Shown piece by piece: positions 1-64,000 of a stretch of 64,000 nucleotides of DNA. Position 1 is the first letter of the stretch, and each line of letters begins with the position of its first letter. The translations under genes and the position numbers were made by a program. The stretch is from positions 124,001-188,000 of the forward strand of contig NZ_JPLZ01000002.1 of NCBI RefSeq assembly GCF_000735135.1. The letters run 5' to 3'. This DNA is from Chryseobacterium sp. FH1. GTDB taxonomy: Bacteria > Bacteroidota > Bacteroidia > Flavobacteriales > Weeksellaceae. Under the pieces are notes generated by a model. That model did not search any database. It saw only the letters and a program-made list of their open reading frames with translations, and was not told the origin of the DNA.

Positions 1-114
1 CGAGCGAAAGAAGAAGACATCGATGTAGAATTGATCGGATTCCGAACGTCTTACAAAGATTATGCTGATGATCAAGACTCTCACGTGGTCATCAATCACA
101 AAAGGGCAATGTAA
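1..114 (+). CDS. C-terminal fragment, probable SulP-family anion transporter (STAS end)
   Basis: The reading frame is open from the first base to a TAA at 112-114 and gives only the last 37 residues of a protein that begins outside the window. The tail is hydrophilic and contains an alternating stretch (IDVELIGF) like the last beta-strand of a STAS domain. A SulP-type anion (bicarbonate or sulfate) transporter directly upstream of a beta-carbonic anhydrase is a common bacterial pairing, and that is the main reason for the call. The fragment is too short for a firm family assignment, so the function is an inference from context. Confidence 0.4.
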   Translation, partial: RAKEEDIDVELIGFRTSYKDYADDQDSHVVINHKRAM

Positions 115-119
115 TAAAT

Positions 120-147
120 TTATTGCGATTAGCTTTTGGCTTCTTGC
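120..147. repeat. Four tandem 7-bp units ending in GC
   Basis: TTATTGC, GATTAGC, TTTTGGC and TTCTTGC follow one another without a gap, so a GC dinucleotide recurs every 7 nt. The unit GATTAGC is shared exactly with the larger array at 16833-16919. It lies 6 nt after the stop codon of the upstream gene. The function is unknown. Confidence 0.6.
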
Positions 148-195
148 TTATTAACAAAGTCATTAAACATTTAATACAATTATAAATCAAAAAAT

Positions 196-831
196 ATGAA
201 AGCACATACATTAGAAACACAAACGACCATCACACCTGCAAAAGCTTTGGAAATCCTACAAGAGGGAAATCAAAGATTTGTGAACAATCTCAAAGCAAAT
301 AGAGATCTCCTTTCTCAGGTAAATGATACGCGTGCAGGACAATGGCCATTTGCTGTAGTTTTGAGCTGTATCGACAGCCGTACTTCTGCTGAATTGATTT
401 TCGACCAAGGTCTGGGCGATATCTTCAGTGTCAGAATTGCCGGTAATTTTGTGAATCAGGATATTCTTGGTTCTATGGAATTTGGTTGCAACGTTGCTGG
501 TTCCAAACTTGTTGTAGTTTTGGGTCACACAAAATGTGGCGCTCTGAAAGGAGGCTTGGACGCTGCCGCAATCCAAGGAATGGGAATGGAAAACCTGAAC
601 CATTTGATTGGTCATTTTGATCACATCATCAATGATATCATTGCAGATGGCGAAGATCGCTCTTCCAAAAACGAAGATCTTTTGGAAAGACTGAATCAGC
701 AGAACGTTAAAAACGCGATCGAGGATATTCGCAAAAACAGCACAACTCTTAAAAGCCTTGAAGATGAAGGCAAAATCAAAATCGTAGGTGCAAATTACGA
801 TGTTGAGACGGGCGTTGTAACTTGGTTATAA
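196..831 (+). CDS. Beta-class carbonic anhydrase
   Basis: Zinc enzyme interconverting CO2 and bicarbonate in the cytoplasm. The 211-residue length fits the family. Zinc ligands are visible as C58 (in SCIDSR), H111 and C114 (in GHTKCGA), and the D60-R62 dyad of the active site is intact, so this is a catalytically complete beta enzyme. There is no signal peptide. The ATG at 196 follows an A-rich leader without a Shine-Dalgarno sequence, usual in this phylum. No TAnnTTTG promoter is seen in the 81-nt gap after the probable anion transporter, so the two are probably cotranscribed, coupling bicarbonate movement with hydration. A hairpin follows the gene. Confidence 0.95.
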   Translation: MKAHTLETQTTITPAKALEILQEGNQRFVNNLKANRDLLSQVNDTRAGQWPFAVVLSCIDSRTSAELIFDQGLGDIFSVRIAGNFVNQDILGSMEFGCNVAGSKLVVVLGHTKCGALKGGLDAAAIQGMGMENLNHLIGHFDHIINDIIADGEDRSSKNEDLLERLNQQNVKNAIEDIRKNSTTLKSLEDEGKIKIVGANYDVETGVVTWL

Positions 832-863
832 AAACATTTTTTTTCATACAATTAATTAGGTTC

Positions 864-905
864 GTAGGCCGGGTAATTTATTTTATCCGGCTTACTTATT
901 TCTTA
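864..905 (+). terminator. Hairpin terminator after carbonic anhydrase
   Basis: A 13-bp stem (864-876 with 883-895, two G-T pairs) with a 6-nt loop is followed by a T-rich stretch. It ends the carbonic anhydrase transcript. Confidence 0.65.
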
Positions 906-926
906 TTTTGAAAATCTGAAAATTAA

Positions 927-958
927 TTTTTGTGGATAGGATTGTTTGATTATCTTTG
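927..958 (+). promoter_or_regulatory. Flavobacterial promoter for the T9SS cargo gene
   Basis: TTTTTG at 927-932 and TATCTTTG at 951-958 match the Bacteroidota -33/-7 consensus with an 18-nt spacer. It predicts a very short leader before the ATG at 974 and argues against the in-frame TTG at 956, which lies inside the -7 element. Confidence 0.75.
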
Positions 959-973
959 CAAAAACATACATTG

Positions 974-1900
974 ATGAAAAAACTATTCTTCCTTCTGGGC
1001 GCATCTTCCCTGGCGTTCGGTCAAAATTTGCTTTTCGAGCAAAAACCTTTAGCTTCAGATTTCTTCGCTTCAATTGATGTCATTTCCTCAGCTAATTATA
1101 ATGAGAAAATGGGAATCTACGTTGCTGATGATTTCGAATTACCAACAAACAGTACGATCAACAAAATTAAATTTACCGGACATATAGAAGACGGTTTTCT
1201 AGATTTACAGAACCTTCTGTCTTGGAGAGTTTCATTTTATAATGACAACGGAGGTAAACCATCCGGCATTCCTGTATGGGTAAATTCTGGAATGAAAATG
1301 AGTTTCACCAATTTTGCCACCAATGCCAATGTTGTCATGACAACAGACCCTGCTGATGCAAAAATATTGAACGTTGAGTGGAATATCCCAAGTTCTGTGG
1401 TTTACAATGCCAACACCAAATATTGGGTGGTCCTGTACTCTGTTTTAAACAATATGAATGATACAAGCTTCATGACTGCCAAAAAACATTTCTATTGGGC
1501 AGCATCTACTATGAATCTTCCAAAACTTGAAACAGCGAAAATCGTAGATCCTAACAATCTTTTGGGTTCAGGATATACAGATTGGACAAATGTGAATCAA
1601 GTTTCAAATATGGTTAGCGGAATGGCTTTTTCATTGTACGGCGCCAATGCTTTGTCAACATCCGAAACAGATGCTAAATCGAAAGTTGCTGTCTATCCAA
1701 ATCCAACATCAGATGAATTAACAGTAACTTATGAAGACAAAAAACTAAAACAGGCTTCCGTGTTTTCCGCAGATGGAAAACTATTGCAAACCTCTTCCAA
1801 GACTTTGATCGATGTAAGAAAACTAAAAGTTGGACAATACTTGATCAAAGTTGATTTCCAAGACGGCACATCAACTTCTGCAAAATTTATTAAGAAATAA
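974..1900 (+). CDS. Secreted protein with T9SS type A sorting domain
   Basis: The 308-residue product has a Sec signal peptide (about residues 1-17, ending SLAFGQ), a central region of about 210 residues that I do not recognise, and a C-terminal T9SS type A signal of about 70 residues starting near VYPNPTSDEL and ending in FIKK. Known function of such signals: transport across the outer membrane by the type IX system, with anchoring on the surface or release. The middle is rich in aromatic residues and beta-prone, with no catalytic motif I can name, so substrate or role is unknown. I chose the ATG at 974 because the promoter -7 element covers the alternative upstream start. The stop lies only 2 nt from the end of the convergent pth gene. 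Confidence 0.85.
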   Translation: MKKLFFLLGASSLAFGQNLLFEQKPLASDFFASIDVISSANYNEKMGIYVADDFELPTNSTINKIKFTGHIEDGFLDLQNLLSWRVSFYNDNGGKPSGIPVWVNSGMKMSFTNFATNANVVMTTDPADAKILNVEWNIPSSVVYNANTKYWVVLYSVLNNMNDTSFMTAKKHFYWAASTMNLPKLETAKIVDPNNLLGSGYTDWTNVNQVSNMVSGMAFSLYGANALSTSETDAKSKVAVYPNPTSDELTVTYEDKKLKQASVFSADGKLLQTSSKTLIDVRKLKVGQYLIKVDFQDGTSTSAKFIKK

Positions 1901-1902
1901 TT

Positions 1903-2466
1903 TTATTTACCGTTGAAAGCGGTCATTGTGTTCTGAATGCCTGCAAAGACAAAAGATAAACTAGCTTGGGAAAACTTTTCGATTCTTTCGGAGAGTTTTT
2001 CTTTTTCCTCTTCATTCCATTTTCCGAGAACGTAATCCGCTTGTTTACCTTCCGAAAATTCTGCAGAGATGCCAAATCTCAACCTTGGATAATTTTGAGT
2101 ATTCAATTGTGATTGGATGCTTTTTAAACCGTTGTGACCAGCGTCGGAACCTTTCATTTTCATTCTCAAAGAACCGAAAGGCAAAGCTAGATCATCTGTA
2201 ATGATCAAAATATTTTCTAATGGGATGTTCTCTTTCTGCATCCAGAATTTCACCGCATTTCCGGAGAGATTCACATAAGTATCAGGTTTTAGGACAAAGA
2301 CTTTTCTGCCTTTGTATTTCCCTTCTGCAAGGAGTCCAAAGTTCGAAGATTTGAAAGGTGCTTCTATCTTCTCAGCAATTTTTTCAGCTACTTTGAAGCC
2401 GATATTATGTCGCGTTTCTGCATACTCCTCCCCTTTGTTCCCAATGCCGACGATAAGATATTTCAT
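1903..2466 (-). CDS. pth: Peptidyl-tRNA hydrolase
   Basis: Cleaves the ester bond of peptidyl-tRNAs released from stalled ribosomes and so recycles tRNA; cytoplasmic and normally essential. The 187-residue length is typical. The start motif GIGNKG with N10, the catalytic histidine H20 in TRHNIG, the YVNLSGN segment (62-70), the DDLALPFG acidic segment (91-98) and GSDAGHNGLKSI (107-118) are all present. It is the last gene of a minus-strand run that begins with mfd and follows the lipoprotein gene by 3 nt. Nothing looks damaged. Confidence 0.97.
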   Translation of the reverse strand: MKYLIVGIGNKGEEYAETRHNIGFKVAEKIAEKIEAPFKSSNFGLLAEGKYKGRKVFVLKPDTYVNLSGNAVKFWMQKENIPLENILIITDDLALPFGSLRMKMKGSDAGHNGLKSIQSQLNTQNYPRLRFGISAEFSEGKQADYVLGKWNEEEKEKLSERIEKFSQASLSFVFAGIQNTMTAFNGK

Positions 2467-2469
2467 TGA

Positions 2470-3312
2470 TTACTGATATTTATATTCGATAAAATCTTGT
2501 CCTGCAGTACTTTTAGTTGGATAATTCTCGCTGTCGTAAGCGTGAGAAAAAGTCATTACTTCTGTAGTAACACCGCCGTTTGCAATGGTCACTTTTTCAG
2601 CATTGTTGGCAGAAAGATAATTCCCTCCTTGTGGCGCAATCCCTATCAAACAAAGATGGTACTCCAACGGAAGAAGTTTGTAAGGTGATTTTTTCGAATC
2701 GTAAGTAAAAGAAACAGTCTGCACATCAGGACTCATTTCCAGATCGCCAGTTACAGGATTATAAACACCATTTTTGATCACAGACTTGGCCATATTTTCT
2801 CCCTGAAATTCATAAGTCGTTTCAAAATAAGCTTTAATAGGAAAAGGCAAAGAGTATTCTTGTATGGAAATGATTTTCGAAAGCTTACCTCCACTGTATG
2901 TGTAAGTTGCAGTCATTTTTGCAACACCCTCCACATCTGTCACAACGGTTGAAAGATTTCCTCCAGAGTAAGAAAAAGCCGAAGTTTGTCCAGTACTCGA
3001 CATTTTGGAAATCTTGTTGTTGCTATTGTAATCAAATCTGGTCACTTCACCAGAATCGTCTGTGTGCGACGTGAGCTTTGTGCCTGTATAATTGTAGTTA
3101 AAAGTAGCATCTTCATATTGTCCCGTGTCATCTTTGAGGTGGGATTTCAATTGTTTCAGCACTCTTCCAGATGTCGTTCCTCCGCCGGTATTTGTATTAT
3201 TTTGATAGTCAACACCTATCAGAAAATCACCGTTTCCGTCCTGACTTGGATCACAAGACGATAGCATTAATATTCCGAAGACAAGCGTGAGATAATAAAA
3301 TATATTTTTCAT
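2470..3312 (-). CDS. Lipoprotein with repeated YD-like beta-strands, unknown function
   Basis: A 280-residue exported lipoprotein. The signal peptide ends in the lipobox LMLSSC (cysteine about residue 20) followed by DPS. The mature part begins with an Asn/Thr/Gly-rich linker and then has recurring short strands of the form FNYNYTGTKL, FDYNSNNKI and FSYSGGNLS, like the YD/RHS-type beta-repeats found in Bacteroidota lipoproteins, probably a small beta-sheet domain. I cannot name a function. The ATG at 3312 is preferred over the in-frame alternative at 3333 because the latter falls in a TAACTTTG -7 element. It is 3 nt upstream of pth, so the two are probably cotranscribed. Confidence 0.75.
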   Translation of the reverse strand: MKNIFYYLTLVFGILMLSSCDPSQDGNGDFLIGVDYQNNTNTGGGTTSGRVLKQLKSHLKDDTGQYEDATFNYNYTGTKLTSHTDDSGEVTRFDYNSNNKISKMSSTGQTSAFSYSGGNLSTVVTDVEGVAKMTATYTYSGGKLSKIISIQEYSLPFPIKAYFETTYEFQGENMAKSVIKNGVYNPVTGDLEMSPDVQTVSFTYDSKKSPYKLLPLEYHLCLIGIAPQGGNYLSANNAEKVTIANGGVTTEVMTFSHAYDSENYPTKSTAGQDFIEYKYQ

Positions 3313-3330
3313 GGATTGATTTTCTGTTTG

Positions 3331-3338
3331 CAAAGTTA
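3331..3338 (-). promoter_or_regulatory. -7 element upstream of the YD-like lipoprotein
   Basis: TAACTTTG on the minus strand lies about 19 nt upstream of the ATG at 3312. No clear TTG was found at the expected -33 distance, so only the -7 part is supported. Confidence 0.45.
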
Positions 3339-3390
3339 GTTTTTTAAAATAAATTTTAATTTGAAATTATTCAGTAAAATAATACTTGAA

Positions 3391-4122
3391 TTAATGATAA
3401 TCTGGCAGATAACTAAAATTAGAAATAACATCCTCATTTTCCTTATCAAAGAACAAAACCAAAACAACTTCTTCGTTCTTAACCTCTGTCATAAAATCTT
3501 TTAGCATCACAAAATTTTCTTTGATTACATTTTTGATCTCAGAATCTTTAGATGTTCCAAAATCTTGAACAACGGCGATAGATTCTACCTTAGATTGCGC
3601 ATTGACTTTCAATTTATAAACTGCAAAATTATTTTCGGGTTTTAAGTTTTTGAATTTATGAAAGTAATCGCCTAAAAAATAGAAGCAGTTTGTATTGGTA
3701 ATTTTCTGACTAATTAAAAATTCCAAAGCTTTTCGTTCTTTATGAATATTCTTACTATCTAAATTAATCTTTGGAGTACAAGCCGACATTCCAAAATTTT
3801 CTTCTGCATCTAAATAAATCAAAAACCTATCTCCTTTACTTACAGCAATCTCACAAGCAGATCGATATGCCTTTTCAATTTTTCCTCTGATAAGAATTGA
3901 AGAGATTGCCTCGCCTTTGTACAATTTTAAAATCTTAATATCGGCTTTATAAAATCGATCATCTTTATCAGTACTAGAACCAACATTATAAACGTTTAGA
4001 ATTTCAATTTCTGCAACAAAATTATTGTTGGCAAAATTTTCCCCAAAACTTTGGTAATCGCATTTACACGCAAATCCAAAAATTGATATAAACAATCCGA
4101 TAAAAACGAAAAACTTTCCCAT
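3391..4122 (-). CDS. Exported protein with NTR/TIMP-like N-terminal region
   Basis: A 243-residue protein starting with a hydrophobic signal (MGKFFVFIGL to IFGFAC) and then CKCDYQSFGENFANNNFVAE. The order Cys-x-Cys at the mature N-terminus, an EIEILNVY strand, a KADIKILKLYKG strand and a later SACEIAVSKGDRFLIYL segment with SACTP resembles tissue-inhibitor-of-metalloprotease/netrin (NTR) domains, which use an N-terminal Cys-x-Cys. The C-terminal half (from about residue 125) is unrecognised. Whether the cysteine is lipidated is unclear. I use the ATG at 4122; the frame could also start at a TTG at 4128. It lies just after mfd on the same strand, probably in one transcript. The role is unknown. 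Confidence 0.6.
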   Translation of the reverse strand: MGKFFVFIGLFISIFGFACKCDYQSFGENFANNNFVAEIEILNVYNVGSSTDKDDRFYKADIKILKLYKGEAISSILIRGKIEKAYRSACEIAVSKGDRFLIYLDAEENFGMSACTPKINLDSKNIHKERKALEFLISQKITNTNCFYFLGDYFHKFKNLKPENNFAVYKLKVNAQSKVESIAVVQDFGTSKDSEIKNVIKENFVMLKDFMTEVKNEEVVLVLFFDKENEDVISNFSYLPDYH

Positions 4123-4131
4123 CTTCAAGAA

Positions 4132-7100
4132 TTAATGATTCAAAATCCTATTCAAAACCAGATTCACCTCATCCACATTTTTCACGTTGTCTTTCCTCAT
4201 CATCAGCTGATTGTTCTTTTCTTTTAACGTGGCTTCCTTTGGATTTTGTGTGAGGTAGGCAATTATTTTTTTGAATTTATCACTTTGATAGAATTTGTCT
4301 TGAGGATTCGCTGGGAAATAACCGAGGAACACTTTGTTTTTCACGACCAACTTTTCAAATCCAATTTCCGCTGCCAGCCATTTCAGCTCCACAGATTTTA
4401 GAAGATTGATGGCTTCATCTGGCAATTCTCCGAATCGATCTTTCAATTCATTTTCGAAGTTTGCAAGGTCGTTCGCATTATTGATCTCAGCTAATTTCTG
4501 GTATAATGACAATCTTTCCTCGGTCGAACTCACATAATGATCCGGCAACATCAACTCCAGATCCGTATCAATATTCACTTCCTTCGTCGATTTGAATAAC
4601 TTCTGCCGGTCTTCCTCATTTTCGAAAAGATTTTCAAAATCCTCATCATCCTTCAATTCCTCCAAAGCTTCCTGCATCATTTTCTGATACGTTTCAAATC
4701 CCATTTCATTGATGAAACCACTTTGTTCCGCTCCCAACAAATCGCCCGCGCCACGAATCTCCAGATCCTTCATCGCGATCTGAAATCCACTTCCAAGATC
4801 AGAAAATTGCTCAATGGCTTCCAGACGTTTCCTCGCATCGGAAGTCATCATATCAAACGGTGGCGTAATCAAATAACAGAATGCTTTTCTGTTGCTTCGC
4901 CCAACTCGTCCACGCATCTGGTGAACATCTGCCATTCCAAATCGGTGAGCATCATTAATGAAGATCGTATTCGCATTCGGAACATCTACTCCACTTTCGA
5001 TGATTGTTGTAGCGACCAGAACGTCATATTTTCCATTCATAAAATCGAGGACGTTTTGCTCCAATTGTTTGCCTTCCATCTGCCCGTGACCAATCACGAC
5101 TTTTGCATCCGGAACCAAACGTTGGATCAATCCTGCAATATCTTTCAGGTTTTCAATTCTATTATTAATGAAATAAACCTGTCCGTCGCGCTGAAGTTCA
5201 TACGAAACCGCATCACGGATGACTTCTTCACTGAAACCAATGATACTTGTATCAACGGGCTGACGGTTTGGTGGCGGTGTTTTGATGACCGAAAGATCTC
5301 GTGCTGCCATCAATGAAAATTGTAAAGTCCTCGGAATTGGTGTCGCCGTCAATGTCAGCGTATCGACATTGGTTTTCATCGTCTTCAGTTTATCTTTTAC
5401 CGAAACGCCGAATTTATGTTCTTCATCAATGATCAACAACCCTAAGTTCTTGAATTTCACTTTCTCCGAAGCCAATTGATGTGTTCCGATCACGATATCC
5501 ACTTTTCCATCTTTCAATCCAGCTAAAGTTTCAGATTTTTGTTTCGCTGTTCTGAATCTATTCAAATAAGAAATATTGACCGGGAAATCCTTCAATCGTT
5601 CCTTGAAACTTCTGTAATGCTGGAAAGCCAGAATCGTCGTTGGAACCAAAATCGCCACTTGCTTGCTGTCCGTGGCCGCTTTGAAGGCCGCACGAATCGC
5701 AATTTCCGTTTTCCCAAAACCTACGTCGCCACAGATCAAACGGTCCATAACGCCTTCATCTTCCATATCGCGCTTCACATCAAAAGTTGCCTTTTCTTGA
5801 TCCGGCGTGTCTTCATAAAGGAAACTCGCTTCTAGCTCATTTTGAAGATAAGAATCCGGCGAATATTGGAAGCCTTTTGCTGTTTTACGTTGCGCGTAAA
5901 GTTTTATCAAGTCAAATGCGATCTGCTTGACTCTCGCTTTTGTTTTTTGTTTTAATGATTTCCACGCGGGCGAACCAAGTTTGCTGAGGACAATTTCCTT
6001 TCCGTCTGGTCCGTTGTATTTTGAGATTTTATGAAGGGAATGGATACTTACATAAAGCAGGTCGCCATTTTTATAGGTCAGTTTGAAACATTCCTGGATT
6101 TTCCCATCGTTATTGACCTTCACCAAGCCCATAAATTTCCCAATCCCGTGATCGATGTGCGCAATGTAATCGCCCACTTTCAATGACATCAGATCTTTCA
6201 AAGTCAGTTGTTCGGATTTGGCAAACGTGTCTTTGGATTTGTAACGTTGATAACGGTCGAATATCTGATGATCTGTGTAAACCAGAAGTTTATGTTCCAA
6301 ATCCACAAAACCCTGATGAAGTTCGGATCTAAAACTTTTAAATGGAATTTGATGTCCCAATTCTTCGAAGATCGACTGCAATCTTTCTCTTTGTTTTTCT
6401 GATGAGAAAGAGATCCAAGTGTCGAAACCGAGAATTTGTTTTTCCTGAAGGTCATCGATCAACAATTCAAAATTCTTGTGGAAACTTGGCTGTTGTGTTT
6501 GGTTGAGTTCCAATGTTGTGATCTTCGGAAGTTCAAATTTGTGTGAACTGAAATCGATGGTTTTGAACTTGATCAGTTTATTCTTGAATTCATTTTCGGA
6601 AATAAACAATTCTTCCGGCTTTCTATGACTGATCTCCTTGCTTAATGTTTCAAATTTCTCAAACGATTTTTCATAAAAATCCTTGACTTTCTTAACGCCG
6701 AGAAATAGATTCTTCGAAACGATCAAACTGTCATTAGAAAGCAATTCGAAAAAAGAAACCTTGTTCCCAGAAACCGAAAAATTCATGTTGGAAACCAACT
6801 GGAATTCCGTGATTTTGTTCAATGAAAGTTGAGATTCGATATCAAAAGTTTTGATGCTTTCCACCTCATTACCAAAAAATGTGATCCGGAAAGGTTTTTC
6901 ATTAGAGAAAGAAAAAACATCGACAATTCCACCACGAACGGAAAATTCGCCTGGCTCGGAAACAAAATCGGTTTGATTGAATTGGTAATGATTCAGCAAC
7001 TCATCCACAAAATCAAAATCCAACTGGTCGCCGACTTTTATCTGATGAGAAATCGCTTTGAAATCTTCTTTCTTCAACACTTTTTCGGATAATGCGCCAA

Positions 7101-7482
7101 CGTAGGCCACAATGACTTTTGGAGATTTTCCGGAATTTATTTTATTGATAACCTCAGTTCTCAAAACCAAGTTGGCGTTCTGCGTTTTCTCAACTTGATA
7201 AGGTTCCAAATGCGTCGCAGGAAAATAAAGTATATTCTCTTTCCCAAGCAGATCTTCCATTTCTGAGTTCACATAAAGCGCATCTTCCTTGTCATCGACA
7301 ACAAAAAGAATATTCTTTTTGTGCGCCAGAAACAATTCTGCCGTGAAAATAGAAACCGCCGAACCCGCGCTTCCTTTCACAGAAATATGTTGATTGCTAT
7401 CTAATTGTGAAAAAATCTCACTCCCAAACTCTTTCTTGAGCAAATCGGGAAGCAGATTTTCATTGATTTTTTTTAATTCCAT
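4132..7482 (-). CDS. mfd: Transcription-repair coupling factor Mfd
   Basis: ATP-driven DNA translocase that pushes RNA polymerase off lesions and recruits UvrA. The 1116 residues show the whole architecture: an N-terminal UvrB-like region (about 1-280) whose nucleotide loop is degenerate (GSAGSAVS, 37-44), as usual in Mfd; the CarD-like RNA polymerase interaction domain (KVGDYIAHIDHGIGKF, about 435-450); helicase motif I GDVGFGKTE (585-593); DEEH (686-689); TATPIPRTL; and the later helicase lobe with QMRGRVGRS. The C-terminal part is the UvrA-masking domain. It is the first gene of a minus-strand run ending with pth. A TATTTTTG -7 element and a small hairpin lie upstream. Confidence 0.98.
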   Translation of the reverse strand: MELKKINENLLPDLLKKEFGSEIFSQLDSNQHISVKGSAGSAVSIFTAELFLAHKKNILFVVDDKEDALYVNSEMEDLLGKENILYFPATHLEPYQVEKTQNANLVLRTEVINKINSGKSPKVIVAYVGALSEKVLKKEDFKAISHQIKVGDQLDFDFVDELLNHYQFNQTDFVSEPGEFSVRGGIVDVFSFSNEKPFRITFFGNEVESIKTFDIESQLSLNKITEFQLVSNMNFSVSGNKVSFFELLSNDSLIVSKNLFLGVKKVKDFYEKSFEKFETLSKEISHRKPEELFISENEFKNKLIKFKTIDFSSHKFELPKITTLELNQTQQPSFHKNFELLIDDLQEKQILGFDTWISFSSEKQRERLQSIFEELGHQIPFKSFRSELHQGFVDLEHKLLVYTDHQIFDRYQRYKSKDTFAKSEQLTLKDLMSLKVGDYIAHIDHGIGKFMGLVKVNNDGKIQECFKLTYKNGDLLYVSIHSLHKISKYNGPDGKEIVLSKLGSPAWKSLKQKTKARVKQIAFDLIKLYAQRKTAKGFQYSPDSYLQNELEASFLYEDTPDQEKATFDVKRDMEDEGVMDRLICGDVGFGKTEIAIRAAFKAATDSKQVAILVPTTILAFQHYRSFKERLKDFPVNISYLNRFRTAKQKSETLAGLKDGKVDIVIGTHQLASEKVKFKNLGLLIIDEEHKFGVSVKDKLKTMKTNVDTLTLTATPIPRTLQFSLMAARDLSVIKTPPPNRQPVDTSIIGFSEEVIRDAVSYELQRDGQVYFINNRIENLKDIAGLIQRLVPDAKVVIGHGQMEGKQLEQNVLDFMNGKYDVLVATTIIESGVDVPNANTIFINDAHRFGMADVHQMRGRVGRSNRKAFCYLITPPFDMMTSDARKRLEAIEQFSDLGSGFQIAMKDLEIRGAGDLLGAEQSGFINEMGFETYQKMMQEALEELKDDEDFENLFENEEDRQKLFKSTKEVNIDTDLELMLPDHYVSSTEERLSLYQKLAEINNANDLANFENELKDRFGELPDEAINLLKSVELKWLAAEIGFEKLVVKNKVFLGYFPANPQDKFYQSDKFKKIIAYLTQNPKEATLKEKNNQLMMRKDNVKNVDEVNLVLNRILNH

Positions 7483-7507
7483 TCTGAAATATGTGTAAAC
7501 AGGAAAA

Positions 7508-7551
7508 CGATTCCGAGCTTGTTCCCGGAATCGTAATTCTTGGCAAAAATA
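7508..7551 (-). promoter_or_regulatory. -7 element and leader hairpin upstream of mfd
   Basis: TATTTTTG on the minus strand (7544-7551) matches TAnnTTTG. Between it and the ATG (7482) lies an 8-bp hairpin, 7508-7515 with 7526-7533, around a 10-nt loop, so the mfd leader is likely to fold. No well-spaced -33 element is seen. Confidence 0.4.
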
Positions 7552-7631
7552 CGAAAATTAAGCATTCAATTATTAATCCATCTCCGTGATTTTGTGAATG
7601 AAAAAACGTTAAATTCGTAAAAAATTAACCT

Positions 7632-8006
7632 ATGAAATCAAATTTCAATTTTGGTTCTATTGTGCTCGTTACACTACTTTCGTTTGTGAGTTGCGGACAA
7701 GATTACGTAGATAATTCCAGAGTTTTTGCGGAGGGAAAAATCACGTCCCAAAGTCAATCGGTGAGTAATCTTCCGGTGAGTTTGGAAAATTCCTATTACA
7801 TCCTTTCGAAAACCACGACGGGAAATGACGGCTCTTTCAGATTGGGCGGACCCGATGCGACGTCCGAAACCGAATTGGTCTTGAACAAAAAAATCCTCAA
7901 TTTCTCCACAGACCGCACAGGTTATGTATTGAGTTACGATTCACTTTCCATCGTCTTTCCAGAAGGCCGGAATTACGTTAAATTTTCTAACATCACCATA
8001 GAATAA
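7632..8006 (+). CDS. Small lipoprotein, first member of a duplicated module
   Basis: A 124-residue lipoprotein: signal peptide ending in the lipobox LLSFVSC (cysteine 21 or 22), then about 100 residues predicted as beta-strands. The pattern VFAEGKI, GNDGSFRLGGP and NYVKFSNITIE looks like a small beta-sandwich of the carboxypeptidase-regulatory or transthyretin kind, but I cannot name a family. It is clearly homologous to the protein at 8662-9039 (shared EGK, GSF.L.GP, FST and DSLSI segments). The stop overlaps the start of the following barrel gene by one base (TAATG), so the two are translationally coupled. Function unknown; the pair suggests an outer-membrane lipoprotein working with a barrel. 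Confidence 0.75.
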   Translation: MKSNFNFGSIVLVTLLSFVSCGQDYVDNSRVFAEGKITSQSQSVSNLPVSLENSYYILSKTTTGNDGSFRLGGPDATSETELVLNKKILNFSTDRTGYVLSYDSLSIVFPEGRNYVKFSNITIE

Positions 8007-8596
8007 TGAGAAAAATTCTACTATTAACCGCATTTTTATTCAGCCTTTTTTCATTTGCCCAAAAACCAAAATTCACTTTAGGCGTCAATGCTGTTGGCGT
8101 TTTTCCGATGGGTGACAATTATCTGAAAGATGGCGTGAAAAATTTTACAGGCGTTGGTCTGAACTTTCAAACCGTGTTCAAAAACAATATGGGATTTGGA
8201 ATAGAACTTAGCCGAGCCTTTAGCGAAGTAAAAGACAAAAGCGTCTTCGGAGAATTAGAAAGTCCGAAACTGACCAACTTCACAACCTATTTTCTTTACA
8301 AATATCCTTTTACAGAAGCCTTTAACATCGAAGGTCAAATCGGATACAGTTATATGGCATTGACGAGCCGATCTGATTATTTTTCAAATAATTATACAGA
8401 AAACGCAAGCGCATTTCTATTGGGAACGGAACTTTCCTACAACTTTCCAAAAGCAAAAATGGTGGAAATCTACGCTTCTCCAAAAATCTATTTCTTCGAC
8501 TCCGAAGTCAAGTTCGAAGAACGAGACATTGATCGATATTACTCGAGAGCACCGTTGCTGAATCTCAATGTTGGCGTGAGGATCTATTTGAATTAA
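8006..8596 (+). CDS. Outer-membrane beta-barrel protein, module copy 1
   Basis: 196 residues with a Sec signal peptide (about 1-18, ending LFSFAQ), then amphipathic strands typical of a small 8-stranded outer-membrane barrel (FTLGVNAVGVFPMGDNY, GVGLNFQTVF, TTYFLYKYPF, IEGQIGYSYM) and a last strand LNVGVRIYLN. Porin-like small barrels of this size (OmpA/OmpW-like fold) are common in Bacteroidota. It shares the ending (PLLNLNVGVRIY versus TLLNFSVAYRF) and overall plan with the protein at 9036-9650. It overlaps its lipoprotein partner by one base. No enzymatic motif is visible. Confidence 0.75.
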   Translation: MRKILLLTAFLFSLFSFAQKPKFTLGVNAVGVFPMGDNYLKDGVKNFTGVGLNFQTVFKNNMGFGIELSRAFSEVKDKSVFGELESPKLTNFTTYFLYKYPFTEAFNIEGQIGYSYMALTSRSDYFSNNYTENASAFLLGTELSYNFPKAKMVEIYASPKIYFFDSEVKFEERDIDRYYSRAPLLNLNVGVRIYLN

Positions 8597-8661
8597 AAAT
8601 ATTTTTGTCCGGTAATAAATATCATAATTGGTTAATCTTGCGTTTTATAATAAACTTAACT

Positions 8662-9039
8662 TTGAAATTTACCTTCAAAATATTATCCGTTTTTTGCCTG
8701 ATGTCGATTCTCTTGACCCAATGCAAAGACGATGATACGAATATTTTCCGTGCTTATGTGGAAGGAAAATTCACCTATTCCGATGGAGTATTTCTTGAGA
8801 ATCCTATCCATCTTGTTGTTGATAACAAAATAATTGCAGAAACTTATCCGAAAGAAAGCGGAAGTTTTGTATTGGCTGGACCTTACAGCAAAGGCGCGTA
8901 CAAATTGCAACTGAAAAATTTTAAAATCAAATCTTTCTCCACAGAAACTGCAGGTTGCAAAATCTCCGCAGATTCCCTCAGCATCGAGATTCCGGATGGT
9001 GTGACTTACGTTATTTTTAATGATATTACTTTGAAATGA
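8662..9039 (+). CDS. Small lipoprotein, second member of the duplicated module
   Basis: Homologue of the lipoprotein at 7632-8006. From a TTG start at 8662 it gives 125 residues with a normal lipoprotein signal (MKFTFKILSVFCLMSILLTQ, then Cys). The only in-frame ATG (8701) would leave just seven residues before the lipid-acceptor cysteine, too short for a signal peptide, so I prefer the TTG, although a start further upstream cannot be excluded. The mature part repeats the first copy's motifs (YVEGKF, GSFVLAGP, FSTETAG, DSLSIEIPDG, YVIFNDITLK). Its end overlaps the next barrel gene by 4 nt (ATGA), again indicating coupled translation. Confidence 0.65.
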   Translation: MKFTFKILSVFCLMSILLTQCKDDDTNIFRAYVEGKFTYSDGVFLENPIHLVVDNKIIAETYPKESGSFVLAGPYSKGAYKLQLKNFKIKSFSTETAGCKISADSLSIEIPDGVTYVIFNDITLK

Positions 9040-9650
9040 TAAAAAAATCTATTTTATTTTTCATCGTCATTTGTTCGATTTCGGTTTCTGCACAACGGAG
9101 AAAGCAGGATTGGACGGAGCAAGTAAAGTTTTCTGTAGATCCACACGTGAAAGTAATGGCTTCGCTTGGCAATAATTTCTTGAACGACGCTTTTGGATAT
9201 TTCTACGGTTTTGGACTTGGACTCAATACCAATCTTTACAAGAATTTCGGGTTGGGTGTTGAATACACATATTTCCTCGCCAACATCAAAGACCGTGATA
9301 AGTTTGGTTACCTCGGCGCACCATCGATGAATAATTTTGATTGGTACGTTTTCCATAAAGACAAAATCTCGGAAGAATTTTTCGTCGAGGAAATCTTGGG
9401 TTATAGTACTTATAGAATGAAAAGTCCTTATTTGGATAATTCCGGTGATTTCAATGAAGGTAATGGTGGACTGAATCTTGGGGCAAAAGCCATATATGTT
9501 TTGGACGCAGAAGGTTTCCAAGAAGTGGTTTTCGGAGCAAAGCTGAATTTCTATAATTCTAAAATCGGAAACCAAAAGCCGGATATTGCGAAGTACTATT
9601 CCAAAGCGACTTTGCTGAATTTTAGCGTAGCTTATCGTTTTAATTTTTAA
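9036..9650 (+). CDS. Outer-membrane beta-barrel protein, module copy 2
   Basis: 204 residues: signal peptide (about 1-19, ending ISVSAQ), a basic stretch RRKQDW, and then amphipathic strands (VKVMASLGNNFL, YFYGFGLGLNTNLY, FGLGVEYTYFLA, GGLNLGAKAIYVL, LLNFSVAYRFNF). It is the partner of the second lipoprotein and a diverged paralogue of the barrel at 8006-8596; both keep an 'NNFLNDAF/DNYLKDGV' segment early and an Asp-x-x-x-Tyr-Tyr-Ser-(R/K)-Ala segment just before the last strand. A small outer-membrane barrel is the likely fold. The function is not known. Confidence 0.72.
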   Translation: MIKKSILFFIVICSISVSAQRRKQDWTEQVKFSVDPHVKVMASLGNNFLNDAFGYFYGFGLGLNTNLYKNFGLGVEYTYFLANIKDRDKFGYLGAPSMNNFDWYVFHKDKISEEFFVEEILGYSTYRMKSPYLDNSGDFNEGNGGLNLGAKAIYVLDAEGFQEVVFGAKLNFYNSKIGNQKPDIAKYYSKATLLNFSVAYRFNF

Positions 9651-9788
9651 TTGATTTTTGTTTCCGCAACCCTAAAGTGAGCAAAAGTTCATTAAAACTT
9701 CTAACAATTTAAGCATAGTTTCAAACTCATTATCAACAATTTTAAGGCATTTTTAAGTTATTATAATTTCTGGTTAAAGTTTATTATA

Positions 9789-9821
9789 TTTGATTTTGAA
9801 TCAATTAATCCTATAAATTTG
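9789..9821 (+). promoter_or_regulatory. Promoter of the KKDGTPD-repeat gene
   Basis: TTTG (9789-9792) and TAAATTTG (9814-9821) are separated by 21 nt, within the range used by flavobacterial promoters. The predicted leader to the ATG at 9849 is about 20 nt. Confidence 0.5.
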
Positions 9822-9848
9822 TCTCATCAAAAACATAAACAATTCAAA

Positions 9849-10136
9849 ATGAAAAATCTTTTAACATCACTTTTGCTGACATTCGGGATTGGAATGGCAA
9901 GCGCACAAGTTGCATCTACGGTTGCGACATCAGCTTCTACAACTGCTTTGACTGCATCTACTGTTGCAAAAGCTCAAAAACAAAAAACAAAAAAGGCAGA
10001 AGCGAAAGCAGAGAAAAAAGCGACACCAACAGCCGTAAAACTGAAGAAAGACGGAACGCCGGACAAACGATACAAAGCCTCAAAAACCTTGAAAAAGGAC
10101 GGAACGCCAGACAAGCGCTACAAGGCTAACAAGTAA
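9849..10136 (+). CDS. Small secreted Lys/Ala-rich protein with two KKDGTPDKRYKA repeats
   Basis: 95 residues from the ATG at 9849: signal peptide (about 1-20, ending MASAQ), an Ala/Thr/Ser-rich segment, a Lys/Ala-rich segment (KQKTKKAEAKAEKKA), and two 13-residue repeats LKKDGTPDKRYKA (residues 65-77 and 81-93) that nearly fill the C-terminus. Proteins with this KDGTPD-x-R-(Y/F)-K repeat occur in Bacteroidota and have no experimentally known role that I am aware of. The mature chain is strongly basic and probably disordered, which would suit binding to acidic polymers or surfaces; that is speculation. It stands alone between its own promoter and a terminator. Confidence 0.75.
   Translation: MKNLLTSLLLTFGIGMASAQVASTVATSASTTALTASTVAKAQKQKTKKAEAKAEKKATPTAVKLKKDGTPDKRYKASKTLKKDGTPDKRYKANK
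10041..10127 (+). repeat. Two 39-nt coding repeats (LKKDGTPDKRYKA)
   Basis: Units 10041-10079 and 10089-10127 encode the same 13 residues with several silent differences (for example CTGAAGAAA versus TTGAAAAAG), so the protein repeat appears to be kept by selection and not to be a fresh duplication. Confidence 0.85.
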
Positions 10137-10194
10137 TTTATCTCACTCTTCTGAAGAGAAGGATAATTTAATTTTTCATAACTTTTATTTTTTT

Positions 10195-10226
10195 AAGACT
10201 TTGCATATTTTGTAGAGTCTTTTTTG
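10195..10226 (+). terminator. Hairpin terminator after the repeat protein
   Basis: An 11-bp stem (10195-10205 with 10211-10221, two G-T pairs), a 5-nt loop and a T-run. Confidence 0.7.
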
Positions 10227-10273
10227 GTTCGTGATTTGTTTATCTAAACACAACCAATCTAAAAAATACTGTT

Positions 10274-10618
10274 ATGAATAATCCGAAACCAATGCTTACA
10301 CTGTCGGAAGTGATGGAAAAGCTAAGACAAAAAGGAATCACAAACGAAATACGAATGACCGATGATAAACGTTTTGTAATCAGTGGTACAGAAAAGTCAT
10401 ACCAACCAGAAGATTTGAAAATCATCCGAACCTACAGATTCGAAGGTGCAAGTGACCCGGCTGATAATGTGGCACTTTACCTCATCAAAGACAATTACGA
10501 AAATATTGCAATGATCATTGATTCCTACGGCGCCAACAGCAATTATGAAGGTCCGGAATTCGATAGATTCCTGAAAAGAATCCCAGAAGTAGAAGCGAAG
10601 GAAGAGTTTGATTTTTAA
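10274..10618 (+). CDS. Small conserved cytoplasmic protein of the Bacteroidota (often mislabelled PRPP synthetase)
   Basis: 114 residues, no signal peptide or membrane segment. It has an N-terminal helix with EVMEKLRQKGITNEIRM, then YQPEDLKI, the YRFEG-S-P-D signature at about residues 54-62 (here YRFEGASDPAD) and a later ALYLI...IDSYG segment. This pattern is what I recall of a roughly 100-residue Bacteroidota family that databases often call 'phosphoribosylpyrophosphate synthetase'; it is far too short for that enzyme (about 310 residues) and lacks its PRPP-binding loop, so that name should not be used. Function unknown. It is monocistronic between two terminators. Confidence 0.7.
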   Translation: MNNPKPMLTLSEVMEKLRQKGITNEIRMTDDKRFVISGTEKSYQPEDLKIIRTYRFEGASDPADNVALYLIKDNYENIAMIIDSYGANSNYEGPEFDRFLKRIPEVEAKEEFDF

Positions 10619-10644
10619 AATTTCGCTTCGCTTTTCAAAAATAG

Positions 10645-10675
10645 AAACCTTGTCCGTAAAAAGACAAGGTTTTAT
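10645..10675. terminator. Bidirectional terminator
   Basis: A 10-bp perfect stem (10645-10654 with 10663-10672) with an 8-nt loop sits between two convergent genes, with a T-run on the plus side and an A-rich flank on the other. Confidence 0.8.
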
Positions 10676-10680
10676 TTTTA

Positions 10681-12690
10681 TTAAATCTTGATGATCAGCA
10701 AAGTTTTCTTGAGTCCATCCTCAATGCCTTTCCAGTAGAAATTGAAGAACGATCGTTCCTTGTTCCGTTCAACATAGATGTCCACAGATTCCGGAAATTT
10801 CTGAGAATCCTTTTTCACAAACAGATTGGCAACGCCAGAGAGGAATTTCTTTTTCTCTTTGGTATCTTTATCTATCAGCGCCACTTTCAAATCTTTATGT
10901 GTGATCTTGAATTTGCCATTCATAATATCATTGTTACCTTTGAAATTATAATTAAGACTCGTAATCGTTCCAGTCGCTGTGATATTCATATATGGTTTGA
11001 TGAATGGATTGATGTCATTGGCCGGCAAATCATTGATATAACCACCAATTGTAAAGTTGTCTCGTAAGTCCGAAGTGTCAAAGTTCCAATTGACTTTCAT
11101 TGGAGAAACGCCCATAAAATTGCAATTGATGACAATCGGAACTTTCGTATTGGCGCCTTTCTTTTTGTTGGAATTCAGATTTTTGACATTCAAATTGAAA
11201 TTTGTGAAAAATACCTTTCCAGGTCCGTTGTTGTCTGGCTTGTCTTCTTCATAAACCAATTTTGAATCTATAAGATTCAGATTGTCAACAACTAAAGGGA
11301 ATTTTATATTTCTAAGAACTTTGGAATAGAGCAACTTTTCTTTTGGATTGTCTTTCGGAATTTTACTTCGGAAAATATTGGCGTCCACATTGTGAAGTTT
11401 CGCGGATTTCAAATGAAGGTCGAGTTCTTTTTCAAAAGTCCAATCGACGCCAGAAAGTTGAATCCTGTTTGCTGAAATATTGAACTGGTCATCTTCCATC
11501 GGAATTGTTCTTACAAACTCAGCACGCGACATTTTTGGAATCATTTTAAAATTCATCAAATCAATCGATTGCGAAGACATATTGAAGCTTGACAAACTGA
11601 GATTGTAATATTTGCCAGAATCGTAGAAAAACGTGTTCCCAATAATTTTGTAATCTTTGAATTTGAAAGGTAATTTGTTTTTCGAAGTTTCGTCATCCAT
11701 CAAAAATTCTTTCACATTCGCATCAAATTTTGCAAGTGACAAGGATTTTTCGCCGTTGGATTTCAGCATTGATAAGGTTCCATTTTTAATATCAATATTG
11801 GCAAAATTCAAATCGATGCCATTTTTCTTTGTATTTTTCGGTTTAATGATTTTCGCATCACGATTTTGAATCACAAATTCGGGATTGATGAACTGCGCAT
11901 TTTTCAAATTCAGTTTCGTCTTATCAAAAACCAAATCATTGAAAGAAATCTTCTTGCTTTTGATACTGAAAAGACTTTTTTGTTTCGTGAAACTTTTCTC
12001 CCAATCTTTAAAGTCCAAAATTGATTTCAACTCAAAATCATTGATTTCCAGTTGGCCATTATTGGTTTTAACATCGCTGGAATTAATCGTATAAACATCA
12101 TTTATTTTGGCGAAGAAATCTCTCGCGGTAATCTTGTAACTATCCAGCGCAAACGGCAATTCGTTCGGATTATCGTTTAAACTAAGATTCTTGATTTCGA
12201 GATTAAGGTTTTTAGCTGAAAAAGCTTTTGAGTCATCCGGATTTATAACATCGATGTTTCCTTTGGCAATGTCAATATTTCGGATGAGAAACGGCATTGG
12301 TTCTTTTACGGAATCTTTGGTTTTCTTTTGCGCCAATCTGATTTTGAGACGCGGATTCGTCAATCTAATGGAATTGGTATTGATTTTTTTATTTTTGATT
12401 AAATCAATAATACCCAATCTACTGACATTCAAGCCATCAACAAAGCCATCAATCGCCAGGACTTTTTTGTCATTCGGATTTTTGGATTTTATCAAAATAT
12501 CGTCTGCCGAAATGCTACCACTGAGAATTTCGACATTCAAAGTTTTGTAGGTAATGGCGTAAGGTGTTTTGTTTTTGATGTAATCCGGAAGCTGATACTT
12601 GAGCCAAAGCGTGAATCCAACGTTCACTAACAGGATGAGAAGCAAAATACTTCCCAGAACGATTCCGGTAACTTTTAAAGTTTTTTTCAT
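10681..12690 (-). CDS. AsmA-like envelope protein
   Basis: 669 residues from the ATG at 12690, 3 nt after the WG-repeat gene. One N-terminal membrane helix (about 8-32, VTGIVLGSILLLILLVNVGF) is followed by a long periplasmic region of recurring short strands (ITYKTLNVEILSGSISADDI, LNVSRLGIIDLI, INTNSIRLTNPRLKIRL), the pattern of AsmA/DUF748 proteins, which form elongated beta structures bridging the envelope and, in Proteobacteria, help carry phospholipids to the outer membrane. The C-terminal segment VDIYVERNKERSFFNFYWKG looks like the conserved AsmA-type end. The exact role here is inferred from fold and topology only. Confidence 0.7.
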   Translation of the reverse strand: MKKTLKVTGIVLGSILLLILLVNVGFTLWLKYQLPDYIKNKTPYAITYKTLNVEILSGSISADDILIKSKNPNDKKVLAIDGFVDGLNVSRLGIIDLIKNKKINTNSIRLTNPRLKIRLAQKKTKDSVKEPMPFLIRNIDIAKGNIDVINPDDSKAFSAKNLNLEIKNLSLNDNPNELPFALDSYKITARDFFAKINDVYTINSSDVKTNNGQLEINDFELKSILDFKDWEKSFTKQKSLFSIKSKKISFNDLVFDKTKLNLKNAQFINPEFVIQNRDAKIIKPKNTKKNGIDLNFANIDIKNGTLSMLKSNGEKSLSLAKFDANVKEFLMDDETSKNKLPFKFKDYKIIGNTFFYDSGKYYNLSLSSFNMSSQSIDLMNFKMIPKMSRAEFVRTIPMEDDQFNISANRIQLSGVDWTFEKELDLHLKSAKLHNVDANIFRSKIPKDNPKEKLLYSKVLRNIKFPLVVDNLNLIDSKLVYEEDKPDNNGPGKVFFTNFNLNVKNLNSNKKKGANTKVPIVINCNFMGVSPMKVNWNFDTSDLRDNFTIGGYINDLPANDINPFIKPYMNITATGTITSLNYNFKGNNDIMNGKFKITHKDLKVALIDKDTKEKKKFLSGVANLFVKKDSQKFPESVDIYVERNKERSFFNFYWKGIEDGLKKTLLIIKI

Positions 12691-12693
12691 CAA

Positions 12694-14532
12694 TTATTTT
12701 ATTTTCGGTGGCGGAGGCGGTGGTTCTGGCTCTTTTGTGTTTTCAAGAAATTCAGTTTTTGTAAATGACTTTAAAATTTTTCCATTACTATTAATTTCAA
12801 AATATTGCATTCCTTTCCTCGCATAGATTTTATCATCTCCAAAACCTAAGCCATATCCTAAATTTGGTTTCAATTCATCATAAATCAACGGACAGATGAT
12901 TTTATTATTCAAATCTATAATTCCGAATTTCTTGTTTTTTCCGACAAAAACTTTATCTCTCGCCACGAAAACAAAATCATAAATTGCCGGAATCTTTTCC
13001 TTGAAAGTCTTGTACTCCAACATTCCAGATTTGGAGCCGAGTTTTACAATATGTCTATTTTCGGGACCATATTCTACCCAATCGGAAAACTCATCATAAA
13101 TAATTGGAGAAAGAATTTTATTGTTCAAATCAATAACACCGAATTTTTTATTTTTCTTAACCAAGAATTTAGAATGGTCATAAAAAAGCGGATGAATGGA
13201 CTGATAACCGTTTACGATTGTTTTATTATTAATATCAACAATCTTTGCTGTATTATCATTTGCGACAATAAAGTAATTTTCCGATTCTTTTGGTTTATCA
13301 TCAAGCCTATCAAAAACTTCATAGATGAACTGTTTTCCAAAAGGAATTAGAATTTTGTTTTTGGAATCGATGAGACCAACCTCATTATTGATTTTGGCAA
13401 CTGCGTAATTTTGTCGTTCAAATTGGAGTTCTTCATCATAAACAAAAGGCACTTTTACAGTTCCATTTCTGTCGACAACGCCATATTTTCCTTTTAGATT
13501 TTTGAATGAAATTGCTGGATTGTCTGTGCGGAAATTATTATAAATAGGCTCCAAAGATTCTCCAATTTTCTTAAGGTTTTGATTGAAGATAGAATAAACC
13601 TTTCCTTTCCTAGCGTTGAAATATTCAGAATAATTTCCGTGGTTGCTGTCGTAAGCTTCAATAAAATCATATTCGAAAGGAACTTTGATTTGTCCATCGG
13701 ATTTTATCATTCCGTACTTGCCATTTCTTTTTACAATTGCATTTTTAAATCCATCAAAAACCGTTGCAGAATCGAATTTATTATTTGGGAAAGCAGGTTC
13801 TATTTTTTCATTAAGGAACTCATAATTCTTTCCTTTCCTCACTAAAACTGCTCCATTTTTAAAATAGGTTGATTGACTCCTGTCAAAAATATCTTTAGAA
13901 AAATCATAATGGTTTGTGCTAAAAACCTCATCATAAAGAAAGCCTGACAGCTGTTTTCCTTTGTTATCGAAGAAAGCCCATTTCTTATCTTTCTGGACAA
14001 TCACAATATCATCCAATTGTTCTGAGCGAGCATCATCGTAAATAACCGGGATGATTTCTTTTCCAGTTTTATCAATGAATCCTGATTTTCCATTTTTGAC
14101 AACAGAACAAAGTCCGTTAGTTGTGAAATATTGAACCTCATCATAAATTGGTTGGATAATTAACTTTCCTTTCTCATCGATGAAGCCCCATTTTTTATTT
14201 TTACGAACCCCTGCTAATCCGAAAGAAAAAATCTTGACTTCATCAAAATCGCCTTCTAATCTTAAATTTCTCTTTGTGATGAAAAATTCCTTTCTTCCAA
14301 TTTTTGCATAAGCAAGTCCATTTTCAAACGGATTCACAAAATCATACTCGAACGGAATAACGATAGAACTATCTTTATCTATGAAACCCCATTTGTTTTT
14401 CTTGTTGTGAACTCGGAACCAACCAGTTTCTTTGTCCCTTTCAATATAATCGATATCTTTCTTAGAAAATTTGGGAGAACTTTCTGTGCAGGAAAAGAAA
14501 ATGAGCAATAGAAAAAGCAATCCGTTTTTCAT
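12694..14532 (-). CDS. WG-repeat lipoprotein
   Basis: 612 residues. The signal peptide ends in the lipobox LIFFSC (cysteine about 15). The rest is a chain of WG repeats, each of the form KWGFIDKDG-x-IVIPF-x-YD, visible at least eight times (for example NKWGFIDKDSSIVIPFEYD, KKWGFIDEKGKLIIQPIYD, KSGFIDKTGKEIIPVIYD, KYGVVDRNGTVKVPFVYD, KFGVIDLNNKILSPIIYD). WG repeats build beta-propeller-like or beta-solenoid structures and are frequent in surface or periplasmic proteins of unknown role. The end is a proline run (EPEPPPPPP). It lies 9 nt after the DUF2797 gene and just before the AsmA-like gene, so the three are probably one operon. Confidence 0.85.
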   Translation of the reverse strand: MKNGLLFLLLIFFSCTESSPKFSKKDIDYIERDKETGWFRVHNKKNKWGFIDKDSSIVIPFEYDFVNPFENGLAYAKIGRKEFFITKRNLRLEGDFDEVKIFSFGLAGVRKNKKWGFIDEKGKLIIQPIYDEVQYFTTNGLCSVVKNGKSGFIDKTGKEIIPVIYDDARSEQLDDIVIVQKDKKWAFFDNKGKQLSGFLYDEVFSTNHYDFSKDIFDRSQSTYFKNGAVLVRKGKNYEFLNEKIEPAFPNNKFDSATVFDGFKNAIVKRNGKYGMIKSDGQIKVPFEYDFIEAYDSNHGNYSEYFNARKGKVYSIFNQNLKKIGESLEPIYNNFRTDNPAISFKNLKGKYGVVDRNGTVKVPFVYDEELQFERQNYAVAKINNEVGLIDSKNKILIPFGKQFIYEVFDRLDDKPKESENYFIVANDNTAKIVDINNKTIVNGYQSIHPLFYDHSKFLVKKNKKFGVIDLNNKILSPIIYDEFSDWVEYGPENRHIVKLGSKSGMLEYKTFKEKIPAIYDFVFVARDKVFVGKNKKFGIIDLNNKIICPLIYDELKPNLGYGLGFGDDKIYARKGMQYFEINSNGKILKSFTKTEFLENTKEPEPPPPPPKIK

Positions 14533-14541
14533 ACTAAAATT

Positions 14542-15333
14542 TTAAACCGTCAACTCCACCACATAACCTTCGTGCCCACGAACATTGATGAAATCATCGC
14601 CTTCAAAAGCAAGATACTGCCCTTTGATTCCCTTCAAAACACCATTGAATTCTGGTTTTTTGTCCAACGTGAAAACATTGATCTTCTCAGGTTTTTCGTA
14701 AGGAAAATCGAGTTTGATGATATTTTCCTCGCTCACCGCAAATTTTTTGAAATCGTTGGGAAAATAGTCTGCAATTTTGTTTCGGAAATCGATCAGGTCT
14801 AAAGTGTCCTCGTAATCATCCAAAAGCATTTTCTTCGGATTGGTTTTGTCGGCCACGTGTTTTTTCAGTTCCACCTCTATCATTCCAGCTTCGTAACGGT
14901 TTTCCGTGATGGCAATTGGCAACGCAAAAGTCGCCCCTTGATCTATCCATCTTGTCGGGATTTGCGCTTCTCTAGTCACGCCAACTTTCACATCGCCTGT
15001 GTAAGCCAAATAAACGATGTGCGGAACCAGTTGGATCTGTTTCTCAACTTCCAGATCTCTTTCGCCCACGCCAAGATGCGCGGTTGACAATTCCGGTCGG
15101 ATGATCGAATCGCTCGCGTATGGACTTTCGAAGAAGCATTTTTTGCAGAATCCCATTCGGTAGATCTTCTCGTCGCTCCCACAATTCACACATTCGTAGC
15201 CAACGTGTTTGACGTGAAGTTCTTTCCCAAAAAGTTGATTCATATTGATGAGGTCGCCATTCAGGTTTAGGTAATATTGGATTGGTTTTCCGTTTTGAGA
15301 GATCATTTTCAGGATTTGTCCGGAGAATTGCAT
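14542..15333 (-). CDS. DUF2797 family protein
   Basis: 263 residues, cytoplasmic. Four cysteines, C48-V-N-C51 and C63-K-K-C66, form a likely zinc ribbon near the N-terminus. The segment VYLAYTGDVKVGVTRE followed by RWIDQGA is the core of DUF2797 and resembles the Y-x-G-x-(K/T)-x-G-x-T/S pattern of GIY-YIG nuclease folds, so a nucleic-acid-related role is possible, but nothing is established. It is the first gene of a minus-strand run with the WG-repeat and AsmA-like genes. Its ATG at 15333 is the obvious start (MQFSGQILKM). Confidence 0.85.
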   Translation of the reverse strand: MQFSGQILKMISQNGKPIQYYLNLNGDLINMNQLFGKELHVKHVGYECVNCGSDEKIYRMGFCKKCFFESPYASDSIIRPELSTAHLGVGERDLEVEKQIQLVPHIVYLAYTGDVKVGVTREAQIPTRWIDQGATFALPIAITENRYEAGMIEVELKKHVADKTNPKKMLLDDYEDTLDLIDFRNKIADYFPNDFKKFAVSEENIIKLDFPYEKPEKINVFTLDKKPEFNGVLKGIKGQYLAFEGDDFINVRGHEGYVVELTV

Positions 15334-15460
15334 TTTGATGTGGATTTGAAATTGGGATTAAAAGTAAACATTATTAATTAATTTTAAAGTTCCCAACTAA
15401 ATTTCAAAAGAATCGTTTCTGTTTTTGTTTAATTCTTATCTTCGCAACACATTTGATTTT

Positions 15461-16489
15461 ATGAATTATTTAGTAACTGGAGGCAGTGGATTTATTGGTT
15501 CTCATTTGGTAGAACAACTTTTGAAAAATGGACATTCTGTCATTAATATTGACAATTTCGACGATTTTTACGATTACAAAATTAAGATTAAAAATACGCT
15601 CGAATCTTTAGCCACAAAATCTGAATTTAATTTTACGGACAAAGAAACCGATATTCAAAACTTATCAACTGAAACTAAATCAGACAATTACCAGTTTTAC
15701 TTTCAGGATATCCGTGATAAAAAAGGTTTGGAAGAGATTTTTCAAAACCATAAAATTGATCTAGTCATTCATTTGGCGGCCTTGGCTGGTGTTCGTCCGT
15801 CTATAGAAAGACCTTTGGAATATGAAGAAGTGAATATCCGTGGCACTCAGAATCTATGGGAACTTTGCAAAGAATTTGGAATCAAAAAATTCGTTTGCGC
15901 CTCGTCGTCAAGTGTTTATGGCAATAATGAGAAAATTCCTTTCGCGGAAACTGATAATGTGGACAATCCTATTTCGCCTTACGCTGCGACAAAAAAATGT
16001 GGTGAAATTATCGGTCACGTTTATCATAGTCTTTATCATATTGATATGATCCAACTGAGATTTTTCACAGTTTATGGCCCGAGACAAAGACCAGATCTGG
16101 CGATCCACAAATTCACTAAATTGATTTTTGAAAATAAAGAAATCCCTTTTTACGGCGATGGTTCCACAGCAAGAGATTACACTTTCATTGAGGATATCAT
16201 TGATGGGATATTAAAATCAATCAAACATCTTGAGACGAATGACAAGGTTTATGAGATCATCAATCTTGGCGAAAGCGAAGTGGTGACACTCAACGAAATG
16301 CTGTCTGTCTTAGAAACCACAATTGGCAAAAAGGCAAATAGAAAAATGTTGCCAATGCAACCCGGCGATGTTCAAAAAACCAATGCCGACATTACAAAAG
16401 CAAGGACATTAATTGGATATGCACCAAGGACAAACTTCCAAAATGGCATAAAAAAATTTGTGGAATGGTTTTTGGGAAATCCGCACTAA
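15461..16489 (+). CDS. NAD-dependent nucleotide-sugar epimerase, probably UDP-glucuronate 4-epimerase
   Basis: 342 residues from the ATG at 15461 (MNYLVTGGSG); an in-frame alternative start upstream would add 12 residues in front of the Rossmann strand and is unlikely. Extended short-chain dehydrogenase: NAD-binding GGSGFIGSH (7-15), HLAALAGVRPS, the active-site Ser-Tyr-Lys set (SSSSVYG and the YxxxK in SPYAATKK), and RFFTVYGPRQRPDLAI followed by YGDGSTARDYTFIEDI. The NFDDFYDYKIK region and the RPDLAIHKF segment are typical of UDP-glucuronate 4-epimerases, which supply UDP-galacturonate for surface polysaccharides. Substrate is inferred. Other nucleotide-sugar epimerases of the GalE family are the alternative. 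Confidence 0.85.
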   Translation: MNYLVTGGSGFIGSHLVEQLLKNGHSVINIDNFDDFYDYKIKIKNTLESLATKSEFNFTDKETDIQNLSTETKSDNYQFYFQDIRDKKGLEEIFQNHKIDLVIHLAALAGVRPSIERPLEYEEVNIRGTQNLWELCKEFGIKKFVCASSSSVYGNNEKIPFAETDNVDNPISPYAATKKCGEIIGHVYHSLYHIDMIQLRFFTVYGPRQRPDLAIHKFTKLIFENKEIPFYGDGSTARDYTFIEDIIDGILKSIKHLETNDKVYEIINLGESEVVTLNEMLSVLETTIGKKANRKMLPMQPGDVQKTNADITKARTLIGYAPRTNFQNGIKKFVEWFLGNPH

Positions 16490-16588
16490 TAACTTACGAT
16501 GACAACAGGAATTTGAATATTAAATAAAATAATTTTTAAATATTGTTGAAAATCAGTAGAAAAGTGTATAAAGTATCACCTATTTTTT

Positions 16589-16596
16589 TACTTTTG
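16589..16596 (+). promoter_or_regulatory. -7 element upstream of the DUF2795 gene
   Basis: TACTTTTG matches TAnnTTTG, 15 nt before the ATG at 16612. No good -33 element is seen. Confidence 0.45.
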
Positions 16597-16611
16597 CAAA
16601 AATTATAAATT

Positions 16612-16833
16612 ATGTATTGGACATTAGAATTAGCATCTTACCTTAGTGATGCACCTTGGCCGATGACCAAGGCAGAATTGATTGACTACGCCATCAGAAC
16701 CGGAGCACCTATGGAAGTTGTAGAAAACCTACAAGCTATCGAGGACGAAGGAGAGATCTATGATGCGATTGACGAAATCTGGAGCGACTATCCTACAGAC
16801 GAGGATTACCTCTGGAACGAAGACGAATATTAA
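16612..16833 (+). CDS. DUF2795 domain protein
   Basis: 73 residues, very acidic toward the C-terminus (EDEGEIYDAIDEIWSDYPTDEDY). The segment LSDAPWPMTKAELIDYAIRTGAP, then VVENLQAIEDEGEIY, is the short helical DUF2795 domain found in many bacteria; its function is not known. It has its own -7 element and lies 93 nt upstream of secA, separated from it by two arrays of 7-bp repeats, the first of which starts on the last base of this gene's stop codon. Confidence 0.85.
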   Translation: MYWTLELASYLSDAPWPMTKAELIDYAIRTGAPMEVVENLQAIEDEGEIYDAIDEIWSDYPTDEDYLWNEDEY

Positions 16834-16919
16834 GATAGCAATTGGCTCTTGGCGATTAGCGATTAGCCTTTGAAAATAAAATTATTAATGCGATTAGCCA
16901 AATGCTAATTGCCAAAAGC
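16833..16919. repeat. Two arrays of five 7-bp units, each unit ending in GC
   Basis: First array 16833-16867: AGATAGC, AATTGGC, TCTTGGC, GATTAGC, GATTAGC. Second array 16885-16919: TTAATGC, GATTAGC, CAAATGC, TAATTGC, CAAAAGC. GC recurs exactly every 7 nt within each array, and the arrays are offset by 24 nt. GATTAGC is shared with the array at 120-147. The region separates the DUF2795 gene from secA and ends 7 nt before the secA ATG. Confidence 0.75.
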
Positions 16920-16926
16920 TGAATAA

Positions 16927-19900
16927 ATGAGTTTTTTAAATACCGTTCTTAAAAGTTTTTTGGGAGACAAAAATGCAAAAGATCTTAAAGAAGTAAAAAA
17001 AGTTGTCGCAAAAATCAAGACAGTAGAATCTGGAATCCAAGCATTGACCGATGATGGATTGAGAGATAAGACAGCAGAATTTAAAGATAAATTAAAAACT
17101 GCAACTGCTAAGTTTACAACCCAAATTGAAGAAACTAAAGAGCAGATAAAAAACTCAACCAACGTTGATGAGAAAGAAGCACTTTTCACCAAAATCGAAG
17201 GCCTTAAAAAAGAGTCTTATCAGGTTGAGGAAAAAGTATTGGCTGAAGTTCTTCCAGAAGCATTTGCTCTGGTAAAAGAAACATCCAGACGTTTGGCACA
17301 AAACGGAGAAATCCGCGTAAAGGCTACAGACAGAGACCGCGAATTGGCAGCTACAAAAGATTTTGTAGTTCTAGAAGGTGAAACTGCTGTTTGGAAAAAC
17401 CATTGGGATGCGGCAGGAACGCCTGTTGTTTGGGATATGGTCCACTACGACACGCAGTTTATCGGTGGTGTTGTACTTCACGAAGGAAAAATTGCAGAGA
17501 TGGCAACTGGAGAAGGGAAAACGCTTGTTGGAACTTTACCAATCTACCTTAATGCACTTCCTGGCCGTGGTGTTCACGTTGTAACCGTGAATGACTATTT
17601 GGCAAAACGTGACTCCGCTTGGATGGGACCACTGTATGAATTCCACGGCATGAACATCGATTGTATCGATCTTCACCAGCCAAATTCTGACGCTAGAAGA
17701 AAAGCTTACCAAGCAAGCATCACTTACGGAACCAACAACGAATTCGGTTTTGATTATTTGAGAGATAATATGGTGACTTCTCCAACTGAACTAGTTCAGG
17801 GAGAATTGAACTTTGCTATTGTGGATGAGGTGGATTCAGTTTTGGTAGATGATGCCAGAACCCCATTGATCATTTCCGGTCCGGTTCCACAAGGAGACAG
17901 ACAGGAATATGATGTTTTGAAACCATCGGTTGACAGAATTGTTGAAGTACAAAAGAAAACAGTTTCAGTTCTTTTCAATGAAGCTAAAAAATTAATTGCT
18001 GGTGGTAACACCAAGGAAGGGGGTTTCAAATTGTTGCAAGCTTACAGAGGTCTTCCGAAAAACAGACAATTGATCAAATTCTTATCAGAAAGCGGAAACC
18101 GAGCATTGCTTCAGAAAGTTGAAGGTCAATATATGGCGGACAACAACCGCGATATGCCAAAAGTAGATAAAGATCTTTATTTCGTGATCGATGAGAAAAA
18201 CAATCAAATCGATTTGACAGACAAAGGTGTAGAATATATGTCAGCTGGTAATGAAGATCAACAATTCTTCGTTTTGACAGACATCGGGACAGAAATCGCT
18301 GATATCGAAAAACAAAATCTTTCAAAAGAAGATGAGTTCGCAGCGAAGGAAGAATTGTACAGAGATTTCTCTATCAAATCCGAGCGTATTCACACAATGA
18401 ATCAATTATTGAAAGCTTATACATTATTCGAAAAAGATGATGAATATGTGGTAATTGACGGCGAGGTGAAGATCGTTGATGAGCAAACTGGTCGTATCAT
18501 GGAAGGAAGACGTTATTCTGACGGACTTCACCAAGCGATCGAGGCTAAGGAAAATGTAAAAATCGAAGCAGCAACTCAAACGTTTGCAACGGTTACTTTG
18601 CAGAACTACTTCCGTATGTACAACAAACTTGCGGGAATGACCGGAACTGCGGAAACAGAAGCTGGAGAATTCTGGCAGATCTACAAACTTGATGTAGTTG
18701 TAATTCCTACCAACAGACCAATCCAAAGGGATGACAGACAAGATTTGGTTTTCAAGACCAATCGTGAAAAATACAATGCCGTAATCGAAGAAATCGAAAG
18801 ACTAGTTGCCGCTGGAAGACCTATTTTGGTTGGTACTACATCGGTTGAGATTTCTCAATTATTGTCAAGAGCATTAAGCTTAAGAAAAATCCCTCACAAC
18901 GTATTGAATGCGAAACTTCACAAGAAGGAAGCTGAGATCGTAGCAGAAGCTGGTGGCGCTGGTGTTGTAACCATTGCAACCAATATGGCAGGTAGAGGAA
19001 CGGATATCAAACTGAAAGGCGAAGTGAAAGCCAACGGTGGACTCGCGATCATCGGAACAGAAAGACACGATTCTCGCCGTGTTGACAGACAGTTGAGAGG
19101 TAGAGCTGGACGTCAAGGAGATCCAGGAAGTTCTCAGTTCTATGTTTCTTTGGAAGACAACTTGATGCGTCTTTTCGGATCCGAAAGAATTGCGAAAATG
19201 ATGGACAGAATGGGTCATAAAGATGGCGAAGTGATTCAGCATTCTATGATTTCCAAGTCTATCGAAAGAGCTCAGAAAAAAGTGGAGGAAAATAACTTCG
19301 GTGTGAGAAAGAGATTGTTGGAGTACGATGATGTAATGAACAAACAACGTGACGTGATCTATAAACGTAGAAAGAACGCCTTGTTCGGAGACCACTTGAA
19401 GTACGACATCGTGAATATGATCTATGATACAGCGGCCGCGATCGTTTCTCAACACAAAGCAACTGGAATCTACAAAGATTTCGAATTCGATATCATCAAA
19501 TATTTCACAATGGAAGCGCCTGTAACTGAGGCTCAATTTGGAAGCACACCAATTCCTGCGCTTACAGATTTGGTTTTCAAAGCCGCAAAAGAAGATTACG
19601 ACTTAAGATTGAATCTTCTTAAAGAAAAAGCTTTCCCAATCATAGAGAACGTTTTCCTAAACCAAGGTTCGATGTTCAAAATGATCCAAGTTCCTTTCAC
19701 AGACGGTACAAAAACGATGACGATTGTAACCGACTTGAAAGAAGCTTACGAAACCAATTGCGACAGTTTGATCACTGATTTTGAGAAGAATATCTCTCTA
19801 TCTATCATTGATGAAAATTGGAAAACCCACTTGAGAGAAATGGATGATCTACGTCGTTCTTCCCAAGGAGCAGTTTACGAGCAAAAAGATCCATTGGTAA

Positions 19901-19998
19901 TCTACAAGCAAGAATCTTTCTACTTGTTTAGCGAAATGGTAGAAAAAGTGAACAAAGAGATTGTTTCCTTCCTTTACAAAGGCGAAATCCCTGCATAA
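16927..19998 (+). CDS. secA: Preprotein translocase ATPase SecA
   Basis: Motor ATPase that drives unfolded proteins through SecYEG. 1023 residues: nucleotide-binding domain with Walker A MATGEGKT (192-199) and DEVD (300-303), the VNDYLAKRD and [15 protein letters not shown] motifs, the preprotein cross-linking domain, helicase lobe 2 with NMAGRGTDI and [15 protein letters not shown], and the helical scaffold/wing to the end. The protein stops at FLYKGEIPA and lacks the CxC...CH zinc-binding tail used by many SecA proteins for SecB contact. Extra lysine-rich residues (about 55-105) sit in the N-terminal part. A strong hairpin terminator follows. Confidence 0.98.
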
Positions 19999-20021
19999 AC
20001 AAGGATTTTACGATATAACTA

Positions 20022-20055
20022 AAAAGCTGTTGATAATTTCAACAGCTTTTTTTGT
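20022..20055 (+). terminator. secA terminator
   Basis: A perfect 12-bp stem (20022-20033 with 20039-20050), 5-nt loop and T-run directly after the secA stop. Confidence 0.9.
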
Positions 20056-20092
20056 TTTAACATTTATTAAGAAATGACAAATATCATAATTT

Positions 20093-20127
20093 ATTCTAAT
20101 TTAGAATTAATAAAAATAATACATTTG
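20093..20127 (+). promoter_or_regulatory. Palindromic operator overlapping the siderophore-receptor promoter
   Basis: ATTCTAA-T-TTAGAAT (20093-20107) is a perfect 7-1-7 inverted repeat. TACATTTG (20120-20127) is a TAnnTTTG -7 element 18 nt before the ATG. The palindrome covers the place where the -33 box should be, so a bound repressor would block the promoter. For a siderophore receptor an iron-sensing repressor (Fur-like) is the natural candidate; that is inference. Confidence 0.55.
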
Positions 20128-20144
20128 CAAAAATTATTATATCA

Positions 20145-22283
20145 ATGAAGAAAGTTATTGTAAGTGCTGTGGTTTTAGTTTCCACTTTTGCATATGCTCA
20201 GGAAAATGATTCTATTAACAAATCAAATGAGATTGATGGTGTTGTAGTACACGGATACATTACTAGAGACAGAGAATCGGCAAATAAAATGCCTCTTAAA
20301 GATATTGAAAATCCTCAGGTTTATAATACTGTAAACAAAAACGTTATCAAAGAACAAGTTGTTACGAACTTTAATGATGCTCTTAAGAATGTAACCGGTA
20401 TTACAAGACTTTGGGAATCCACAGGTAGAGGAAATGATGGTGGAGAATATTACACTATGAGAGGTTTCTCCCTTCAGCCAACTTTGGTAAACGGAATGCC
20501 GAGCTTAAGCAACGGAACTTTAGATCCTGCAGGTATCGAAATCATTGAAGCAATCAAAGGCCCATCTGGAACTTTGTATGGTGGAAGTGTGATTTCTTAT
20601 GGAGGTATGATCAATGTTGTTACAAAAAAGCCTTACAATCATTTTGGTGGTGAAGTCAATTATGTGAACGGAAGCTACGGTTTGAACAGACTTACAGCTG
20701 ACGTAAACGCGCCACTCAGCAAAAACCTATTTGCACGAGTGAACACTGCTTATCAGAAAAACAATACATTCCAAGATGCTGGTTTTAACGAATCTTTCTA
20801 CATCGCTCCATCTGTAAAATTTGTAGCCAACGACAGATTGACGTTCCACGTGAATACAGAAATCAAAACGTCGGAATCCTCAAATGCGCCAATGATTTTC
20901 TTGAACAGATATGCACCGCTTTCTTTTAATTCAATTGGTTTGTTCAAAGACAATTATAAAAAATCATACACCAGCAATGATTTAACTATCAATAACAATT
21001 CATTCAATATACAAGCTACTGCCGACTACAAAATATCTGATAATTGGATATCCAAAACCTTAGTTTCAAGAAGCAATACTAAAACGGAAGGTTACTATTC
21101 TTACTTGTGGGATCAATCCAATGGTGGAGATTTCGTAAGATTTATTGCTAATGTTGGTGGAGAGACCAATACAACAGGAATTCAGCAAAACTTTGTTGGA
21201 ACTTTTAATTTTGGAAGTGTAAAGAATAAATTACTATTTGGTTTAGACTATTTCCAAAGAGATTTCATCCAAGGCGGAACAGGATGGATTGGACACGGTG
21301 TAGTGAACCTGGTTAATCAAACCGATACAAAAGCAGACCTTCTTACAAAATCTGCAGTTGACTATGAACTAAGAAACGCAGGACAAGAAATAGGAAATGC
21401 GGAAGCAAAAATCTACAGTGCCTATGTTTCAGATGTTGTGAACATTCTTCCAAATCTATCTGCAATGCTAAGTTTGAGATTGGATCATTTCACAGGAATG
21501 GCAACTGCTTACGCTACAGACAATTCTAAAGAAAAAACCACCCTCTCACCTAAGTTAGGTTTGGTATATCAGCCGATCCAAGACAAAGTTTCAATCTTTG
21601 GTAATTATATGAATGGTTTCCGAAATGTTGATCCTTCAACAATTCAAATCACCGATGATCTAGGAAATGTTTTGAATAGTGAGCTTCGTTATTTTGATCC
21701 AGAGCACGCCAATCAATGGGAAGTTGGTACAAAAGCAAATTTAGCCGGCGAAAAATTCTCTATTACCGCAAGTTATTACAACATCAATGTAAAAAACAAA
21801 GTGATGGGCAATGGCATTAATGTAAATCAAGGCGGAGAAGTAGAAAGCAAAGGTTTCGAATTAAGTGTTTTGGGAAGCCCAATTCCTGGGATGAATTTGA
21901 TTGCCGGATACAGTTACAATGATAGTAATGTTGTAAAAGGTGACGAAGGATATCCTGGAAATAGGACAGAAGATGCGGGACCAAAAAACCTGATCAACTT
22001 CTGGGGAACTTACAAAATCCAAACCGGGACGCTTAAAAACTTCGGCATCGGTTTCGGAGGTAACTCTGCAAGCAGATTTTATACTTTGAACAGAGGTAAT
22101 ATCGGTGCTTTTCCACTTCCAAGTTACATCATTATGAACTCGTCACTTTCTTACACAGAAGATAGATACAGCATTATTTTGAAAGTGGATAACATTGCCA
22201 ATAAGAAATATTTCTCTGGTTGGTCAACAGTTACGCCACAAAGATTGAGAACACTTTCAATCAGCTTGAATTACAAATTCTAA
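20145..22283 (+). CDS. TonB-dependent siderophore receptor
   Basis: Outer-membrane receptor of 712 residues that imports a ferric chelate with energy from TonB. Signal peptide about 1-18 (STFAYAQ). The plug follows: NVIKEQVVTNFNDALKNVTGI, YYTMRGFSLQPTLVNGMPS, IEAIKGPSGTLYGGSVISYGGMINVVTKKP. The rest is a 22-strand barrel ending in the aromatic last residue of SLNYKF. Length and plug motifs match the siderophore receptor (FhuE/FpvA-like) group; no signalling extension is present. It is followed after a hairpin by a PepSY membrane protein, a standard partner in ferric-siderophore uptake. Regulation by iron is suggested by the palindrome at the promoter. Confidence 0.92.
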   Translation: MKKVIVSAVVLVSTFAYAQENDSINKSNEIDGVVVHGYITRDRESANKMPLKDIENPQVYNTVNKNVIKEQVVTNFNDALKNVTGITRLWESTGRGNDGGEYYTMRGFSLQPTLVNGMPSLSNGTLDPAGIEIIEAIKGPSGTLYGGSVISYGGMINVVTKKPYNHFGGEVNYVNGSYGLNRLTADVNAPLSKNLFARVNTAYQKNNTFQDAGFNESFYIAPSVKFVANDRLTFHVNTEIKTSESSNAPMIFLNRYAPLSFNSIGLFKDNYKKSYTSNDLTINNNSFNIQATADYKISDNWISKTLVSRSNTKTEGYYSYLWDQSNGGDFVRFIANVGGETNTTGIQQNFVGTFNFGSVKNKLLFGLDYFQRDFIQGGTGWIGHGVVNLVNQTDTKADLLTKSAVDYELRNAGQEIGNAEAKIYSAYVSDVVNILPNLSAMLSLRLDHFTGMATAYATDNSKEKTTLSPKLGLVYQPIQDKVSIFGNYMNGFRNVDPSTIQITDDLGNVLNSELRYFDPEHANQWEVGTKANLAGEKFSITASYYNINVKNKVMGNGINVNQGGEVESKGFELSVLGSPIPGMNLIAGYSYNDSNVVKGDEGYPGNRTEDAGPKNLINFWGTYKIQTGTLKNFGIGFGGNSASRFYTLNRGNIGAFPLPSYIIMNSSLSYTEDRYSIILKVDNIANKKYFSGWSTVTPQRLRTLSISLNYKF

Positions 22284-22290
22284 AAAATAA

Positions 22291-22318
22291 AAAAGCTAAG
22301 TTTGCAGCTTGGCTTTTT
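22291..22318 (+). terminator. Hairpin between the receptor and the PepSY gene
   Basis: A 10-bp stem (22291-22300 with 22308-22317, one G-T pair) with a T-run. It lies 10 nt before the next ATG, so it may attenuate rather than fully stop transcription into the PepSY gene. Confidence 0.65.
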
Positions 22319-22326
22319 AAACTTTT

Positions 22327-23535
22327 ATGAAGAAAAAACATCATCATAAAAAGAAACCCAGTTTCTTTAAAAAATGGACAGCCAAACTACATCTGTGGTT
22401 TGGCTTGTCCATTGGTATACTCATTTTCATTATTGCAATTACGGGCGCACTATTCGTGTTCAAAGATGAGATAGAAAACATTTCTCGCAAGGAATACATC
22501 TACCACCAAGAGCAAAACATCGATCAAAAACAGATCTTGCCCATCCGCGTCATAGAAAAACTGGTGAATGAGCAGACCAATGAAAAATATCCGATCCACT
22601 GGATCAATGTTCCTATTGATAAGAAACTTTCCTATCAGGTCTATTGGTACGAGCACCAGCCAGATCAGTGGAATTATTTTGATGAATTTCCGATTTACAA
22701 ATTGGCGTACGTCAATCCTTACACAGGAAAAGTTCTTCAGGTTTATGACGAAAAAAACGGATTCTTTGCCATCGTAAAATCCATCCACTGGAGCTTTCTT
22801 TTGAAACAAGATTGGGGAACTTACGTCGTCGGGATTCCTGTTGTCATCTTCTTGATTATGCTGATTTCCGGGATCATTCTTTGGTGGCCAAAAAATAAAG
22901 CGGCGAGGAAACAAAGATTTGCATTCCAATGGAAGGACACAACAAGATGGAAACGTAAGAATTACGACCTTCACAATGTCTTAGGATTTTACTCTTCTAT
23001 TTTCGCTTTGATTCTGACGATCACTGGTTTGTTCTACGCATTTTTTGCAGTTCAGGCGATGATTTATGTTGTCTTCTCGGGAGGAGAAACTGTTTACCCA
23101 GATTTCTCAGCTATTACGACAAAAGCGCCGATCGAGATGAGGAATGACAATACTTTGGACAAAATCTCTGACAAAGTGAAGGAACTTTACCCAACAGCGT
23201 ACGCGTTCAGTCTGGATCTTGGACATCCGCATTTGGACGATCACGAACATCCCAATTTTTCGGTTTTTGTAAGACATCTCTCGTATTCTTATCATAAAAA
23301 CAGCAGTTTGATTTTTGACGAAAACTCCGGCGAACTCTTGCACACACACGATCCGAAAGATAAAAACTTTGGTGAGAAAGTAGTTGCGGCCAATTATGAC
23401 ATCCACGTTGGCGCCATCTTAGGTTTGCCTACCAAAATATTGGCATTCATCGTCAGTATCATTATTGCATCAATGCCAGTCACCGGATTTATGATCTGGT
23501 GGGGACGAAGAAAGAAAACACAGATAAATAATTGA
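22327..23535 (+). CDS. PepSY-domain membrane protein, putative siderophore-linked ferric reductase
   Basis: 402 residues. The start is strikingly basic and His-rich (MKKKHHHKKK). Four membrane helices are visible near residues 24-46 (LSIGILIFIIAITGALFVF), 160-180 (VGIPVVIFLIMLISGIILWW), 217-245 and 375-395 (IIIASMPVTGFMIWW), with PepSY-type periplasmic segments between. Conserved histidines in the first helix region (AKLHLWFG), IHWS, DLHNVLG and DIHVGA are the type that bind haem in PepSY_TM proteins that reduce iron from siderophores. The close position after a siderophore receptor supports that role. Reduction itself is inferred from the family. Confidence 0.85.
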   Translation: MKKKHHHKKKPSFFKKWTAKLHLWFGLSIGILIFIIAITGALFVFKDEIENISRKEYIYHQEQNIDQKQILPIRVIEKLVNEQTNEKYPIHWINVPIDKKLSYQVYWYEHQPDQWNYFDEFPIYKLAYVNPYTGKVLQVYDEKNGFFAIVKSIHWSFLLKQDWGTYVVGIPVVIFLIMLISGIILWWPKNKAARKQRFAFQWKDTTRWKRKNYDLHNVLGFYSSIFALILTITGLFYAFFAVQAMIYVVFSGGETVYPDFSAITTKAPIEMRNDNTLDKISDKVKELYPTAYAFSLDLGHPHLDDHEHPNFSVFVRHLSYSYHKNSSLIFDENSGELLHTHDPKDKNFGEKVVAANYDIHVGAILGLPTKILAFIVSIIIASMPVTGFMIWWGRRKKTQINN

Positions 23536-23541
23536 TATCAT

Positions 23542-23569
23542 AACCTGAATTTAATCATTCAGGTTTTAT
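23542..23569 (+). terminator. Terminator after the PepSY gene
   Basis: A perfect 9-bp stem (23542-23550 with 23557-23565), 6-nt loop and T-rich tail. Confidence 0.8.
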
Positions 23570-23581
23570 ATTAATTTTAAT

Positions 23582-23621
23582 TCATACTGTTTTAGTATGA
23601 TAATAAAGTTTTATACTTTTG
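23582..23621 (+). promoter_or_regulatory. Palindrome and -7 element upstream of the second TonB receptor
   Basis: TCATACT-N5-AGTATGA (23582-23600) is a perfect 7-5-7 inverted repeat. TACTTTTG (23614-23621) is a -7 element 20 nt before the ATG. The repeat overlaps the expected -33 position, the same arrangement as at the siderophore receptor but with a different sequence, so a different regulator is likely. Confidence 0.5.
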
Positions 23622-23641
23622 CTCTCTATTTTTAATAAACT

Positions 23642-26212
23642 ATGAGCAGCAATTCTATTGTCTTGAAAAAGTGGTCATTCCTCTTTTTCACTTTCACATT
23701 CGTCCATTCCTTCGCACAGCATTCGATTTACGGAAAAATTCTAGACAGCATCAATGAAAAACCGATCAATTCCGTAAAGATCACTTCGAAGTCTGATAAA
23801 AATCTATCCGTACAAACCGATCAGGATGGACTTTTTGTTTTAAATAACATTAATGATTTTCCTTCAGAATTCAAGATTCAAAAATCAGGATTCGAAGTCA
23901 AACAATTAATACTAAAGGAAAATAATAACGACACCTTAATCATCAAATTACTGCCAAATGATTTTGTCATTACCGAAGTCATTGTGACAGCAAGACGTAG
24001 AGAAGAAACGGCTCAGCAAGTTCCAATTCCAATCAATGTCATCTCTGGCAAAAAAGCTGAGGAAACAGGCGCATTCAATGTCAATCGGTTGAAAGAATTG
24101 GTGCCATCGGTTCAGTTTTACAGTTCAACTCCTAGAAACACGAGTCTCAGCATAAGGGGATTGGGCTCTACTTTTGGTTTGACGAATGATGGTTTGGATC
24201 CGGGAGTTGGGTTTTATGTTGATGGCGTTTATTACGCAAGACCAGCAGCTACAACTTTAGACTTTGTTGACATCGAGAGGATTGAGGTTTTGCGCGGTCC
24301 ACAGGGAACTTTATTCGGTAAGAACACAACGGCCGGAACTTTCAATGTGACTACAAAACAACCAAGTTTTACCACGGGTGGGACAGCGGAGATCAGTTTT
24401 GGCAACTATGGATTTATTCAGGCAAAAACTTCAGTAACTGGCGCTATCTCGGATAAATTTGCTAATAGATTCTCAGCTTCGGGAACACATCGTGATGGAA
24501 CCATTTATAATTCGCGAACAAGCCAAGATCTTAATGATATCAATTCCATTGCAATTCGCGATCAGTTGTTATATAAACCAAATGAAAATCTGAAATTCAT
24601 ATTAACTGGAGATTACAACAGACTAAGAGCCAATGGTTATGCACAAGTCATCGCAGGCGTTGTGACCACAAAAAGGGCCGCCTACAGACAATTTGGAAAT
24701 ATCATTTCAGACCTTGGTTACACACTTCCCGCAATCGACCCGTTTAACAGAACTGTCGATACAGACACGCCGTGGAAAGCTGAACAAGATATGGGCGGAC
24801 TTTCCCTGAATGCTGAGTACACTTTGGGGAAAGGAAAAATAGTTTCTACCTCAGCTTGGAGATTTTGGAATTGGAATCCGTCCAATGACAGAGATTTTAC
24901 TGGACTTTCTGCTTTGGCAAAATCGCAGGCACCAAGCAAACATCAGCAATGGAGCCAAGAGATCCGTTGGTCAGGAAATTTCAACGAAAAATTAAGTGGT
25001 GTTTTTGGCGTATTCGGCATCTGGCAAAGATTACGAGCCGACAAGGAAGGACAGATTGAGGAAGCAGGAAAAGACCAATGGCGATTTTCTCAAAATTCAA
25101 CGAGCACTTTATGGCAAACGCCTGGACTGTTGGAAGGTTACGGAATCAGATCCTATCCAAGTCTCAACTCTTTCAGTGGGGCGGTTTTTGGGCAGTTGGA
25201 TTGGAACTTTACAGAAAAAATCAGTTTACTTCCAGGCATTAGAATTAATTATGACAAAAAAGAAATCGACTTCAAAAGATACACTTATGGCGGTCTACAG
25301 ACGACTGACCCAGCTTTGCTCGCTTTGAAGAATTCAGTTTACAGCAATCAGGAATTCAATGCATCAATTGATGACACCAATTTCTCGGGACAATTGACCT
25401 TGGCTTACAAACCAACAAAAAACTACAACTTGTTCGGAACATTCTCTACAGGTTTTAAACCAGTCGGCCTTAATCTTGGCGGATTGCCAACAGATTCTAA
25501 TGGAAATGCATTAACCGAGCTTGCAGTTGTAAAACCTGAAAGAATCCTTCATTATGAATTGGGTTTGAAATCGCAACCATTTAAGAATTTCATTTTTAAT
25601 TTGACATTGTACAATTCCAACATCAAAGATTATCAAATTCAAGTGCAGGCGGCAGATCTATCCATCAACAGAGGTTATCTTGCCAATGCAGAAAAAGTAA
25701 GAGTACGTGGCATTGAGACTGATCTTTCCTACAGTTTTAGCAATTTAAATTTTTACTCCAACTTGGCTTACACAGAAGCGATCTATACAAAATTCATCAA
25801 TGCACCGCCTGCTTTGGAAAATACTGGAGGCCCTACTTTTGTTGATATTTCGGGTGGCGTTTTGCCAGGTGTTTCGAAATGGGCAGGATCCACAGGTGGA
25901 GAAATCAATTTTTCTGGCAAATTTCTGAATTATAATGGCGATTATTTCTTCGCATTGGATAGTTACTACCGTTCGACATTTTCCTCCAGTCCTACGCCAT
26001 CTCAGTTTCTGAATGTTCCTGGATATGCGCTCTTCAACTCAAGATTTGGTTTCCGGGTGAGAAGTGGCGTTACAACTTATCTTTGGGTGAGGAATATTTT
26101 GAACAGGGACTATTTTGAGCAATTACTTCCTGGCGCAGGCAACGCAGGACATTACGCCGCAGTTTTGGGAGATCCAAGAACGTATGGCATTACGATCAAA
26201 TATAATTTCTAA
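23642..26212 (+). CDS. TonB-dependent receptor with N-terminal CarboxypepD-reg-like domain
   Basis: 856 residues. Signal peptide to about residue 25 (FVHSFAQ), then a short regulatory-like beta-sandwich (IYGKILDSINEKPINSVKI, about 28-105) that is standard in Bacteroidota receptors. The plug shows EVIVTARRREETAQQVPIPINVISGK, the TonB-box region and usual start of FecA/iron-type receptors, then LSIRGLGS, GFYVDGVYYARPA, IEVLRGPQGTLFGKNTTAGTFNVTTK. A barrel follows to the final GITIKYNF. The substrate cannot be read from the sequence; the DVERIEVLRGPQGTLFGKNT style is found in receptors for iron chelates and for organic substrates alike. The next gene is a ROK sugar kinase, but the gap contains no shared signal. 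Confidence 0.9.
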   Translation: MSSNSIVLKKWSFLFFTFTFVHSFAQHSIYGKILDSINEKPINSVKITSKSDKNLSVQTDQDGLFVLNNINDFPSEFKIQKSGFEVKQLILKENNNDTLIIKLLPNDFVITEVIVTARRREETAQQVPIPINVISGKKAEETGAFNVNRLKELVPSVQFYSSTPRNTSLSIRGLGSTFGLTNDGLDPGVGFYVDGVYYARPAATTLDFVDIERIEVLRGPQGTLFGKNTTAGTFNVTTKQPSFTTGGTAEISFGNYGFIQAKTSVTGAISDKFANRFSASGTHRDGTIYNSRTSQDLNDINSIAIRDQLLYKPNENLKFILTGDYNRLRANGYAQVIAGVVTTKRAAYRQFGNIISDLGYTLPAIDPFNRTVDTDTPWKAEQDMGGLSLNAEYTLGKGKIVSTSAWRFWNWNPSNDRDFTGLSALAKSQAPSKHQQWSQEIRWSGNFNEKLSGVFGVFGIWQRLRADKEGQIEEAGKDQWRFSQNSTSTLWQTPGLLEGYGIRSYPSLNSFSGAVFGQLDWNFTEKISLLPGIRINYDKKEIDFKRYTYGGLQTTDPALLALKNSVYSNQEFNASIDDTNFSGQLTLAYKPTKNYNLFGTFSTGFKPVGLNLGGLPTDSNGNALTELAVVKPERILHYELGLKSQPFKNFIFNLTLYNSNIKDYQIQVQAADLSINRGYLANAEKVRVRGIETDLSYSFSNLNFYSNLAYTEAIYTKFINAPPALENTGGPTFVDISGGVLPGVSKWAGSTGGEINFSGKFLNYNGDYFFALDSYYRSTFSSSPTPSQFLNVPGYALFNSRFGFRVRSGVTTYLWVRNILNRDYFEQLLPGAGNAGHYAAVLGDPRTYGITIKYNF

Positions 26213-26288
26213 TTTTTAAAATTAACTGAATATTTAATTCATATTAAAATCCTTTTCTCTAAATTTAGGGTCTTAAAAATTTTGATCG

Positions 26289-27257
26289 ATGTCATTAATT
26301 GATTTATCACGACAAATCGCCATAGGTATAGATATTGGCGGCACAAACACCAAATTCGGTTTGGTAAACCACCGCGGAGAGATCCTCGCGAAAGGAAGCA
26401 TTAAAACTGAAGATTACAAACAGGTAGAAGATTTTATTGATGCTTTATATTCCAATATAAAACCATTGATAGATGAAACCTCTGTCACCAGATTAGACGG
26501 AATCGGCGTTGGCGCTCCCAATGCAAACTATTATACAGGAACCATTGAGTTGGCTCCTAACCTTCCTTGGAAAGGCGTAGTTCCATTTGCAGAAATGATG
26601 ACGAAGAAATTCGGAGTGCCTTGCAAAATGACAAATGATGCCAATGCAGCTGCTCTTGGAGAAATGATGTTTGGCGCCGCAAGAGGGATGAAGGATTTCA
26701 TAATGATCACGCTTGGAACTGGCGTTGGAAGTGGCATCGTAGCAAGCGGAAGTTTGATCTACGGTCACGACGGATTTGCTGGAGAATTAGGTCACACGGT
26801 TGTAAAACCAGGCGGAAGAAAGCATTGGAGCACAGGCTCCGAAGGAAGTCTTGAAGCTTATGCTTCTGCCACCGGAATTGCCATCACTGCAAAGAAATTC
26901 CGTGCTGAGTTTCCAGATTCTATGTTGAATCAATACCGTGAAGAAGACATTAATTCTAAAACTGTCCACGAATGTGCAAAAGCAGGCGATCCAACAGCGA
27001 TAGAAGTTTTCCGATACACAGGTCAAAAGTTAGGAGAAGCATTAGCAAACTTCGTAATGTTCTCTTCGCCAGAAGCTATTTTGCTTTTTGGAGGTGTGAT
27101 CAAAGCGGGAGATTTCTTGTTGAAACCTACAAAATTACATATGGAAAGAAACCTGTTGCCAATTTTCCGTTCAAAAGTAAAATTGGTATTCAGTGAACTG
27201 GATGAGGCAGACGCGGCAATTCTTGGTGCAAGTGCGCTCGTTTGGGAAAATAAATAA
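26289..27257 (+). CDS. ROK-family sugar kinase without the zinc-binding cysteines
   Basis: 322 residues. The phosphate-binding start GIDIGGTNTKFGLV (14-27), the catalytic segment TNDANAAALGE and TLGTGVGSGIV of ROK (glucokinase-type) enzymes are present, as is EAILLFGGVI near the end. In most ROK proteins the next segment is G-H-T-(x)n-C-x-C-G-x-x-G-C-(L)-E; here the equivalent reads GGRKHWSTGSEGSLE, so all three zinc cysteines are Ser/Thr/Trp. The histidine of GELGHT is kept. The protein therefore probably folds without the structural zinc, yet the ATP and sugar residues look intact. Glucokinase activity is the family inference. A long-loop hairpin and msrA follow. Confidence 0.85.
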   Translation: MSLIDLSRQIAIGIDIGGTNTKFGLVNHRGEILAKGSIKTEDYKQVEDFIDALYSNIKPLIDETSVTRLDGIGVGAPNANYYTGTIELAPNLPWKGVVPFAEMMTKKFGVPCKMTNDANAAALGEMMFGAARGMKDFIMITLGTGVGSGIVASGSLIYGHDGFAGELGHTVVKPGGRKHWSTGSEGSLEAYASATGIAITAKKFRAEFPDSMLNQYREEDINSKTVHECAKAGDPTAIEVFRYTGQKLGEALANFVMFSSPEAILLFGGVIKAGDFLLKPTKLHMERNLLPIFRSKVKLVFSELDEADAAILGASALVWENK

Positions 27258-27268
27258 TTGATATAGAG

Positions 27269-27345
27269 AAATCCTTTGGTTCTCATTTTTGATAGGAATA
27301 CTATTTGCTATTAAGAACGAGGAAAATCAAAGGATTTTTCTTGTC
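27269..27345 (+). terminator. Long-loop hairpin between the ROK kinase and msrA
   Basis: A perfect 10-bp stem (27269-27278 with 27328-27337) encloses 49 nt, with an inner 5-bp stem (27279-27283 with 27314-27318), followed by a T-rich run. It ends 6 nt before the msrA start, so it may act as a terminator or a leader structure. Confidence 0.5.
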
Positions 27346-27350
27346 TAATA

Positions 27351-28004
27351 ATGAAACAGTATTTATTAATAATTCTAAGTTTTGTGCTCTTCAGCTGTAA
27401 TGGTCAGGAGAAAAAACAAAACCCATTAAAAAATCAAAAAATGGATAAAAACAATTTGGAATATGCCACTCTGGCAGGCGGGTGTTTTTGGTGCGTGGAA
27501 AGTTGTTTCCATATGCTGAAAGGTGTTCATTCTGTAACGTCTGGATATTCCGGCGGACAAAAAGACAATCCAACCTATGAAGAAGTATCAACTGGAAATA
27601 CGGGACACGCGGAAGTGGTTGAGATTGCTTTTGACCCGAAGATTATTTCTTACAAGCAATTGCTGGAAGTGTTTTGGTTTCTTCATAACCCGACAACGCT
27701 CAACAGACAAGGCAATGACATTGGAACGCAGTACAGATCTGCGATTTTCTATCATTCCGACAAACAAAAACAAGATGCAGAAGAGTCTTTGAAAGCATCT
27801 GAAGACAAACAGGAATGGAACGGAAAATACGTCACAGAAATAGTTCCTTTCGAAAAATTCTGGTCAGCGGAAGCTTATCATCAAGGTTATTACAATGCCA
27901 ATCCAAACCAGCCTTATTGTAGTGCTGTAGTTGGACCAAAAATCCAAAAATTCAAAAAGCATTTTGGAGAATTGGGTTGGTTACAAGAAAAAGTGGAGCA
28001 ATAG
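27351..28004 (+). CDS. msrA: Peptide methionine-(S)-S-oxide reductase MsrA, lipoprotein form
   Basis: 217 residues. The catalytic motif GGCFWC (43-48, nucleophile C45) and GYSGG, GHAEVV, FW..HDPT-type segment and GTQYRS are all present, so an active MsrA is expected. Unlike the usual cytoplasmic enzyme it starts with a signal peptide and lipobox (VLFSC, Cys16), placing it in the periplasm attached to a membrane, where it would repair oxidised methionine in envelope proteins. Electron supply would need a periplasmic thioredoxin-like partner. No such gene is in the window. A terminator stem overlaps its last codons. Confidence 0.93.
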   Translation: MKQYLLIILSFVLFSCNGQEKKQNPLKNQKMDKNNLEYATLAGGCFWCVESCFHMLKGVHSVTSGYSGGQKDNPTYEEVSTGNTGHAEVVEIAFDPKIISYKQLLEVFWFLHNPTTLNRQGNDIGTQYRSAIFYHSDKQKQDAEESLKASEDKQEWNGKYVTEIVPFEKFWSAEAYHQGYYNANPNQPYCSAVVGPKIQKFKKHFGELGWLQEKVEQ

Positions 28005-28018
28005 GCCCCACTTTTTTA
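27989..28018 (+). terminator. msrA terminator overlapping the coding end
   Basis: A 9-bp stem (27989-27997 with 28009-28017) and T-run. The 5' arm is inside the last MsrA codons. Confidence 0.75.
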
Positions 28019-28103
28019 TATAAATGTTTATCCGAAATTAAGAGATCCTTCTTTCAAATGCAAAATTGGAATTGGTATTGAATGGTTCAACTTTGCGAAG
28101 CAC

Positions 28104-28190
28104 GCCCCGACCTGAGTGGAGCTCTTTTTGTAAGCCTTGGGAAAAGCCTCGGCACAAAAAGCGGGAACGGAGGGCGGATATAGGCGCCCA
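28104..28190 (+). repeat. Structured intergenic repeat, copy A
   Basis: Homologous to the reverse complement of 51674-51778. Shared blocks: CCCGAC(C/T)TGAG(T/C)GGA near the 5' end, CTTTTTG opposite CAAAAAG, and GGA(A/G)GGCGGA(T/A)ATAG near the 3' end. An inner stem, 28124-28131 with 28153-28160 (CTTTTTGT/ACAAAAAG), closes a variable loop, and an outer short stem pairs CGCC with GGCG. It lies in the 216-nt gap between convergent msrA and a DUF3078 gene. Confidence 0.75.
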
Positions 28191-28220
28191 AAATTTAATT
28201 CCCTTCAATATTTTAAATTT

Positions 28221-29135
28221 CTACTTGGTCTTCCAATCCTGATTGCGCTTGTCATCGGATTTTTTCTTTCCGTTGTCGATGTTGTAGGCAAAGCCAATTC
28301 CCAAGGTTTGTTTTAGCTGTGTTTTTCTGATTTGATTGTGGTCATAAAGCAAGTCCAAAGTCACATTGGTGGAGACAAATCGGTTGATTTTCATATTAAG
28401 AATCCCGCTGTAGGACAGAACCAGTCGCTCCGGATGATCCAAATAATTGGAGAAAACCGAGGCGTTGTTTTGAAGATTGATATTCTCCATCAACTTCACT
28501 TTGTACTGCGCCGTTCCCAAGAATCCGAATTGGAAAAGCATAGAATCGCCGTCGTTTTTCAAGCCATAATTACCTGCCCATTGCAAATCTTTGTCCGTCA
28601 CGAAAGTGAATCTTGCGTTGGCTGGCCTTAGTGTCATTGTGAAATTTTCATTCGGTCTGTACGTAAAACCAGCGCCGACATTCACATAACCGGGCGACAT
28701 AAAGCTTGAGATTTTCTTAGCTTCGGGATTGTTGCCATCTTCGTAGCCTGGCGCAAATTGAAAAATCAGGCCAGCTCCAACCGACGCATACCAATTGTCC
28801 GAAATCTTGCGTCCGTAATTGGTGGATAGACTGATGACATCCTGCGTTTTTCTGTTGCCGACGCCTTGGGTATTATTCATCCCATAGCCAAGAATGATGA
28901 TGTTTTCCCAAAGGTCTTTGTCTTTTTCGTAAGTCAAATTGTAGTTGGCACCGGCTTGCCAACCGACGTTATTGGCTCCACCAGCAACCCAGTTTGAAAA
29001 TGCTGATTGATTGAGCATCAAAGTGTTCTGCCCTACAACAGACCAAGCCTTAACTGAATCTTGAGCAGGCAACTCCTGCGCATAAGAATTGAAAGCCAGA
29101 AGCAGGCTTCCACCAAAAAGTAATTTTTTCATCAT
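28221..29135 (-). CDS. DUF3078 family outer-membrane protein, second in pair
   Basis: 304 residues: signal peptide (about 1-19, ending AFNSYAQ), then a short linker and a barrel-like series of strands beginning WSVVGQNTLMLNQSAFSNWVAGG. The NQ(S/x)AFSNW-x-AGG(A/N)NN motif is the hallmark of DUF3078 proteins, which are predicted beta-barrels of Bacteroidota outer membranes with no known function. The C-terminal part (VTLDLLYDHNQIRKTQLKQTLGIGFAYNI) matches its upstream neighbour closely. It is 14 nt downstream of its paralogue on the same strand, so the pair is cotranscribed. The last residues are a charged tail (KKSDDKRNQDWKTK). Confidence 0.85.
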   Translation of the reverse strand: MMKKLLFGGSLLLAFNSYAQELPAQDSVKAWSVVGQNTLMLNQSAFSNWVAGGANNVGWQAGANYNLTYEKDKDLWENIIILGYGMNNTQGVGNRKTQDVISLSTNYGRKISDNWYASVGAGLIFQFAPGYEDGNNPEAKKISSFMSPGYVNVGAGFTYRPNENFTMTLRPANARFTFVTDKDLQWAGNYGLKNDGDSMLFQFGFLGTAQYKVKLMENINLQNNASVFSNYLDHPERLVLSYSGILNMKINRFVSTNVTLDLLYDHNQIRKTQLKQTLGIGFAYNIDNGKKKSDDKRNQDWKTK

Positions 29136-29149
29136 TGTGTGTTTTTAAT

Positions 29150-30256
29150 TTATAAGAAAGGTTTTATGATTCCTGTTTTTGTGTCTCTTTCCATTTTGTA
29201 ACCAAGGTTGTAAGTGACGCCTACGCCCAAAGTCTGTTTTCTCTGCAATCTTTTGATCTGGTCGTGGTCGTACATCATATCCAGTGTGATAACCGTCGTA
29301 ATATATTTGTTGAATTTCAGATTGATGCTTCCACTGTAATTGATGTCCACTCTTTCCGAATGTTCCAGATAATTACTGAAGAGATTAAGTTGATTTACAA
29401 AATTGACATCTTTGAAAATTTTGATTTTATAAAGAATATTCATCATCGCACCCAGCTCGGCACGCATACTTTGACCATCGCGCTCCAAACCGTAAGTCCC
29501 TTTGGTCTGCAATTTTTCGTCTAATACAAAAGTGAATTTACCATTCGCCGGTCGGAAGATCACTTGGAAATTTTCATTTGGATTGTAGGAGACACCAATA
29601 CCTAAGTTGAGATAACCTGGCGCCATAAATTTGGAAATTCTGTCATCATAAACAGGATCCGGATTGTTTGCGTAATTGAATCCCGGCGTAAACTGGGACA
29701 AAAACTGAAAACCTGTGGAGAGATAATAATGTTGCGCCAACTCATAACCGTAGTTGGTCATAACATTAATGTAATCGTCTGTCTTTCTGGTAGATTGCCC
29801 TGTCGAAGAAACAAATCCATAGCCCATCTGGATGTTGTTGTCCATATAATGGCGATTCTTTTTGTAGACGATGTTGTAATTAACTTTTCCGATGACACCG
29901 ATGTTGTTATTTCCTCCAGCATACCAATTCGCAAAAGATGACTGATTGAAAACCAAACTGTTCTGCCCGAAGAAGAACCAGCGTTTGAGCGTCGGAAGGT
30001 TGATGATGGAAGAAGGCGTCAAAGGACTCGTGTCACTGCTATTGGAAACAATGACCATATTATTGGACAATTGTACAGAATCTTTTTTCAGAGAGCGGAT
30101 GTCGATAATTTTCGGATTCGTCAAACTATCGATGTCCACAGCAATCGAATCCCATCTTCTTTGTGCAATGGAATCGATCAATTTCTGATAATCAGTAATT
30201 TGAGCTTTAGAAAAAAAGACCATCATCAATGCAAAAACTACCAATACCTTTCTCAT
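29150..30256 (-). CDS. DUF3078 family outer-membrane protein, first in pair
   Basis: 368 residues from the ATG at 30256; a longer frame begins at 30274 but would put six residues in front of a good signal peptide (MRKVLVVFALMMVFFSKAQ). After a roughly 75-residue N-terminal region absent from its paralogue comes the same motif, WFFFGQNSLVFNQSSFANWYAGGNNN, then strands up to the YKMERDTKTGIIKPFL end. It is a predicted outer-membrane barrel (DUF3078) of unknown role. It is the first gene of the two-gene unit and has a TATTTTTG -7 element (30274-30281) 18 nt upstream of the ATG. Confidence 0.85.
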   Translation of the reverse strand: MRKVLVVFALMMVFFSKAQITDYQKLIDSIAQRRWDSIAVDIDSLTNPKIIDIRSLKKDSVQLSNNMVIVSNSSDTSPLTPSSIINLPTLKRWFFFGQNSLVFNQSSFANWYAGGNNNIGVIGKVNYNIVYKKNRHYMDNNIQMGYGFVSSTGQSTRKTDDYINVMTNYGYELAQHYYLSTGFQFLSQFTPGFNYANNPDPVYDDRISKFMAPGYLNLGIGVSYNPNENFQVIFRPANGKFTFVLDEKLQTKGTYGLERDGQSMRAELGAMMNILYKIKIFKDVNFVNQLNLFSNYLEHSERVDINYSGSINLKFNKYITTVITLDMMYDHDQIKRLQRKQTLGVGVTYNLGYKMERDTKTGIIKPFL

Positions 30257-30273
30257 TACTACAAAATTTTGCA

Positions 30274-30281
30274 CAAAAATA
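30274..30281 (-). promoter_or_regulatory. -7 element upstream of the DUF3078 pair
   Basis: TATTTTTG on the minus strand matches TAnnTTTG and fits a short leader to the ATG at 30256. No well-placed -33 box. Confidence 0.4.
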
Positions 30282-30399
30282 ACAATTCTAAATTTCTAAA
30301 AATCTGACTTTATAACCAAATTCCTAATTAATCGCATTTTTTTTGCGGACAAAATTACCTTTTCGCAAGAATGGCTGTAAAATTGTGATTTTCAAAACT

Positions 30400-31173
30400 A
30401 TGTTTTTGAAAACCTTTCATTTAAGATCCTTTTTGGTTCCCATCGCAATGTTGGCGCTGATGTGGATTTTCTTCCTGCTTCAGAATATCGGATTTTTCAG
30501 TGGTTGTACAGGTGCAATCATTCCACTTGTGCCCGATGGTTTGAGTGGCGTCATCTTTGCGCCGTTGTTGCACGGGAATCTGGAGCACATCATCGGAAAC
30601 TCGATGCCTATTGCGATTCTGCTATTTTTATTATTTGAATTTTATCCGAAGATTGCATTCAAAATCTTTTTGATAGGTTGGATCGCCTGCGGATTATTAG
30701 TCTGGATGTTGCCTCCCGTGGATATCATCACTGGGAAATGGAATTACAACTGCATCATCGGTGCGAGTGGCGTGGTTTATATGCTGGCTTTTTTCATTTT
30801 CTTCAGTGGCGTTTTCCGATGGAATATGAAATTGCTGACCGTTTCTCTTGTCGTGGCTTTATATTACGGAAGTTTGATCTGGGGAATTTTCCCGGAAGAG
30901 TTTTTCTCGCAGATGGAAGCGCCTAGCAAAATCAGTTGGCAGTCACACTTGGCAGGAAGTATCACTGGGATTATTTTGGCTTTCATTTTCAGAAAACAAG
31001 GCGATAAAAAAATCAAATACATCTGGGAATATCCTGATTACTACAGCGAAAAAGATGACAAAATGTGGCAGGAATATATTATGAATCATCCAGAAGATTT
31101 CGAAGATCTGCCTCAATACAAACAGGAAAACATTTGGGAATATCTGGACGAGATTCGGAAAAATGAAAAATAA
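30400..31173 (+). CDS. Rhomboid-family intramembrane serine protease
   Basis: 257 residues from the ATG at 30400 (upstream in-frame codons from a TTG at 30343 add a basic, unlikely N-terminus). Multi-pass membrane protein with the rhomboid signatures: HGNLEHIIGN (58-67), catalytic serine S123 in GASG and catalytic histidine H183 in SWQSHLAGS. About six helices end near residue 200, followed by a charged cytoplasmic tail of about 55 residues with two Trp-Glu-Tyr segments (IWEYPDYY, IWEYLDEI). Rhomboids cut membrane-anchored substrates; the substrate is unknown. It is 30 nt upstream of dprA. Confidence 0.88.
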   Translation: MFLKTFHLRSFLVPIAMLALMWIFFLLQNIGFFSGCTGAIIPLVPDGLSGVIFAPLLHGNLEHIIGNSMPIAILLFLLFEFYPKIAFKIFLIGWIACGLLVWMLPPVDIITGKWNYNCIIGASGVVYMLAFFIFFSGVFRWNMKLLTVSLVVALYYGSLIWGIFPEEFFSQMEAPSKISWQSHLAGSITGIILAFIFRKQGDKKIKYIWEYPDYYSEKDDKMWQEYIMNHPEDFEDLPQYKQENIWEYLDEIRKNEK

Positions 31174-31203
31174 TTTCTAAATTGGTCATACACAAATGAC
31201 CCT

Positions 31204-32310
31204 ATGAATCCCGAAGAACATCTCTACATCCTTGCGCTGAAACAGTGCAAAAACATTGGCAACATCAATCTAAAAAAGCTGATAAAAAATATTGGCTCCG
31301 CAAAAAAGGTTTGGGAATCTACGCCAAAATCTTTGCTTTCGATTTCTGGAATCGGGAAAAACAGCATTCAGAATATTGGTAATCAAGATTTTCTAAATTC
31401 CGCCGAGAAAGAATTAAAATTCTGCGAAAAGCACGAAATCAAAATCATTCATCAAGATGAAGAATCTTATCCCAAGCATCTTCTAAATTGTGACGATGCA
31501 CCGATGATTCTCTTTTACAAAGGCACTTTGAACAATAACCTAAATCCTGTAAGCATCGTTGGAACTAGAAAGTTAACAGCTTATGGAAAACATTTTATTC
31601 AGGATTTGACTGCAGAATTATCGGGTTCGAAAGTTTGTACCATCAGCGGGCTGGCTTTGGGCGCAGATTCTTGCGTGCACGAGGAATCATTGAAGCATCA
31701 AATTCCCACCATTGCCATTTTGGCGCAAAGCCTTGATAAAATCTATCCAGCTTCCAATAAAACGCTCTCCAAAAAAATTATCGAAAACAATGGCGCACTC
31801 ATCACAGAATATGCATCATTCGAAGGAATGGCAAAGGAAAACTTTCTGCAACGCAACAGAATCATCGCCGGATTTTCGCCTCATTTGATTGTGGTGGAAA
31901 CGGCTTATGGTGGTGGATCTGTGACAACTGTCACCGCTTCAAATCAATACAACCGTGATGTTTTTGCTTTACCTGGGAAAATCACCGATGTTTATAGCCA
32001 GGGTTGCAACCAGTTGATTGCGAACAACAAAGCGGAATCTATCGTTGATATCAAAACACTTGTCAGGAATTTGAATTTCATCCCGCAACCAGAACTTTTC
32101 CCAATGGAAGAGCCGAAAATCAAAATTGATCCTGACAAAAAAGACCACTTAAAATTATTGGAAATCATCACTGAAAATAAGAGCATTTCTCTGGACGAAT
32201 TAGCGGACAAATCTGGGATTTTGCACCACAAACTTTTACCAATTCTTTTAGATTTAGAGATTTATGGCTATGTCAAATGTCTTTCCGGACGACAATATCA
32301 ACCAAGCTGA
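31204..32310 (+). CDS. dprA: DNA-processing protein DprA
   Basis: 368 residues. It protects incoming single-stranded DNA during natural transformation and loads RecA. An N-terminal helix-hairpin-helix/SAM-like part (SISGIGKNSIQNIG) is followed by the Rossmann core with the conserved VGTRK, GAD and GLALGADSCVHEESL, LDKIYPASN, ENFLQRNRIIAGFS and GSVTTVTAS segments, then a C-terminal winged helix (LDELADKSGILHHKLLPILLDLEIYGYV). All the usual DprA landmarks are present, so an intact gene; it hints at competence or at least recombination-coupled DNA uptake. Confidence 0.95.
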   Translation: MNPEEHLYILALKQCKNIGNINLKKLIKNIGSAKKVWESTPKSLLSISGIGKNSIQNIGNQDFLNSAEKELKFCEKHEIKIIHQDEESYPKHLLNCDDAPMILFYKGTLNNNLNPVSIVGTRKLTAYGKHFIQDLTAELSGSKVCTISGLALGADSCVHEESLKHQIPTIAILAQSLDKIYPASNKTLSKKIIENNGALITEYASFEGMAKENFLQRNRIIAGFSPHLIVVETAYGGGSVTTVTASNQYNRDVFALPGKITDVYSQGCNQLIANNKAESIVDIKTLVRNLNFIPQPELFPMEEPKIKIDPDKKDHLKLLEIITENKSISLDELADKSGILHHKLLPILLDLEIYGYVKCLSGRQYQPS

Positions 32311-32444
32311 GAAAACAAGACTTATGGAAATTTGAAGTAAATTAACATTAACTTCAAAAATCGTTAACGCAAAAGATGTAATTATACATTAAGCAAAAAA
32401 CTAAGTTCATATCCTTAAATTTTCAATAAAAATCAAAATATTAC

Positions 32445-32474
32445 TTGCGAAATTCGAAAATAAAATTAAATTTG
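32445..32474 (+). promoter_or_regulatory. gdhA promoter
   Basis: TTG (32445-32447), 19-nt spacer and TAAATTTG (32467-32474) are an ideal match to the flavobacterial consensus. The ATG at 32496 gives a short leader. Confidence 0.8.
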
Positions 32475-32495
32475 TTGTCATAATAATCAACCTTT

Positions 32496-33854
32496 ATGGA
32501 ACACTATAATGTAGAGCAAAAAATTCAGGAGTTTATGGCAAAAGTAGAGGCCAAAAACCCAAATGAACCAGAATTTCTTCAGGCTGTGAAGGAAGTTGCA
32601 GTGACAGTAATTCCGTTTATTGCAACCAGAAAACAATACACAGGAATGAAACTTTTGGAAAGAATGGCAGAGCCGGAAAGAACGATTATTTTCCGCGTTC
32701 CGTGGGTAGATGACAATGGTGAGATCCAAGTGAACAGAGGTTTCAGAATCCAAATGAACTCGGCAATCGGACCATACAAAGGCGGCATCCGTTTCCATCC
32801 TACAGTGAACTTGTCTGTTCTTAAATTTTTGGCTTTCGAGCAAACTTTCAAAAACTCTTTGACGACGCTTCCAATGGGCGGTGGAAAAGGAGGTTCTGAT
32901 TTTGACCCGCAAGGAAAATCGGATATGGAAGTGATGCGTTTTTGCCAAGCTTTTATGACAGAGATGTGCAAGCATATTGGTCCAGAGACCGACGTTCCTG
33001 CGGGAGACATTGGTGTTGGTGCAAGAGAAATCGGATATCTATTCGGTCAATATAAAAAAATCAGAAATGAATTTACCGGCGTCTTGACTGGAAAAGGCTT
33101 GGCTTATGGTGGTTCATTGATCCGTCCGGAAGCGACTGGCTACGGCGTTGTTTACTTCGCAGAGCAAATGTTGAGAACCATTGGTGAAGATTTCAAAGGA
33201 AAAACAGTGACGGTTTCAGGTTTCGGAAATGTGGCTTGGGGCGTTATCAAAAAAGTAGAAGAACTTGGCGGTAAAGCAGTAACGCTTTCTGGTCCTGACG
33301 GTTATGTGTACGACAAAGACGGAATCACTGGTGAAAAAATTGAATATCTATTAGAACTTCGTGCGTCTGGAAACAACCGCGCAGAAGACTATGTGAAAAA
33401 ATACCCAACCGCAGAATTCCACGCTGGAAAACGTCCTTGGGAAGTGAAATGTGACGTCGCTATTCCTTCTGCTACTCAAAATGAGCTAGATTTGGAAGAT
33501 GCTAAAAAACTGGTAGAAAATGGCGTAGTTTGTGTGACTGAAGCAGCGAATATGCCTTCAACTTTGGACGCGATCAATTATTTCTTGGACAATAAAGTTT
33601 TGTTCTCCCCAGGAAAAGCGTCTAACGCCGGTGGTGTAGCGACTTCTGGATTGGAAATGACTCAGAACTCCATCCGTCTCAACTGGTCTTCTGAAGAAGT
33701 AGATGCAAGATTGAAAGAAATTATGATCGGCATCCACAAAGCTTGTAGAGATTATGGAAAAGAGGAAGACGGCTACGTAAACTACGTGAAAGGTGCAAAC
33801 ATCGCAGGCTTTGTGAAAGTGGCTGAGGCAATGTTGGCTCAAGGTGTGGTGTAA
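32496..33854 (+). CDS. gdhA: NADP-type glutamate dehydrogenase
   Basis: 452 residues, the length of hexameric bacterial GDH. It makes glutamate from 2-oxoglutarate and ammonium. The substrate loop GPYKGGIRFHP, the catalytic-lysine region PMGGGKGGSDFDP, PAGDIGVGAREIGYLFGQYK and the nucleotide-binding GFGNVAWG are present. The sequence is closest to the NADP-specific anabolic type (no N-terminal extension, GSDFDPQGKSD). It is transcribed from its own strong promoter and ends in a strong terminator, i.e. a single-gene unit for ammonium assimilation. Confidence 0.97.
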   Translation: MEHYNVEQKIQEFMAKVEAKNPNEPEFLQAVKEVAVTVIPFIATRKQYTGMKLLERMAEPERTIIFRVPWVDDNGEIQVNRGFRIQMNSAIGPYKGGIRFHPTVNLSVLKFLAFEQTFKNSLTTLPMGGGKGGSDFDPQGKSDMEVMRFCQAFMTEMCKHIGPETDVPAGDIGVGAREIGYLFGQYKKIRNEFTGVLTGKGLAYGGSLIRPEATGYGVVYFAEQMLRTIGEDFKGKTVTVSGFGNVAWGVIKKVEELGGKAVTLSGPDGYVYDKDGITGEKIEYLLELRASGNNRAEDYVKKYPTAEFHAGKRPWEVKCDVAIPSATQNELDLEDAKKLVENGVVCVTEAANMPSTLDAINYFLDNKVLFSPGKASNAGGVATSGLEMTQNSIRLNWSSEEVDARLKEIMIGIHKACRDYGKEEDGYVNYVKGANIAGFVKVAEAMLAQGVV

Positions 33855-33903
33855 TCAGTAGATTAGAAGTTAGATTTTAAAAATTAGAATCTAAATAATC
33901 ATA

Positions 33904-33945
33904 AAAAATGCAACTAAAAATATTTAGTTGCATTTTTATTTTAGT
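33904..33945 (+). terminator. gdhA terminator
   Basis: A perfect 15-bp stem (33904-33918 with 33923-33937), 4-nt loop and T-rich tail. Confidence 0.92.
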
Positions 33946-33975
33946 TGATTTTCAACACTAAAGTTGACTAAGTAA

Positions 33976-34857
33976 TTATCTCGGCAAACCTCTTTTTAAA
34001 GCGTGGTTTGCTCTTTCGATGGCTTTTTTCTCTTTCCAATTCATATATTGACCTTTGAATTTGGTTTTCATAAAATTATCAAAACCTCTTTGCACTGTAA
34101 GATTCCAGAGAGAATTGGCTTTCACGCCCCAACTTTTGTCCCAAGCTCTCAACGAAAGTGAAAAACTGCCGTCCAGATATTTCATCCAGTGCCACCAGCC
34201 AGTAGGCATAAAAAGCGTATCGCCGTGCTCCAGGAAACATTCGATACCTTGAATACCATCCAAAGCAGGATATTTTTCAAAATCCGGATTTTCTATATCA
34301 AAATCTTCCAGCGCATAAGTCGCATAAGGCAAGCAGTACAATCTCTCTTTCCATTTTTGTTCGAAAAGCAAAACGTGCTTTCTTCCGTTGAAATGCGTGT
34401 GGAAAATGTGAGCCAGATCTATATCGTAATGTAGAAACGTCACAGAACTTTTCCCTCCGAAAAACATACTTGGATATTTGTCGAGAAAACCGCCCATCAA
34501 TTCTTTTGGAGAGATATAATCATTCAAAATATCGGGTGCGTGTTTAATGGGATCGAAAAAGAAAATCCTGAGATCCGTTGGTTCTCTTTGTATCAGGTCG
34601 ATGTAATCTGCAAATTTCATCTCCGTAGTTGGCGTATTGATCGGTGCTGCAGGATCTGCTTTTGCACTGTCATACAATGGAACCGTGACATCGCCTACTA
34701 CTTCTTTGATATATTCCATCGTCCATTTCTGGTAAGCCGGCCAGTTTTTCGCCATATTTTTGATGACCAATGGTTTGCGTGGTTTCAGATATTTTTCGAA
34801 GAAATCTTCTTTAGAAATATCATCCACAATATCAATTGGCTTTAAAATGATTCCCAT
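33976..34857 (-). CDS. Cupin-like/JmjC-type Fe(II)/2-oxoglutarate oxygenase
   Basis: 293 residues with no signal peptide. A JmjC-like (Cupin_8) core is visible: LHYDIDLAHIFHTHFNGRK carries the H143-x-D145 iron ligands and a lysine (K160) in the position that binds 2-oxoglutarate, and GDTLFMPTGWWHWMKYL carries the third ligand H223. Family members hydroxylate protein side chains (asparagine, histidine, arginine) or ribosomal proteins in bacteria; the substrate here is unknown. The whole motif set is intact. It is a single gene, convergent with gdhA across the shared intergenic terminator. Confidence 0.85.
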   Translation of the reverse strand: MGIILKPIDIVDDISKEDFFEKYLKPRKPLVIKNMAKNWPAYQKWTMEYIKEVVGDVTVPLYDSAKADPAAPINTPTTEMKFADYIDLIQREPTDLRIFFFDPIKHAPDILNDYISPKELMGGFLDKYPSMFFGGKSSVTFLHYDIDLAHIFHTHFNGRKHVLLFEQKWKERLYCLPYATYALEDFDIENPDFEKYPALDGIQGIECFLEHGDTLFMPTGWWHWMKYLDGSFSLSLRAWDKSWGVKANSLWNLTVQRGFDNFMKTKFKGQYMNWKEKKAIERANHALKRGLPR

Positions 34858-35081
34858 ATTAATACAATATTAAGGAGCAAATTTATTAAAATTAAGTATT
34901 CATTGTTTATAATTATTTTAAATTAAATCATAAGACACCATAAATAATATATCACAATTTTTCTTTGTCATAGATTAGGGTTTTGCATTTAACTTTTACC
35001 TTTTTTGATACTCCAATAAAAACTTTGTAACATTCTGTAATGTTTCTTTACTAATACTTTAGTGATACATTTTAAATAACT
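34858..35081. other. 224-nt AT-rich intergenic region
   Basis: Divergent promoters should lie here for the JmjC-like gene and the large barrel gene. I see AT-rich sequence with a weak AACAT-N6-ATGTT dyad at 35029-35044 and a TACTTTAG that is one base off a -7 element near 35055. No gene or strong structure is visible. Confidence 0.5.
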
Positions 35082-37793
35082 ATGAAAAAACTTTTATCTT
35101 TCATCCTCGTACTTTCATTTTCTTTGGTAGTTTTTGCACAAAAAACAGTTTCAGGAATCATCAATGACTCTGATGGAAAGCCACTTGCCAGCGCCAGTGT
35201 AACTATTGAAGAACCTGGAAAAAATGCCATTCTCGCTTATGGAATTTCAAATGCAAAAGGGGAATACAAAGTGACATTCACTTCAGCGGAAAGTGATTTG
35301 GATCTTAAAATCAAAGCTTTCAACCAAAAGCCAGTCACAAAATCCATCAAAAATGATGATCAAAAAATGAATTTCTCTATGGATTCTCAGGCAACGGAAA
35401 TCCAAGAAGTAAGGTTGAAAACCAAATTGATCACGAAAAGAGGAGACACGATTTCTTACGATCTCAAATCTTTCGAAAATAAAAATGACCGAACGCTTGC
35501 CGATGTTCTGAAAAAAATCCCGGGAATCGAAGTTGGAAAAGATGGCGCCGTAAAATACCAAGGCGAACCAATTAATAAGTTCTATGTGAATGGAAAAGAC
35601 TTGATGGAAGGTGGCTACGGAACCATCAACAACTCACTTCCGAAAGATGCAGTTTCAAAAGTTGAGGTGATGGAAAATCACCAGCCAGTGAGCATTTTGA
35701 GAGACAAAGTACCATCCGATCAAGCGGCATTGAATATTAAATTAAAAAAATCTGTGACGATGACTGGTCGCGGGGAAGTTGGCGCGGGTTTCAGTCCATT
35801 GCTTTGGAATGTGAAATTGACACCGATGTTCTTTGGCCAAAAAAACCAGTGGGTCGTAAATTATAAAGCCAATAACAATGGCGAAAGTGTTGAAAACGAA
35901 GGCAATCTATTAGGTTTTGGAAGTCGATGGGAAGGCAGAAGAAGCCAAGCTGGGCAGAAGTCTTGGACAAACATAGAAACGGCTGGTGTTCCAAACATAG
36001 GTGAAAAAAGATATTTGCTAAATAATGTGCATTACTTCTCTGCCAACCTTTTGACAAGCCCGTTCAAAAATAAAGAATGGGAGCTTAAGGCAAATGCTTC
36101 CTACACAAACAACAGCATCACGAGAGAAGATATACAAACCAGGGTTTACCAAGCGGGATCGCCGACAGTAGAAGAGGGAGGAACTTTTATCTCCTCTACC
36201 AACAACAGGTTTTTTGATAACGTGGCGAAAGGAGAATTGATCTTCACAAAAAATGCGAAGAAAGGTTTCTTCAAAAACGTTACAACTTGGAACAGCTTCT
36301 GGAATACATACCGCGCAAATGTGGACAACAACCTTCCACCTTTGGAAGGCACTACAGCACCAATCAGAAATATGGCTGATGAATCTCTGGAATCACCTAC
36401 AGGAACGTTCCAAAACTCATTGAGCACGATAATTCCTTGGAAAGATAAGCTTGTCAACTTTATGAGTTACATCAAATATCAAAAAGACAGACAAACGTTG
36501 ACTGTTTCTCCAGGTTCATATATGAGTCGATTTGGCTTCCAGGATTTTGAGACAGTAACGCAATATGCGAACTCAGAAACTATGGAGGTCAATCATTCTG
36601 CTTCTGTGGGTTTATCTTATAAAAAATGGACTTTCACACCAGAAGTTGGTCTGAATTTGAGCTTTAACAACTTGAAATCAGCAATCACAGGATCTATTGA
36701 CAACTCAAGTTATTATTTAGGAGTAGATAAACAAAATGATGTAGATTGGAACGAGGTTCGTCCTTATACACAAGTTGGCGTGAACTTCAAATCTCAAAAC
36801 TTCAACTTGAATTTGAATCTTCCTATGAATTTTTATGGGATCACTTATAAAGATAACATCAGACAAGATTATCTCGATAAAAGCAAAACGGTTTTTGAAC
36901 CAAACTTGTTTGCAAGTTTAGATTTCGCATCATTTTTCAAAATCTGGGCATTTGCCAATCAATCTTATGATTTTGGAAACTTTGGATTCCTGTATGGTGG
37001 AAATATGTTGACAAGTCCTACCAATTTGCAAGTGAGATACAGTGACAATGTGGAAATGCCAGAATATCTATCGAGAATGGCAGGAACGAGATTGGAATAT
37101 AGAAATCCGTTGAACAATTTGTTTTTCAATGTGAGATACAACTACTCTACCAACAAAAGAAACTTGCTAGAAAGTTATACAACAGATGGTTTCATCTCCA
37201 GACTTACATTAGAAGCTTTGGAAAACACAACCAAATCCCAAACAGAAAGTGTGGAAGTTGGAAAGTATTTTCCGAAATTCAAAACCAACTTGTCCATCAA
37301 TGCATCCAATACAGACTCCAACACTTTTTCAAAATTTAATAATATTTTTGGAGAATCTACCAACAGCCGACAAACTTTGGGAGCCAAGTTCAACAATGCC
37401 TACTTCAGTTGGATCAGTGTAGATTACAATATCAGTATGAATTGGAACAAAAACACAAACAAAGTCTTTGACACAGTTCTGAACTCCAGCGGATGGAATC
37501 ACAATCTAAGTACTTACATCTATCCTAGCGAAAATCATACGTTCGGTTTCAATTGGGACGATCTTTCTACCAGTGCGAGCGGAGAAAACTTTAGAAACTC
37601 TTTCTTTGATGTTTCGTACCAATACACTTGGGTCAAAAGAAAAATTGATTTCGAGTTTAAATGGCTAAACATCGCCAACAGAAAAGTTTATGAAACCGTG
37701 TCTGTAGATGCTTTCCAACAGCTCGTGACGACCAATCAGATGTACATTCGTCCAAGCCAGTTTATGTTCACTGTCAAATTTAATTTCAAATAA
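35082..37793 (+). CDS. Large outer-membrane barrel protein, TonB-receptor-like, GLPGLI partner
   Basis: 903 residues. Signal peptide (about 1-19, ending VVFAQ), carboxypeptidase-regulatory-like domain (TVSGIINDSDGKPLASASVTI, about 22-105), then a region with LADVLKKIPGIEVGKDGAVKYQGEPINKFYVNGKDLMEGGYG, a degenerate plug, and a long barrel ending FMFTVKFNFK. This is the Bacteroidota group often labelled TonB-dependent receptor or outer-membrane beta-barrel family 3. It lies 88 nt upstream of a GLPGLI-family gene; this gene pair is widely conserved in flavobacteria and the two are thought to act together on the cell surface. The partner's ligand is not known, and a hairpin separates the two. Confidence 0.82.
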   Translation: MKKLLSFILVLSFSLVVFAQKTVSGIINDSDGKPLASASVTIEEPGKNAILAYGISNAKGEYKVTFTSAESDLDLKIKAFNQKPVTKSIKNDDQKMNFSMDSQATEIQEVRLKTKLITKRGDTISYDLKSFENKNDRTLADVLKKIPGIEVGKDGAVKYQGEPINKFYVNGKDLMEGGYGTINNSLPKDAVSKVEVMENHQPVSILRDKVPSDQAALNIKLKKSVTMTGRGEVGAGFSPLLWNVKLTPMFFGQKNQWVVNYKANNNGESVENEGNLLGFGSRWEGRRSQAGQKSWTNIETAGVPNIGEKRYLLNNVHYFSANLLTSPFKNKEWELKANASYTNNSITREDIQTRVYQAGSPTVEEGGTFISSTNNRFFDNVAKGELIFTKNAKKGFFKNVTTWNSFWNTYRANVDNNLPPLEGTTAPIRNMADESLESPTGTFQNSLSTIIPWKDKLVNFMSYIKYQKDRQTLTVSPGSYMSRFGFQDFETVTQYANSETMEVNHSASVGLSYKKWTFTPEVGLNLSFNNLKSAITGSIDNSSYYLGVDKQNDVDWNEVRPYTQVGVNFKSQNFNLNLNLPMNFYGITYKDNIRQDYLDKSKTVFEPNLFASLDFASFFKIWAFANQSYDFGNFGFLYGGNMLTSPTNLQVRYSDNVEMPEYLSRMAGTRLEYRNPLNNLFFNVRYNYSTNKRNLLESYTTDGFISRLTLEALENTTKSQTESVEVGKYFPKFKTNLSINASNTDSNTFSKFNNIFGESTNSRQTLGAKFNNAYFSWISVDYNISMNWNKNTNKVFDTVLNSSGWNHNLSTYIYPSENHTFGFNWDDLSTSASGENFRNSFFDVSYQYTWVKRKIDFEFKWLNIANRKVYETVSVDAFQQLVTTNQMYIRPSQFMFTVKFNFK

Positions 37794-37813
37794 CACACTA
37801 TTTTATATTAACC

Positions 37814-37850
37814 AAAAAGGTAGCGCAAATTTTTGTCTGCCTTTTTATTT
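37814..37850 (+). terminator. Hairpin between the barrel gene and the GLPGLI gene
   Basis: A 10-bp stem (37814-37823 with 37837-37846, one G-T pair) with a T-rich tail. Confidence 0.7.
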
Positions 37851-37881
37851 TTCTTAATTTTAAATCACTAAACTTTTAGGT

Positions 37882-38787
37882 ATGAAGAAAACACTTTTAT
37901 TATTGATGATTTCTTTGGGTTTAATGTCATTTGCCCAAGGAACAAGGATTATGTACGAATACAAATTTGCACCGAACATCGAGAAAAAGGATTCTTTGCA
38001 ATCCGAATTGATGTATCTGGACATCCGAAAGGACGAAAGCAAGTTCTACAGCAGACAAAAATTTGTGAGTGACTCAACCCGCGAAGCGTACTTCCAAAAA
38101 CAAATCGCCATGGGATCTACAAATTTCAAGTATGATGGTGGAAAAGAAGGCAAAGTTGCTTATTCTGTCACCAAAAAATATCCTGAATTTGCAACAGTTC
38201 TACACACATCGATTGGAGATTCCAAATTCGCTTTGAAAAATGAAAGACCAATAGAATGGAAAATACTTCCTGAGACAAAAAAGATTGACAAATTCGAAGC
38301 TCAAAAAGCAACTATTGACTTTGGCGGAAGAACTTGGACCGCTTGGTTTTCACAAGATTTCCCTTTTCAGGATGGTCCTTACAAATTCCACGGATTGCCA
38401 GGTTTGATTTTGGAAATGGAAGACTCTACAGGAACTCACGCTTACAAATTTGTAGGAAGCAAAAACTTCGATGATGTAGAAAAAGTCGAGAAAAAAGAAG
38501 AATTAGCAGGAATAAAACCCGGAACAGTAATAAGAACTTTTGGATTTGCCAATGGAAAAGAAATTGAAATATCTGAAGAGCAATTCAAAAAACAATGGAA
38601 AGATTACAAAAATGATCCTGTGAAAAATATGCGTCAAATGCTTTCTCAAGGCAATATGAAGATGACCGTCAACTACAATGGAAAACAAATGACAGATCCA
38701 TCCGAAATGTTGAGAACATTGGAAAAATCTCAGAAAGAATCCATCAAAGCTGATAATAACAAAATAGAACCTGCGCTTTATCCTTAG
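37882..38787 (+). CDS. GLPGLI family protein
   Basis: 301 residues with a signal peptide (about 1-19, ending LMSFAQG). The family-defining GLPGLILEMED motif is present at about residues 173-183, inside KFHGLPGLILEMED. An N-terminal stretch IMYEYKF and a C-terminal charged, glutamine/lysine-rich tail complete it. GLPGLI proteins occur in Bacteroidota, usually beside TonB-receptor-like barrels, as here; the biochemical function is unknown. A terminator follows, so it ends its unit. Confidence 0.93.
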   Translation: MKKTLLLLMISLGLMSFAQGTRIMYEYKFAPNIEKKDSLQSELMYLDIRKDESKFYSRQKFVSDSTREAYFQKQIAMGSTNFKYDGGKEGKVAYSVTKKYPEFATVLHTSIGDSKFALKNERPIEWKILPETKKIDKFEAQKATIDFGGRTWTAWFSQDFPFQDGPYKFHGLPGLILEMEDSTGTHAYKFVGSKNFDDVEKVEKKEELAGIKPGTVIRTFGFANGKEIEISEEQFKKQWKDYKNDPVKNMRQMLSQGNMKMTVNYNGKQMTDPSEMLRTLEKSQKESIKADNNKIEPALYP

Positions 38788-38813
38788 ATTAAATTAATTA
38801 TCCATATTTTTAT

Positions 38814-38840
38814 AGTCCTCTATTATGAGGACTTTTTTTG
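38814..38840 (+). terminator. GLPGLI gene terminator
   Basis: A perfect 7-bp stem (38814-38820 with 38827-38833), 6-nt loop and seven Ts. Confidence 0.85.
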
Positions 38841-38862
38841 TGCTAAATTTTAAAAATTAAAA

Positions 38863-39384
38863 ATGAGTTATCTACCCAAATTAAAAAATATAAAAGCCTT
38901 TGTTTTCGATGTGGATGGCGTTTTCACAGACGGAAGCGTTTACCTACTTCCAGATAAAAACATGTCACGCGTGATGAGCGTTTTGGATGGTTATGCTGTA
39001 GTGCAAGCCATTAAACAAGGTTATAAAATCGGAATCATCACTGGCGGAAACGACCCGATGGTGAAAAACAGAATGGAATATCTCGGCATCCACGATTATT
39101 ACGCCAAGTCTTCTCACAAAGTTTCTGACTACGAAGATTTCAAATCGAAACATAATTTAAACGACTCCGAAATTCTGATGATGGGCGATGACATTCCAGA
39201 TATCGGGATTATGAAATTGGCAGAAATTTCTGCTTGTCCTGCGAATTCGGTTGCGGAAGTGAAGGCGATTTCCGATTACATCTCTCCAGTTTTCGGAGGC
39301 AAAGGCGCCGTTCGCGATGTCATCGAGCAAGTAATGAAAGTTCAGGGAAAATGGAACTTGGACGAAGAAACAAAATCAGCTTAG
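38863..39384 (+). CDS. kdsC: KDO-8-phosphate phosphatase (KdsC-like HAD)
   Basis: 173 residues. HAD-superfamily phosphatase without a cap: motif I FDVDGVFTDGS (about 15-25, nucleophile in DVD), motif II as IITGG, and motif III/IV as MMGDDIPDIGIM. It removes phosphate from 3-deoxy-D-manno-octulosonate 8-phosphate in the lipid A/KDO pathway; members of the group act as tetramers. It is followed 10 nt later by the Maf gene, then by the PorW-like gene, giving one envelope- and maintenance-related run. Substrate assignment rests on family similarity and length. Confidence 0.88.
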   Translation: MSYLPKLKNIKAFVFDVDGVFTDGSVYLLPDKNMSRVMSVLDGYAVVQAIKQGYKIGIITGGNDPMVKNRMEYLGIHDYYAKSSHKVSDYEDFKSKHNLNDSEILMMGDDIPDIGIMKLAEISACPANSVAEVKAISDYISPVFGGKGAVRDVIEQVMKVQGKWNLDEETKSA

Positions 39385-39394
39385 TTTATTGATA

Positions 39395-39982
39395 ATGAAA
39401 TTATTACTAGCTTCCCAATCACCTAGACGAAAAGATCTTTTGTCACAATTGGGTTATCAATTTGAAACCGTCAGTATTGATGTGGATGAATCTTATCCTG
39501 ATGACTTGTTGCCAGAAAATATCGCCAAGTATGTTTCAGCGAAGAAAGCTAAAGCGTTCGATGTAAACGACACAGAAATATTAATCACTTCTGACACGAT
39601 TGTTTCATTAAACCAAAAAATTCTTCTCAAGCCAAAGAACGTGGACGAAGCATTTGGAATGTTAAAAAATTTATCCGGAAAAAAACATCAGGTTTACACA
39701 GCATTTACCATCAAAACAAAAAAATCCGAGATCAGCAAAACCAGCAGAACAGATGTAGAATTTGGAGAGATGAGTGATGATGAAATTAATTTTTATATCC
39801 AAAACTACAAACCGTTTGACAAAGCTGGGTCTTACGGAATCCAAGAATGGCTGGGAATGGCAAAAATCAAAAACATCTCAGGATCTTTCTACGCTGTTAT
39901 GGGTTTTCCGGTGGATTTGGTCTACGAAGAACTTAAAAAACTGCACTGCTTTCCAGAGAATTTTCAAAACGCAAATCTTTAG
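39395..39982 (+). CDS. maf: Maf-family nucleotide pyrophosphatase
   Basis: 195 residues from the ATG at 39395; a TTG two codons earlier (39389) is possible but would leave only 4 nt after the kdsC stop. The Maf fold is shown by LLLASQSPRRKDLLSQLGY (3-21), VDESYP, SAKKAKAF, ITSDTIVSL and the later AGSYGIQEWLG. Such enzymes hydrolyse non-canonical or methylated nucleoside triphosphates (house-cleaning) and in some bacteria affect septation. Which of the subfamilies (dTTP/UTP or m7GTP) it belongs to cannot be told with confidence. Confidence 0.92.
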   Translation: MKLLLASQSPRRKDLLSQLGYQFETVSIDVDESYPDDLLPENIAKYVSAKKAKAFDVNDTEILITSDTIVSLNQKILLKPKNVDEAFGMLKNLSGKKHQVYTAFTIKTKKSEISKTSRTDVEFGEMSDDEINFYIQNYKPFDKAGSYGIQEWLGMAKIKNISGSFYAVMGFPVDLVYEELKKLHCFPENFQNANL

Positions 39983-40051
39983 ATAATTTTCCTTGCAAAA
40001 TTTCGTTATTTTTACAGATTGAATACTCAATTTCAAATTGGAATTACTTAG

Positions 40052-42586
40052 ATGAGAAAATATTTACTAATCATACTTGCAATCGTCAGCGTATTGGCGT
40101 GTAATCCGCGCAAAAAAAAGAAGAAAACCAAAAGTGGACCTGTGAATAGATTCATGACCTATCACAATACTTTGTTCAATAGCAACGAGGCTTTGGTGGC
40201 AGAGCTGGAAAACAGAGACAAAGCTCATGTTGACAATTTTTATGACCCCTACATTTCGGTTTACACCACCGAGGACGAGCTTAATAATCCCCAAACAGCA
40301 ACCTCTGGAAATCAAAACAATTCTGATGATTCCGAAGCACCAATGGGATTTAGAGGAGGCAGATCGGGAGACGGAAAACTGGCAAATAATAATGCTTCTG
40401 GTGGTACAAAAGGTGCAACAATTCTTCAAATCACTGAAGCTAAAGCTATAAAAGCCATCACAAAATATTCTGTGTTGGTGAATGGCGTGGAGAAAAACAA
40501 GAAAATATTTGATGCTTATATTCTTTTGGCAAAAGCGAGAATGTACCAAGGAAAACATTTGGAATCTTTGGATGCGCTCGGCTATCTCTTCAACACGATG
40601 GATAAGGACAAGAGGTTGCCTTTGGCCTATATTTATCGAGCTGCGAATTACACCAAACTACGAGAATATTACAGAGCCGATGAGATTTTCAAAGAGCTCG
40701 AGGAAAATCCAAAGATCAAACTTAAAAAAGAACATCTCAGAATTCTAAAAGTTTACCAAGCCGACAACTTCCTGAAATGGGGGAAAAAAGAATTGGCTGC
40801 AGAAGTTTTGGAAGAAGCTTTCACTTACAACAAAAACAGAAAGACCAAAAGCAGAATTGCCTATTTGAGAGGCCAAATACTTGCTGGACTTAACAAAAAA
40901 GAGGACGCGAGAGAATCATTTGCTGCAGCTTACAAATATGCAAACAGCTACGAATTTGAAGTGAAATCGCAAATCGAAATTGCCAAGACCTTTGACGGAA
41001 AAGCAGACAGCTATGACGAAGCGATGGCTTATCTTGCCAAGATTGCCAAAAAAGGAACGTATGCCTCTCGTAAAAATGAGTTGTATTATGCAAGTGGCAT
41101 CGTTGCAACTTCTGCCGAAAAGGACTCTATAGCTGATTCTTTTTTCAGAAAAGCTTTGAAAGAAAAACAATCCGATCCGCAGATCCGTGGACTTACCTAT
41201 TCCGAAATTGCCAAAAAATATTTCGCAAAAGACGATTATCTCACAGCTGGTGTTTTCTATGACAGCGCATTGGCAGTGATGACTTACAGACCGGAGAAAG
41301 AAAGATTAACGAGTCTTACTGCCAACATCAAAAAGCTTTCAAAAAATTACTATATCGTCAAGAAAAATGACAGTATCCTGAATCTCGCTAAAATGTCTGA
41401 TAGTGAACAACGTGATTATTTCGCAAAGTACATCGATAAAATAAAAGCAAAAGAAGCAGTCGAAGAATTGGAGAAGAAAAAAGCAGAACGAAGCAAAGGC
41501 TTTGACAATGCGGATTACAACGCCAATTCTATTTTTGCAAACAATTCTTCTGATGCCAACAGTTTCCAAAACTTTGGGATAACAGGCGGATCTACATTCT
41601 ACTTTGCAAATGCCAACAATATCCCGAGAGGTGAAAATGCGTTCCGACAAACTTGGGGAAGCAGAACATTGATGGACAATTGGAGATATTCCGCTAGAAC
41701 AACAACTGTGGAAGAAATGAAAAATGAAGCGCTGGGATTAGCAAATGCGCCTGACCCAAGACGTTTGGAACCAGAGTTCTATATGGAGCAAATCCCAACT
41801 TCAAAAGTAGAATTAGCAAAACTGAAAAAGGACAGAGACACCGCAAGTCTTGGAATGGGAAGAATGTACGAATCGTATTTTGGGAATACAAAACTGGCTA
41901 CCAAAACACTTTTTGACTTGGTAGATAACAAACCGGAAGAGGAAACAGATTTGATGGCCTTGTACAATATTTTCATTTTCAATTATGAGAAAAATCCGAC
42001 AGAAGCTGAAAAGGCGAAACAGTTGATTCTGGAAAAATATCCGTACACATCTTACGCAGAATTTGTAAAAAATCCGAAAAGCAAAGACTTCAACAAGTCA
42101 ACAGCTGATGTAGAAAAATTATATGCAGATGCCTACAAACTCTACGAAACAGAAAAATTTGCCGAATCATCCGCAATTATTGATAAAGCCATCGAAGACA
42201 ATCCGAAAGATGCATTGGTTCCGAAATTCTATTTGTTGAACGCTTACAATTCTGGGAAAAATGCCGGAAAAGAAATTATGATTCTTCAATTGGAGCAGAT
42301 CGTTCTCAACTATGCTAAAACACCAGAAGGCCTCAAGGCAAAAGAGCTTTTGAAATACCTGAAGAGCGATGTAAAGCTGGAACTTACAGATGACACTGGA
42401 AATGTGATCTCAAATACGCCTCAGCCAGCAACTCCAACCAATGAAGAGGAAGCAAGAATGAAGGAAGAAATTAAGATGAAAGAAGGCAGTTCCATTCCTT
42501 CACAAACAAGCGGACCAGGAATCCCTGGAGGCTCTGACCAACAAATGGAACCAGCACAACAAAGAAAAACCAGAACGAAAAAATAA
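40052..42586 (+). CDS. porW: T9SS lipoprotein of the PorW/SprE type
   Basis: 844 residues. Lipoprotein signal with Cys17 (VSVLACNPR), then a basic run (KKKKKTK). The region NRFMTYHNTLFNSNEALV resembles the start of flavobacterial SprE. The middle is a helical tetratricopeptide-type solenoid (repeats such as KAYRADEIFKELEENPKIKL-like, LAAEVLEEAFTYN, EARESFAAAYKYAN-like). Residues near 550-600 carry a GRTLMDNWRYSAR-type segment, and the end is Pro/Gln/Lys-rich. PorW/SprE is a periplasmic lipoprotein needed for T9SS function in Porphyromonas and gliding Flavobacterium. It is assigned by length, topology and the N-terminal resemblance; the two T9SS-type cargo genes in this window support the context. 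A shared terminator lies between it and tnaA. Confidence 0.7.
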   Translation: MRKYLLIILAIVSVLACNPRKKKKKTKSGPVNRFMTYHNTLFNSNEALVAELENRDKAHVDNFYDPYISVYTTEDELNNPQTATSGNQNNSDDSEAPMGFRGGRSGDGKLANNNASGGTKGATILQITEAKAIKAITKYSVLVNGVEKNKKIFDAYILLAKARMYQGKHLESLDALGYLFNTMDKDKRLPLAYIYRAANYTKLREYYRADEIFKELEENPKIKLKKEHLRILKVYQADNFLKWGKKELAAEVLEEAFTYNKNRKTKSRIAYLRGQILAGLNKKEDARESFAAAYKYANSYEFEVKSQIEIAKTFDGKADSYDEAMAYLAKIAKKGTYASRKNELYYASGIVATSAEKDSIADSFFRKALKEKQSDPQIRGLTYSEIAKKYFAKDDYLTAGVFYDSALAVMTYRPEKERLTSLTANIKKLSKNYYIVKKNDSILNLAKMSDSEQRDYFAKYIDKIKAKEAVEELEKKKAERSKGFDNADYNANSIFANNSSDANSFQNFGITGGSTFYFANANNIPRGENAFRQTWGSRTLMDNWRYSARTTTVEEMKNEALGLANAPDPRRLEPEFYMEQIPTSKVELAKLKKDRDTASLGMGRMYESYFGNTKLATKTLFDLVDNKPEEETDLMALYNIFIFNYEKNPTEAEKAKQLILEKYPYTSYAEFVKNPKSKDFNKSTADVEKLYADAYKLYETEKFAESSAIIDKAIEDNPKDALVPKFYLLNAYNSGKNAGKEIMILQLEQIVLNYAKTPEGLKAKELLKYLKSDVKLELTDDTGNVISNTPQPATPTNEEEARMKEEIKMKEGSSIPSQTSGPGIPGGSDQQMEPAQQRKTRTKK

Positions 42587-42620
42587 AAAAAGAGAGCAAA
42601 TATTAATTGCTCTCTTTTTT
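42586..42620. terminator. Bidirectional terminator between the PorW-like gene and tnaA
   Basis: A perfect 14-bp stem (42586-42599 with 42607-42620), 7-nt loop, with T-runs for both directions. Confidence 0.92.
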
Positions 42621-42625
42621 GTTGA

Positions 42626-44002
42626 TTATATTTTATCCAATTGCACTGTGAAGTGTCTCAGAATTGCTGGTTCTTTAGTTATCTTGTAACCTTTTGTGAT
42701 CTCGTTTCTCTTTTCAAAAACATTGATTACCGCGGCTGCCACATAATCCATGTGATTGTTTGTGTAAGTTCTCCTTGGGATTGCCAACCTCAGCAATTCC
42801 AATTTTGGATAACGGTTCTCTCTTGTTTCTGGATCACGATCAGCCAATAAAGTTCCGATTTCCACACCTCGAATCCCAGCTTCTTTGTAAAGCTCGATGG
42901 CTAAAGTTTGTGCGGGAAATTCTTCTCTTTTGATATTCGGTAAAAAGTTGAGCGCATCTATGAAAACAGCGTGTCCGCCAATTGGTTTTTGAACTGGGAT
43001 TCCAGCTTCCATTAATTTATTTCCAAGATATTCCACTTGCGAAATTCTGCTTTCCAGATAAGGAAATTCTGTCGCTTCGTCTAATCCGGTTGCCAACGCC
43101 GACATATCTCTTCCTGCCATTCCACCGTAAGTGATGAAACCCTCGTAGATGATGGTGAAGTTGGAAGCTTGTTCGAAGATCTCTCTATTCTTCAAAGCGA
43201 TAAAGCCACCGATATTGACCAGACCATCTTTCTTGGAGCTCATTGTCATTCCATCGCCGTAAGAAAAGATCTCTTTACAGATTTCTTTGATGGTTCTGTT
43301 TTCCTGTCCTTTTTCTCTTTTTTTGATAAAATAAGCATTCTCTGCAAATCTCGCCGAATCAAACAAAACCGGAATCCCGTATTGGTCTGACAATGCTTTC
43401 ACAGCTTTGATGTTTTCAAGAGAAACAGGTTGTCCGCCAGAAGAGTTACAAGTGATCGTGATCAAACAAAATGGAATCTGTTCTTTCGGATGTGATTTGT
43501 AAACCGCTTCCAATTTCTCAATATCGATATTCCCTTTAAAAGGATGAAGATCATTAATATCAAAGGCTTCATCGATTGTACAATCGATGGCGTGGGCTTT
43601 TCGGAATTCGATGTGTCCTTTTGTGGTGTCGAAGTGTGAATTTCCTGGGCAAATGTCGCCTTCTTTCACCATTACCGAAAACAGCACATTTTCTGCCGCT
43701 CGACCTTGGTGTGTTGGTAATAAATAAGGAAATCCTGTGATCCTTTCAACGGTACTTTGCAACGCTTCGAAAGAACGTGAGCCAGCATAACTTTCGTCGC
43801 CGATCATCAGTGCGCCCCATTGTTTGTCGCTCATTGCGCCTGTTCCACTGTCTGTCAAAAGATCGATGAAAACGTGGGAACTTCTAAGATTGAACAAATT
43901 GTAATCGGCATTTTTCAGCCATTCTTCGCGTTGTTGTTGTGTGGATTGGTATATTTCTTCGACCATTTTGATTCTAAATGGCTCTGCGTAAGGTAGTTTC
44001 AT
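42626..44002 (-). CDS. tnaA: Tryptophanase
   Basis: PLP enzyme that splits tryptophan into indole, pyruvate and ammonia. 458 residues from the ATG at 44002; the frame stays open for 22 further codons upstream, but those are repeat sequence, not protein-like. The PLP lysine is in SSKKDGL. Three positions that separate tryptophanase from the related tyrosine phenol-lyase all point to tryptophanase: FDTT near residue 140, VEIG (not MERG) near 375, and LRHFT (not LRFFT) at the C-terminus. The indole-positive reaction of many chryseobacteria fits. No TnaC-like leader peptide with a critical Trp is visible upstream, so control must differ from E. coli. Confidence 0.95.
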   Translation of the reverse strand: MKLPYAEPFRIKMVEEIYQSTQQQREEWLKNADYNLFNLRSSHVFIDLLTDSGTGAMSDKQWGALMIGDESYAGSRSFEALQSTVERITGFPYLLPTHQGRAAENVLFSVMVKEGDICPGNSHFDTTKGHIEFRKAHAIDCTIDEAFDINDLHPFKGNIDIEKLEAVYKSHPKEQIPFCLITITCNSSGGQPVSLENIKAVKALSDQYGIPVLFDSARFAENAYFIKKREKGQENRTIKEICKEIFSYGDGMTMSSKKDGLVNIGGFIALKNREIFEQASNFTIIYEGFITYGGMAGRDMSALATGLDEATEFPYLESRISQVEYLGNKLMEAGIPVQKPIGGHAVFIDALNFLPNIKREEFPAQTLAIELYKEAGIRGVEIGTLLADRDPETRENRYPKLELLRLAIPRRTYTNNHMDYVAAAVINVFEKRNEITKGYKITKEPAILRHFTVQLDKI

Positions 44003-44013
44003 GATAAATATAA

Positions 44014-44166
44014 ATGATGATTGATAATTGATAAATGATCTTTTATATTGATAATTGATTAACAACAAACCACAATGGAAAACCCATTATAACTTACTGA
44101 TATTTTAATATGATAAATAATGACTCGCAAGAAATCATTTATCATCTATCAATTATCATCTATGAA
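44014..44166. repeat. Direct and inverted 7-bp-period arrays upstream of tnaA
   Basis: Plus-strand units ATGATGA, TTGATAA, TTGATAA and ATGATCT (44014-44041) carry GAT exactly every 7 nt, and TTGATAA, TTGATTA recur at 44048-44061. In the opposite sense, ATC recurs at 44134, 44141, 44148 and 44155 (units such as TTATCAT, CTATCAA). The two sides form an imperfect inverted repeat of about 28 bp, with roughly 18 of 21 central bases matching, across a 90-nt spacer. This fills most of the 166-nt gap between tnaA and the DUF502 gene. Confidence 0.75.
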
Positions 44167-44168
44167 AA

Positions 44169-44783
44169 CTACTCCGGTGCTTTGAAAACGTTGTCGTCTG
44201 AATGGAATCCGGCCACACCTCCACTTACAGCAAATTTCATTGCTTCGGCGGCGCTCATTCCCGTCACTTCCTTTACATTATCGAATTTGGTGATGATCAC
44301 CCAGCCAGAAACGGCGTAGGAGTGTGGCAGATAAACGGCAATCATATGCTCGAGATCGACAACAGACATATCGGTTTGCGTCAAAAATCCGATTCGCCAG
44401 ATCTCCGGTGCTTCATTGGTTTTTACCCAAACCGGTACATTGAATTTTTTCTTATCACCAACGAAAGATCCTAAAACGTCTTTCAAAGAAGTGTAAATAA
44501 ATTTGATCCCTGGAATATGCTCCAAAACATAATCTACACCGTCGACAATCAATCTTCCGATGATGAATTTGTTCCCGAAAAAACCAATAAAAGTCGTTCC
44601 GAAGATAACAATGAAAAATACAAGTCCAGGAAACTTTTCTGAGACAGAAGGCACCAGATTATCGATGCTGAAAACCACGCTCCAAATGACCCAAACCGTG
44701 ATGGCAAGAGGCCCAATGATAATCAATCCTTGGATGAAGGACCGTATGAAGAGTCGAAGATAATCGTTGAGATTTCTGTCCAT
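44169..44783 (-). CDS. DUF502 membrane protein
   Basis: 204 residues. Two hydrophobic helices near the start (FIQGLIIIGPLAITVWVIWSV, about 17-37, and GLVFFIVIFGTTFIGFFG, about 53-70) are followed by the typical DUF502 segments, IPGIKFIYTSLKDVLG, EIWRIGFLTQTD, VYLPHSYAVSGWVIIT, and MSAAEAMKFAVSGGVA. The function is unknown; plant homologues (COV proteins) act in development, which says nothing about bacteria. It is 8 nt downstream of miaE, so cotranscribed with it. The next gene on the strand, tnaA, is separated by the repeat region. Confidence 0.9.
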   Translation of the reverse strand: MDRNLNDYLRLFIRSFIQGLIIIGPLAITVWVIWSVVFSIDNLVPSVSEKFPGLVFFIVIFGTTFIGFFGNKFIIGRLIVDGVDYVLEHIPGIKFIYTSLKDVLGSFVGDKKKFNVPVWVKTNEAPEIWRIGFLTQTDMSVVDLEHMIAVYLPHSYAVSGWVIITKFDNVKEVTGMSAAEAMKFAVSGGVAGFHSDDNVFKAPE

Positions 44784-44791
44784 TTTAGATT

Positions 44792-45373
44792 TTAGCCGTG
44801 GATGGTTTCTTTGTTTCCGTAGGATTTCATAATGTTGGCCTCATATTCCAGCCATTCTTCCCAACGTTTGTTCACCTTTTCCGGATCGCCCAATTGTCTT
44901 GCGAAACCGATGAAAGTTGTGTAATGATTGGCTTCGGAAACCATCAGGTCGTGGTAGAATTGCTTCAGTTCCTCATCCGTGATATTCTCTGTCAACACTT
45001 TGAAACGTTCACAGCTTCTTGCCTCGATCATTGCGGCAAAAAGCATTTTGTCGATGATCTGCTCATCGCGATGTCCACCTTTTACGAGGAATTTAATTAG
45101 ATCATTCACGTAATCGTCCTTGCGTGTTCTTCCCAAAACACCACCTCTTTTCTTGATGATCTCGTGAACCTGGTTGAAGTGGTCCAACTCTTCCTGCGCA
45201 ATGGCCAAAAGTTCGGTCACCATTTCTGTGTGCTCTGGAACCATTGTGATCAGGCCAATCGCGTTGGTTGCTGCTTTTTGCTCGCACCAAGCGTGGTCGG
45301 TTAGGATTTCTTCAAGATTTTCTTCTGCTATATTTGCCCAACGTGGGTCTGTAAGAAGTTTTAGACGGAACAT
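44792..45373 (-). CDS. miaE: tRNA 2-methylthio-N6-isopentenyl adenosine hydroxylase (MiaE)
   Basis: 193 residues, the length of MiaE. A non-haem di-iron protein that hydroxylates the isopentenyl side chain of modified A37 in tRNA. The ferritin-like helix bundle carries the expected ligand pattern: DHAWCEQKAAT (E), AQEELDHFNQVHEI (E and H), MIEARSCERF (E) and VSEANHYTTFI (E and H), all preserved. It begins a minus-strand pair with the DUF502 gene. The -7-like TATTTTTA upstream (45387-45394) resembles sequences before mutL and the PorW-like gene. Confidence 0.93.
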   Translation of the reverse strand: MFRLKLLTDPRWANIAEENLEEILTDHAWCEQKAATNAIGLITMVPEHTEMVTELLAIAQEELDHFNQVHEIIKKRGGVLGRTRKDDYVNDLIKFLVKGGHRDEQIIDKMLFAAMIEARSCERFKVLTENITDEELKQFYHDLMVSEANHYTTFIGFARQLGDPEKVNKRWEEWLEYEANIMKSYGNKETIHG

Positions 45374-45491
45374 TTTATATTTTTTGTAAAAATAAGGATT
45401 TGATAGCTTCTTATTAAATATTTTATTGACTAAATTAATTTTTCGAATTCAATCAATGTAAAGGACTACGATAATCAATTAAATTCATAAT

Positions 45492-45507
45492 TGGCACACA
45501 TATTGAA
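45492..45507 (+). promoter_or_regulatory. Possible sigma-54-type promoter element
   Basis: TGGCAC (45492-45497), five bases and TTGAA (45503-45507) give GG-N10-GA, one base off the usual GG-N10-GC pattern of -24/-12 promoters. It lies 29 nt before the ATG of the small membrane protein; no TAnnTTTG element is seen there. Confidence 0.4.
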
Positions 45508-45535
45508 AATCCTTCAATAATCAAATAATAAAATT

Positions 45536-45766
45536 ATGAAAAATTCAACTATTACCAATCTTGCTAAATTATTTTTGTTTAGCTTTTTAGCAGTGTTTTC
45601 TTCAGCATTAACTTACGCTCAAGATTCAACGGTTGTTAAAACAACAAATGTAACCACTTCTACGGAAGAGTGGCAGACGAATCCCACGTATTGGATTATT
45701 GGTGGCGTCGTTCTTATCGTGATCGTCGCAATTGTGGCGATGAGCGGAAGAAAAAGAAATGATTAA
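45536..45766 (+). CDS. Small membrane protein with signal peptide and C-terminal helix
   Basis: 76 residues: a signal peptide (to about residue 29, SSALTYAQ), a 25-residue Thr/Ser/Val-rich exported segment (DSTVVKTTNVTTSTEEW), and a final membrane helix (WIIGGVVLIVIVAIVAMSG) with a basic end (RKRND). So a short bitopic protein with its N-terminal part outside. I recognise no family. The possible sigma-54-type element upstream and a good terminator downstream make it look like an independently regulated single gene, perhaps stress-induced. Confidence 0.65.
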   Translation: MKNSTITNLAKLFLFSFLAVFSSALTYAQDSTVVKTTNVTTSTEEWQTNPTYWIIGGVVLIVIVAIVAMSGRKRND

Positions 45767-45774
45767 AATATTAC

Positions 45775-45800
45775 AAAGCGCTTTTAGGAGCGCTTTTTTT
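45775..45800. terminator. Terminator between the small membrane protein and the acyltransferase
   Basis: A perfect 8-bp stem (45775-45782 with 45789-45796), 6-nt loop, T-run to the plus side. Confidence 0.85.
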
Positions 45801-46896
45801 ATGGATTCTTTAAAGCTGTTTTAGCTCTCAAAAATTCCAAAGTTTTCCAACCGAGATCATCCACTTTCTTCAAACCAATCGAAATCAGGAATGCCAATAA
45901 AATATTAAGCGGATAAATAATCAAAACCAACAGCCACCAACTCATCGAATCTTTCAGAGGAACCACAAGGAAATAAATCAACGAAGAACTCATTCCTTGG
46001 GCGAAATAAAAGAAAATCGCATTTTGTCCGACATTGGTTATGAAATTTGGTTTCGTGATTTTCAATCGGTTGTAGAAGACGAAAAGAGTGACCAATGAGA
46101 ATAAGGTCCAAATGATGTAAGGAATTTTCGGCGGGAATTTTTGTTTATTGATCTTATAGAAAATATCACTTCCATAATTCCAGAACATCCAAGCCAAAGC
46201 AACTGCGACCAATCCATACAAAATGGGAATCATTTTGGTTGAGATTCTCCTGCCTTTCATTCTGTTTCCAATCAGAAAAACAGCCATATAAAAAGCCACG
46301 TAACCGCCTTGCCCATTCGGATAATATTGGGGGAAAATATTAAAAATCAATGTTAAAACAACACAAATCCCTATAAACCAATTAATATGTTTTGGGAAGA
46401 ATTTTAAAATCAAAACACCTAAAACCGTCAAGATATAATAAACTTTCAAATACCAAAAACTTCCCATCACCACAGGAAAAGTATCACAATTGGAATACTC
46501 GTGCAAATACCAATTTCCCAAAACCTGCCATTGCGGTTCTGATGAAATACTGCTTGGAACATACTTAGTTCCGAATGTAGAATAGAAATCCTTCAACCAT
46601 TCAAACGAGAAAAAACTCAATCCAAAAACCTTGAAAAAGTAGTCGAGGAAAAAGAGAAATGTCACGAAGATCATATACGTGATCTGCAACTTCAATAATC
46701 TGTACAATGTTTTCTCAATATTATTCCCAGAAGTGATTCCGCTCAGCGCATAAAACAATGCTACATCGAAAACCAAAGAAAAAACCCGAACTTCCGTCGG
46801 AATGTAAAATTGTCCGCTCCAGAAAGCCGTGTGAATAAAAATAATGGAAATGGTCGCCAGTCCTTTGGCAAAATCAATATAGAGATCTCTTTGCAT
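45799..46896 (-). CDS. Acyltransferase family 3 membrane protein
   Basis: 365 residues, about ten membrane helices throughout. The start RDLYIDFAKGLATISIIFIHTAF has the conserved arginine/aspartate and histidine (near residues 3-22) of Acyl_transf_3 enzymes, which O-acetylate or acylate surface sugars. The rest is hydrophobic helices with short loops (for example YYILTVLGVLILKFF, IFFYFAQGMSSSLIYFLV). Substrate is unknown; the neighbours do not indicate one. It is convergent with the small membrane protein and divergent from mutL. Confidence 0.85.
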   Translation of the reverse strand: MQRDLYIDFAKGLATISIIFIHTAFWSGQFYIPTEVRVFSLVFDVALFYALSGITSGNNIEKTLYRLLKLQITYMIFVTFLFFLDYFFKVFGLSFFSFEWLKDFYSTFGTKYVPSSISSEPQWQVLGNWYLHEYSNCDTFPVVMGSFWYLKVYYILTVLGVLILKFFPKHINWFIGICVVLTLIFNIFPQYYPNGQGGYVAFYMAVFLIGNRMKGRRISTKMIPILYGLVAVALAWMFWNYGSDIFYKINKQKFPPKIPYIIWTLFSLVTLFVFYNRLKITKPNFITNVGQNAIFFYFAQGMSSSLIYFLVVPLKDSMSWWLLVLIIYPLNILLAFLISIGLKKVDDLGWKTLEFLRAKTALKNP

Positions 46897-47011
46897 CGAT
46901 GTGATTAATTATCTGAAAGTCAAAATTATCATTATTTTCTCAAGTTCTTTATAATTATTTAACTTTTACCACTCGATTGTTATCCTTATTTTTACAAGTT
47001 CAATCGTAGAA

Positions 47012-48772
47012 ATGTCAGATATCATTCAGCTTTTACCGGACCACGTTGCCAATCAGATCGCTGCTGGAGAAGTGGTGCAAAGGCCGGCTTCCATCGTGAA
47101 GGAACTTTTGGAGAATTCTGTGGATGCCGGTTCCAGTAAAATCCAATTGATTATTCGTGATGCTGGGAAAAACTTACTTCAAGTAGTGGACAACGGCATC
47201 GGAATGTCTGAGACGGATGCCAGATTGGCATTCGAACGCCATGCTACTTCAAAAATCCGTTCGACGGAAGATATTTTCAAGATCGCGACCAAGGGTTTTC
47301 GTGGAGAGGCTTTGGCATCCATTGCGGCGGTAGCTCAAGTGGAACTTAAAACCAAGCAAAAAGACACGCCAGTTGGAACAAATATTTATATTGAAGGCGG
47401 CATTTTCCAATTTCAAGACCCGATACAAACGATTGAAGGTTCTAATTTTTCGGTCAAGAATTTATTTTACAATGTTCCTGCAAGACGGAAATTTTTGAAG
47501 AATGACAATGTAGAATTTCGTCACATTATCGATGAATTTCAAAGGGTTGTTCTGGCACACGAGAATATCGAGTTCGAAATGTTCCATAATGACGAGCCAG
47601 TTTTCAAACTGAGAAAAGGCGGTCAAATGCAAAGGATCGTGGATGTTTTCGGAAGAAAGTTGCAACCACTTTTGATTCCGATCAAGGAAGATCTTGGATG
47701 GGTTCATCTGCACGGTTATGTGGCGAAACCAGAAGGTGCGAAAAAAACACGAGGCGAACAATTTTTCTTCGTCAATGGAAGGTTTTTCCGAAGCGCTTAT
47801 CTCAGCAAAGCCGTCCAGGAAGCGTTTGAAGGACTCTTGCAACCAGGTTACATTCCGTCATTTTTTCTTTATCTGGAAATGGATCCGGAGAAGATCGATG
47901 TTAATATCCATCCTCAGAAAACCGAAGTTAAGTTTGAAGACGAAGCGTTGATTTTCGCTTTGGTTAGATCGACCATCAAACGTTCTTTGGGAATTTATAA
48001 TGTGGCGCCAAGTCTGGACTTCGAGAGAGATCCGAAAATGGAAGCTTTTTTCGCGCCAAGTAAAAGTACTTACAGTGCACCATCGCCTTCCGCCATTAAT
48101 GTTGACCGAGATTTCAATCCGTTTTCTGTGGAAAAAACCACGGATGAAGAGCGGATCAATCTGGCTGAACTTTACCAAGCGACAGAAGCGGCGCCATCAA
48201 AAATCAATCTTTTCGAAGATGATGATTTGGATGAGGATCTTTTCCGATTGCCAAACGGTTATTGGCTTCTGAACAAAGATGGATTGACATATATGTTGGA
48301 TCTTGGGAGAATGCACCGCGTGATTATGTCTTCGCATCAGGAAAATCTACCAACGAAAAAAGCGGGTCAAAGTCTGTTGTTTTCTTTAGAATATCATTTG
48401 AATGAAATCGAGAAAAACAAATACAAGTCCATCAAAAAATATCTGCCTGATTTTGGTTTCGAAATGACCTTGGCTCAGGAAAATGTCCTCAGAATCGAAA
48501 CTGTTCCAGAAGCTTTGAAAGAGTCTCAAGTCATCAAATTCCTTGAAAAAATCTTCGAAGTTTTGGAATACCGAACCGAAGATGAGTTCTCCAAATATTT
48601 TGAATATCAATGGATTAAATTAAAAACAAAATCCAAGTTTGATTTCATTTATAAAACTGAAGTTGAGCAATTGGTCAAAGACTTTATCGACCTTGGTTTC
48701 CCACAATATACCGTAAACGGAAAAAAATGTTGGATGGAAGTTCCATTTGACGATTTTAAAAATAAATTTTAA
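47012..48772 (+). CDS. mutL: DNA mismatch repair protein MutL lacking the endonuclease motif
   Basis: 586 residues. The GHKL ATPase half is complete: ELLENSVDAGSSKIQ, DNGIGM, ATSKI and GFRGEALASIAAV (motifs I-III), and NVHPQKTEVKF-type (DVNIHPQKTEVKFEDEAL). The C-terminal half is short and unusual. Where the DQHAxxERxxYE metal-binding endonuclease motif should start, the chain reads YMLDLGRMHRVIMSS, and the end is CWMEVPFDDFKNKF without the usual cysteine/histidine motif. So dimerisation may remain but nicking activity should be lost; strand discrimination would need another factor. First gene of a four-gene operon (mutL, rhomboid, EEP hydrolase, lipoprotein). Confidence 0.93.
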   Translation: MSDIIQLLPDHVANQIAAGEVVQRPASIVKELLENSVDAGSSKIQLIIRDAGKNLLQVVDNGIGMSETDARLAFERHATSKIRSTEDIFKIATKGFRGEALASIAAVAQVELKTKQKDTPVGTNIYIEGGIFQFQDPIQTIEGSNFSVKNLFYNVPARRKFLKNDNVEFRHIIDEFQRVVLAHENIEFEMFHNDEPVFKLRKGGQMQRIVDVFGRKLQPLLIPIKEDLGWVHLHGYVAKPEGAKKTRGEQFFFVNGRFFRSAYLSKAVQEAFEGLLQPGYIPSFFLYLEMDPEKIDVNIHPQKTEVKFEDEALIFALVRSTIKRSLGIYNVAPSLDFERDPKMEAFFAPSKSTYSAPSPSAINVDRDFNPFSVEKTTDEERINLAELYQATEAAPSKINLFEDDDLDEDLFRLPNGYWLLNKDGLTYMLDLGRMHRVIMSSHQENLPTKKAGQSLLFSLEYHLNEIEKNKYKSIKKYLPDFGFEMTLAQENVLRIETVPEALKESQVIKFLEKIFEVLEYRTEDEFSKYFEYQWIKLKTKSKFDFIYKTEVEQLVKDFIDLGFPQYTVNGKKCWMEVPFDDFKNKF

Positions 48773-48775
48773 ATT

Positions 48776-49525
48776 ATGTTTCCTCAAATAACACCAGTGA
48801 CGCGAAATATCATCATTCTGAATGTGATTTTTTTCGTGGCAACACTTCTACTCACAAATATTAATATCAACCTTGAGCCTTTGCTTGCAGGATATTTCCC
48901 GCTGTCTCCGAATTTCAATTCTTGGCAAATCATCACGCATATGTTTATGCACGGTGGCATTATGCACATTGTTTTCAATATGTTTACGCTCTATAGTTTT
49001 GGGCCAGTTTTGGAACAGGTTTTAGGACAGAAGAAATTCATTATTTTATACTTCGCTGCTGGTTTGGGTGGTTTTGCTCTTTATAATATTTGGAATTATT
49101 ACGAAGTAAGTCAATTGACAAGTTTCTTGAACAGTCAAGCTTATGACATTCATGAGATTTATAAATATGCTGATATTAATTATTCTGGAGAAATGCCGAT
49201 TTCATCAGACTCGGAAGCAGTGAGAGATTCAGCTCAAAAGCTTTTCAACATTCTTAGAACCCCAATGGTCGGCGCTTCGGGTGCAATTTTCGGAATCGTT
49301 GCTGCATTTTCTACTTTGTTTCCAGATGCTAAATTGATGTTTCTATTCATTCCCTATCCTATCAAGGCAAAATATTTGACACCAATTATTATTGTTGTTT
49401 CGATATTCTTGGGATTAAGACAATTCAGTGGTGATAATATTGCACATTTTGCACATCTTGGAGGCGCATTGATTGGTTATCTATTTGTAGCTAACTGGAA
49501 GAAAAACCGAGACAGAATCCAATAG
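48776..49525 (+). CDS. Rhomboid-family intramembrane serine protease with a periplasmic insertion
   Basis: 249 residues. Rhomboid landmarks: H59-G60-G-I-M-H64-I-V-F-N68, catalytic S168 in GASGAIFG, and H224 or H227 in the AHFAHLGG helix. Between the helix ending near 107 and the GASG helix there is a soluble stretch of about 55 residues (108-162) that is not usual in small rhomboids. Begins 3 nt after mutL, and its stop is directly followed by the next start, so it is in the mutL operon. Substrate unknown. Confidence 0.92.
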   Translation: MFPQITPVTRNIIILNVIFFVATLLLTNININLEPLLAGYFPLSPNFNSWQIITHMFMHGGIMHIVFNMFTLYSFGPVLEQVLGQKKFIILYFAAGLGGFALYNIWNYYEVSQLTSFLNSQAYDIHEIYKYADINYSGEMPISSDSEAVRDSAQKLFNILRTPMVGASGAIFGIVAAFSTLFPDAKLMFLFIPYPIKAKYLTPIIIVVSIFLGLRQFSGDNIAHFAHLGGALIGYLFVANWKKNRDRIQ

Positions 49526-50506
49526 ATGGGAATCATTAGACTTCTTTTGACGATTTTTCACCTCCTTGTTATTGTTCTTTTATTTGGAACAATAATGAAC
49601 GCTTACATTCCGCCGAGTGTTTTCGGGATGTTGAATCTCTTGTCGCTGGGATTTCCAATCTTGATTATCATTAATATTTTATTGTTGATATTCTGGATTG
49701 CAAGCTGGAAAAAGCGAGCGGTCGTTTTTCTTATTTTGTCTTTATTTTTCATTATTCCAACAAGAAGATGGATCAATTATGCACCCACGAAAAAAGAAAC
49801 GCCGAATATTAAACTAATCTCTTTCAATGGAAAATTTGGAGGATTGGGCAATGAAAATATTTATGAGTATCTGAACAGACAAAATGCAGATGTCGTATTT
49901 TTTCAGGAATATGATAACAAGAAGCCTCTGGATGGATTCCAGTATTTTGAGAACAGCCGGCCTATTGTGAAAATCCAATCCAAATTTCCAATTATTGAAA
50001 GTGGCGAAGTGAAAACGGATGTCAGCACAGGAATGTGTCTCTATGCAGACATTAAAGCTAATGGAAAGATCATCCGTTTTGTGAATGTTTATATGGAGCC
50101 TTTTTTCCTTGACAAGAAAATGGTAAAGCCGACTAACGACATGAATGTGAACGAGGAGAAAGCCAAAAAAGTCCTTCACATGTTGATTCCAACATTCAAA
50201 AAACATCAAACTCAGATTGATCAAATTAAGGAATTCATCAATCGATCACCATATCCGGTGATAGTTGCCGGTGATTTCAATGCAGTTCCAAACTCCTATG
50301 AATACTACAAAGTTTCCGAAAATTTGGAAGACACTTTTCTGAAAGTCGGCAAAGGAAGTGGAACCAGTTTCCACGATTTCAAATTCCCAATCAAAATCGA
50401 TCATATTTTTGCTTCAAAGTCAATAATTCCAATCAGTTACAAAGTTGACAGAAGCGTGAAAATCTCTGATCATTTTCCTGTGATTGCAGAGTTTTTAGTA
50501 GAATAA
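49526..50506 (+). CDS. Endonuclease/exonuclease/phosphatase (EEP) family membrane protein
   Basis: 326 residues. Three N-terminal membrane helices (about 5-88) precede the EEP fold. Catalytic landmarks: FNGKFGG-type start (ISFNGKFGGLGNENI), FFQEYD, the PVIVAGDFNAVP motif and the final KIDHIFASKS and SDHFPVIAEF (His-Asp end). Members hydrolyse phosphodiesters of lipids, nucleic acids or sugars; substrate not evident, but the membrane anchor and periplasmic orientation suggest an envelope substrate. Start codon directly abuts the previous stop. Confidence 0.88.
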   Translation: MGIIRLLLTIFHLLVIVLLFGTIMNAYIPPSVFGMLNLLSLGFPILIIINILLLIFWIASWKKRAVVFLILSLFFIIPTRRWINYAPTKKETPNIKLISFNGKFGGLGNENIYEYLNRQNADVVFFQEYDNKKPLDGFQYFENSRPIVKIQSKFPIIESGEVKTDVSTGMCLYADIKANGKIIRFVNVYMEPFFLDKKMVKPTNDMNVNEEKAKKVLHMLIPTFKKHQTQIDQIKEFINRSPYPVIVAGDFNAVPNSYEYYKVSENLEDTFLKVGKGSGTSFHDFKFPIKIDHIFASKSIIPISYKVDRSVKISDHFPVIAEFLVE

Positions 50507-50521
50507 AACCAAATGAACATT

Positions 50522-50866
50522 ATGAAAAAAATATTACTTCCAACAGCAATTTTGCTTGTTAGCTGTTCCAAAGAAACACCCGTTCTGAACAATTCCGACA
50601 ATCTGGATGCCTCACCAAAAATCACCTATGATACAATAGCGATAGATTCCTTCGGTCCGGGCGCAACTTCCGAAGCTGTGATGGCAAAAATAAATGCCGT
50701 TGCTATCAAACGTGAAAAAGACAGTTTAGCCAAAATCGCAAAAGCCGAGCAGGAAAAATTAGACAAAGAAAAAGCCAAGTTGGAAGCAGAAAAAGCCAAG
50801 GAAACCAAGAAAGAAACAAAAACCGAAACCAAAACAGAACAAACAACACAATCTACAAATCCATAA
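50522..50866 (+). CDS. Small Lys/Glu-rich lipoprotein
   Basis: 114 residues from the ATG at 50522 (MKKILLPTAI), or 117 from an ATG at 50513. Lipobox ILLVSC, then a 40-residue neutral segment and a long, highly charged helix (EKDSLAKIAKAEQEKLDKEKA and onward) ending in a Thr/Glu/Lys/Gln tail. The helical half should form a coiled coil or an extended rod off the membrane. No family recognised. It is the last gene of the mutL operon and is followed by a strong terminator. Confidence 0.75.
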   Translation: MKKILLPTAILLVSCSKETPVLNNSDNLDASPKITYDTIAIDSFGPGATSEAVMAKINAVAIKREKDSLAKIAKAEQEKLDKEKAKLEAEKAKETKKETKTETKTEQTTQSTNP

Positions 50867-50868
50867 AA

Positions 50869-50897
50869 AAACCCATCAGAACAGATCTGATGGGTTT
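50869..50897. terminator. Bidirectional terminator between the lipoprotein and sod genes
   Basis: A perfect 12-bp stem (50869-50880 with 50886-50897) with a 5-nt loop. The minus-strand side has a run of seven Ts, so it is strongest for sod. Confidence 0.93.
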
Positions 50898-50919
50898 CTC
50901 AATATAATTCTATGAAAAA

Positions 50920-51516
50920 TTATTTATTGTAAAGTTCCTCTACTTTATCCCAATTGATCACATCAAAAAACGCAGTCACATAGTCTGGTCTTCTGTTTTG
51001 ATAATTAAGGTAGTAAGCGTGCTCCCAAACATCCAATCCAAGAATTGGCGTTCCTTGTTTGTCAGCAACCGGCATTAGTGGATTGTCCTGATTTGGCGTA
51101 GAAGTTACCGCTACAGAACCATCAGAATTTTTCACCAACCAAGCCCAACCAGAACCGAATCTAGTTTTCGCCGCGTTAGAAAAATCTTCTTTGAATTTAT
51201 CAAAACCACCGATTTTCTCGATTTCAGTTTTCACATTTCCAACTGGCTCTTTGCTACCGCCTGGCGTCAAAAGTTCCCAGAAAAGTGAGTGGTTGTAGTG
51301 TCCACCGCCGTTATTTCTTACCGCTGGTTTGTCAGTTCCTGTTTTTTGGATTTCTTCAAGAGATTTCCCTTCAAGTTCTGTCCCCGCGATTGCGTTATTA
51401 AGATTGTCCACATACGCCTGGTGGTGTTTTGAGTGGTGGATTTCCATTGTTTTTGCATCGATGGTTGGCTCCAACGCATCGTACGCATAACTAAGTTTTG
51501 GTAATTCGAATGACAT
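50920..51516 (-). CDS. Superoxide dismutase, Fe/Mn family
   Basis: 198 residues. Metal ligands are H27, H76 (GHYNHSLFW), D162 and H166 ([10 protein letters not shown]). Q143 in the NQDNPLMP segment and the GGGHYNH pattern match manganese-type enzymes, so Mn is the more likely metal, though cambialistic use cannot be excluded. No signal peptide, so cytoplasmic. A promoter with good spacing lies upstream (51551-51582). Confidence 0.95.
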
Positions 51517-51550
51517 AGTTTGGTATTTATTTGTTAATAAATGAATTGTT

Positions 51551-51582
51551 CAAAAATAGTCAATTATTATTCCAAGAAGCAA
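51551..51582 (-). promoter_or_regulatory. Promoter of the superoxide dismutase gene
   Basis: On the minus strand TTG (51580-51582) precedes TATTTTTG (51551-51558) by 21 nt. The predicted leader to the ATG at 51516 is about 29 nt. Confidence 0.6.
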
Positions 51583-51637
51583 GAATTAGACTTATTTTAT
51601 AAATATTTAACATCGAAAAATATAATAAAATTTGCCG

Positions 51638-51645
51638 TAACTTTG
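51638..51645 (+). promoter_or_regulatory. -7 element upstream of sufS
   Basis: TAACTTTG matches TAnnTTTG. Transcription from here would place repeat copy B inside a leader of about 165 nt before the sufS ATG at 51817. No clear -33 box. Confidence 0.4.
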
Positions 51646-51673
51646 ACGCATTCTAAATAATTAATTATTATTT

Positions 51674-51778
51674 GGGCAGCTATTTCCGCCTTCCGCTCCC
51701 AATCTTTTTTGCAGACGGTTTCCAGTTCAGTAGAACGTAAGTACACGCAAAAAAGGATTTCCGCTCAAGTCGGGCTGC
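51674..51778 (-). repeat. Structured intergenic repeat, copy B
   Basis: The reverse complement of this segment aligns to copy A (28104-28190). The inner stem (51704-51712 with 51747-51755) closes a 34-nt loop. Its ends pair GCAGC with GCTGC, whereas copy A pairs CGCC with GGCG at the same place, so the pairing is kept while the bases differ. It fills most of the 300-nt gap between sod and sufS and ends 38 nt before the sufS start. Confidence 0.75.
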
Positions 51779-51816
51779 AAGTTTAGTTATCATATTAAAG
51801 CTTTCAAACAATTACA

Positions 51817-53037
51817 ATGTTCGACATCAATCATATTAGAGCCCAATTCCCAATCCTAAACCAAGAAGTCAACGGCAAACCATTAGTTTATCTGGACAAC
51901 GCCGCAACTTCCCAAAAACCACTTTCGGTCATCAAAACTTGGGAACAATATTACGAAACCATCAACGCCAATGTTCACCGTGGCATCCACACGTTGAGTC
52001 AATTAGCAACGGAAGAAATGGAGCTTTCCAGACAGAAAATCCAACGTTTCATCAATGCAAAACACGACTACGAAGTGATTTTCACCAAAGGAACCACGGA
52101 AGGAATCAATCTCGTGGCTTATGCTTTGACCAAACAAATCAAACCAAACGACGAAATCATCATTTCTTATTTGGAACATCATTCCAACATCGTTCCGTGG
52201 CAAATGCTTTGCGAAAGAACCGGCGCAAAACTCCGCGTCATCCCAATGGACGAAAACGGAATCCTCCAAATCGATGTTTTGGACGAATGGCTGAACGAAA
52301 AAACAAAAATCGTTTCTGTAAATCAGGTTTCTAACGCTTTGGGAATCATCAATCCAATCGAAGAAATCATTGAAAAAACAAGAAGACTTTCCAACGCTTA
52401 CGTCTTGATTGACGGCGCACAATCCGCACCACATTTCAAAATCGATGTTCAAAAACTGGATTGTGATTTCTTCGTCTTCTCAGGACACAAAATGTACGCG
52501 CCAATGGGAACGGGAATCCTGTACGGAAAAGAATCTGTGCTTGAAAATCTTCATCCTTTCCATGGCGGTGGCGAAATGATTGCGGTTTGTAGCTTTGAGA
52601 AAACCACTTACGCAGGATTACCTTTCAAATTCGAGGCTGGAACACCCAATGTTGGTGGCAATATTGCGATTGGCTCGGCTGTAGATTTCATTGAAAATAT
52701 CGGTCACGAAAATCTTCAAAACCACGAAAATGACCTTCTAAACTATGCTCAGAAAAAACTTCTTGAATTAGAAGGCATCAAAATCTATGGCGAAAAAGCC
52801 AACAGAACAGGCGTTGTTTCCTTCAATCTGGAAGGCGCAGGAATCGCTTCTGACACAGGAATGATTCTCGACAAACTTGGAATTGCAGTGAGAACCGGAC
52901 ACCATTGTACACAACCGATTATGGATTTCTTCAACATCGCCGGAACTGTGCGTGCAAGTTTTGCAGTTTACAATACTTTGGAAGAGATTGATATTCTAAC
53001 AGAAGGTGTGAAAAAAGCGCAGAGGATGCTGGTCTAA
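51817..53037 (+). CDS. sufS: Cysteine desulfurase SufS
   Basis: 406 residues, class II aminotransferase fold. PLP enzyme that takes sulfur from cysteine for iron-sulfur cluster assembly. The PLP lysine is in FVFSGHKMYAP, and the persulfide cysteine is in VRTGHHCTQPIMDF, the RxGxHC motif of the SufS (group II) type. Other landmarks: YLDNAATSQKP, HRGIHTLSQ, GTTEGINLVA, LEHHSNIVPW. No other suf gene is adjacent in this window, so it stands apart from the usual sufBCD cluster. Copy B of the structured repeat lies in its likely leader. Confidence 0.95.
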   Translation: MFDINHIRAQFPILNQEVNGKPLVYLDNAATSQKPLSVIKTWEQYYETINANVHRGIHTLSQLATEEMELSRQKIQRFINAKHDYEVIFTKGTTEGINLVAYALTKQIKPNDEIIISYLEHHSNIVPWQMLCERTGAKLRVIPMDENGILQIDVLDEWLNEKTKIVSVNQVSNALGIINPIEEIIEKTRRLSNAYVLIDGAQSAPHFKIDVQKLDCDFFVFSGHKMYAPMGTGILYGKESVLENLHPFHGGGEMIAVCSFEKTTYAGLPFKFEAGTPNVGGNIAIGSAVDFIENIGHENLQNHENDLLNYAQKKLLELEGIKIYGEKANRTGVVSFNLEGAGIASDTGMILDKLGIAVRTGHHCTQPIMDFFNIAGTVRASFAVYNTLEEIDILTEGVKKAQRMLV

Positions 53038-53039
53038 AA

Positions 53040-53696
53040 TTAAGTGACGTACGAACTTATCATTTTTATTTTTCGCCATTTTTTATTTTTATATTCATAA
53101 ATAGCAGTTTCGTTACAACACATATTTGTGTAGGAAAAAATAACTCTTTTCTTATCAATTGTAAACAAAGGTTTTTCTATATATGCATATGGTGAAAAAT
53201 TTTTCATTTGTTTACTGCGTTCCAAATTACTTCTGCTACTATGTTGTCTTGCCAATTCAGGATTTATTTTAAGCAATGAATCAATTACTTCTGATTGTCC
53301 TTCATAGAATTTCAAATTTTCCTTTTTAAGAGAATCAGAATTAAAAATCTTTTGTTTAAAGTATTTCTTTTCAAGGAAATAATTCTTTTTATCATTTATT
53401 TGCTTGGCAATAAACTTCAGGTCTTCTTTTGAAATCAAAGAATCAGATATTATTTTATTTAAAATCAATGAGTCTTTTCTAAGCTTATTACCAATACACT
53501 TATACCTAATGAGTAATTTCGATAGATTTTCTTCTTGACTAACTTCCTGATTTGATAAAAAGCTTTGGATGAAAATATTAATATCTTCATTAATAAAAAT
53601 ATCCAATTTATCTAAATTAAGATTTTCTACTGTTTGTTTTTTGGTGCTTTTTCCACAAGAAATGAAAATCAATAAAATGATAGCCAAATATTTCAT
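53040..53696 (-). CDS. Hypothetical lipoprotein
   Basis: 218 residues: lipobox IFISCGK (cysteine about 15), then a mostly helical, charged chain. Little is recognisable. Near the end, FTIDKKRVIFSYTNMCCNETAIYEYKNKKWRKI contains a double cysteine and basic aromatic stretches. The gene is clearly more AT-rich than its neighbours, as if acquired or under weak selection. Its end lies 2 nt from the sufS stop, convergent. No function can be proposed. Confidence 0.6.
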   Translation of the reverse strand: MKYLAIILLIFISCGKSTKKQTVENLNLDKLDIFINEDINIFIQSFLSNQEVSQEENLSKLLIRYKCIGNKLRKDSLILNKIISDSLISKEDLKFIAKQINDKKNYFLEKKYFKQKIFNSDSLKKENLKFYEGQSEVIDSLLKINPELARQHSSRSNLERSKQMKNFSPYAYIEKPLFTIDKKRVIFSYTNMCCNETAIYEYKNKKWRKIKMISSYVT

Positions 53697-53842
53697 TTTA
53701 CATTAGTTTTGATTTAAGAACGAACTGTGACAAATTGTATTGCTTTTCCTATTGGCATATCTCTTGCGAAATTATAGATTCATTCGTAACAGTATTGTTT
53801 TTCCATTAAATTGGAGAAACGATTTTTATATTAATTAAGATT

Positions 53843-53859
53843 AATGACAATATGTCATT
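53843..53859. promoter_or_regulatory. Palindrome just upstream of lon
   Basis: AATGACA-ATA-TGTCATT is a perfect 7-3-7 inverted repeat ending 9 nt before the lon ATG (53869). Its position suggests a regulatory protein site or a leader hairpin affecting lon expression; no regulator can be named. Confidence 0.45.
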
Positions 53860-53868
53860 CAATATACT

Positions 53869-56271
53869 ATGACAGAATTTGAAAATATCAGTTTTGAGGA
53901 AATTCTAGACGAAGGTTTCGGAATCGTGGCAGAAGAAATCAATCTGGACGAGCTCGGCAATCAAGATGCTGACAAAACCCAAACTGTTTTCCCAATTCTC
54001 CCTGTGAGAAATATGGTAATGTTCCCAAAAGTCATTACGCCAATCACGGCTGGAAGGGAAAAATCCAAAAAACTTTTGGAAGATGCTCAAAGAGAAAATA
54101 AACTCGTGGGAATCATTAGCCAAAAAAATCCTAACGAAGAAAACCCGACCGAGCAAGACCTCTACTCTGTTGGGACTTTGGCAAAGATTCTTAAAATCAT
54201 CACCCTTCCAGAAGGTAACATCACAGCGATCACGAGAGGTGTTCAGAGATTCAAAGTGAAAAAATTTGTTTCCAATGAGCCATATTTTTTGGCAGAAATT
54301 ACCAAACAAAAAGATACACAACCCAAAGATAAAGAGGAATTTTCCGCATTGATGGACAACATCAAAGATCTTGCAGAAAAGATCATCAACATCGACCCAA
54401 ACATTCCGAACGCGGCGCAATTTGCGCTTAAAAACATTGATGGTCAAGAAGATCTGTTGAATTTTGTTTCCGCAAATGGAAATTTTTCTTCAGACAAAAA
54501 ACAAAGATTGCTGGACGAAAAAACATTGATCGGACGTGCAAAAAACTTGTACGAATTGATGCACGACGATTTCCGTCATTTGGAACTGAAAAGTCAAATT
54601 CATCAGAAAACCAGCAAGGATCTGGACAAGCAACAGAGAGAATATTTTCTGAATCAGCAAATCCGAACCATCCAGGAAGAATTGGGTGGAGGCGCAGAAT
54701 CTGATGCAGACGAGTTCAGAAAAAAAGCATCCAAATTAAAATGGAATGACGAGGTTGAAAAACACTTCGAAAAAGAATTACAAAGACTTTCCAGACAGCA
54801 TTCCAGCTCGCCGGATTACAATGTTCAGCGTAATTATCTAGACTTTTTCACTGATTTGCCTTGGGAACATTATTCCAAAGACGCCTTCGATTTGAATAAA
54901 GCAGAAAAGCTTTTGGATAAAGAACATTTCGGATTAGAAGATATTAAGAAAAGAATTTTGGAACACATCGCTGTTCTAAAATTGAAAAATGATATGAAGT
55001 CGCCAATCCTTTGTTTGGTTGGTCCTCCAGGTGTTGGGAAAACCTCGCTTGGAAAATCGGTTGCTGATGCACTTGGCAGAAAATATGTGCGTGTTTCTCT
55101 TGGTGGATTGCACGACGAAAGCGAGATCCGCGGACACAGAAAAACCTACATTGGTGCGATGGCGGGAAGAATTCTTCAGTCTATTAAAAAATCGGGAACA
55201 TCAAATCCTGTAATTGTGTTGGATGAGATCGATAAAATTGGACAAGGAATCCACGGCGATCCAAGTTCAGCTTTGCTGGAAGTTCTTGATCCTGAGCAGA
55301 ATAATAATTTCTATGATAATTTCTTAGAACTCGGTTACGATCTTTCGAAAGTGATGTTCATTGCAACAGCCAATTCGCTATCTTCGGTTCAGCGTCCGCT
55401 TTTGGACAGAATGGAGATCATCAGCATTGCAGGCTACACTTTAGAAGAAAAGATTGAAATCGCAAAACGACATTTGGTCAAAAAACAATTGCTCGAAAAT
55501 GGTCTGGATGCGAAACACCTTAGACTTGGAAACTCTGAATTAAGACACATCATAGACGCTCATACTTCTGAAAGTGGCGTGAGAACTTTGGAGAAAAAAA
55601 TTGCAGGAATTGCCCGTTGGGTAGCGCTCCAAATCGCGATGGAGAAAGAATTTGACCCGAAAATTTCTGTTGATAAAGTTGATGAGATCCTTGGTGTTCC
55701 AAGACCTAAAACTTTGGCAGAAATCACAGATGTTCCCGGCGTAGTAACAGGTTTGGCCTGGACAAGTGTTGGTGGCGATATTCTCTTTATTGAAAGTATT
55801 CTATCGAAAGGAAAAGGTGCTTTGACAATGACAGGAAACCTTGGAAATGTGATGAAGGAATCTGCGACCATCGCTTTGGAATTCATCAAAGCGCATTACG
55901 AGCAATTGGGGATTTCTGAAGAAGATATCGAGAAAAAAAACATCCACGTCCACGTCCCGGAAGGCGCCACACCGAAAGATGGACCATCTGCCGGAATTGC
56001 AATGCTGACCTCGATGGTTTCAAGCTATAAAAACAAAAAAGTGAAACCGCATTTGGCAATGACAGGCGAGATTACCTTAAGAGGAAAGGTTCTTCCTGTT
56101 GGTGGAATCAAAGAAAAATTACTTGCTGCAACCAGAGCCGGAATCAAAGAAGTCATTCTTTGCGAAGCGAACAAAAAAGATGTGGAGGAAATTAAAAAAG
56201 ATTATCTTAAACATCTGAAAGTCAATTATGTGAATAATATGAGCGAAGTAGTTGAGATTGCTTTGAAGTAA
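53869..56271 (+). CDS. lon: ATP-dependent protease Lon
   Basis: 800 residues, LonA type. N-terminal substrate domain (FPILPVRNMVMFPKV, from about 41), helical part with NQQIRTIQEELG, AAA+ module with Walker A GPPGVGKT (385-392) and VIVLDEIDK, sensor residues, and the C-terminal protease domain with the Ser-Lys dyad (GPSAGIAMLTSMVS and the lysine in RGKVLPVGGIKEKLLAATRAG). It degrades damaged and regulatory proteins in the cytoplasm. Single-gene unit with a palindrome at its start and a terminator after it. Confidence 0.98.
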   Translation: MTEFENISFEEILDEGFGIVAEEINLDELGNQDADKTQTVFPILPVRNMVMFPKVITPITAGREKSKKLLEDAQRENKLVGIISQKNPNEENPTEQDLYSVGTLAKILKIITLPEGNITAITRGVQRFKVKKFVSNEPYFLAEITKQKDTQPKDKEEFSALMDNIKDLAEKIINIDPNIPNAAQFALKNIDGQEDLLNFVSANGNFSSDKKQRLLDEKTLIGRAKNLYELMHDDFRHLELKSQIHQKTSKDLDKQQREYFLNQQIRTIQEELGGGAESDADEFRKKASKLKWNDEVEKHFEKELQRLSRQHSSSPDYNVQRNYLDFFTDLPWEHYSKDAFDLNKAEKLLDKEHFGLEDIKKRILEHIAVLKLKNDMKSPILCLVGPPGVGKTSLGKSVADALGRKYVRVSLGGLHDESEIRGHRKTYIGAMAGRILQSIKKSGTSNPVIVLDEIDKIGQGIHGDPSSALLEVLDPEQNNNFYDNFLELGYDLSKVMFIATANSLSSVQRPLLDRMEIISIAGYTLEEKIEIAKRHLVKKQLLENGLDAKHLRLGNSELRHIIDAHTSESGVRTLEKKIAGIARWVALQIAMEKEFDPKISVDKVDEILGVPRPKTLAEITDVPGVVTGLAWTSVGGDILFIESILSKGKGALTMTGNLGNVMKESATIALEFIKAHYEQLGISEEDIEKKNIHVHVPEGATPKDGPSAGIAMLTSMVSSYKNKKVKPHLAMTGEITLRGKVLPVGGIKEKLLAATRAGIKEVILCEANKKDVEEIKKDYLKHLKVNYVNNMSEVVEIALK

Positions 56272-56300
56272 GTATAATTAAGATAATGCTCAAAATAAAC

Positions 56301-56336
56301 ATCCGTTCGGGAAATTTCTCGGACGGATTTTTATTT
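56301..56336 (+). terminator. lon terminator
   Basis: An 11-bp stem (56301-56311 with 56318-56328, two G-T pairs), 6-nt loop and T-rich tail. Confidence 0.85.
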
Positions 56337-56384
56337 TAGACTTCAATTCATATTTTTATTAAATTCGTTGATTATAACCATTTT

Positions 56385-58127
56385 ATGAAAAAAAATTACT
56401 CTGGATTTTTATTTTGTTTATTTGCTTTAAACCTTTTTAATGCTCAGGAAATACTTCCAAAAGGTTTAACAGTTGAAGAAAAGCTTCTTCTTCCTCATTA
56501 TAAATTTTCTGAAGGCAGAAGAACGCCTGCTCCCGCAACGCCTGTCAGAACTGCAGCGCAATGGGAAGAAGTGGAATATCTGGTGATCCGATGGACTTCA
56601 TAATACCAGAATGTTCAAAGACAAATCGTGCAGGCGGCAGTGAAAGAATGTAAAGTTTTGATTGCGACCACTTCCGAAGCTTCCGTTCGTACCTACTTGA
56701 CAAATAACGGTGTTGATTTAACGAATGTTAGATTTTTAAACGCCAACACAAACAGTATCTGGATTCGGGATTATGCTGCCAATACAGTTTATTCTAATGA
56801 TGTTGGGGAACGCGCTTTGGTAGATTGGATTTATAATCGTCCACGTCCGTTGGACAATACTTTGCCAACAAGTCACGCCGCCTACGCTGGTGTTCAGCTT
56901 TATGTGACGGATACTTCGCCGAATGATTTGGTAAACACCGGAGGAAATTTTATGTCAGACGGAATGGGAAATGCTTTTGCTTCAAAACTGATTCTTGATG
57001 AAAATAAAGCAGGAAATTCCTACAACGTCAGTGCAAAAACTGAAGCACAAGTTGACAAAATTCTCAAAGATTATATGGGAATCAATTCTTATCGTAAAAT
57101 GACTGTTTTGCCTTACGACGAGATTCACCACATCGATATGCACATGAAACTTTTGGATGAAGAGACGATTCTAGTAAGCCAATATCCAGAAGGTATTGCG
57201 GATGGGCCTCAAATCAAACAAAACATCGATTATATTAAGAATACATTCAAAACACCGTTTGGAAATGATTATGACATCAAATGGATTCCTGCTCCGGCAA
57301 GCACAACTGGTGCTTATCCTAATACTGGTGGTGCTTACAGAACTTACACCAATGCTGTCATCATCAACAAAACTATTTTGGTTCCAACTTATCGTCCGGA
57401 AGTTGACGAGCCTGCTCTTAATCTTTATAAACAACTAATGCCAGGCTACACAGTTGTAGGAATTGACGTAGATAATGCGGGCGAGGATTTGATCAGCTTG
57501 AGTGGCGCCATTCATTGTATTACGCATACGATTGGTGTGGCTGACCCGCTTTGGATTACACATTCCAAACTCAAGAATGCTACCAGTTTTACAGTTCCAA
57601 TCGAAGCACAGATCAAACATAATTCTGGGATTTTCACAGCCAAAGTTTTTTGGAGAGAATCTGGCGATATTGGTTTTCAGGAAACAAGTATGACGAATTC
57701 TGGTGATAATAAATGGGTTGCAAATCTTTCGTTACCGTCAACTTCAAAGCAAATCGATTATTACATTTGGGCTCAGGCCAACTCTGGAAAATCTATTGCA
57801 AGACCGATTGTAGCGCCTGATGGCTTTTGGACTTTTGATGTTTCTGCACTTTCCGTGGACGAATTAGCATTTAAAAATATAGAAGGGCCTTTCCCTAATC
57901 CAGCTGAGAATAAGGTTCAGTTCAATCTTAAAAATATTTCAGGAGACATTAATATTTCAATTCATAATGTTATAGGACATAAATTATCAGAACAAAAAAT
58001 CAATAGCACAAATGGAATAATTTCACTTGATTTGAATCCAAAATGGAGTGGTGTTCTATTAATTTCATTTGAGGGAAAATTTGGAAAAGTGACCAAGAAA
58101 TTAATAAAAAAATCAGACTTGAATTAA
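56385..58127 (+). pseudogene. Secreted peptidylarginine/agmatine-deiminase-type protein with T9SS tail, interrupted by an in-frame TAA
   Basis: One frame runs from the ATG at 56385 to the stop at 58127 and is broken only by TAA at 56601-56603 (codon 73); both parts are in the same frame. Part 1 (72 residues) has a signal peptide (NLFNAQ) and the start of the deiminase domain (AAQWEEVEYLVIRWTS). Part 2 continues YQNVQRQIVQAAVKE and carries the guanidino-deiminase catalytic residues: D in IWIRDYA (codon 129), H-x-D in HHIDMHMK (249-251), and the nucleophile Cys in GAIHCITHTIG (codon 378). The C-terminus is a T9SS type A signal (GPFPNPAENKVQFNL onward). The overall plan is that of Porphyromonas peptidylarginine deiminase. 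A later GTG at 56628 could start part 2, but it would lack a signal peptide. Whether the stop is real, a sequencing error or is read through is open. Confidence 0.8.
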
Positions 58128-58148
58128 TACTTTGATTTAATAACATAA

Positions 58149-58156
58149 TATTTTTG
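58149..58156 (+). promoter_or_regulatory. -7 element upstream of the small two-helix protein
   Basis: TATTTTTG matches TAnnTTTG, 22 nt before the ATG at 58179. -33 box not clear. Confidence 0.4.
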
Positions 58157-58178
58157 TCATCAGATAAAATTAGCAATT

Positions 58179-58388
58179 ATGGGAATTACTGCGCTATTTT
58201 TAATTTTACTAATTGTCCTGATATTCTTGGTTTCAAACATTCCCAGACTTTCATTAGGCAAAAAAATACTGATTGTGATTTCTGTCCTGCTGCTGTGTTT
58301 TGCCATATTAGCTTTACTTTTCGCAACACAGTTTGATGGTGGCAGAAGACCATTATTAGAGAATGAAGCAATCGAAAGAGATAAGTAA
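58179..58388 (+). CDS. Small two-helix membrane protein
   Basis: 69 residues with two hydrophobic helices (about 3-20, LFLILLIVLIFLVS, and 29-49, ILIVISVLLLCFAILALLF) and a hydrophilic, basic/acidic tail (DGGRRPLLENEAIERDK) on the far side. No cleavable signal motif and no family that I recognise. It is 18 nt upstream of the DoxX-type gene, which suggests a shared transcript. Such small membrane proteins are often accessory to a neighbouring membrane protein, but that is only a guess. Confidence 0.65.
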   Translation: MGITALFLILLIVLIFLVSNIPRLSLGKKILIVISVLLLCFAILALLFATQFDGGRRPLLENEAIERDK

Positions 58389-58406
58389 CAATTAAAATTA
58401 TATACT

Positions 58407-58778
58407 ATGAATTACGTTAAGTTTATCGTGTGTCTCCTTTTCGGATTAATGTTTATTAATGCCGGACTGGACAAGTTCTTTCATTATATGCCAATGCCGG
58501 AACTAACTGAATCTATGAAAAAATCATTCGCTGCTTTTGAAGAATTGAGTTGGATAATGCCATTGGTTGGTGCAGTGGAAATAATTGGAGGCGCTTTATT
58601 TATCTTTCCAAAAACGAGAGCTTTGGGCGCTATTGTAATTTTACCAATCATGGTAGGGATTGTACTTCACAATTTCACCAAAGCACCAGAAGGAATTGTA
58701 ATTGCAGTGGTTTTCGTCGCAATTAATCTCTGGATTTTAATTGATAACCGCAAAAAATATGAAGCTTTGATTAGTTAA
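58407..58778 (+). CDS. DoxX-type membrane protein
   Basis: 123 residues with four hydrophobic helices (about 5-22, 47-66, 71-88, 94-113). The pattern FGLMFINAGLDKF (start), LVGAVEIIGGALFIFPKTRALGAIVILPIMVGI in the middle and a short charged C-terminus is that of DoxX-like quinol-oxidase-subunit/membrane proteins, a large family with few assigned functions. Its stop is 4 bp from a perfect palindromic terminator. Cotranscribed with the small two-helix protein. Confidence 0.85.
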   Translation: MNYVKFIVCLLFGLMFINAGLDKFFHYMPMPELTESMKKSFAAFEELSWIMPLVGAVEIIGGALFIFPKTRALGAIVILPIMVGIVLHNFTKAPEGIVIAVVFVAINLWILIDNRKKYEALIS

Positions 58779-58781
58779 AAG

Positions 58782-58813
58782 AATAAAGGAAATCAAATTT
58801 GATTTCCTTTATT
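58782..58813. terminator. Bidirectional palindromic terminator
   Basis: A perfect 16-bp inverted repeat (58782-58797 with 58798-58813) without a spacer, between the convergent DoxX and alpha/beta-hydrolase genes. Confidence 0.85.
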
Positions 58814-58815
58814 AA

Positions 58816-59610
58816 CTATAATGAGTTGATTGCTTTGAGAATCCTATCCCTATCAACAACCATTGCTTGGATATGTTCTCCAGAAAATTCGATGAATTGT
58901 TTTGGTTCCGATGCGTTGTCATAAACCAATTGTCCCTGCTCAAAAGGAATCGTCGAGTCACCTTTGCTGTAGATGAACAATTTCGGAAGGTCTCTAAGTG
59001 CTTTCACATCTTCTTTTGCTGAGTAAGGTGAAATTAGCATACTAGAAATCATTTCTTTGTACTGAGGCGCAAAATGAATCGCAATATCCGTGAACGAAGA
59101 CATTCCGCCATCGATGATCAAACCTGAGATTTTAGACTGATTCTCCTTAGCCAAATGTGTTGCAATCTGAGAACCTAAAGAAGCGCCGTAAAGATAGATT
59201 TTCGTATCCCGGATATCTTTTCTGCGTAGTAAATAATTGAACATTTTTTGCCCGTCTTCTGCCACATTTAAGTGGGTTGGTTTTCCAGTGGATTTTCCAT
59301 AACCTCGGAAATCGATCATTACAACTTGAAGCCCATTTTCAACCAATGGTTTTGTGATGTACTGATAAGTTGTAATGTTTCCCCCAGCGCCGTGAAAAAA
59401 GAAAACTGTTTTCTTGATAGACTTCGATTCAGGTTTCAAAACGACTGCTGTGATGGTGTCACTATCGATAGGAAAACTAATTTTCTCAATGTTTTTAAAT
59501 TCCAAAGGTTTCATTTCTTTGTTCGGCTGGTAGAATTTGTCATCCATCTGAGCTTTGGAGAAAATAGATAGTAAAATGAGGAACAAAGAGAAGAATAATG
59601 ATGTTTTCAT
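58816..59610 (-). CDS. Secreted alpha/beta hydrolase
   Basis: 264 residues. Signal peptide (about 1-21, ending FSKAQ). Oxyanion segment FFHGAGGN (71-78), nucleophile Ser144 in the GASLG elbow, then an acidic residue in YSKGDSTIPF (about 219) and the histidine in FSGEHIQA (about 246). DFRGYGKSTGK after strand 4 is typical of the BD-FAE/lysophospholipase-like hydrolases. The substrate is unknown; export suggests a nutrient or lipid esterase. Single gene between terminators. Confidence 0.88.
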   Translation of the reverse strand: MKTSLFFSLFLILLSIFSKAQMDDKFYQPNKEMKPLEFKNIEKISFPIDSDTITAVVLKPESKSIKKTVFFFHGAGGNITTYQYITKPLVENGLQVVMIDFRGYGKSTGKPTHLNVAEDGQKMFNYLLRRKDIRDTKIYLYGASLGSQIATHLAKENQSKISGLIIDGGMSSFTDIAIHFAPQYKEMISSMLISPYSAKEDVKALRDLPKLFIYSKGDSTIPFEQGQLVYDNASEPKQFIEFSGEHIQAMVVDRDRILKAINSL

Positions 59611-59722
59611 AAGTTTGATTTTTAATTATGATTCAAATTTAGAACGCCAAATCTTCATTATGAAAAACATTAGACCGAATGGTAATTATTGTCGACCAAA
59701 CCGTCAATTCTCAGGATTAAAC

Positions 59723-59752
59723 AAAAAAAGAGACTTATAAATAAGCCTCTTT
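59723..59752 (-). terminator. psd terminator
   Basis: Stem 59727-59738 with 59741-59752 (one A-C mismatch) and a run of Ts on the minus strand after the psd stop. Confidence 0.75.
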
Positions 59753-59775
59753 AAAATTTTATATTAATGTAAAAA

Positions 59776-60429
59776 TTAATCTCTCATTCTTGCAATGACA
59801 TCAATCCCTCCTTTTGTCTTGTCGCCGATTTTGCAAAGGATTTCTGTGTCCAGCGGTAGGAAAACATCCATTCTGGAACCGAACTTAATAAATCCAAATT
59901 CGTGACCAGCTTTCGCTTCGTCCTGAACATTACAATAGAAAACAATCCTTCTTGCCACATAACCTGCAATTTGACGGAAAACCACTTGATGATTCGTCAA
60001 ACTTTTCACAGCAACCGTCGTTCTTTCGTTTTCAGTTGAAGATTTCTCGTGCCAAGCCACCAAATATTTTCCTGGATGGTATTTTTTATAAATCACATCG
60101 CCACTTACAGGATAACGGCAAATATGAACATTAAGCGGTGACATAAATATCGAAACCTGAATACATTTGTCTTTGATGAATTCATCCTCAACGACTTCCT
60201 TTATCATTACCACTTTTCCGTCAACCGGCGCAACCACATTTTCTGTATGATCCAAAATTGCTCTCGTAGGAACGCGGAAAAACCAGAAAACCAATCCCAA
60301 CATTATCAACAATGGAATCAGGATTACCAATGCCCACATATGCAGATAATAAATTGAAATCGTGCCAATAAACGCAATGAAAAGTATTGCGACAACCAAG
60401 GTTCCTTTTGATTCTTTATGTAATTTCAT
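59776..60429 (-). CDS. psd: Phosphatidylserine decarboxylase
   Basis: 217 residues, the short bacterial type. Converts phosphatidylserine to phosphatidylethanolamine. Two N-terminal membrane segments (VVAILFIAFIGTISIYYLHMWALVILIPLLIMLGLVFWFF) anchor it. APVDGK (67-72) and the self-processing G184-S185 site (FGSRMD) that yields the pyruvoyl group are present, as is NVH in the catalytic region. It follows cdsA by 6 nt on the minus strand: phosphatidate to CDP-diacylglycerol to phosphatidylethanolamine within one transcript (the serine-condensing enzyme lies elsewhere). Confidence 0.95.
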   Translation of the reverse strand: MKLHKESKGTLVVAILFIAFIGTISIYYLHMWALVILIPLLIMLGLVFWFFRVPTRAILDHTENVVAPVDGKVVMIKEVVEDEFIKDKCIQVSIFMSPLNVHICRYPVSGDVIYKKYHPGKYLVAWHEKSSTENERTTVAVKSLTNHQVVFRQIAGYVARRIVFYCNVQDEAKAGHEFGFIKFGSRMDVFLPLDTEILCKIGDKTKGGIDVIARMRD

Positions 60430-60435
60430 AGTTTC

Positions 60436-61311
60436 TTATACTAGTTTTTCTAAAATAAAATATAAATAAACAACCGGCACGCAGATGATAAAACTGTCCA
60501 GTCTATCCAAAACGCCACCGTGACCCGGAATGATATTTCCACTGTCTTTAACTGCAAAACTACGTTTTAACTGACTTTCTACCAAATCTCCCAACGGAGC
60601 GAAGACTGAAACCAGGAATCCAACCATCATCCAGTTGCCTCTGAGCTCTGGAAAGTATTGCTCTACGAAGAATCCCAAAATCAATGTGAGAACTACACCT
60701 CCTGCAAATCCTTCCCAGGTTTTCTTCGGAGAAATCCTCGGTGCCATCTTGTGTTTTCCAAAGAATTTCCCTGTGAGATAGGCAAAAGTATCACTGCTCC
60801 AAATCAAAACGAAAAGCATAAAAATCTCCAAAGTGAAAGTTTTGCTTGGGTCCAGCGTGCTGAATTTCGGTAAGCCTAATGAAAATGCAAAAGGTAAAGT
60901 GACGTAAACGACCGTGAAAATAAGTTTTCCATTTTCGAAGTAAAGTTCTCGCGAATATTTGAAAAGGGTGACCACAGCAATCGGAATCAAGGCCAAAGCC
61001 AATATCTCGCTGAAATTAAAGTCAAAGAAAAAACCGTGGTAAAAAAATCGTTTTGTAAATCGGTAATAGATAATGGCGGCGATCGGGAAAACCAGCCATT
61101 TGTAAATGCTGTTGTCAAACTTCATTAGCCTGATACATTCGTACAATCCGACAACAAGGAACAATGTAATCAATCCGTAAAAAAGATACTGCTGTTGTAC
61201 TTGTGGCAGGAAACTGCTAAAGAGATTTTCGCCAAGTGGCGTGGTGCAAATAGCAATTACGAGAACATAAATGACTCCGGAAATTGTACGCTGAATGAAA
61301 TTTTTATCCAA
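60436..61311 (-). CDS. cdsA: Phosphatidate cytidylyltransferase
   Basis: 291 residues, eight or so membrane helices. It forms CDP-diacylglycerol from CTP and phosphatidate. The signature is complete: SDTFAYLTGKFFGKHKMAPRISPKKTWEGFAGG-type segment and the C-terminal DSGNIIPGHGGVLDRLDSF motif with its conserved acidic residues. It lies between the LUD gene and psd with gaps of 9 and 6 nt, so the three are cotranscribed. It supplies the precursor for all phospholipid head groups. Confidence 0.97.
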   Translation of the reverse strand: MDKNFIQRTISGVIYVLVIAICTTPLGENLFSSFLPQVQQQYLFYGLITLFLVVGLYECIRLMKFDNSIYKWLVFPIAAIIYYRFTKRFFYHGFFFDFNFSEILALALIPIAVVTLFKYSRELYFENGKLIFTVVYVTLPFAFSLGLPKFSTLDPSKTFTLEIFMLFVLIWSSDTFAYLTGKFFGKHKMAPRISPKKTWEGFAGGVVLTLILGFFVEQYFPELRGNWMMVGFLVSVFAPLGDLVESQLKRSFAVKDSGNIIPGHGGVLDRLDSFIICVPVVYLYFILEKLV

Positions 61312-61320
61312 AACTGAAAT

Positions 61321-61899
61321 TTAATCTTCCAGCAAAAGTAAGAAAAGTTTGGTATTATCCTTATTAGGTGTGTCTAATTTGGATTGACTTCCACTGATTG
61401 AGGTCAGATTTTTAAGATTTCCGGCACGTTTTACTTTCATCATCGCCTCGTTCAGATTATTGGCAATCTGAGAAACATTGGCCATAATGATGATCTTACT
61501 CGGTAATCTTGAAGAATGGTAATGAAGAATATTGTTGTGAGAAAGCATAATTCTGCCATCAAAAGCGATCAGATATTCGCAAGTGATAAAAGCAGCGTCG
61601 TTTTGTTCCGTTAATTCTGGTGTATATGTCGTTTTGATGACATCCAAGAAGTTTCGAAGATCCTGGTCCCAACAGAACACGTCTTTCACCTGCTCAATCT
61701 TAATAATCTGATTGAGCGTCTGCAAAGCCTCAGACTCATCTGCGCAATAATTAAAAAATCCCCCAGAATGCGTGAATAGCTGCGCAAATTTATAATCCAA
61801 ATCTGCATCACGAAGTTGATCCGCCAGTTTGGTAACATCTGGTTGCTCTTCTTCGGGCTGATTCATTATTTTATTAACGAGTTTTTTGAACAGACTCAA
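61321..61899 (-). CDS. LUD domain protein
   Basis: 192 residues, cytoplasmic. A charged N-terminus is followed by GGFFNYCADESEALQTLNQII, then VFCWDQDLRNFLDVI, NDAAFITCEYLIAFDGRIML and the KIIIMANVSQIANNLNEAMM segment, the Rossmann-like core of the LUD (lactate utilisation protein C, LutC) domain. No LutA or LutB gene is near, and Bacteroidota keep this gene between ftsH and cdsA, so it may serve another role. The precise function is unknown. Confidence 0.8.
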   Translation of the reverse strand: MSLFKKLVNKIMNQPEEEQPDVTKLADQLRDADLDYKFAQLFTHSGGFFNYCADESEALQTLNQIIKIEQVKDVFCWDQDLRNFLDVIKTTYTPELTEQNDAAFITCEYLIAFDGRIMLSHNNILHYHSSRLPSKIIIMANVSQIANNLNEAMMKVKRAGNLKNLTSISGSQSKLDTPNKDNTKLFLLLLED

Positions 61900-61971
61900 T
61901 TTTTCTATGCTTTAATTAATACAAATGTAAAAAAATAATTATAATCGGCTAAAAACCAAAACTTTATTTTA

Positions 61972-62004
61972 ACAAAAAATCCTAATCAAGTTAGGATTTT
62001 TTGT
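61972..62004 (-). terminator. ftsH terminator
   Basis: A perfect 14-bp stem (61972-61985 with 61991-62004), 5-nt loop and a T-run on the minus strand. Confidence 0.9.
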
Positions 62005-62026
62005 AGTTTATGATGCTTTGAGTATT

Positions 62027-63988
62027 TTAACTCTCTGTATTTAAGACGTTTCCAGCATCAGCAGGATTATCAAGACTTGATACAGGTTTTTCTGTCAATT
62101 CTGGATCCCAAGCCCGTTTTCCGAAAATCTCTTCAAGATCTTCGCGGAAAATCACTTCTTTTTCTAATAATTTCTGAGCAAGTGCGTCCAATTTGTCTCT
62201 GTTTTCTGACAGAATATTAACGGCTCTTGCGTATTGCGTTTCGATCAATTTGGAAATCTCTTCGTCGATCAATTTTGCAGTTTGTTCAGAATATGGTTTT
62301 CCAAAGCTGTACTCAGATTGTCCCGAACTGTCGTAGTAAGAAATGTTTCCTACCTTGTCGTTCAGACCGTAGATTGTAACCATCGCCTGAGCTTGTTTCG
62401 TCACTCTTTCAAGATCTGATAGCGCACCAGTGGATATGTTGCCAAAAACAACTTGTTCTGCAGCTCTACCGCCAAGTGTGGCACAAACCTCATCCAACAT
62501 TTGTTGAGTCGTTGTCAATTGTCTCTCTTCCGGAAGATACCAAGCCGCTCCAAGTGAACGTCCTCTTGGAACGATCGTCACTTTCAGAAGTGGCGCTGCG
62601 TGCTCTACCAACCAAGAAATTGTAGCGTGACCAGCCTCGTGGAAGGCAACTCTTCTTTTTTCAGAAGGTTTGATGGCTTTATTTTTCTTCTCAAGACCAC
62701 CGATGATTCTATCAACTGCGTCCAAGAAATCTTGTTTGTTTACAGATTCGTGAGAGTTTCTTGCCGCAATCAATGCCGCTTCATTACAAACATTCGCAAT
62801 ATCAGCACCGCTGAATCCCGGCGTTTGCTTTGCCAAAAACTCTCTATCGATGGAGTCGTCCATTTTAATTTTAGCCAAATGAACTTCGAAGATTTGTTTT
62901 CTCTCGTGTAATTCTGGAAGATCCACGTAGATAGAACGGTCAAAACGTCCTGCTCTCATCAATGCTTTGTCCAAAATATCTGCACGGTTTGTAGCCGCCA
63001 TTACGATTACGTTTACATCCGTACCAAAACCGTCCATTTCTGTAAGCAATTGGTTCAATGTATTTTCACGTTCGTCGTTTCCGCCTTGCATTCCGCCTTT
63101 TCCTCTCGCTCTACCAATCGCATCAATCTCATCAATGAAAATAATGGCTGGAGATTTGGCTTTAGCCTGAGCAAAAAGATCTCTTACTCTGGAAGCACCA
63201 ACCCCTACAAACATCTCAACGAAATCTGAACCTGAAAGTGAGAAAAACGGAACCTTAGCTTCACCAGCAACTGCTTTTGCCAACAAAGTTTTACCTGTTC
63301 CCGGAGGTCCAACCAAAAGAACACCTTTTGGAATTTTACCACCAAGTTTAGTATATTTTTCAGAGTTCTTCAAGAAATCTACAACTTCCTGAACTTCCTC
63401 TTTTGCGCCTTCCAATCCTGCAACATCTTTGAATGTCACTTGCATTTTATCCTTTTCGTCAAATAATTTTGCTTTGGATTTACCTATGCTGAAGATCTGT
63501 CCGCCAGGTCCGCCAGCGCCACCGCCCATTTTTCTAAAAATGAAGAAATATAGTAAAGCGAAAAGTCCACCCCAAAGTGCTAAGGTGAATAGCAATTCAG
63601 AGAAACCACTTTGGCTTTTACCAAATTCCATCCTAGCTTTGGTTGGCAAATTGGCATTGATACTTTCGAATCTCTCTTGGAAATAACGAAGATCACCATA
63701 AGTCAAAACAAAATCCGGACTCGGTTTGATGTTGATCACAGAAAGAGGATCATCTTTTTTTGCTCCTTTCTGCAATTCTGCCTTCGCCGCTTTCGTAAGG
63801 TAAACATCGGCTTTGAAGTTGTCTCTATAGACCATCACTTCGCCCACTTTCCCTTTTTCTACATAATCGTAAAATTCTTTCTCATCAATGTTTTTTACCA
63901 TAGAATCTCCAAGAAGTCCTGGAAGAAATATAAGTAAAATAAGTCCCAGTATAACGGGTATAAACCAATTGAATCCTTTGTTATTCAT
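62027..63988 (-). CDS. ftsH: ATP-dependent zinc metalloprotease FtsH
   Basis: 653 residues. Membrane-anchored AAA+ protease: two membrane helices (about 9-27 and 133-152) with a periplasmic segment between, Walker A GPPGTGKT (227-234), [11 protein letters not shown] (282-292), SRH region [18 protein letters not shown], and the zinc site HEAGH (450-454) with the later acidic ligand. It removes misassembled membrane proteins. A short Asn/Asp/Ala-rich C-terminus ([17 protein letters not shown]) is added. First gene of the minus-strand run to psd, although a strong terminator follows it, so the LUD-cdsA-psd genes may have their own promoter. The start lies close to the window edge. Confidence 0.98.
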
Positions 63989-64000
63989 TCTTATTTTTTA

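What the first reader, a model, noticed from the sequence alone, without database searches (positions are those of the whole stretch)
56385..58127. In-frame stop in a T9SS-exported peptidylarginine/agmatine-deiminase gene
Both halves lie in one frame with a single TAA (56601-56603), and the catalytic Asp, His-x-Asp and Cys residues and the T9SS tail are intact. Exported peptidylarginine deiminases with T9SS signals are best known from Porphyromonas (PPAD), so a chryseobacterial relative is of interest. A stop with no other decay suggests very recent inactivation, phase variation by point mutation, readthrough, or a sequencing error.
Basis: partly seen in the sequence, partly recalled or inferred. 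Interest (0 to 1): 0.75.

Follow-up and report, generated by a model that had tools for sequence, protein, structure and literature searches.

The report
Freshly broken exported arginine-deiminase gene
A gene for a secreted enzyme that probably converts arginine at the ends of peptides into citrulline carries one early stop codon in this Epilithonimonas genome, most likely a very recent loss of a gene that many members of the genus lack altogether.

Summary
A 580-codon frame (56385-58127) is interrupted once, by TAA at 56601-56603. Catalytic Asp, His-x-Asp, Asn, Cys, the Ig-like domain and the T9SS tail are intact. Intact 580-aa orthologues (83-91% identical after the stop) lie at the same place, after lon, in four other genomes of the genus, three of them Epilithonimonas caeni, hungarica and mollis, so the host is an Epilithonimonas, not a Chryseobacterium. 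In the other 17 of 22 genus genomes no copy follows lon. The catalytic domain was under strong purifying selection along this lineage, so the stop is very recent or a sequencing error; no other gene of the window comparable with three relatives is clearly broken. I found no positive evidence for phase variation or readthrough. The product resembles Porphyromonas PPAD rather than agmatine deiminase: it keeps the Arg pair that binds C-terminal arginine (absent from 22 of 22 agmatine-deiminase-like proteins aligned) but lacks PPAD's Tyr233. Relatives occur in 32 of 395 Bacteroidota genomes sampled. Verdict: ordinary recent pseudogene of an interesting exported PPAD-like family.

The parts
56385..58127 (+). 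Interrupted gene of a T9SS-exported PPAD-like peptidylarginine deiminase (580 codons including the stop at codon 73, plus the final stop)
   Evidence: intact 580-aa orthologues
56385..56600 (+). N-terminal open piece, 72 aa: signal-peptide-like start plus the segment that forms the first strand(s) of the catalytic domain in the modelled orthologue
   Evidence: secondary structure of the E. caeni orthologue model; signal peptide judged by eye only
56601..56603 (+). In-frame TAA stop codon (codon 73)
   Evidence: also counted as 1 TAA inside the match by the profile search
56604..58124 (+). Open piece after the stop, 507 codons
56628..58127 (+). Mechanical ORF from the first start codon listed after the stop (GTG), 499 aa; would lack the signal peptide and first strand; no evidence that it is translated
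   Evidence: model
56619..57530 (+). PAD_porph catalytic domain (Pfam PF04371, 118.9 bits, profile positions 36-319)
56769..56771 (+). Codon of catalytic Asp (PPAD Asp130 equivalent)
56838..56846 (+). Arg-Pro-Arg, equivalent of PPAD Arg152 and Arg154, which bind the carboxylate of a C-terminal arginine
57129..57137 (+). His-Ile-Asp, equivalent of PPAD His236 and Asp238
57351..57353 (+). Codon of Asn, equivalent of PPAD Asn297
57516..57518 (+). Codon of the nucleophilic Cys, equivalent of PPAD Cys351
57537..57827 (+). Ig-like domain region, approximate (the phmmer alignment to PPAD chains runs on to PPAD construct residue 415)
57891..58112 (+). T9SS type A C-terminal sorting domain
56360..56367 (+). 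TAAATTCG, -7-like promoter element, present upstream of all five orthologues compared
   Evidence: the Bacteroidota -7 consensus is recalled
56301..56328 (+). Inverted repeat followed by a T-rich run, probable lon terminator between lon and this gene
   Evidence: read by eye
53869..56271 (+). lon protease gene, upstream neighbour in all five genus genomes found to carry the deiminase gene
   Evidence: TIGR00763 886.1 bits, cut-off 608.05

Best explanation
This is a very recently inactivated (nonsense) copy of an accessory gene. The intact gene, still present in sister species, makes a protein exported by the Sec system and then the type IX secretion system, with a PPAD-like guanidine-modifying catalytic domain and an Ig-like domain. 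It most likely converts C-terminal arginine of extracellular peptides (perhaps also free arginine) to citrulline. In this strain translation ends after 72 residues, which hold little more than the export signal and the first strand of the catalytic domain, so no exported enzyme is made. Shown: the stop, the intact orthologues, conservation of catalytic and Arg-binding residues, past purifying selection, T9SS components in the genome, and absence of the gene after lon in 17 of 22 genus genomes. Inferred: the substrate, the lack of product, and that the base is real rather than a read error.
For: Single stop, otherwise 579 sense codons colinear with four intact 580-aa orthologues. Own-branch catalytic-domain dN 0.015-0.017 against dS 0.46-0.77. 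Even if every nonsynonymous change in that domain on this branch were neutral, the time since inactivation is at most 0.016 substitutions per site (95% upper 0.027); P(no further stop) would be 0.26 at 0.02 and 0.035 at 0.05. No other clear break among 44, 40 and 37 comparable reference ORFs from three relatives. 5 of 22 genus genomes, this one included, carry the gene directly after lon, 17 of 22 do not. T9SS: SprA 2027.2 bits and 108 sorting-tail matches. The best solved relatives are PPAD chains, E 3.8e-43 to 9.4e-42; the next is 1xkn, deposited as a putative peptidyl-arginine deiminase, E 1.1e-15, and the first named agmatine deiminase is 3hvm, E 5.1e-12. The E. caeni orthologue model matches PPAD with target TM 0.85-0.86. 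Arg152/Arg154 equivalents are kept in 80 of 80 family loci and absent in 22 of 22 agmatine-deiminase-like proteins.
Against: No reads, no second isolate of this species and no transcript or protein data. The N-terminal 72 codons and the Ig+tail part changed faster on this branch (dN about 0.088 and 0.080-0.088) than on the three sister branches (about 0 to 0.025); the branch is longer too, but some earlier relaxation cannot be excluded. Synonymous distances are high and near saturation (the Ig+tail dS to G009 could not be computed), so dS values are rough. PPAD's Tyr233 contact is not conserved (Glu here; no Tyr in 80 of 80 loci), so specificity may differ from PPAD. Mean pLDDT of the model was only 79.6.
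Confidence: 0.75

Rival explanations
1. Sequencing or assembly error: the strain carries an intact gene and the stop is a wrong base call.
For: Only one defect in a gene otherwise under strong constraint; the orthologues examined are open (4 of 4 in the genus; 80 of 80 kept loci without a stop in the match, though these were picked as best matches; 31 of 31 other matches).
Against: No other clear break among 44, 40 and 37 comparable reference ORFs; assembly 99.86% complete in 12 contigs; no homopolymer or repeat seen at the site by eye. Consensus substitution errors are rarer than strain-level pseudogenes (recalled, not measured here).
Confidence: 0.17
2. A shorter cytosolic protein is made by restart at the GTG at 56628 (499 aa) and still works.
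For: A long ORF exists from that GTG and its catalytic residues are intact.
Against: It would lack the export signal while keeping a T9SS tail, and would lose strand 63-69 and most of helix 72-85 of the catalytic domain (numbering of the modelled orthologue). Residues W60, E61, E62 and W70, which precede the restart, are invariant in 27 of 27 aligned members.
Confidence: 0.04
3. Programmed readthrough of the stop, or phase variation by reversible point mutation, controls the exported enzyme.
For: The catalytic part after the stop is well conserved; a promoter-like element is kept.
Against: TAA is the ordinary terminator here (31 of 39 ORFs of 200 aa or more). No orthologue examined carries a stop in the match. 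No repeat or slippery run was seen at the site by eye. No tRNA gene in the window (whole-genome tRNAs not examined). Conservation is equally explained by recency.
Confidence: 0.04

Closest known systems
Porphyromonas gingivalis peptidylarginine deiminase, PPAD (PDB 4yt9, 4ytb, 4ytg, 5ak7, 5ak8, 6i0x)
   Same: Catalytic domain with Asp130, His236, Asp238, Asn297 and Cys351 equivalents, Arg152/Arg154 pair, Ig-like domain, T9SS tail and signal-like start (the T9SS export of PPAD is from PMC5445135)
   Different: 28-29% identity in the fold alignment of the orthologue; Tyr233 replaced by Glu; encoded in a flavobacterial genus; here interrupted by a stop
Agmatine deiminase AguA (own-genome relative in L002, next to an AguB-like gene)
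   Same: Same guanidine-modifying superfamily and catalytic residues
   Different: 352 aa, ends at the catalytic domain, no T9SS tail seen; Ala/Phe in place of the Arg pair. The window protein scores 53.7-56.1 bits against the two agmatine deiminase models, L002 287.2-312.6; both are below the curated cut-offs (381.8 and 483)
Recent bacterial nonsense pseudogenes
   Same: Single premature stop in a frame otherwise conserved and accessory in the genus
   Different: Nothing unusual beyond its recency

Membership tests
PPAD-like T9SS-exported peptidylarginine deiminase | PAD_porph catalytic domain | tested here: met
   PF04371, 118.9 bits against cut-off 25
PPAD-like T9SS-exported peptidylarginine deiminase | Five catalytic residues Asp, His, Asp, Asn, Cys | tested here: met
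   all present in the window piece; 80 of 80 family loci
PPAD-like T9SS-exported peptidylarginine deiminase | Arg152 and Arg154 equivalents (C-terminal arginine binding) | tested here: met
   present here; 80 of 80 loci; phylum-wide 24 of 29 for Arg152 and 28 of 29 for Arg154
[quoted passage not shown]
   Glu here; no Tyr in 80 of 80 loci or 29 of 29. I therefore call it PPAD-like, not PPAD
PPAD-like T9SS-exported peptidylarginine deiminase | Ig-like domain after the catalytic domain | tested here: met
   phmmer alignment to PPAD continues to chain residue 415; orthologue model aligned over 453-457 columns, target TM 0.85-0.86
PPAD-like T9SS-exported peptidylarginine deiminase | Citrullinates C-terminal arginine | not testable with these tools
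   needs an assay on an intact orthologue
T9SS cargo | Type A sorting tail and T9SS components in the genome | tested here: met
   TIGR04183 over cut-off; SprA 2027.2 bits, cut-off 200; other components not searched
T9SS cargo | Sec signal peptide | tested here: inconclusive
   hydrophobic N-terminus seen by eye in the 72-aa piece; no predictor run
Agmatine deiminase AguA | Score over the curated family cut-off | tested here: not met
   56.1 against 483 and 53.7 against 381.8 bits. Weak test alone: the own-genome L002 protein also stays below (312.6 and 287.2), though it scores over five times higher
Agmatine deiminase AguA | No arginine pair at the Arg152/Arg154 positions | tested here: not met
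   the window protein has both; 22 of 22 agmatine-deiminase-like proteins have Ala/Gly and Phe/Tyr there in the alignment
Recent nonsense pseudogene | Intact, colinear orthologues in relatives | tested here: met
   4 genus genomes, 580 aa each
Recent nonsense pseudogene | Signs of relaxed selection after the stop | tested here: not met
   catalytic-domain dN/dS on the own branch about 0.02-0.03; expected only for old pseudogenes, so this bounds the age
Recent nonsense pseudogene | Stop present in the living strain | not testable with these tools
   no reads or second isolate

The most novel reading that the evidence does not exclude
The gene belongs to a widespread but little-described family of T9SS-exported C-terminal-arginine deiminases in Bacteroidota well outside Porphyromonas, which share PPAD's catalytic set, Arg152/Arg154 pair and Ig-like domain. 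Extracellular citrullination would then be a common bacterial trait rather than a Porphyromonas speciality, repeatedly lost in Epilithonimonas, with this strain caught in the act.
Probability: 0.45. Interest if true: 0.55.

Novelty: new member of a known kind. Interest (0 to 1): 0.3.

Why it matters
The stop itself is an ordinary event. [quoted passage not shown] Proteins with the same catalytic set and substrate-binding arginines occur in many flavobacterial and other Bacteroidota genomes. If they are real C-terminal-arginine deiminases, the origin and non-disease role of PPAD become testable in environmental bacteria.

Tried and rejected
Agmatine deiminase as the identity: rejected on score and on the Arg pair. 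The score test alone is weak, since the own-genome L002 protein, which I label agmatine-deiminase-like, is below the curated cut-offs too. The label of the other 21 aligned proteins rests on their length and alignment only; they were not scanned.

Chryseobacterium as the host: rejected by the named Epilithonimonas orthologues; no tool named the species of the window itself.

A second broken gene in the window (58816-59610, one stop in the comparisons): rejected, the stop lies six codons upstream of the window gene's own ATG at 59610.

Lateral transfer against vertical loss: a tree of partial lon (midpoint rooted) puts this genome with G001 and G018 (support 0.999), which show no deiminase gene after lon (in G001 only 768 bases were available). 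Synonymous distances of the deiminase gene to the three nearest orthologue genomes (0.96-1.22) lie within those of the neighbours sufS (0.69-0.81), lon (1.14-1.40), psd (1.05-1.37) and cdsA (1.05-2.33), which fits vertical descent and repeated loss. The dN order conflicts: in the deiminase this genome is nearer the trio than G009 is, in lon the reverse. I left this open.

Literature: no held paper had all terms for peptidylarginine deiminase + type IX secretion + Chryseobacterium (0 papers) or PPAD + C-terminal arginine + Flavobacteria (0 papers). The listings gave nothing that I recognised, from titles and abstract starts, as describing this family in Epilithonimonas. PMC7864903 (passages) already shows centipede PADs nested in a large tree of bacterial PADs, one derived from Bacteroidetes. 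PMC12618676 (passages) held only a reference to PPAD. Fetched but not analysed: L131 and L132.

Full report
Observation. The 72-aa and 507-aa pieces, with the one stop codon, equal the 580 codons of intact orthologues. The window was compared with the matching regions of three relatives. Of 53, 49 and 49 reference ORFs of at least 100 aa, 45, 43 and 41 had hits, and 44, 40 and 37 aligned at over 55% identity and were judged. This gene and the 58816-59610 gene were the only ones crossed by an in-frame stop, and in the second the stop lies upstream of the gene's own ATG; no ORF was split between frames; one short reference ORF near 50.5 kb aligned over only 69-74%. Among the hits left out for low identity, one (G015, 54.7%) crosses two stops opposite the window's ORF 44169-44783 and looks antisense.

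Identity. After the stop the protein carries Pfam PAD_porph and a T9SS tail. Its nearest solved relatives are the PPAD structures (E 3.8e-43 to 9.4e-42). Next come 1xkn, deposited as a putative peptidyl-arginine deiminase (E 1.1e-15), and agmatine deiminases such as 3hvm (E 5.1e-12). The PPAD alignment continues through the Ig-like domain. An AlphaFold2 model of the intact E. caeni orthologue (mean pLDDT 79.6) matches PPAD with target TM 0.85-0.86 over 453-457 columns, against 0.70-0.80 over 354-393 columns for ranks 8-30, mostly agmatine deiminases. The catalytic Asp, His-x-Asp, Asn and Cys are present. So are the two arginines that bind the carboxylate of a C-terminal arginine in PPAD (residue roles from PMC4893104, passages). 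Of 22 agmatine-deiminase-like proteins from the genus and neighbours, including the one of this genome, none has either arginine in the alignment. The L002 protein of this genome scores 287.2-312.6 bits on the agmatine deiminase models, below their cut-offs, and lies beside an AguB-like gene (317.6 bits, also below its cut-off); the window protein scores 53.7-56.1. PPAD's Tyr233 is not conserved. I therefore call it PPAD-like and expect C-terminal peptidyl-arginine as substrate; this is inference.

Host and distribution. The 91-83% orthologues lie in G016, G015, G010 and G009. In 22 genomes of the genus, 5 (this one included) have the gene directly after lon. The other 17 show none in the 1.5 kb after lon (768 bases in G001, where the contig ends); one weak 29.6% hit in G018 lies inside lon and is taken as chance. 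One search listed no full-length copy elsewhere in the 22 other genus genomes it examined. Across the phylum 32 of 395 genomes match the family profile at E <= 1e-40, this one included, and it is the only one of the 32 with a stop inside the match; some of the 32 are partial, weaker matches. In 80 of these 80 the matched stretch has no stop, but broken copies were selected against. Three of the 80 have short frames: L105 and L108 are cut by contig ends, L090 is 536 aa.

Age of the stop. On this genome's own branch the catalytic domain has dN 0.015-0.017 against dS 0.46-0.77. If all nonsynonymous changes there were neutral the gene could have been free for at most 0.016 substitutions per site (95% upper 0.027), and further stops would be expected soon after: P(no further stop) 0.26 at 0.02 and 0.035 at 0.05. 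The stop is therefore very young or a read error. Against a fully clean picture, the first 72 codons and the Ig+tail part evolved faster here than on the sister branches, and synonymous sites are near saturation. The upstream promoter-like element is conserved.

Mechanism. With the stop, translation yields a 72-aa export-signal stub. A restart at GTG 56628 would lack the signal and the first strand of the catalytic domain. T9SS components are present (SprA; 108 sorting-tail matches), so the export route as such looks intact; the other components were not searched. I found no positive evidence for phase variation or readthrough: no repeat seen at the site by eye, and TAA is the common terminator (31 of 39 long ORFs).

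Comparison with print. [quoted passage not shown] gingivalis. PMC10394638 (passages) places PAD proteins of P. gulae and P. loveana with that of P. gingivalis. PMC7864903 (passages) shows centipede PADs nested in a large bacterial tree, one derived from Bacteroidetes. The breadth of the exported PPAD-like family with conserved Arg152/Arg154 seen here goes beyond the first two statements, but I cannot say that it is unreported: only the searches were made, in an open-licence library.

Verdict. Confirmed observation, ordinary explanation: a recent loss-of-function (or, less likely, a read error) in a new member of a known kind. The more interesting thread is the family, not the stop.

Noticed in passing
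L128:2420-3145 (G000:C6:663419-664144): A second T9SS cargo remnant in the same genome: an open piece without a signal-like start (by eye), an in-frame TAA at L128:2939-2941 directly before the sorting tail; a 93% identical relative in G009 has a 308-aa open frame.
   Followed up: partly
downstream of lon in 22 genus genomes (L133-L154): The spot after lon is variable: deiminase present in 5 of 22, absent in 17 of 22, and a small ORF and a DoxX-like gene (name recalled; no NCBIfam hit) also come and go.
   Followed up: partly
L177, L178, L179: Large PPAD-like proteins (open frames 886-1064 aa) in one genus of another family keep the catalytic set and the Arg pair.
   Followed up: no
L176, L181-L184: Distant relatives with Pro, Gly or Tyr at the Arg152 position in the alignment: possible change of substrate, though the profile matches of L181-L183 start after that position, so the alignment there is less sure.
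   Followed up: no
L002:413-2346: Open agmatine-deiminase-like gene next to an AguB-like (N-carbamoylputrescine amidase-like) gene in the same genome, both below the curated cut-offs.
   Followed up: partly
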